From a virus: DNA of 20,460 nt. Made by a program: the position numbers and the translations under genes. The stretch covers positions 1-20,460 of IMG/VR virus record IMGVR_UViG_3300047564_000285. One strand, written 5' to 3'. The notes below the pieces were generated by a model, which was not told the origin of the DNA, ran no database searches, and saw only the letters and a list, made by a program, of their open reading frames with translations. Of this stretch, positions 1 through 20,460 are shown piece after piece (within the stretch, counting starts at the first letter, position 1; each line of letters opens with the position of its first letter).

Positions 1-636
1 GTAGTACTGACGGGGGCTCAGCACGGCCACACGACCGTCACCGCTCACACCCTTCTCATCCAGCACAGCAGCGGCTTCAAAGAAAGCAGCCACCAGCTTG
101 GTGGAATCGAGAGCATCAGCAGTGGTACCAGCACCAGTACCAACTTGAATTTGAGTACCGCCGGGCTCTACCTTACCGGCAGCAGACACGGGGTGGGCAG
201 CACGAGCGCCACGGGCGATAGCACGGAAGATGCGACGGTCATAGTGCTCAGCCAGAGCATAACCGATCTTACGGCTGATCTCACCACGCAGCTCATAGTG
301 AGCCAGGGTCTCATCGAGATCATAGACGAAGGCGCTGGACACCAGCAGGTCGTCAACCACGATGGTCTTCTCAGCCACCGGGGGATCACCGGAGCCGAGG
401 ATGGGGGTACCGGGGGTATGGAAACCAGCGTCCATACGACCAGTGTAGATGAACTGGAGGGACTTACCGGACTTCAGAGTCCGCTTCATCACCAGATCAC
501 GAGCGATAGTATTGTGCTGGAAACCCTTGAACATCTCACCAGAGAAGAGTTTCAGATACAGCCCATACTTAGTATCATAGCCAGAGCCAGCAGCAAGATT
601 AATGCGGCCCAGCGAAGTTTGGGTAGCGTTAGCCAT
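1..636 (-). CDS. Major capsid protein, T7 gp10-like (5' part only)
   Basis: The reading frame starts at an ATG at 636 and stays open for 212 codons to the window edge, so the C-terminal part is missing. It begins MANATQTSLGRINLAAGSG and continues with stretches such as FSGEMFKGFQHNTIARDL and VVDDLLVSSAFVYDLDE, which resemble the N-terminal half of podoviral capsid proteins of the T7 group. The protein would form the icosahedral head shell on the scaffold encoded upstream. The gene is preceded by an unusually long structured leader of about 175 bases containing a terminator and several dyads, so it probably has its own late promoter. No clear Shine-Dalgarno sequence precedes the ATG. The largest + strand frame here (145-687) is antisense shadow. 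The identification rests on sequence recall and on gene order after portal and scaffold. Confidence 0.9.
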   Translation of the reverse strand, partial: MANATQTSLGRINLAAGSGYDTKYGLYLKLFSGEMFKGFQHNTIARDLVMKRTLKSGKSLQFIYTGRMDAGFHTPGTPILGSGDPPVAEKTIVVDDLLVSSAFVYDLDETLAHYELRGEISRKIGYALAEHYDRRIFRAIARGARAAHPVSAAGKVEPGGTQIQVGTGAGTTADALDSTKLVAAFFEAAAVLDEKGVSGDGRVAVLSPRQYY

Positions 637-674
637 TTTAAATTAAAGAGAAAGAATTTTAAGGAAAGACTTAC

Positions 675-688
675 TCTAAACGTTTAGA
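675..688. repeat. Perfect 14-base palindrome in capsid leader
   Basis: TCTAAACGTTTAGA reads the same on both strands. It lies about 40 bases upstream of the capsid protein ATG, in a gene-free leader. It could be a protein-binding dyad or fold as a short RNA hairpin. Function is not known. Confidence 0.6.
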
Positions 689-718
689 ATTTTTTTGATT
701 ATTTTGTGGTCTATCCCA

Positions 719-730
719 CCGTCTAGACGG
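719..730. repeat. Perfect 12-base palindrome in capsid leader
   Basis: CCGTCTAGACGG is a perfect palindrome located between the terminator and the capsid gene. It is the second of three dyads in this leader; a candidate operator or RNA-processing element, by inference only. Confidence 0.55.
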
Positions 731-740
731 CAAAGGGTGT

Positions 741-752
741 CCTCCGTAGAGG
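741..752 (-). other. Short hairpin with UNCG-type tetraloop in capsid leader
   Basis: On the minus strand the sequence is CCTC-TACG-GAGG, a four-pair stem closed by C-G around a UACG loop. UNCG tetraloops closed by C-G are known to be exceptionally stable in RNA. It lies just after the terminator in the direction of transcription, so it would be near the 5' end of a capsid transcript that starts in this gap. It may protect that end or mark a processing site. Confidence 0.45.
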
Positions 753-764
753 GCCAATGCCAAT

Positions 765-790
765 AGAAAAGGGGGGCATTGCACCCCCCA
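765..790 (-). terminator. Strong intrinsic terminator after the psbA-hli cassette
   Basis: On the minus strand a six-pair all-G/C stem (GGGGGG at 789-784 and CCCCCC at 776-771) encloses a seven-base loop and is followed directly by TTTTCTATT. This is a textbook Rho-independent terminator shape. It lies 22 bases past the stop of the last small gene of the cassette and about 130 bases before the capsid ATG, so it would separate the accessory cassette from capsid transcription or attenuate read-through. Confidence 0.85.
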
Positions 791-811
791 TGGCCGCTTT
801 AACGGACTTCC

Positions 812-979
812 TTATTTAGCGTATTTACGCTTATAGGGTTTAGCTGTCTTAGCCGCTGCCTTGAACTGGGCAGCAGTAGGAGCACCAGCAGCACCAGGCT
901 TACGCATCTTCTCCCCAGAACCCTGGGCAATGCGCTTACGCTTGGCATGGATGTTTGCATAAAGACCAGGCTTAGCCAT
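812..979 (-). CDS. Small basic conserved cyanophage protein (55 aa)
   Basis: The protein starts [20 protein letters not shown], continues with a GEKMRKPG motif and an Ala/Lys-rich tail ending YKRKYAK. Proteins with this opening are recurrent in marine cyanophages; the function is unknown. The ATG overlaps the stop of the upstream gene by one base (TAATG), which supports translational coupling and this start. It is the last gene before the terminator at 765-790. The high Lys/Arg content would fit nucleic-acid binding or virion packing, but nothing in the sequence proves either. Confidence 0.8.
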   Translation of the reverse strand: MAKPGLYANIHAKRKRIAQGSGEKMRKPGAAGAPTAAQFKAAAKTAKPYKRKYAK

Positions 980-1116
980 TACTTTTTCTTTTTCTTAGAT
1001 TTACCAGCTTTGCTGATAGCAATGGCTACAGCCTGCTTTTGAGGATATCCTTCTTTCTTAAGAGTCTTAATGTTAGAAGAAATAGCCAGCTGTGATTTAC
1101 CTTTGTTAAGGGGCAT
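979..1116 (-). CDS. Small lysine-rich conserved phage protein (45 aa)
   Basis: The 45-residue product begins [20 protein letters not shown], has a central [16 protein letters not shown] segment, and ends in a run of lysines (SKKKKK). The [17 protein letters not shown] pattern is familiar from many phages as an uncharacterised short protein. The start is fixed by a TAATG overlap with the hli stop, and its own stop overlaps the next ATG in the same way. It therefore belongs to one translationally coupled run from psbA to 812. Function unknown; structural or DNA-binding roles are guesses based on charge. Confidence 0.8.
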
Positions 1117-1289
1117 TACCAAATACCAGGAATAATCTGCCCCGTCAGGGCATAAGCGCCAAGAGCAGCCATGACACCAAGCATAGCAAGGCGACCGTTG
1201 AGAAGCTCAGCTCGCTCATTATGGGGAACAGTGTAGTTGTGATCAGAGTACATAGTGGGTTCAGTAGGCCAAATGTTAGTGTCGTTCAT
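1116..1289 (-). CDS. hli: High-light-inducible protein (Hli/HLIP), 57 aa
   Basis: Single-helix member of the chlorophyll a/b-binding family. The diagnostic ExxNGRxAMxG motif is present as [15 protein letters not shown] at residues 25-39, followed by a hydrophobic helix to about residue 49. HLIPs sit in the thylakoid membrane, bind chlorophyll and carotenoid, and protect photosystem II during stress and repair; phage copies are thought to help maintain host photosynthesis during infection. The ATG overlaps the psbA stop codon by one base (TAATG), so D1 and Hli are probably made together, which fits a joint role in photosystem II maintenance. The N-terminal 23 residues are hydrophilic and specific to this protein. 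Identification is firm from the motif and context. Confidence 0.96.
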
Positions 1290-2368
1290 TAACCAATGGT
1301 GGGAGCGGTAAGGGCAACAGGAGTAAACTCAGCTGCTGCAAGATCAAGCGGGAAGTTATGAGCATTACGCTCATGCATTACTTCAAAGCCCAGGTTAGCA
1401 CGGTTAAGTACATCAGCCCAGGTGTTGATGACATTGCCTTTGTTATCCAGAAGAGACTGGTTAAAGTTAAAGCCATTCAAATTAAAAGCCATGGTGCTAA
1501 CACCAAGGCTAGTCAGCCAGATACCCATCACCGGCCAAGCGGCCAGGAAGAAGTGGAGACTACGGCTGTTATTAAAGCTAGCATATTGGAAGATCAAACG
1601 TCCAAAGTAACCATGAGCGGCTACGATGTTATACGTTTCTTCTTCTTGTCCAAACTTGTAACCATAGTTCTGAGATTCCTGCTCAGTCGTTTCACGAACC
1701 AAAGAGGACGTAACCAACGAACCATGCATAGCACTGAATAGCGCCCCACCGAAAACACCAGCGACACCCAACATATGGAACGGGTGCATGAGAATGTTAT
1801 GTTCGGCTTGGAAGACAAGCATGAAGTTGAACGTACCAGAGATACCCAGTGGCATCCCATCAGAAAAGGAACCTTGCCCGAACGGATATACAAGAAAGAC
1901 TGCGGTTGCTGCTGCAACGGGAGCTGAATACGCAACATAGATCCAAGGGCGCATCCCTAGTCGATAGCTAAGTTCCCACTCTCGTCCCAGGTAAGCGTAG
2001 ATACCAATGAGGAAATGGAAGACCGTGAGTTGATAGGGCCCTCCGTTGTATAGCCACTCATCAAGTGAATTAGCTTCCCAAATTGGGTAGAGGTGAAGTC
2101 CGATGGCATTGCTGCTCGGAACGACGGCTCCCGAAATGATGTTGTTTCCATAAAGAAGGCTGCCGGATACAGGCTCGCGGATGCCGTCAATATCAACAGG
2201 CGGTGCCGCAATGAATGCAAGAATGAAGCAGGTGGTGGCTGCAAGGAGACACGGAACCATCAGTGTCCCAAACCACCCCACATAAAGACGGTTATCAGTA
2301 CTGGTTACCCAGTCACAAAAACGCTCCCAGGTATTCTGAGAGCGTGAAACTGCAATAGTAGCAGACAT
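1289..2368 (-). CDS. psbA: Photosystem II reaction-centre protein D1 (359 aa)
   Basis: Full-length D1, collinear with the cyanobacterial protein so that standard numbering applies directly. Tyr161 (redox tyrosine), Asp170, Glu189, His190, His332, Glu333 and His337 (manganese cluster), His198 (P680 chlorophyll), and His215 and His272 (non-haem iron) are all present. Residue 130 is Glu, the form found in high-light D1 isoforms. The sequence reaches Asp342-Leu343-Ala344, the normal processed end, with a 15-residue extension to be removed by the host CtpA protease. Nothing is truncated, so the protein should be functional and replace photodamaged host D1 during infection. It lies 8 bases after the RlpA-like gene and is coupled to hli. 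No own promoter or Shine-Dalgarno sequence is obvious. Confidence 0.99.
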
Positions 2369-2376
2369 AGTTGAAG

Positions 2377-2673
2377 TTAGTTAAGACGAGTTACTTGAAC
2401 CCTTCCAACTCCAGAGCGAGTGAGACCGATTGCATCAGCCGCACCTTTACTGAGATCGATCTCCCTGTTGTGAGCATAGGGACCCCGATCATTGACCCGA
2501 ACAACGGCACACCTTTTGTAACAGACTTTAAGTCTAGTACCAAAGGGTAGTGTCTTGTGCGCTGCAGTAAGGCCGTTTTGATTGTATCGTTCACCATTGG
2601 CGGTGAGGTTTCCGTGGAAGCCAGGACCATACCAACTGGTGATCACCGACAGAGTAGTTAGAATAGGTAGCAT
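2377..2673 (-). CDS. RlpA-like double-psi beta-barrel protein (98 aa)
   Basis: After a short hydrophobic N-terminus ([12 protein letters not shown]) the protein matches the RlpA core: [18 protein letters not shown] at about 13-30, [12 protein letters not shown] at about 35-46, [10 protein letters not shown] at about 57-66 and [13 protein letters not shown] at about 71-83. The conserved His of AAHKTLPFG and the Asp of NDRGP, characteristic of this fold, are both present. Bacterial RlpA proteins act on or bind peptidoglycan; in Pseudomonas the protein is a lytic transglycosylase acting on glycan strands lacking stem peptides. Here only the barrel remains: no lipobox and no SPOR domain. Position directly before psbA is unusual. 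It might help lysis, entry or wall remodelling, which is inference. Confidence 0.85.
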
Positions 2674-2713
2674 AATAAAAAAGCAAAGGACTTTTATATT
2701 GCTAACTCCTACT

Positions 2714-2752
2714 GATCCGTCAACACACGCGCAGCATTGACGGATCTGTCAA
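2714..2752. repeat. Overlapping inverted repeats between scaffold gene and RlpA-like gene
   Basis: GATCCGTCAA at 2714-2723 and TTGACGGATC at 2737-2746 form a perfect ten-pair stem with a 13-base loop. The right arm also overlaps a second, shorter pairing, TTGAC at 2737-2741 with GTCAA at 2748-2752, so two mutually exclusive hairpins are possible. The repeat fills the 82-base gap after the scaffold stop. No T-run follows on the minus strand, so a classical terminator is unlikely; an RNA-processing site or protein-binding dyad fits as well. Confidence 0.6.
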
Positions 2753-2755
2753 TAC

Positions 2756-3622
2756 TCAGAGCTTAAGATTAGATCGTTCTAGTTTTTGCATGATGTCCAT
2801 ACGGTATGCTTCATCCCGATCATAGCGAGGATCCTGCATATCCCGTACAACTTCAGCCATGCTTCGATAAGCTTGACCTTGATTAGACTGTTTACCAGTC
2901 ACCAGCTCAGGGTCACGACCCAGGGCATCTTCATATTGAGACATAAGTGCTTTAACTGCAAAACGAACAGCGGCTTTATTGGCGGTACTAACCACCTCAT
3001 CAAAGGCTTCGATATCTTCATTAGAAAGATTCTCACTAGCCCACTCAACAAGGCGTTGATAGTTCTCTTCACCACCAGCAAGGTTCTTGATTTCATTCAC
3101 TTCTTTATCTGAAAGAACAGAAGCAGCATCACTATAACCCAGCTGGTTACGAAGCCCACCAAGGTAAGCATCAATAACTTGATCATTGAACCCGGCTTGG
3201 TTCAAACGATTGTACATCTCTTCACTGAGAGCACCGTCGTTCTTGTAGAAGTAGTCATTCATTTCCCACGGATCAATGCCCGCTTCTTGAAAGACTTCAG
3301 CCAGGTTATCACCATAGGCTTCCTTAACAGCATCGTAGTTAACAGAACCATCTTCACCATAACGCTCAAAGTCTTCTGACTCTTCGCTTGTGGTTTCTTC
3401 TTCTGGTTCTTCTTCAGAAGTTGTTTCGGATTTACCAAGGCGTTGCTGAAGTTCCAGATAGGCTTTCTCCAGTTCTTCAGCATTCTTGTACTTACCAGCA
3501 AGAAGATCCTGCTGGTCTTTGATCATCTGTTCACCAAGCTCAAGGCTTTCGGCGTCCCTGGCTTCTGCTTCAGCAATAGCCTGGGGATCATCAGAAGGAT
3601 CGTATGAAATGTTAATAGCCAT
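2756..3622 (-). CDS. Capsid assembly scaffold protein, T7 gp9-like (288 aa)
   Basis: Very acidic, mostly helical protein located between portal and capsid, the standard place for the scaffold in T7-like phages. The N-terminal third has a charged coiled-coil-like stretch (KNAEELEKAYLELQQRL, about 46-62) followed by a Glu/Ser/Thr-rich linker (about 64-83). The middle is acidic with FQEAGIDPWEMNDYF. The C-terminal part ends in a basic/helical segment (DEAYRMDIMQKLERSNLKL), similar to scaffold C-termini that contact the capsid protein. It guides procapsid assembly and is expected to be absent from the mature particle. Length is close to the 307 residues of T7 gp9. The ATG is 16 bases after the portal stop. 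Confidence 0.88.
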   Translation of the reverse strand: MAINISYDPSDDPQAIAEAEARDAESLELGEQMIKDQQDLLAGKYKNAEELEKAYLELQQRLGKSETTSEEEPEEETTSEESEDFERYGEDGSVNYDAVKEAYGDNLAEVFQEAGIDPWEMNDYFYKNDGALSEEMYNRLNQAGFNDQVIDAYLGGLRNQLGYSDAASVLSDKEVNEIKNLAGGEENYQRLVEWASENLSNEDIEAFDEVVSTANKAAVRFAVKALMSQYEDALGRDPELVTGKQSNQGQAYRSMAEVVRDMQDPRYDRDEAYRMDIMQKLERSNLKL

Positions 3623-3638
3623 AAAGGGTGCTAGTTAA

Positions 3639-5294
3639 TTAACCAGGAGGTTGAGGAAGGACGGGTTCAGTTCCTTGTGGTTGTTGAGGCGGTTGCCCAC
3701 CACTCAGATTAGCAAGACCCTGCTGCATAGCAGGATTCATCATAGCAGCTTGAACAGCTTCAACAGCTTGAGGATTCTTAGCAGGATCCATCAGAGGAGT
3801 GCTAAGGAGTTGAGATGTTTGGTTAACCATGGACATCTGCATCTGTTTCTGCATAGCCTGTTGCCTGTCAGTGCTGATCTGTTCCATACTCTTAACGAGA
3901 TTGAGAACATCAATACCCTGGGCAGCAGCAAGACGTTTGATTGCTTCATCAGGATTGAGGAACTGTTGCAGAGCTTCAGGACCCATGGTCTGAGCAATGG
4001 TAGTCACGAACTGGATCAGTGATTCACGATCCTGTCCACGTCCCAGAGCATTGATACCTGCAACAATAGTTGGATTCACCAGACCTTTAGGAAGGCTGGG
4101 GATCTGCTTGGCTTTAGTCAAGTCAAGCATCTTACGATTCAGATAAGGAATCAGGAACTCACTAGTCAGCAGGGAGAACAAGCCACCCAACTGTTGTTCC
4201 AATTCCATCTGAGTCATACGCACTTCTTCAGCAGTAGTGCGTTCAGACTGACGAACACTAAGGATCAGGAATGCTTCAGAGATCCGCTTCTCCAACACAC
4301 CAGCCAGTTCAAAGGCAGTGCGGAAGTCAGCAGTCTTACCAACCTGAACCACACCAATGTCATCAGGACGACCCTGAATGATAGCACCATTACCAGCATT
4401 AGCCAAGGAGGCAGGCTTGGTAGTGGAGCTAGGAGACACGGTGAAGATCACCTTAGCAGCTGCAGCAGAGCCCTCTACAAGCGCCTGCATGAGGGCTTCA
4501 AGAGAGCTTAGGTCCCCAAGGAACTCCTCGACTCTAGAACGCCCGTAGTCCTCTCCATCGACCGTTACAAAGCGCAGGGGCAGCCAAGGGCTACGATCCT
4601 TTGGAGCTTTGCCATAGCTGTTGGGGAGAAGTTTATCATCAGCTTCTTGATACCAAGTCCAGCCTTTCTTAGTTAGTTTGATGCAGGTGTAAACATCTAC
4701 ATCCTTATCATAAGAGCTGCTGGTATCAACAACATTCAACTGTTGTGGGTTCTCAAAAGCAGGACCCAACATCTTACGGTTTACTCTCTCACGAGTAACA
4801 ATCTCAGTGACGTTTCCGTTACCGTCTCGCTCAACAACATAACGATTCAGGGGATACATCTTCATGCCATCTTTACCCATGTAAAGAAGAGCATTACCTG
4901 TAACCACCAAATGTTTGATAGCTGAAAAGATCTGAACACGATCAGTAGATGCAGCAATGCTGTCCATGATCATGCGTTCAATCTTAGCAAAGCTTAGATC
5001 CAACTCGCTCTTTGCTTCAGCAGGTATCTCTACTCCAAGCTTAGAGTCATCCAGCTGGAGTTTAAAGAATGAAGTAGAAGGAGGCAGCAAACCCAGCATC
5101 AACTTAGATGCCAGGGTCACCACCCCCTTTGCTCCAACCGACTGCCAAGGAGTCTTGAACCGAGTGTAATCGGTTGTAGTCTCCTCATGCATAAGCAGAG
5201 TAGGAATAGTTAGCTTTGCACATTCAAGCGCAATGTCAAGAAAGGCAGTACGACCACTGGTAAGTTCATGATACCGTTGTCGTGCGCTTCTCAT
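3639..5294 (-). CDS. Portal (head-tail connector) protein, T7 gp8-like (551 aa)
   Basis: The protein forms the dodecameric ring at one head vertex through which DNA is packaged and to which the tail attaches. Length is close to T7 gp8 (536 residues). Recognisable segments include SVGAKGVVTLASKLMLGLLP near residues 52-71, HLVVTGNALLYM near 128-139, and a region around 340-375 with SEAFLILSVRQSERTTAEEV followed by MTQMELEQQLGG, typical of T7-group connectors. The C-terminal tail is rich in Gln, Met and Pro (QPPQQPQGTEPVLPQPPG), presumably flexible. It starts 2 bases after the stop of the proline-rich gene and is followed by the scaffold gene, the normal morphogenetic order. No strong Shine-Dalgarno sequence is seen. 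Confidence 0.95.
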   Translation of the reverse strand: MRSARQRYHELTSGRTAFLDIALECAKLTIPTLLMHEETTTDYTRFKTPWQSVGAKGVVTLASKLMLGLLPPSTSFFKLQLDDSKLGVEIPAEAKSELDLSFAKIERMIMDSIAASTDRVQIFSAIKHLVVTGNALLYMGKDGMKMYPLNRYVVERDGNGNVTEIVTRERVNRKMLGPAFENPQQLNVVDTSSSYDKDVDVYTCIKLTKKGWTWYQEADDKLLPNSYGKAPKDRSPWLPLRFVTVDGEDYGRSRVEEFLGDLSSLEALMQALVEGSAAAAKVIFTVSPSSTTKPASLANAGNGAIIQGRPDDIGVVQVGKTADFRTAFELAGVLEKRISEAFLILSVRQSERTTAEEVRMTQMELEQQLGGLFSLLTSEFLIPYLNRKMLDLTKAKQIPSLPKGLVNPTIVAGINALGRGQDRESLIQFVTTIAQTMGPEALQQFLNPDEAIKRLAAAQGIDVLNLVKSMEQISTDRQQAMQKQMQMSMVNQTSQLLSTPLMDPAKNPQAVEAVQAAMMNPAMQQGLANLSGGQPPQQPQGTEPVLPQPPG

Positions 5295-5296
5295 AA

Positions 5297-5569
5297 TTAT
5301 TCAGCAGATGTAGCACCGCCAATATTCAGGCCAGTACCAGGAGCAGTTTGCAGACTAGCAGTGCCAGTCTTCATACGTTCACGCTTCTTAACTCCCGTCT
5401 CAGCTTTACGAAGAGTAGCCTTCTCAGGCTGAGTAGTTTCAGGAGCGGGAGTAGGAGCAGGAGGAAGAGGAGCTTCAACCTTTTGAACAGGAGCGGGCGG
5501 GGGAGGAGCCTGAGGAGGCGGGGGAGTTTGCACCGGAGTAGGTGCACTAGAGCTTCCACCAAAACACAT
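5297..5569 (-). CDS. Proline-rich T7 gp7.3-like virion/tail assembly protein (90 aa)
   Basis: The protein opens MCFGGSSSAPTPVQ, has a long Pro/Ala-rich stretch (about 10-48), a basic patch (KKRERMKTG, about 61-69) and a Gly-rich end containing SLQTAPGTGLNIGG. T7 gp7.3 also sits immediately before the connector gene, has a basic region, and ends in a Ser/Gly-rich GGGINI-type tail, so a gp7.3-like role in tail assembly or adsorption is likely. The proline-rich part differs from T7. AAAGGA about 7 bases upstream of the ATG is a good Shine-Dalgarno sequence and supports this start. Low-complexity sequence limits certainty of homology. Confidence 0.7.
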   Translation of the reverse strand: MCFGGSSSAPTPVQTPPPPQAPPPPAPVQKVEAPLPPAPTPAPETTQPEKATLRKAETGVKKRERMKTGTASLQTAPGTGLNIGGATSAE

Positions 5570-5573
5570 AGTT

Positions 5574-5741
5574 CTAATCCTTTAATAGGTTTTCTTTTAA
5601 AAATCTGACCACTGATACCTGACCAGCTCTGTAAGAAAGTTCCTTCTCACTTAGCTGATAGTCAGGAAACTGATCAGGAAACAATTCATCCAGCTTTTCT
5701 AACAGCCGATCAAACTCAGCCGTACTCAGGAAGATTGACAT
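5574..5741 (-). CDS. Small acidic conserved cyanophage protein (55 aa)
   Basis: The likely start is the ATG at 5741, giving MSIFLSTAEFDRLLEKLDEL, then a FPDQFPDYQLSEKELSYRAG segment and a C-terminal QVSVVRFLKENLL helix. It resembles a short, uncharacterised protein often found near the reductase genes of cyanopodoviruses. It overlaps the last 26 bases of the nrdB gene and ends 4 bases before the gp7.3-like gene. A longer frame upstream (to 5807) is just shadow of nrdB. No catalytic motif is visible; two predicted amphipathic helices suggest a small interaction protein. Confidence 0.7.
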   Translation of the reverse strand: MSIFLSTAEFDRLLEKLDELFPDQFPDYQLSEKELSYRAGQVSVVRFLKENLLKD

Positions 5742-6423
5742 TAGAGTGCTCAAAGAACGCGGGCATACGGGCACGACGGGTTGCCACCAGTCCTTCTGCC
5801 TTGCCACTATACAGCAGGCTATCAGACTGTTTCAACCAGAAGTCTCGATCAAGATAAGGATTCTCATTGGAACCTAGTGGTTGCATGATCCAAGCTACCG
5901 TTGCTTTACGAAGCTTGTCAAGGTTTTGAGTGACCGTAAGGCCAAGCTCTTTGCAGATAAGAGAGTTTGTTGCAACATGTACTTGTTCGTCTCTTGAGAT
6001 ATCTGCCGATACCGTGCGGCATCCAGCATCTCCATTCCACCGAAAGAAGGGCAGAAGGACGAAGAAGACGGATCGCTCCAGTACCATTGCTTTGAGGACC
6101 GGATGCTCTGATGCTTCAATCCAGGCTTTCTGGATTCGTGCAGCTTCTGGAATGTCTTCCAGCTTATGAGCACGAGCGATGTAATCAAGAGCGAGGTCGT
6201 GCTTTTCTTCATCTTGAATATTGCTTTGGAGAAGTTCCTTGGCTTCGATTGGATAGTCTTTCTTCATTGCATTATCAATGAAGTTACCAACAGGAATCTC
6301 CAGGTTACGCAGAGACAAGGCACGAAGAATAGCTTCTTCAGATCCAGGTGCAAAGGTACCGGCTTCAACCTGAACAGGAGTCCAAGAACGTTTACGAGAG
6401 AGAAGTTTCTGATAGGAGTTCAT
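5716..6423 (-). CDS. nrdB: Class I ribonucleotide reductase beta (small) subunit, cyanophage type (235 aa)
   Basis: A short, divergent ferritin-like protein with the two metal-binding ExxH motifs of class I reductase small subunits: E72-E-K-H75 and E146-Q-V-H149. Glu42 (31 residues before E72, matching the spacing in E. coli NrdB) and Glu116 in VLERSVFF are good candidates for the other ligands. The residue four after H75, where E. coli has radical Tyr122, is Leu79, so the normal tyrosyl radical cannot form there. Small subunits of this kind beside cyanophage reductases, once called hypothetical, have been reinterpreted in the literature as NrdB. The ATG at 6423 overlaps the large-subunit stop (ATGA), showing tight coupling of the two subunits. 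A TTG at 6432 in the same frame is rejected as start. Confidence 0.82.
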   Translation of the reverse strand: MNSYQKLLSRKRSWTPVQVEAGTFAPGSEEAILRALSLRNLEIPVGNFIDNAMKKDYPIEAKELLQSNIQDEEKHDLALDYIARAHKLEDIPEAARIQKAWIEASEHPVLKAMVLERSVFFVLLPFFRWNGDAGCRTVSADISRDEQVHVATNSLICKELGLTVTQNLDKLRKATVAWIMQPLGSNENPYLDRDFWLKQSDSLLYSGKAEGLVATRRARMPAFFEHSNVNLPEYG

Positions 6424-7805
6424 TCTGCACAATCACAAGTAGGAGAGTTATCTTCTTGTGACTCTTCAGCCCAGAACTTCTCAATGTCTTCAAGGTCTAA
6501 CGCAGCAAGAGCGTTGCTCTTATCCTGCGTATCTGGCATAACTTGAAGTGAATAGTAGAGAGAAGTCTGTGGACTGTTAAGCCACTCTTCGATGAAGGAT
6601 TGGTTGTAGTTCACAACGTCGCTCCAGCTATTCATGGAATATCCATGCAAGAGACCTGTTGAATTTAACAGGCGCATAATATTATCGGCAACCTTTCGGT
6701 AAGCATCCCAGCCAACTTCGCTGGCGATCTCCACGTCACCGTATTCAAAGTGTTCAACACCAAAGGTGCCACTGTCTCGATCCACCTCATTGGAAATGGG
6801 AGGAGCAATCTCAGGGCAGGTGGTGTAACCATCAAGATCCTGATAGCGATAGCTACAGGAGGCGGTAGGAGCAATGGCAAATGCTCGTACCATGTTGTTT
6901 ACTCGGGCAATCTGTGCTGCCGTTTCAACGCCACGACGCAGCTCATGGGCAAGGAGAGAGGCAGGAGTATGTTCGTGAGGCTCTTTGTTATTCATAGCCT
7001 CCAGAGCATTGCCAAACTCCTCATAGGTTACACCTGAGCGACGGAGCAGGTTAGCCAATCCGAGCATTCCCAGACCGACCTGGCGATCTTCCTGCGGAGC
7101 AAGGTACTCTCCGCTATCTCCGACGCCTGTCTTGGCATGGAGGGCGCACAGCTCTGACATTCCGTTTGCAAATGCACGTTGAATGTCATCGTACTCACAA
7201 GCGCCGAGGTTGACATGCTGCAGTAGACAGGTTCCCCGTGAGGGCAGGTACACTTCCAAACAAACGTTTCCATAAATACGCTTACCGTTACGGTCTACTT
7301 TAGTTTTGTTAAGCCAGATGTCACCTTTCTTAATACCCGTGAGCAACGCTTCTTTAACGTTCTCAGGCGCTGCCTCCCACCAATAGTGGTTAATATCGAC
7401 ACAGCGTTTAACCCAAGGTAGATCAGCCCGACTAGCAGTAATAAACTCCAGCACATCGGGATGATTAAGATCAAGATGAATAACGACAGCTCCATTCTTG
7501 TACACACCACCCCGACGCAGGGTTTCATTTAGGACTGAGTAAATTTTTGCAAACGAGATTGGGCCAGATGCAACCAAGCCCTTGCCGTTCTCATCTCCCT
7601 TGGGTCGGAGTTTGGAAAGGTGGACTGCCACTCCTGCTCCATTTCGGAGAGCGTGAGAAGCAAATCGCCAAGAAGCTTCAATTCCTTCTGGACCCTCCAT
7701 CGTGTCCTCCACCACAAAAACGGTGCAAGACACAGGGAGACGAGATGTTGGATCATCTATCCAAGATTGTACACGACCAGTGCGAGCGATCAGATCAGTA
7801 GACAT
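6420..7805 (-). CDS. nrdA: Ribonucleotide reductase alpha (large) subunit (461 aa)
   Basis: It reduces ribonucleotides to deoxyribonucleotides for phage replication. Visible catalytic features are Cys27 (PVSCT), the thiyl-radical motif N180-V-C182-L-E184, a second cysteine near 193 in TCLLQHVNLGAC, the PTASCS loop, and a C-terminal redox pair Cys457/Cys459 (TCDCAE). Tyr417-Tyr418 (SLYYSL) matches the paired tyrosines that carry the radical in class I enzymes and are not needed in B12-dependent class II enzymes. With the NrdB-like gene coupled downstream, class I is the best call, although similar cyanophage proteins were long labelled class II. It is short for the family and lacks an N-terminal ATP-cone. 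The ATG at 7805, 1 base after the MazG-like stop, is preferred to an in-frame TTG at 7820. Confidence 0.92.
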   Translation of the reverse strand: MSTDLIARTGRVQSWIDDPTSRLPVSCTVFVVEDTMEGPEGIEASWRFASHALRNGAGVAVHLSKLRPKGDENGKGLVASGPISFAKIYSVLNETLRRGGVYKNGAVVIHLDLNHPDVLEFITASRADLPWVKRCVDINHYWWEAAPENVKEALLTGIKKGDIWLNKTKVDRNGKRIYGNVCLEVYLPSRGTCLLQHVNLGACEYDDIQRAFANGMSELCALHAKTGVGDSGEYLAPQEDRQVGLGMLGLANLLRRSGVTYEEFGNALEAMNNKEPHEHTPASLLAHELRRGVETAAQIARVNNMVRAFAIAPTASCSYRYQDLDGYTTCPEIAPPISNEVDRDSGTFGVEHFEYGDVEIASEVGWDAYRKVADNIMRLLNSTGLLHGYSMNSWSDVVNYNQSFIEEWLNSPQTSLYYSLQVMPDTQDKSNALAALDLEDIEKFWAEESQEDNSPTCDCAE

Positions 7806-7806
7806 A

Positions 7807-8187
7807 TTAAACAAGATCAATCAGTTGAGGAAGAAAATAGTTGTGTCCTTTGAGGATCTTACCATCCTCTCGGTAAATTGGTTCACCGTTCTCATCAAGC
7901 TTGCTCATGTTGCTTGCATGTACACGGTTAAAGGCGGAACAAATGTCCCAGTCAAAGGCTGCTGCCATCTGATGAATAACATACAGAAGATCAGTCAACT
8001 CTTTGAGCATGTGTTCGCGTGCTTGTTTGTTGCTGATATCTTTACGAAGCTCACAGAAAGCTTCATTCAATTCAGCATACTCTTCAGCGATCAAAGTCTG
8101 CTGCAGATTCAAAGAGCCAGGCGTCAGATTCGTGGGCAGCCGGTATGCCTTGCGAAAGTGTTTCGCGCTGTTTTCGTAGTTCGTCAC
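7807..8187 (-). CDS. MazG-like nucleoside triphosphate pyrophosphohydrolase (126 aa)
   Basis: All-alpha pyrophosphohydrolase of the MazG type. The metal-binding pattern is seen as EEYAE in the first helix and KELTD (ExxD) in the following one, separated by about 26 residues, then LLYVIHQMAAAF. Such enzymes hydrolyse NTPs or dNTPs to monophosphates; phage versions are proposed to tune nucleotide pools or clear non-canonical dNTPs, consistent with a place just before the reductase. The C-terminus reads YREDGKILKGHNYFLPQL, also seen in cyanophage relatives. The most plausible start is a GTG at 8187 (VTNYENSAKHFRKAY...). An in-frame ATG at 8274 would add 29 residues that look like shadow of the upstream DUF3310 gene. 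Even so, the gene overlaps that one by 104 bases. Confidence 0.82.
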   Translation of the reverse strand: MTNYENSAKHFRKAYRLPTNLTPGSLNLQQTLIAEEYAELNEAFCELRKDISNKQAREHMLKELTDLLYVIHQMAAAFDWDICSAFNRVHASNMSKLDENGEPIYREDGKILKGHNYFLPQLIDLV

Positions 8188-8365
8188 GCTCGTTGGTAAG
8201 GTAGTGGATAGCTTTGTCAAGGTCTTTAATCGGATCGTCTTTGTACCCTGCTCGGCAGATGTACTTGACTGCATTACCTAGATGGTAGTTGAGTCGTTGG
8301 TCTCGGATGAAATCCCAAACTTCGATAGATCCTCTGGTGTAATAGTTGGGGGATTGAAGGGCCAT
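8084..8365 (-). CDS. DUF3310 protein, related to part of T7 gp1.7 (93 aa)
   Basis: The segment SPNYYTRGSIEVWDFIRDQR (residues 5-24) followed by LNYHLGNAVKYICRAGYK and DLDKAIHYLTNERDEL is the DUF3310 signature. The domain also occurs in T7 gp1.7, which has nucleotide kinase activity; whether the short isolated domain keeps any such activity is unknown. The position between the exonuclease and MazG-like genes fits a role in nucleotide metabolism. The C-terminal 34 residues, after the domain, are encoded in DNA that also encodes the start of the MazG-like protein. The first 88 bases overlap the 3' end of the NblA-like gene. No clear Shine-Dalgarno sequence. Confidence 0.85.
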   Translation of the reverse strand: MALQSPNYYTRGSIEVWDFIRDQRLNYHLGNAVKYICRAGYKDDPIKDLDKAIHYLTNERDELRKQRETLSQGIPAAHESDAWLFESAADFDR

Positions 8366-8568
8366 TTAGAAACTAGGTTGGAAACATTGTTGCCAAGGAT
8401 CAGGCTTTGCTTTTGTAAAGCAAGGAAGATTGTAATGATATCCTCTTTCCTGGTATCAGGATGCCGCAAAGCATCCTCAATCTTCCTCATCTTGAACTGC
8501 TGTTCTATCGTCAGTTCCAGGACAGGAGGCGGGGGACCATAGGATTGGTTGGCCGGTGGTGAAGTCAT
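8278..8568 (-). CDS. Possible NblA-like phycobilisome degradation adaptor (96 aa)
   Basis: The central part, LELTIEQQFKMRKIEDAL (17-34) and then ITIFLALQKQSLILGNNVSNLV ending in SKW, resembles NblA: a short N-terminal ELSLEQQFxLR motif, a loop, then a long helix with a Gln/Arg-rich turn and a Lys-Trp end. NblA binds phycobiliproteins and delivers the phycobilisome to the Clp protease. NblA homologues have been reported in cyanophages. Compared with the ~60-residue cyanobacterial protein, this one has a proline-rich N-terminus (YGPPPP) and a C-terminal tail of about 24 residues. The start at 8568 overlaps the exonuclease gene by 92 bases; a later ATG at 8490 would still keep half of the first helix. 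The gene is convincing; the NblA assignment is tentative. Confidence 0.6.
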   Translation of the reverse strand: MTSPPANQSYGPPPPVLELTIEQQFKMRKIEDALRHPDTRKEDIITIFLALQKQSLILGNNVSNLVSKWPFNPPTITPEDLSKFGISSETNDSTTI

Positions 8569-9253
8569 AGTCAGTAGCTTGCAGAATTTTAGCAAGCCTA
8601 GCATTGAGCAAAGCATCGTCGTCTGACAATCCTTTCTCTCGATAGGCTTGACACACAGCCTCCCATGGGAAGTCATGTTTATCAATGAGATCAGCAGCAC
8701 GCTTAACTCCAATACCAGGACAGCCAGGATAGCCATCCGTAGGATCACCTGCTAGTGATTGAATTAAATGCCAGCGGTCTCCATCTTCCTTGGTGATCTC
8801 TTCAACCTCATCACTGAGGTTCCACAGAGCACCAGGAATCTGACGCATATCTTTATCAGGACTTACAATGATAGGAAGATCATCGAAGTCTTGCTGATAC
8901 TTAGTAGCATCAATGCCCAGGGCATCGTCTGCCTCAAGGTTGTCCCGTACAACGGTGCTGAAGTTTTCAATGCACCAGTTTACCAGACGTTTATATCCCA
9001 GGGGCTTGCGTCTGTTTCGGTGACCCTTGTAATCAGGGTAAATTTTTTTCCTAAAATTTTCAGAACTAGAGAAGTACAGGACTATCTCATCGTCCATCAT
9101 AGCGGTCGTGATCTTGTTTATCTCTCGCTCAAAGATGCGAAGAACTTCACTGAAGCTGGATTGAGTAATAATTACATCATTCCCAAAGTCAATGCCTTCT
9201 TCACATGCCTGAGACGACTTGTAAGCAAGATAGTCGGTGTCAATTAACAGCAT
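8477..9253 (-). CDS. 5'-3' exonuclease, T7 gp6-like / FEN family (258 aa)
   Basis: Flap-endonuclease-family nuclease that degrades duplex DNA 5' to 3', removing RNA primers and breaking down host DNA. Metal-binding acidic residues are visible in LLIDTDYLAY (residues 2-11), in RDNLEADDALGI, and in VSPDKDMRQI; the helix-hairpin-helix region follows as LAGDPTDGYPGCPGIGVKRA. Length is slightly less than T7 gp6 (300 residues). The ATG at 9253 overlaps the DNA polymerase stop by one base (TAATG) and has GAGG about 9 bases upstream, so it is preferred to an in-frame start 18 bases earlier. It follows the polymerase just as gp6 follows gp5 (with small genes between) in T7. Confidence 0.93.
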   Translation of the reverse strand: MLLIDTDYLAYKSSQACEEGIDFGNDVIITQSSFSEVLRIFEREINKITTAMMDDEIVLYFSSSENFRKKIYPDYKGHRNRRKPLGYKRLVNWCIENFSTVVRDNLEADDALGIDATKYQQDFDDLPIIVSPDKDMRQIPGALWNLSDEVEEITKEDGDRWHLIQSLAGDPTDGYPGCPGIGVKRAADLIDKHDFPWEAVCQAYREKGLSDDDALLNARLAKILQATDYDFTTGQPILWSPASCPGTDDRTAVQDEED

Positions 9254-10515
9254 TAGTGTACCTCGGCCCAATTCACTCCGATCTTAGCCTCGGCTGCGAT
9301 TGGAACCCGTAGTTTGTAGTATTCACCAGCCTCAGTGGCTGATTGAACGCAGATGTCAGCAACCTGCTGAGCAACGTCTGGTGGACAGCCTAGCGCCTGT
9401 TCATCATGGACAAAAGCATAACGCTCATGCTCAATACCTTTGAGATGATCATCAGTAATGAGCAGCCAACGCTTTGCAATAACGCCAGCAGATGACTGCA
9501 AGAGGAAGTTCAAAGACTTGTGCGGAGAGTCAACATAAATGTGACGTTTATCTACCGCAACGATGTAACCCTTTGCAGCTGCAGCTTTGGTTGCTTCAAC
9601 AAGCTTATCAAGGCCAGGAATGGCATCCATGTAAGCCTGGCGAATCTCAGCACCCTTGGCTTTCGCCTTGTTCGGGGAAAGCATTGGATCGTATGAGAGG
9701 CCGATCTTTTGATCACCCGCTCCATAAAGAAACGCATAGGTTACAGTCTTAACAAGTTTACGGCTGATGCCGATCTTATCGGCGTTCTCTTGGTGAATGT
9801 CACCATTGAGAAGAACATCAGCGTATCTGCCCTCATCATACCTAGCAAGGTAATGGGCAAACACTCTGAGTTCAATGCCTGAAAGGTCGCTATCAACTAG
9901 CTTCCACCCAGGACGAGTAATAAATAGTTCTCGGCAATCAGCATCGCTGCTTACTTGCGCGAGATTGGGACGTGCATGGGCCATGCGATGCGTGGCTGCC
10001 CCAATAAAGCAGGAGTGGTGAAGCCTGCCATTCTTGACCAACTTCAACCATGCATTGTTGCCTTGTGACAGCATTCCGAGCTTCTTCTGTGTCTCAAGAA
10101 TCTCTAGGAATAACAATGCCTCTTCTGTTCCGATCTCTTTGAGAACGGTTTCATCAATAACAGCTTTACCTGTTTCAGTCATCTTGGTTGGCTTCCAACC
10201 TTGGAAGGTTTTGAAGAACCAAGCAATGTGCTCTCGGCTACTGGGATTGAACTCCTTAAGCCTTTGCATCTCTGCTCCAGCTACATAGCCCTGGGTCTTG
10301 TTATCCCGCTTGGGAGTGAACAGGTTACCAGGAACACACCAGCAAAGCTTCTCTGCGGCCTCTCTGAGGCTCTCCAAGCGGCTTAGAAGGGTGTTCTCTA
10401 GCTCTTGGGCTGCCCTCACATCAAAGGGCCATCCTACGGCCTCCTGGAGGGCCATTAGTTCCCCGATACGGTGCTCTAGGAGGACCGCTTCAGGTATTTC
10501 TGAAAATGGTGCCAT
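9253..10515 (-). CDS. DNA polymerase, family A polymerase domain (420 aa; separate frame from exonuclease)
   Basis: Thumb, fingers and palm of a T7 gp5-like polymerase. Motif A is SDLSGIELR with the metal ligand Asp210; motif B (O-helix) is RKLVKTVTYAFLYGAG at 252-267 with Arg252, Lys256 and Tyr260; motif C is FVHDEQ with His370-Asp371-Glu372. The position equivalent to E. coli Pol I 762 (T7 526) is Tyr260. The exonuclease domain that normally precedes it in the same protein is encoded in a different frame at 10476-10991, overlapping by 40 bases. The ATG at 10515 lacks a Shine-Dalgarno sequence, and the true homologous region seems to begin at about PEAVLLEHRIGE (residue 8), so this could be one gene broken by a frameshift. 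Together the parts total ~590 residues, as expected for one cyanophage polymerase. Confidence 0.93.
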   Translation of the reverse strand: MAPFSEIPEAVLLEHRIGELMALQEAVGWPFDVRAAQELENTLLSRLESLREAAEKLCWCVPGNLFTPKRDNKTQGYVAGAEMQRLKEFNPSSREHIAWFFKTFQGWKPTKMTETGKAVIDETVLKEIGTEEALLFLEILETQKKLGMLSQGNNAWLKLVKNGRLHHSCFIGAATHRMAHARPNLAQVSSDADCRELFITRPGWKLVDSDLSGIELRVFAHYLARYDEGRYADVLLNGDIHQENADKIGISRKLVKTVTYAFLYGAGDQKIGLSYDPMLSPNKAKAKGAEIRQAYMDAIPGLDKLVEATKAAAAKGYIVAVDKRHIYVDSPHKSLNFLLQSSAGVIAKRWLLITDDHLKGIEHERYAFVHDEQALGCPPDVAQQVADICVQSATEAGEYYKLRVPIAAEAKIGVNWAEVH

Positions 10516-10991
10516 AGTTTAACTAAAACAGCAACGTCTTGTACACAATAATCCTGCATCTCCTGAGACCACTCAGACCAATCAGCAGTTTTACCAAACT
10601 CACCCTTGTAACACTTAAGGCGGTAACCATAAGCTTCCAGGCTATGTGATCCATACAAACGAGCAGGCATCATAGGCCACTTACGTTTGAGATCAATGTC
10701 CAGGATGTTGGGGTGGAAGAACCTGCTGAGGATTAGTGTATCTATTTGATGATGGTGGTCGAAGAACGGGTAGTGCTTCTTGATCTGGGGCGTGTCATAC
10801 CCAATACCGTTGTGAGCAACAATGAGATCTGCTTCCGCAAGATAATTGATGCCAGTACTGATAGGATAACAATCACCTCCTCGATCATTGTACTGATGTA
10901 CTTCACCAGTATCCAGATCTTGTGTAACCAAACAATGAACAACCGTGGAATCAAAGCCATCAGTCTCAATGTCATAAGCAAGCCTACTCAT
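10476..10991 (-). CDS. 3'-5' proofreading exonuclease domain of the phage DNA polymerase (171 aa)
   Basis: DnaQ-type exonuclease equal to the N-terminal part of T7 gp5. Exo I is YDIETDG (Asp7, Glu9), Exo II is IVAHNGIGYD (about 57-66), and Exo III is DYCVQDVAVL near residue 146. All catalytic acids are present, so proofreading should work if the product folds or joins the polymerase. The frame stops with QKYLKRSS just where the polymerase frame (one base back) begins. AGAGAGG upstream of the ATG at 10991 is a good Shine-Dalgarno sequence. Whether this is a natural two-subunit polymerase, a programmed frameshift or a sequence error cannot be decided from the window alone. Confidence 0.9.
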   Translation of the reverse strand: MSRLAYDIETDGFDSTVVHCLVTQDLDTGEVHQYNDRGGDCYPISTGINYLAEADLIVAHNGIGYDTPQIKKHYPFFDHHHQIDTLILSRFFHPNILDIDLKRKWPMMPARLYGSHSLEAYGYRLKCYKGEFGKTADWSEWSQEMQDYCVQDVAVLVKLWHHFQKYLKRSS

Positions 10992-11088
10992 GCCACCTCT
11001 CTACAAAGTCATCAAAGCCGTGCTTACCGCCACATGGGCGGCTGTAACGGTCTGGTGGAATGTCATAGGATCTCTGTCTTGAAGTCAA
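10984..11088 (-). CDS. Coding-like segment: short gene with TTG start or frameshifted tail of the preceding gene
   Basis: This frame reads SYDIPPDRYSRPCGGKHGF followed by DDFVERWHE and a TAG that overlaps the start of the exonuclease gene by 8 bases, the same style of overlap as elsewhere in the window. It has no ATG; the nearest possible start is a TTG at 11088, giving 34 residues. Alternatively it continues the protein encoded at 11063-11236, which ends in another frame (one base different) just here after FFDFKTEIL. If it is not coding, the 71-base gap would be exceptional within the replication block. Real coding is likely; the form is not settled. Confidence 0.4.
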   Translation of the reverse strand: MTSRQRSYDIPPDRYSRPCGGKHGFDDFVERWHE

Positions 11089-11236
11089 AGAAGCGATCAA
11101 GCTGACGCCAGATCTCGTGATCAATCTTTTCTTCCAGTTGTGCAGGATACGGAATACAGTGTTCAAATTTAAGTATCGCATTGTGGATACCACGGTCAAT
11201 ACAATCTTCCAAAATAGCTACAATATTAGGATTCAT
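11063..11236 (-). CDS. Small conserved cyanophage protein with C-terminal IW..LDRFFDF motif (57 aa)
   Basis: Start at ATG 11236, with GGAG about 7 bases upstream and an 11-base overlap with the preceding gene. The sequence begins MNPNIVAILEDCIDRGI and ends KIDHEIWRQLDRFFDF-KTEIL. Short cyanophage proteins with a similar pattern (LLEDAIERG ... IW.EID.WFDF) are familiar but have no known function. The longer frame to 11308 is not needed. The following frame-shifted coding-like segment at 10984-11073 may be its lost or alternative C-terminus. Confidence 0.75.
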   Translation of the reverse strand: MNPNIVAILEDCIDRGIHNAILKFEHCIPYPAQLEEKIDHEIWRQLDRFFDFKTEIL

Positions 11237-11444
11237 GATGCTCCAGCTCATAGGCGATGGCGAGGAGTTCAAGGCGAATGTCGTCTCGTGTCCAAGCATC
11301 AGGATCACTCCCTTTTAAGTCTTCATACGGGACCACTTGATCCGCAACAGCCCTTAGGACAGCTGCAGCCGTAAGGTGGTCCTCAATTGGTGCAAATTGA
11401 TAGGCATCCAAGATTGCCTGCGCGGCGGGGGAGAGGTCAGTCAT
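11226..11444 (-). CDS. Small conserved cyanophage/cyanobacterial protein, unknown function (72 aa)
   Basis: The product starts MTDLSPAAQAILDAYQFAPI, has a central AAAVLRAVADQVVP motif and ends IRLELLAIAYELEHHES. Proteins with LSPAAQAVLDA ... LRAAADQVVP ... LLAIAAELE are widespread in marine Synechococcus and their viruses and are uncharacterised. GGAG lies 8 bases before the ATG. The start overlaps the upstream stop by 8 bases and the end overlaps the next gene by 11, so it is one of a string of small genes inserted between primase-helicase and polymerase. Predicted mostly helical; no catalytic motif. Confidence 0.82.
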   Translation of the reverse strand: MTDLSPAAQAILDAYQFAPIEDHLTAAAVLRAVADQVVPYEDLKGSDPDAWTRDDIRLELLAIAYELEHHES

Positions 11445-11781
11445 CGAGTTGCTCCAGTGCGCGGCGAATGTAATCAGTGTTGATCAGACCGTAGCGATCT
11501 TCAACTGACTTCAGTTGATCTAGCGCCTGCTGCTTCAAGCTCGGCGGCTTGGGGCGGCGGGCGGCGCGAATCACATCTGCAACATGAGGACCATTTACAA
11601 GCCCCCAAGAATGATTCTGTGCGAATGCACAGCACGCCTCCAGTTCTTGGTCTGCACCCCATTGGGCACCATACCTAGCAAGATACATTTCATCCGGTCC
11701 CATCTCACCAAGATCGCTGCCGTAATACTCCAGCAGCCACTGACGCACCAATTCCGGCGGTGGAGTGATGGGATGTGTCAT
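11437..11781 (-). CDS. Small conserved cyanophage protein, unknown function (114 aa)
   Basis: It opens MTHPITPPPELVRQWLLEYY, contains GAQWGADQELEACCAF (about 38-53), ADVIRAARRPKPPSLKQQAL, and ends TDYIRRALEQL. The ITPPPELV ... AAQWGADQELEACCEW ... LRAARRPKPPSLKEQAL pattern recurs in many marine cyanophage and Synechococcus proteins of no known function, often next to the preceding LSPAAQA type, as here. The ATG forms an ATGA overlap with the stop of the upstream gene. The adjacent cysteines in ACCAF and the basic linker ARRPKPP are the only notable residues. Confidence 0.82.
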   Translation of the reverse strand: MTHPITPPPELVRQWLLEYYGSDLGEMGPDEMYLARYGAQWGADQELEACCAFAQNHSWGLVNGPHVADVIRAARRPKPPSLKQQALDQLKSVEDRYGLINTDYIRRALEQLDD

Positions 11782-11933
11782 TTACCAGTCCACTGATAGG
11801 TCTTATCAACAAACTGTGCCTTGGCTACTGCCTCAGGCGTAGGCGGTTTGGGTTTGTTGAGATACTCATACCAGGGGTGGTTGTACTCAGAAATCGGTTG
11901 TTGGGTCGAACTCGGCTTCGGGTTCAATTTCAT
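11778..11933 (-). CDS. Small hypothetical protein (51 aa)
   Basis: From the ATG at 11933 the product is MKLNPKPSSTQQPISEYNHP, then WYEYLNKPKPPTPEAVAKAQ and a FVDKTYQWTGK end. It overlaps the last 47 bases of the primase-helicase gene and its stop is linked to the next ATG (ATGA). An earlier ATG at 11963 would deepen the overlap. No family is recognised. Gene status is supported mainly by the ATGA coupling and the otherwise empty gap after the helicase stop. Confidence 0.6.
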   Translation of the reverse strand: MKLNPKPSSTQQPISEYNHPWYEYLNKPKPPTPEAVAKAQFVDKTYQWTGK

Positions 11934-13473
11934 GGAATTTACAGGTGTCAAGGTCATAATCAAGGTGACAGGCTACTCCTACTTCTCCAGAGAACCTGTT
12001 CTTAAGTACGCGGACAGTCGTTCTAGAGTTTGCTCGATCCGACTGCTGGTCCCGTTCAAGTGCAATAACTGCATCTGACAGTTGAGCAATAGCTGCCGAA
12101 CCTCGGAGTTGTCCAAGAGTAACTCGGGCTCCTTCCTCGTGGTTGGTGTCATTAGATGTGCGGCGAAGATGGGAAACAAGAAACAGTGAGATACCAGTGC
12201 GTTCAACCAATGACCTCAAGCGGGTCATGGTCACATCAATCATCCTACGTTCATCCCCGTCAAGCCCACTGAGCAGGATTGAGAGGTGATCAAGGAAGAC
12301 ACAACGCACCTCAAGCCCGGTGGCAAGGTACTCAATTCGGTTGTAGATGACATCAGGATCAAAAGAACCAAACCCATCGAAAAGATAGAGATTCCAATTA
12401 GCAAGAGTATCCTGATATGCTTGGGCGAGAGTAGATCGGTCATGGTCTCCAAGGTGCAGTGATTTACCAATAGCAGCGGACATCAGTCCGAGAGCTGTTC
12501 TCCTATTTGACTCTTCGAGAGCCAAGTACCCAACTCGTTCACCGGAACGGAGAAGGTTAGTTGCCAACTCTCTACAGAATGAGGATTTACCAATCCCAGA
12601 TCCAGCAGTAATCGTGACAAGCTCTCCATATCTGATCCCGTGAAGCTTATTCTGTAATCCTCCAAATGGGTATTCATGATCAGCGGGTGGTGTAGGTGTG
12701 GTTACAAGGTCGAGGAGGGTCTTTGCATCAACAATACCATCAGGTCGGTACGTCTTTGCATCCCAAACAGCACGGCGTATGGCTTCCGAGTCACCAGCTT
12801 GCAAGGCATCTGAAGCATCTTTGTATTTCTCCAGTCTTGCAATCTTGACCTTACCTGGAGGCAAGATCTGTGCACACTCTTCTGCAGCCTTTCTACCGGG
12901 CTCATCATTGTCAAAGAAAAGAACAATCTCTTCATAGCCTTGCAGCAACGGCATCACTCTTTGCAATGCCTTCTTAGCACTCTGTGCTCCATCAGGTAGA
13001 GACACATGAGGCCAGGTGGGCATAGCAGCATAGCCTGAAGCTGCGTCTAACTCTCCTTCATAAATAGTAAGTCGTGTTCCTTTATCAGGAAATAAGTTCT
13101 GACCAAACAGCTGGTGATCGACATTCTTGCCCTCCCAGCGAAAAGCCTTGTCTTTGGTTTTGACCTTGGCTCCACATATCTGACCCGAAGAATCATAGTA
13201 GTGGAACCTTAGGAGATCGCCGTCCTTATGGATGCGATACTTCCTGCAGATCTCTTCAGACAACCCACGCTTGGATAAGCGTACAGGTTCGCCTTGAATC
13301 ATAACAGAATAAGCGGTGGTACTTTGAGTGCCATCAGCATGTTCATATGCCCCGCAGGAGAAGCAATACGCATGACCATCAGTATAACGGGCAAGCGCAT
13401 CGCTGCTCCCACAAGAGGGGCAAGGTTCATGCCTTTGAAACTCGCTTTCCGAGTGCTGTTCGGACAGCTTCAT
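11887..13473 (-). CDS. Primase-helicase, T7 gp4-like (528 aa)
   Basis: Bifunctional replisome protein that unwinds DNA and primes lagging-strand synthesis. An N-terminal zinc finger is formed by Cys18, Cys21, Cys37 and Cys40; the TOPRIM primase core shows IYEGELDAAS (Glu139 invariant) and FFDNDEPG (Asp188, Asp190); the RecA-like helicase shows Walker A GSGIGKSS (291-298), the catalytic-type Glu in LALEE (about 320) and a Walker B-like VFLDHLS. The C-terminus is acidic and ends in Phe (FDPTTDF), like T7 gp4, where this tail contacts the polymerase. Length is near T7 gp4 (566). It overlaps the upstream small gene by 47 bases. No strong Shine-Dalgarno sequence precedes the ATG. Confidence 0.96.
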   Translation of the reverse strand: MKLSEQHSESEFQRHEPCPSCGSSDALARYTDGHAYCFSCGAYEHADGTQSTTAYSVMIQGEPVRLSKRGLSEEICRKYRIHKDGDLLRFHYYDSSGQICGAKVKTKDKAFRWEGKNVDHQLFGQNLFPDKGTRLTIYEGELDAASGYAAMPTWPHVSLPDGAQSAKKALQRVMPLLQGYEEIVLFFDNDEPGRKAAEECAQILPPGKVKIARLEKYKDASDALQAGDSEAIRRAVWDAKTYRPDGIVDAKTLLDLVTTPTPPADHEYPFGGLQNKLHGIRYGELVTITAGSGIGKSSFCRELATNLLRSGERVGYLALEESNRRTALGLMSAAIGKSLHLGDHDRSTLAQAYQDTLANWNLYLFDGFGSFDPDVIYNRIEYLATGLEVRCVFLDHLSILLSGLDGDERRMIDVTMTRLRSLVERTGISLFLVSHLRRTSNDTNHEEGARVTLGQLRGSAAIAQLSDAVIALERDQQSDRANSRTTVRVLKNRFSGEVGVACHLDYDLDTCKFHEIEPEAEFDPTTDF

Positions 13474-13642
13474 AGGTATCTATGTTGCGTTGGTGATAAG
13501 CAATCCAAGAATCAAGCTCTTCAATAATGACATCAGCTACTACCTCAGGATCGTAACCCTCAGGGACCTCTGCAAAGAAGTCACTCATGTATTCTTGAAG
13601 ACGTTCCTTGGAACCGAAAGATGCGGAATACGGCATGGTCAT
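13427..13642 (-). CDS. Small acidic hypothetical protein (71 aa)
   Basis: The protein reads MTMPYSASFGSKERLQEYMS, then acidic DFFAEVPEGYDPEVVADVII, and ends with a more basic YEAVRTALGKRVSKA. It resembles an uncharacterised cyanophage protein with a MPYSASFGSKER opening. The ATG at 13642 overlaps the stop of the 35-residue gene (ATGA), which fixes this start over the ATG at 13636. Its last 47 bases overlap the primase-helicase gene. Likely helical, no catalytic motif; a role with the replisome is suggested only by position. Confidence 0.75.
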   Translation of the reverse strand: MTMPYSASFGSKERLQEYMSDFFAEVPEGYDPEVVADVIIEELDSWIAYHQRNIDTYEAVRTALGKRVSKA

Positions 13643-13746
13643 CTGCGGCCTTGACCGCGATAAGGTTTGCTGCCCTTGAGAGGGCGTTTGCTCTTCTTGA
13701 CTTTGCTAAGAAATAGTTTTCCGTTAAGTGGTTTCTTTGGTTTCAT
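13639..13746 (-). CDS. Very small, highly basic protein (35 aa)
   Basis: The product, starting MKPKKPLNGKLFLSKVKKSK and ending RPLKGSKPYRGQGRR, has about 14 Lys/Arg in 35 residues and no acidic residue. Both ends are locked into the gene chain: its ATG overlaps the endonuclease stop as ATGA, and its TGA overlaps the next ATG as ATGA. Such a double coupling is hard to get by chance. The composition suggests RNA or DNA binding, perhaps to the endonuclease substrate or a ribosome-like surface, but no function is known. It is easily missed because of its length. Confidence 0.7.
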   Translation of the reverse strand: MKPKKPLNGKLFLSKVKKSKRPLKGSKPYRGQGRR

Positions 13747-14090
13747 TGCTGTAGCCAGTCAAGAGGAATTTCATAATAGGGACACCATTGGAAGCCGTTC
13801 TTCTCGGCCCACATGGCGTAGGTGGTCTTAGAGTTTTTACTGATCTTGTTGTAGGGTGCTTGGAAGACCAGCCGGATGTCTTTATCTGGGTTTGACTTCT
13901 TAACCGCCAACATCTTACGACGATCGGATGGTTTGAAGAAACCCTTTGTTTCAAGGTACACATCCCCAACCTTGAAGTCAGGGATGTATTGTGCCTCAAT
14001 GACATAGTTGAGCTTTTCTGGTTCATAACCATACTCAATGCCCAACTCATCCAACAATGCTGCCACCTGTTCTTCCAGGCGACTACGCAT
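13743..14090 (-). CDS. Endonuclease I / Holliday-junction resolvase, T7 gp3-like (115 aa)
   Basis: Restriction-fold nuclease that resolves branched replication intermediates before packaging and helps break down host DNA. The catalytic core is visible as YIPDFKVGDVYLETKGFF (residues 35-52): Asp38, Glu47 and Lys49 match the PD-(D/E)xK site; Glu7 near the N-terminus (RLEEQVAALL) likely provides the other acidic ligand as in T7 gp3 Glu20. Length is slightly below T7 gp3 (149). The ATG overlaps the upstream stop by one base (TAATG), and the stop overlaps the next ATG (ATGA). Confidence 0.93.
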   Translation of the reverse strand: MRSRLEEQVAALLDELGIEYGYEPEKLNYVIEAQYIPDFKVGDVYLETKGFFKPSDRRKMLAVKKSNPDKDIRLVFQAPYNKISKNSKTTYAMWAEKNGFQWCPYYEIPLDWLQQ

Positions 14091-14272
14091 TACAGCTCTC
14101 CTTCGATCACTTGCTCAACAATCTCAGTGAATGCCCGTTGAATGTCGTAGCGAAAGTCACTCTTGTCTTTCTTAGAACGAGTCACGGTAATCGGAGGCAG
14201 AGTAAGAGTTGCGGTCATTTCAAAAAGACCCAACTCATCATTGTAGGTGGTGTTAGTAGAAAGCAGGCTCAT
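14090..14272 (-). CDS. Small hypothetical protein between SSB and endonuclease (60 aa)
   Basis: The product starts MSLLSTNTTYNDELGLFEMT and contains TLTLPPITVTRSKKDKSDFR, then a helix IQRAFTEIVEQVIEGEL. It begins 2 bases after the SSB stop and its TAA overlaps the endonuclease ATG. No family is recognised. The pattern (beta strands followed by one amphipathic helix) would suit a small dimeric binding protein, but this is a guess. Confidence 0.72.
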   Translation of the reverse strand: MSLLSTNTTYNDELGLFEMTATLTLPPITVTRSKKDKSDFRYDIQRAFTEIVEQVIEGEL

Positions 14273-14274
14273 GA

Positions 14275-14844
14275 TCAGAAGTCCTCATCAATGTTGACGG
14301 TGGTATCGGCAGTGGGATTGGGCTCCGAAGTCTTGAAGCCTTTGGTTGTACCAAACAGCTCCACAGCACTATCGGCATCCAGATCACCACTGTCAACAAC
14401 ACCAGCACCAGAGTTAAGACTGACAACCTGAATAGCTTTCAGCTTAAGAGAGGTACCAATATCCCCAGCAGGCAGAGCATAGGGCTTCTGAATAAAGGCC
14501 AGCTTCACCTTGCTACCACTGTAGACAGGAGTATTGGAATCAGTAATCACAGTGCCCTCAGTGTCAACGACAACAGGCACCAGCTTGTCATCACTCTTCC
14601 AGCGGAACTTACACTGGTAATACCCGTCCTTGACTTCCTCCCAGGGCTCAGGCTTAACAGTAACCCGCTTGGGGTTCTTAGCCTTGTTCTTAGCCCACTC
14701 CAGGCAGCCTTCACGCTCTTCTTCAAGAACATCAATCAGTTCCTTGGGAAGCAGGGCAGACAGGCTGTAACCGTACTCAGACGGTTTCAGGATAGCTTGG
14801 TAGCCTTCAAGTACAACGGGCTCTTTGGTGACGTGCGTGGTCAT
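14275..14844 (-). CDS. Single-stranded DNA-binding protein, T7 gp2.5-like (189 aa)
   Basis: Coats single-stranded DNA during replication and recombination and recruits replication partners. The predicted OB-fold region has EEVKDGYYQCKFRWKSDDK and VYSGSKVKLAFIQKPYAL (about 107-124), as in gp2.5-like proteins. The strongest sign is the acidic, flexible C-terminus ending NIDEDF with terminal Phe, as in T7 gp2.5, where this tail contacts polymerase and primase-helicase. Length is close to T7 gp2.5 (232). The gene lies 14 bases after the RNA polymerase stop and before the endonuclease, matching the T7 order of genes 2.5 and 3. Confidence 0.92.
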   Translation of the reverse strand: MTTHVTKEPVVLEGYQAILKPSEYGYSLSALLPKELIDVLEEEREGCLEWAKNKAKNPKRVTVKPEPWEEVKDGYYQCKFRWKSDDKLVPVVVDTEGTVITDSNTPVYSGSKVKLAFIQKPYALPAGDIGTSLKLKAIQVVSLNSGAGVVDSGDLDADSAVELFGTTKGFKTSEPNPTADTTVNIDEDF

Positions 14845-14858
14845 GGTGATGATGGTGG

Positions 14859-17189
14859 TTAACAGAAAAAGTAAGTGGAGTCTTCAACCACTTCAGGGTC
14901 AAGTGTACCCACAATGGGTGGTGGCTCAGACGCATTGATAGCCTCACCAAACTTGGTGAGCCAGCAATCTCTTGTGAAGATATCCGTATAGGTCTCTCTC
15001 ACAAGGGCATTGAGCGTTCCCATATCAGTTGCTCTACAGAGTACTGAATCGTGGATGACCGTGAATGGTCCTGTGAATCTTTGGAATGTTTCGTGAAGAA
15101 TGGATGCATCCAGAGAATGGATGAGGTTGGGAGCCGTACTTGACTTATGACGTGTAGGACAAGGGTTACCCTGACCAACAGCAAGAGTAACTGAAGTACG
15201 ACCTAGAAGCTGAAGCTCAACTCGTTCTGTTTCTTTCTTGTTGCGCTTTTGATTGACAACAAAACCAGAAGGAGTAATCCATTCAACCTCATCAGCACCA
15301 TCTCTGATGTACTGACCAACATGTTGTTTGATCCAACGCATAACACGCATAGGACCAGGAACAATAGCATCCATACTATCGTAGACAGCCGCAACAACCA
15401 TTGACACCTGTTCAGATGTTGGTTCAAACCCTTGCTCCTTAAGTGCTTCTCGTATATAGACACGAGAGCTAGCTTTAGTAGCATTGTATGGGATTGTCAT
15501 GACTGTTCTCTTGGTTGTCTTCCTTGTCATCCATTCATGCATCTCCTCAGGGAGATGTTTCTTGGACTCCTCAGCGACAGCCTTGTATGCATCACTGGGC
15601 TTATCTCCTGGACATACATTGACAAGTGATGCAGTAGATGCATCCTTAGCAAGACCAGCAAGGATCTGTAGACCAGAACAGGTTGCATCAACAGCAACCA
15701 TAAGACCAGTAGTTTGTTTATCACACTCAATACAACAGTGGTAATACTCATGACATGCAGCCATGAATTGCCATGGTTCTTCGACTCCCTCCCATTCAGG
15801 AAGGTTATCAATGGGATCAGTGGCGATCTTTGTGATTAAGTCATAGTTGCTACGAACCCAAGCTATCCTATCCTCCATTGTAGCTTTATCCAACCCATAG
15901 GTTGTTGCTACTTGAAAGGCTAACCATAACTCAGCATCCTCATCAACAAACGACTCCTCAGCAAACCTTATCAGGCTCTTACCAAAGTCAGTATCTTGAG
16001 GTGTTAGATAAGCAGGAATTGGATATGCTCTACCTCTGTAATCAAATGACCAACAGAGATAATACTCCTCATCCTTAAACTTCTCAGCTGCTTCCAACTG
16101 AGTTCTTGTTCTTACTGATCTCTTGAAGTTAAGACGATCAGCATTATATGCTTCAGCCATCTCTCGCTTCCACGATTGATGAACTGATGGATCTTCATCA
16201 GCAGCAGGAGGACGAGGAGGTTTAAAGGCTTCAGTAATGGGAATGAATTTCCCCACTGTTACCCCTCTCTCCTTGAAGTGTCTTGCTACTTCCAACACAT
16301 GAGTGTTGATACGGTACTTCACCTTCTGAAGCTTGTTCAGAAATTGGATCGGTATATCCCCGTGTTTTACTGTGGGGTTACCGCGACGGGTCAGCTGATG
16401 GCCCTTCATCAACTCGTTTGTGAGGTAGCCTCCGAGCCTCTCATTGGTCCAGTCATTAGGCTCCACCAGCATGGGCCAGGGGATACCGCTGAACATCTCA
16501 GCCTGGGCAATGAGCTGCTCTCGGATCTCAATGAACTCTGGTGTGGGTACAAGCCTACACACAGAACGCTTGCCGAGTTGCTCCGTCTGTTTCATGAACC
16601 ATCCTGTCTCTGCAATCACACGCTCAAGACACCAACCACCCAGGGCAGCTCTTGTCTTGATAGGCCATGTGTCCCAGTGAATGTCATGCCTGCCAAAGAT
16701 AACACTAGCAATGGTTGTCTTCTGGTGTGTACCACAAGACTCATGAAAGTATCTGTCCTTGACATACTTGAATAGTTCAGGAGCAGTAACTTTATACCAC
16801 CTAAACTTACACTCAGCTTCAAGAGCTGAACCTATGGACACAAGAACATTGGTTAGTAAATCAGCATCACGCTTCATACTAAACACATTATCAAACGTAA
16901 CCTTGAGAGCAATGGTAGCAATAGCTAACGGCTCAAGATCATCAATGTGTTCAGCAACAGGTTTGTAATACTGACCAGCATTACCCTTGCGAAGTTTAGA
17001 TAGCGAAGCTTCAATCCCCTTGATAACAGCAGGGAGAGCTGCAGCTATGCTTGCTGTGCCATAAACACTAGCAGAGGCATAGCTTTTCTCCTCCAGCTTT
17101 CTCAAGGAGTCGTGTAGCCTCTCCTTCCCACACGAGATCGCTTCCTTTTCTAACTGGAACTGTTTGTTGATCTCGGAAGGTGTCGCCAT
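14859..17189 (-). CDS. Single-subunit DNA-directed RNA polymerase, T7 gp1-like (776 aa)
   Basis: Transcribes the middle and late phage genes from phage promoters. Catalytic residues are all visible: Asp501 in VAVDATCSGLQ (T7 Asp537), Lys560 and Tyr568 in TKRTVMTIPYN (T7 Lys631, Tyr639), His691 in NLIHSLDAS, and Asp714 in VIHDSVL (T7 Asp812). The usual Tyr-Gly after the O-helix is Tyr-Asn. It is about 100 residues shorter than the T7 enzyme, mostly in the N-terminal promoter-binding part, so its promoter will not be the T7 one. It ends STYFFC; T7 ends FAFA. A TAG lies two codons upstream of ATG 17189, which fixes the start region; no Shine-Dalgarno sequence is seen. Confidence 0.97.
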   Translation of the reverse strand: MATPSEINKQFQLEKEAISCGKERLHDSLRKLEEKSYASASVYGTASIAAALPAVIKGIEASLSKLRKGNAGQYYKPVAEHIDDLEPLAIATIALKVTFDNVFSMKRDADLLTNVLVSIGSALEAECKFRWYKVTAPELFKYVKDRYFHESCGTHQKTTIASVIFGRHDIHWDTWPIKTRAALGGWCLERVIAETGWFMKQTEQLGKRSVCRLVPTPEFIEIREQLIAQAEMFSGIPWPMLVEPNDWTNERLGGYLTNELMKGHQLTRRGNPTVKHGDIPIQFLNKLQKVKYRINTHVLEVARHFKERGVTVGKFIPITEAFKPPRPPAADEDPSVHQSWKREMAEAYNADRLNFKRSVRTRTQLEAAEKFKDEEYYLCWSFDYRGRAYPIPAYLTPQDTDFGKSLIRFAEESFVDEDAELWLAFQVATTYGLDKATMEDRIAWVRSNYDLITKIATDPIDNLPEWEGVEEPWQFMAACHEYYHCCIECDKQTTGLMVAVDATCSGLQILAGLAKDASTASLVNVCPGDKPSDAYKAVAEESKKHLPEEMHEWMTRKTTKRTVMTIPYNATKASSRVYIREALKEQGFEPTSEQVSMVVAAVYDSMDAIVPGPMRVMRWIKQHVGQYIRDGADEVEWITPSGFVVNQKRNKKETERVELQLLGRTSVTLAVGQGNPCPTRHKSSTAPNLIHSLDASILHETFQRFTGPFTVIHDSVLCRATDMGTLNALVRETYTDIFTRDCWLTKFGEAINASEPPPIVGTLDPEVVEDSTYFFC

Positions 17190-17256
17190 AAGCTAAGAAC
17201 AAAGAGTATTGGTGATCAGTGAGGGCTTCGATCTGAAGTTGATTAAGATCAGACAT
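17068..17256 (-). CDS. Possible small gene overlapping the start of the RNA polymerase gene (62 aa)
   Basis: From ATG 17256 (or 17259) the frame reads MSDLNQLQIEALTDHQYSLF, then LAYGDTFRDQQ, and continues 122 bases inside the polymerase gene to a stop at 17068. Its first 22 codons fill the only space between the upstream gene and the polymerase, and the start overlaps the upstream stop by 8-11 bases. The N-terminal half looks like a normal small phage protein, the second half like shadow. It may be real, or a remnant that carries translation into the polymerase start. Confidence 0.35.
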   Translation of the reverse strand: MSDLNQLQIEALTDHQYSLFLAYGDTFRDQQTVPVRKGSDLVWEGEATRLLEKAGGEKLCLC

Positions 17257-17506
17257 CATACATCTTGCAAGAAAGGTCATCAGGAAAAGCTTCACAATAA
17301 GTCTGCATATCACAGACATTCAAGTGAGGAATGTAATAGGTAGGATTACCATCAAGATCTCTCTTGACTTCAAGCTTACCCAATGCAGCAAGGATAATCA
17401 ATACATCATTGCTGATACCCTGTGAATCAGGGATAACCTCACCTGTATCATAATCAATGTCAAAGCCTTCATACTGTAGCAGATCAGCTAGGTCGTGTGG
17501 ATTCAT
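17249..17506 (-). CDS. Small acidic hypothetical protein (85 aa)
   Basis: The product begins MNPHDLADLLQYEGFDIDYD, contains LIILAALGKLEVKRDLDGNP and ends with three cysteines in a short acidic stretch (VCDMQTYCEAFP ... SCKMYDV). No family is recognised. It starts 5 bases after the upstream stop and leads into the RNA polymerase gene, so it is probably cotranscribed with it from the candidate promoter near 17870. The tail cysteines might bind a metal, but there are only three. Confidence 0.72.
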   Translation of the reverse strand: MNPHDLADLLQYEGFDIDYDTGEVIPDSQGISNDVLIILAALGKLEVKRDLDGNPTYYIPHLNVCDMQTYCEAFPDDLSCKMYDV

Positions 17507-17511
17507 GGTGG

Positions 17512-17802
17512 TTAGATAGTGGGCATGGAGATTGTTTCATCAGTGAGGATCATTACCTCTTCTGCATCTTCATCCATAAGTTTTAGGATGTGTTTGTGTG
17601 CAGCCTTTGCTGAACGATAAGCCTTCTCCGTAATCTTACCATTCTTTCCTGTAGCACGGACAATGCAAACAAATGCCTCGGGTAGATCCCACATGGCAGC
17701 TGAATGCAAACCGTCTTCGATTGTGTACTCAGTAAGATCATCAGTGGCTTCCCACTCCATGACCTCTTCAATGCGATTACCAAATGGATCTGGCCGAGAC
17801 AT
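17512..17802 (-). CDS. Small acidic hypothetical protein (96 aa)
   Basis: It reads MSRPDPFGNRIEEVMEWEAT, then a mixed strand/helix region (AAMWDLPEAFVCIVRATG) and an acidic end (LMDEDAEEVMILTDETIS). No known family. It is the first gene after a 122-base gap that contains a candidate host-type promoter and a dyad, so it may be the leading gene of the RNA polymerase transcription unit. Small acidic early proteins often inhibit host enzymes in T7-like phages; that is only a possibility here. Confidence 0.72.
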   Translation of the reverse strand: MSRPDPFGNRIEEVMEWEATDDLTEYTIEDGLHSAAMWDLPEAFVCIVRATGKNGKITEKAYRSAKAAHKHILKLMDEDAEEVMILTDETISMPTI

Positions 17803-17844
17803 AACGTTACACTAAACGAAAGGACTTTGTGCTTGGGTTGTATC

Positions 17845-17858
17845 TGTTCATCTGAACA
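17845..17858. promoter_or_regulatory. Dyad TGTTCA-TC-TGAACA abutting the candidate promoter
   Basis: A 14-base inverted repeat with perfect six-base arms begins at the last base of the candidate -10 element, over the expected transcription start. This is the classical place for an operator; equally, it could be a hairpin at the 5' end of the transcript. The arms are not in the GAAC-N4-GTTC orientation of Gram-positive LexA boxes. Confidence 0.35.
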
Positions 17859-17887
17859 AGATAAGCAACACCAGATAAACACGTCAA
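17858..17887 (-). promoter_or_regulatory. Candidate sigma70-type promoter upstream of the RNA polymerase genes
   Basis: On the minus strand TTGACG (17887-17882, five of six bases of the -35 consensus) is followed after 18 bases by TATCTT (17863-17858, four of six of the -10 consensus). It lies in a gap and points towards the genes leading to the phage RNA polymerase, where a T7-like phage needs host-driven transcription. Visual match only; chance matches of this quality are not rare. Confidence 0.35.
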
Positions 17888-17924
17888 GCTAATTAACATA
17901 GCCACAATGGGTGTGACTATTGAA

Positions 17925-18122
17925 TTAGGAATCGGACGTGGTGTTTGTTTCATTGGTTAACTGAGCTTGAGCATTGATGATGCGATCAAGGAGACTATGG
18001 TGGATCTCAACGTTCTTTTCCGTTTGAGGATTGTAACGCATCCACCATTGGTTACGGAGGGCATCAACAATGATGCCCATCTCAACCTCAGTAAATGAGA
18101 GTTGTTTACGTTTCAAGGTCAA
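17925..18122 (-). CDS. Small hypothetical protein with TTG start (65 aa)
   Basis: The frame starts at a TTG that overlaps the stop of the preceding gene (TTGA), reading MTLKRKQLSFTEVEMGIIVD then ALRNQWWMRYNPQTEKN and a helical tail. The nearest ATG (18080) would remove the LSFTEVE strand-like segment, which looks like part of the domain, so the TTG is preferred. Similar short phage proteins (LT..E...I..AL...) are common and uncharacterised. It is the last gene before the 122-base promoter gap. Confidence 0.65.
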   Translation of the reverse strand: MTLKRKQLSFTEVEMGIIVDALRNQWWMRYNPQTEKNVEIHHSLLDRIINAQAQLTNETNTTSDS

Positions 18123-18391
18123 CGAAGTGTACGAGTGATAAAGAACCCAGCAAGTTCAGGCTCTTGCTGCATCATAAGACGAGCATAGAGTGAAGTGTAA
18201 TTGTTGCTGAGTTTCAGCTTCTTATCAACGCTGAGCAAAGCATTGAAACGAAGGATCTCAAACAGAGCCTTCATACCATAGCTCTTCACACCCACATGCT
18301 TGAGACGCAGAGCCAGAGTCTTGATCTGTTCATACACCTCAGGATTGCGCTTGTGGAAGCGTTGAAAGGTGGTTTCGGTAGTGGAAGTCAT
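18119..18391 (-). CDS. Conserved phage protein, winged-helix-like (90 aa)
   Basis: The segment FQRFHKRNPEVYEQIKTLAL (9-28) followed by KSYGMKALFEILRFNALL and LSNNYTSLYARLMMQQEPEL, ending GFFITRTLR, is a pattern seen in many unrelated phages and prophages (F..FH..NP.VY..L..LA, FE.LRW, NNNY..LYARL). The function is unknown; the predicted all-helical, basic fold suggests a DNA-binding winged helix or similar. The ATG at 18391 is well placed after a structured gap. Stop overlaps the next start by four bases. Confidence 0.82.
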   Translation of the reverse strand: MTSTTETTFQRFHKRNPEVYEQIKTLALRLKHVGVKSYGMKALFEILRFNALLSVDKKLKLSNNYTSLYARLMMQQEPELAGFFITRTLR

Positions 18392-18416
18392 GAAAGACTA
18401 AACAACGGTGTTACAA

Positions 18417-18480
18417 GCCCACACAAGGTGGGCAGAGCACAGGGTAAGGATTCGATCCTAAGCATCTCGCTATAACCCTG
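18417..18480 (-). ncRNA. Structured gap: tandem and nested hairpins, possible small RNA or processing site
   Basis: In the 119-base gap between two genes there is a six-pair hairpin (GCCCAC 18417-18422 with GTGGGC 18428-18433, loop of 5), then a second structure with an outer six-pair stem (CAGGGT 18440-18445 with ACCCTG 18475-18480) enclosing a five-pair hairpin (AGGAT 18447-18451 with ATCCT 18455-18459). The inner part, GGATCGAATCC on the minus strand, looks like a tRNA T-arm, but no full cloverleaf exists. An RNase III site, small RNA or tRNA-derived remnant are all possible. Confidence 0.35.
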
Positions 18481-18510
18481 GCTGGTGTGATGATGGTGGT
18501 CAGTTACATC

Positions 18511-18750
18511 TTAACTGACTTTCTGCTGTGCACGATACTTGGCACGGCTACGCATTATGTCAGCTGTCTGTTTCTTCTGTACTTTTTCTGTGATTAGATT
18601 GAAACACTCAATGTGATACTCCTCACCTACATCAACATGAGAACTAAAGATACGCAGCTTTTCAAGTGCTGCCTCCATATTCTCAAACACACCAAGAATG
18701 GTGGGAGTACCAGTGTAGCAATCTCGTGAAAGAAGAGTGAATACTTTCAT
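18511..18750 (-). CDS. Small hypothetical protein (79 aa)
   Basis: The product begins MKVFTLLSRDCYTGTPTILG, with FENMEAALEKLRIFSSHV and EEYHIECFNLITEK, and ends in a basic RSRAKYRAQQKVS tail. The layout (strand, Gly turn, helix, strand) recalls short phage proteins that begin with KVFxLx and contain a F.x.E.A...L helix, but no named family is recognised. It begins 2 bases after the stop of the cysteine-rich gene, so both are probably translated together. Confidence 0.72.
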   Translation of the reverse strand: MKVFTLLSRDCYTGTPTILGVFENMEAALEKLRIFSSHVDVGEEYHIECFNLITEKVQKKQTADIMRSRAKYRAQQKVS

Positions 18751-18752
18751 GA

Positions 18753-19412
18753 TCAGGAAACAATGGAGTTAACAGTCTTAGCAGCAGTGCCGTGTGCCTT
18801 GAATGCTACCACACATGTGCGGTTAGCTTGTGCACACAGCTTGCATTCTGCACAATTAGTATCACGTTCTTGTGCAGGACATACAACAACCTTGTGACCA
18901 GCTGGTGTATGTGAAGGTACAGGCTGATTGTTAGCAACAACCGTAACAGCAGGTAAACCTAACTCAACAGCTACATCAGCTGCAGACAATGACTCGGTGC
19001 TGATGTTAACAGTGAAACCCTGTTTGTTACAACGCTGAAGTATCTCAAGGTTGTGATCATTCAGCTTGTGGTGAGTATAAGTATACCCACGCTTGTTAGT
19101 GTTAGCAACAACAAGGTGTGCCATCATAGCAGGATTGATATCACCCAAGATGTGTGGTAGATCACCAGCCTGATTGTGTCGCCATACTTGTTTGTCAGGG
19201 AGCGTACCAATAAAGTCACACAACCCCTGCCAATCAGTACCACGAGAACCATCACTAACCTTACGCCAATGCAAAGCAAGAGGACCTTGCTTAGCATAAC
19301 AGCCCTTGTTAATGAATGCACAAGTGGGTGCACAACTAGACTGCTCAGATGTGGTAACAGGAATAGGACCAGTCTTTTTGTTAGAAGACTTAGGCGTGAT
19401 GTGAACAAACAT
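18753..19412 (-). CDS. Conserved phage protein with two cysteine clusters (219 aa)
   Basis: The likely start is ATG 19412 (MFVHITPKSSNKKTGPIPVT); the frame extends to a TTG at 19424 without gain. Cys27, Cys31 and Cys38 form CAPTCAFINKGCYA near the N-terminus, and Cys178, Cys187, Cys190, Cys193 and Cys200 form a CPAQ...NCAECKLCA cluster near the C-terminus. The middle has GLCDFIGTLPDKQVWRHNQA and GFTVNISTESLSAAD. Proteins of this layout occur in many phages as a domain of unknown function. The clusters suggest zinc or iron-sulfur binding. It lies among the early genes, and the function is unknown. Confidence 0.8.
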   Translation of the reverse strand: MFVHITPKSSNKKTGPIPVTTSEQSSCAPTCAFINKGCYAKQGPLALHWRKVSDGSRGTDWQGLCDFIGTLPDKQVWRHNQAGDLPHILGDINPAMMAHLVVANTNKRGYTYTHHKLNDHNLEILQRCNKQGFTVNISTESLSAADVAVELGLPAVTVVANNQPVPSHTPAGHKVVVCPAQERDTNCAECKLCAQANRTCVVAFKAHGTAAKTVNSIVS

Positions 19413-19438
19413 AATGACAAGCAAGCAACAAGATTAAG

Positions 19439-19479
19439 TGTAGCTTGAAGGCTACAGAAAGCCATCAAAGATGATGGCT
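19439..19479 (-). terminator. Tandem hairpins in an 88-base gap, possible terminator or processing site
   Basis: AGCCATC (19460-19466) pairs perfectly with GATGGCT (19473-19479) around a six-base loop, and TGTAGC (19439-19444) pairs with GCTACA (19451-19456) around another six-base loop. On the minus strand the first hairpin is followed by TTTCTG, a weak U-tract, so a leaky terminator is possible; the pair may instead be a processing site between early genes. Confidence 0.45.
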
Positions 19480-19500
19480 AAGTGTAGACATCAATGATAC

Positions 19501-19884
19501 TTACTCTTCAGGACCATAAGCACACTCAAGAGAGAATGCTTCAAGATCCTGTTCATCATCAGTTACTTTGTAACCGATAGAGTCAGCGTGGTCTGCCATG
19601 TTCTGACAATAAGTCTCAACAACAAACCACACCATCTCATTGATCAAACCCTGAATGGATGTGTTGCGCTTGGCAAAGTGCTGAAGATAATCCTCACCGA
19701 GGATATCATGACACACATCCTCAACATCATCCTCATGATCCTTGAAGAATGCATTGGTCTCATGATAATAACAGAAACCAGATACACCAGATTGACAACC
19801 ATGTTTGGCAACAAACTGAATCTCTTCAAGATCATCGAACCGATCAGCAAGAGCGTTGGTCAGTTCTTTAGTGTAGAACAGCAT
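19501..19884 (-). CDS. Conserved hypothetical phage protein, acidic (127 aa)
   Basis: The product begins MLFYTKELTNALADRFDDLE, has cysteines in KHGCQSGVSGFCYYHET (about 28-44), then NAFFKDHEDDVEDVCHDILG (about 44-63), SIQGLINEMVWFVVETYCQN, and an acidic end (DDEQDLEAFSLECAYGPEE). The H/C/Y-rich region followed by the acidic F...E..I... helix occurs in uncharacterised phage proteins. No catalytic site can be named. The leader between 19885 and 19921 is made of repeated TTCA units on the minus strand. As an acidic early-region protein it could target host functions; this is inference. Confidence 0.75.
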   Translation of the reverse strand: MLFYTKELTNALADRFDDLEEIQFVAKHGCQSGVSGFCYYHETNAFFKDHEDDVEDVCHDILGEDYLQHFAKRNTSIQGLINEMVWFVVETYCQNMADHADSIGYKVTDDEQDLEAFSLECAYGPEE

Positions 19885-19921
19885 GAATGTGAATGGTGAA
19901 TGAATGAACTAGTGAACTCTA

Positions 19922-20173
19922 TCAGACAGCGTACCTAACCCACTGAGTGTAGGTTACGTTACGCTCAGGGTTGACACAGTTACGGTTAACCCAGAACCCA
20001 AGGCTCATGCTTTTGTTCACGAGCAGGTTAATGATAGCACGACGGCTGACGCCCTTGTAATCATAGGTGCTGCCATCGGTGAAAACAACAGTAGCACATG
20101 CATCCTTGACGGACACATAAACACGGCGGATAGCGACGGAAGAACGACGCTCAACAGCTCGCATGTTACGCAT
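19922..20173 (-). CDS. Small basic protein, possibly KTSC-like (83 aa)
   Basis: From ATG 20173 the protein begins MRNMRAVERRSSVAIRRVYV, then shows a strand pair VFTDGSTYDYKGVSRRAIIN and NKSMSLGFWVNRNCVNP. The pattern of a short strand, FxDGSxYxYxGV, then a helix and a Ser-Gly region recalls the KTSC domain, a small fold found in phages and bacteria, of unknown function. Upstream in-frame starts exist (GTG at 20248) but would cover DNA with two hairpins and give an atypical sequence. An alternative start is ATG 20164. The homology is tentative. Confidence 0.65.
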   Translation of the reverse strand: MRNMRAVERRSSVAIRRVYVSVKDACATVVFTDGSTYDYKGVSRRAIINLLVNKSMSLGFWVNRNCVNPERNVTYTQWVRYAV

Positions 20174-20460
20174 GATAGCAACAGAAACAGTGGAAATGAT
20201 AGCACCTAAAGGTGCGAGGCCACGTCTAGGGCATGAACCTAGATGCACAGCTTGCTGTGTCGTGGCGTGCCATGAGCAAACAAAGCGTGTGGCTCCGCAA
20301 TGGTAGCACCCTTCTCGGCGTGCTACGGCTGGCGACGTAAGTGTGCCCTAACCCACATAGCTGGAACCCGCTCGGCAGCTATGCGGCGGCAGTGACCCGT
20401 GTCCCTGCTCAGCCTGTATTCGGTTGTCAAGGTGCAAACAGGCTAGCAGCGGTCTGGCTG
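20174..20460 (-). other. Gene-free, hairpin-rich region at the right edge
   Basis: No convincing gene is seen in these 287 bases. They hold five perfect inverted repeats: GCACC/GGTGC (20202-20215), TCTAGG/CCTAGA (20225-20243), GTAGCAC/GTGCTAC (20303-20326), CATAGCTG/CAGCTATG (20356-20383) and AGCCTGT/ACAGGCT (20411-20444). The loops of the third and fourth share GCCGAG on the minus strand. The region is visibly richer in G and C than the neighbouring genes. It could be an early leader with structured RNAs, a replication origin, or part of a genome end; the window stops before this can be decided. Confidence 0.6.

Follow-up and report, generated by a model that had tools for sequence, protein, structure and literature searches.

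Many marine cyanopodoviruses carry a ribonucleotide reductase (RNR) whose classification has been revised. The "Cyano SP" clade, once counted in class II, was reassigned to class I with "If" proposed as its subclass, and its beta subunit was found to lack Tyr122 (Harrison 2019, PMC6370689). It was later given a class of its own, class Ø, separate from classes I and II; a position close to the root of both has been argued for it. In that later account the radical site of class Ø beta is occupied by Phe or Leu, neither of them redox-active, as is also the case in class Ic; the shortened beta tail ends in a C-terminal Tyr and lacks the extension by which other betas bind alpha; and the class Ø alpha is closer by sequence to class II, with a tyrosine pair that in structure 7URG fills the space of the class II adenosyl group (Burnim 2022, PMC9531940). 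Protein work is non-trivial, as class Ø proteins can be unstable without metals (Burnim 2022, PMC9531940); the class was still termed biochemically uncharacterised in a 2026 preprint (PMC12918982), and our literature search found no paper with biochemical characterisation of any class Ø beta.

Here we analyse a class Ø locus in the window, a linear IMG/VR virus record of 20,460 bases. A prior sequence-only reading had singled out its beta subunit for carrying leucine at the radical tyrosine position. The missing tyrosine is a fixed and already published trait of the family, making the window copy an ordinary one and the observation a correct rediscovery. There is little novelty in the window gene itself; new here are a cyanobacterial cluster of cobalamin riboswitch, metE and class Ø genes, an intron site in beta at the E146 codon, and the phage nature of 11 GTDB contigs, the cyanobacterial cluster being the most worth following.

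The window and its reductase gene pair

The window has the gene order of a cyanopodovirus, with RNA polymerase, primase-helicase, split DNA polymerase, exonuclease, a MazG-like protein, RNR alpha, RNR beta, portal, scaffold and psbA on the minus strand, and the genome that hosts the locus is that of a T7-like cyanopodovirus. DNA polymerase A occupies two overlapping ORFs at 9253-10991 (minus strand), as annotated in P-SSP7, representing either a split gene or a programmed frameshift. Scanning the whole window for Rfam families found none.

The alpha gene (6420..7805, minus strand) encodes 461 residues, a length that leaves no room for an N-terminal ATP cone, and includes C27, C182, C193, the pair Y417/Y418 and a C-terminal CDC. 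It matches 7URG, the cryo-EM structure of the class Ø alpha of Synechococcus phage S-CBP4, across residues 5-446 (E 7.2e-239). The tyrosine pair is kept in 156/156 alphas, upholding the earlier expectation that radical transfer runs through paired tyrosines of the large subunit; the C-terminal tail is CxC in 85 alphas and CxxC in 71.

Directly downstream, the alpha stop and beta start overlapping as ATGA, lies the gene for a ferritin-like beta subunit of 235 residues (5716..6423, minus strand; ATG at 6423, stop at 5718-5716). It matched the RNR beta family phrog_6799 in PHROGs (E 1.9e-113) and nothing in Pfam. Betas of this type occur in 56 phage records, 55 of them at 53-64% identity and that of Microcystis phage Mic1 at 37%. 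The window RNR is thus named here as class Ø ("Cyano SP", proposed "If"). The previous assignment to a class I beta subunit holds for the beta part, given the ExxH motifs, the phrog_6799 match and the R2 fold described below; the class I label is debated, class Ø being the placement of Burnim 2022.

Older annotations call such alphas nrdJ or class II, and class Ø alphas are indeed nearer class II in sequence (Burnim 2022, PMC9531940), from which it might be argued that alpha is a B12-dependent enzyme and beta an unrelated ferritin-like protein. We regard this as highly improbable: the alpha tyrosine pair sits in the adenosyl-group space in 7URG, the beta gene follows alpha immediately in nearly all members (Mic1 is the non-adjacent case), beta keeps all six metal ligands, and the cyanobacterial genomes discussed below point the same way.

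Several features of neighbouring and related records are set down here. A small ORF (5574-5741, minus strand) begins within the final codons of beta, and a hypothetical gene is similarly placed after beta in P-SSP7, Syn5 and SS120-1. In Mic1 the class Ø alpha and beta (MN013189.1:61630-62367 and 74733-76049) lie about 12 kb apart, as against the adjacency reported for the class. The S-CBP4 and P-RSP2 records hold the beta gene in two frames, an apparent frameshift, and the P-RSP2 beta carries no annotation.

Putative metal ligands, radical site and proposed relay of the beta subunit

We aligned 163 distinct betas; they came from named phages and two cyanobacterial genomes as well as from viral and GTDB contigs, and the set was gathered from four seeds and unevenly sampled. 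Thirty-eight positions are strictly invariant, among them W14, E42, D71, E72, H75, D76, W101, E116, F120, L124, D145, E146, H149, W178 and Y234. The putative ligands all belong to this group (coordinates here and below are on the minus strand): E42, ligand 1 (6298..6300), which stands opposite E89 of Chlamydia trachomatis R2 in a weak match (E 0.6); E72 and H75 of the first ExxH motif, E72-E-K-H75 (6199..6210); E116, the E204-like ligand 4 (6076..6078), which hhalign with R2 places opposite E204; and E146 and H149 of the second motif, D145-E146-Q-V-H149 (5977..5991), where hhalign pairs D145, an Asp237-like relay residue, with D237, E146 with E238 and H149 with H241.

Two features of this ligand set depart from described subclasses. 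The spacing between E116 and E146 is 30 in all 182 aligned proteins, against 34-35 for the corresponding glutamates of the reference subclasses (Harrison 2019 Table 3, PMC6370689), and the residue before the first ExxH is Asp71 in 163/163, against Glu in class Ic (E119 in C. trachomatis) and Cys/Ser in class Id (Harrison 2019 Table 4, PMC6370689). Asp71 and the spacing of 30 set class Ø apart from Ic. Ligand 1 is Glu, in contrast to the Asp of Ia/Ib, as it is in Ic, Id and Cyano SP (Harrison 2019, PMC6370689).

An AlphaFold2 model of beta, built from a 42-sequence alignment, reached a pLDDT of 88.7, with low confidence in the final 14 residues. In Foldseek and VIA-align comparisons its top structures were R2 proteins, classes Ia, Ib, Ic, Id and Ie scoring Z 18-20: class Id 6sf4 at 20.2 (213 aligned, rmsd 2.8), class Ic 4d8f at 19.6 (215 aligned, rmsd 2.9) and E. 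coli R2 at about 19, values so close (about 1 apart) that the predicted fold cannot choose a subclass. At the sequence level, phmmer with the single beta found chance matches only in the PDB; hmmsearch with the family profile placed class Ic C. trachomatis R2 among its best matches, weakly (E about 0.6), aligning E42/E89, H75/H123 and L79/F127; and hhalign of the beta profile with ten R2 sequences fixed the second half and not the first. For the first half, alignment to R2 therefore depends on the ExxH register together with the fold and the weak hmmsearch match; because the beta-R2 sequence statistics are weak, ExxH register and fold are likewise the basis for equating Leu79 with Tyr122.

In that register, position 79, four residues after the first ligand His, is Leu in the window (6187..6189), and the 163 homologues have Leu (138) or Phe (25) and never Tyr, which bears out the claim of leucine at the Tyr122 position. 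Leu79 is no sequencing error, since relatives at 87-93% identity share it and the family has only Leu or Phe. On a tree of 159 of the 163 betas, built with the position-79 column left out, Fitch parsimony requires two changes between Leu and Phe; every Phe79 tip falls within one 26-tip clade (support 0.87), which also holds Syn5 with Leu. Replacement of the radical-site Tyr by Phe, Leu or Val is the mark of class Ic; the storage Tyr of Ia/Ib and the Tyr122-equivalent that Id conserves but does not use are both absent, and class Ie, with its lost carboxylate ligands and DOPA-forming Tyr, does not fit a protein with six intact ligands and no Tyr at the site. F120 and L124 stand opposite E. coli F208 and F212 in the second-half hhalign register. 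Those E. coli residues line the Tyr122 pocket, which seems to have been kept though the Tyr itself is gone.

Could a radical be stored on another side chain? Tyr81 (6181..6183), proposed earlier as an alternative radical residue, is Tyr in 157 of the 163 homologues, as a storage site would suggest; the other six have Phe (L082, and L124 with its duplicate L123), Leu (L181) or Met (both cyanobacterial proteins and virus contig L218, that is, all three members of the chromosomal/L218 lineage). A Tyr81 radical is unlikely because of these replacements, and the geometry is also unfavourable: in the model a single helix spans residues 59-85, and Tyr81, at i+6 from His75, would be expected to point in the opposite direction if Leu79, at i+4, faces the metals. 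We give this proposal very little credence. A stable radical on an invariant Trp near the metals would be compatible with the conservation of W14, W101 and W178, each in 163/163; in R2 proteins, however, Trp radicals are short-lived relay states, and we know of no precedent for Trp as the stored radical in an RNR, so that we hold this improbable. Conservation in this way narrows the class Ø mechanism, leaving no possible storage Tyr beyond the C-terminal relay Tyr: Tyr234 (5722..5724), penultimate and Tyr356-like, is the sole strictly invariant Tyr (163/163), followed by a single residue in 173/182 aligned proteins, the window included. At the other end of the putative relay, the Trp48-like W14 (6382..6384) lies in a WTP that hhalign sets opposite E. 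coli W48-R-P, a pairing that is not significant.

Since a storage Tyr is lacking, the six ligands are intact, ligand 1 is Glu and a full relay set leads to the alpha tyrosine pair, a metal-centred oxidant is the simplest reading, in line with the earlier suggestion of a metal-centred route as in tyrosine-free subclasses. We consider a class Ø RNR with a metal-centred oxidant, free of B12 and relaying to the alpha tyrosine pair, the best explanation, and a probable one. Beta would bind two metals through E42, E72, H75, E116, E146 and H149; with a redox-inert Leu in the Tyr122 pocket, the oxidising equivalent would stay on the O2-activated cluster, as in Ic (Mn/Fe) or Id (Mn/Mn). In turnover the hole would pass from H75/D145/W14 to the penultimate Y234, on to alpha Y418/Y417 and then to the catalytic C182, which would start ribonucleotide reduction and so provide phage DNA precursors, B12 not being used. 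Weighing against this account are the weak beta-R2 sequence statistics, the beta tail that stops one residue past Y234, the E116-E146 spacing of 30, and the distance of about 650 nt between the cyanobacterial riboswitch and metE.

A sub-case of the metal-centred explanation is that beta, while of R2 type, differs from Ic and Id in its metal centre or in the way it is activated, and forms a separate subclass, Harrison's If. The invariant D71, where Ic has Glu and Id has Cys/Ser, and the E116-E146 spacing of 30 would suit it, as would the absence of NrdI (PF07972) from the nine related phage records in which we looked. NrdI was likewise absent from one Prochlorococcus genome, which would make dedicated Ib-type activation unlikely; the window itself is a fragment. 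The ligand set, however, is the same as in Ic and Id, and class Id is reportedly activated by superoxide with no need of NrdI, leaving the separate subclass a tentative possibility.

An intron in beta and the origin of GTDB copies

In 14 viral contigs beta is split by a group I intron (RF00028, 60-87 bits) of about 235 nt with no long ORF; the same intron is present in a GTDB contig (L090:4145-4381), which is apparently the same contig as L229, one of the 14. In 13/14, those holding both exons, the insertion falls precisely at the boundary of codons D145 and E146, within the second metal motif. Group I introns are known in other phage RNR genes (PMC3653736), where we found no description of the D145/E146 site. 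Two unrelated MAG contigs, L091 and L092, begin at base 1 with beta residue 142, beside the intron site; presence or absence of the intron in a population may break assemblies near this residue. Four cyanophage contigs (L233, L236, L237 and L240) have glutamine-II riboswitch matches at a distance of about 3.3-4.5 kb from their intron-split beta.

A direct genome scan of GTDB yielded 11 contigs (L082-L092), whose bins are labelled Flavobacteriales, Dehalococcoidia, Euryarchaeota and others. In 11/11, homologues of cyanopodovirus portal, scaffold, exonuclease, alpha or psbA flank beta; because T7-like cyanophage genes surround it, these are phage contigs, mis-binned in the MAGs and, in the Prochlorococcus genome, perhaps present through infection. 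Their origin urges caution against seeing class Ø as widespread in marine bacteria. The "marine bacteria" half of the class Ø clade comes partly from Tara MAGs (Burnim 2022), and those members deserve the same check of flanking genes.

Class Ø in cyanobacteria and comparison with known reductases

Chromosomal members do exist. Scanning 386 cyanobacterial genomes for beta gave three matches. One is the Prochlorococcus single-cell genome, in which beta is surrounded by phage genes; the others are two genomes related to each other, each about 4.5 Mb in size, in which a class Ø alpha (50% identical) and beta (45%) stand behind metE on the same strand (L202:7608-13849; L203 has the same layout). 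In one of the two, G035, the cluster lies on a 472-kb contig. A cobalamin riboswitch aptamer precedes metE in both genomes (60.9 and 61.5 bits) by about 650 nt, within a leader largely conserved between them, and in L202 a promoter-like site lies immediately 5' of the riboswitch. The two genomes belong to one small family and count as one evolutionary observation. A search for the cyanobacterial beta among plasmids gave no match. A related alpha-beta pair occurs on a 150-kb virus contig (L218:2585-4717), closest to the chromosomal version (51%) and having Met as residue 81. The cyanobacterial class Ø genes are flanked by two ORFs that look alike, each of about 150 residues and with no Pfam match (L202:7608-8096 and 10389-10823, minus strand).

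Both genomes also encode a B12-dependent NrdJ (in G035 on the same contig) and MetH, whose frame in G035 has one internal TAG and may be broken or misread. PF02867 had made class Ø appear to be the sole RNR of both; it gave no match in sibling genomes or in an S. elongatus control either, which shows that this model misses the cyanobacterial enzyme, and TIGR02505 finds NrdJ in all six genomes. The coexistence of the riboswitch-metE-class Ø cluster with NrdJ and MetH disfavours the class II reading of alpha. Though indirect, it is good evidence for class Ø standing in for NrdJ under B12 shortage, with the riboswitch probably controlling the RNR genes. Because the cluster occurs beside NrdJ, B12-independent function of class Ø can be approached genetically. 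The text of Burnim 2022 (PMC9531940) mentions neither riboswitches nor methionine, and our literature search found no report linking class Ø to a cobalamin riboswitch or metE. A fuller proposal is likewise tentative: the class Ø oxidant would reside on a metal centre of neither the Ic nor the Id kind, no amino-acid radical would be stored, and in some cyanobacteria the enzyme would serve as a riboswitch-controlled replacement for NrdJ.

A precedent for such control comes from Streptomyces, where the class Ia nrdABS genes are under a B12 riboswitch (Borovok 2006, as cited in PMC5962746). As far as that citation goes, an RNR under a cobalamin riboswitch is the shared feature, proposed for the cyanobacterial genes; the reductase there is class Ia, whereas here it is class Ø behind metE.

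Among reductase small subunits, class Ic R2 (C. trachomatis NrdB) shares with the window beta a non-Tyr radical site, Glu at ligand 1, the six ligands and the fold (Z about 19). It differs in length (346 residues against 235), in having Glu rather than Asp before the first ExxH, and in a spacing of 34 rather than 30; class Ø beta, moreover, lacks the alpha-binding tail, and its alpha is minimal. Class Id R2 (Leeuwenhoekiella, F. johnsoniae) shares Glu at ligand 1, a minimal alpha and the top Z (6sf4 at 20.2, level with others), and storage of the oxidant on the metal, a feature of Id, would be a further likeness if our proposal holds; Id retains the Tyr where class Ø has Leu/Phe, and has Cys/Ser where class Ø has Asp before the first ExxH. 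The closest systems are the class Ø reductases of P-SSP7, S-CBP4 and Syn5, which the window resembles in its alpha (to 7URG), its beta (53-64%), the Phe/Leu site, the C-terminal Tyr, the CxC tail of alpha and the alpha-beta overlap. We see no difference of substance from these, and the window is a further, metagenomic member of their class.
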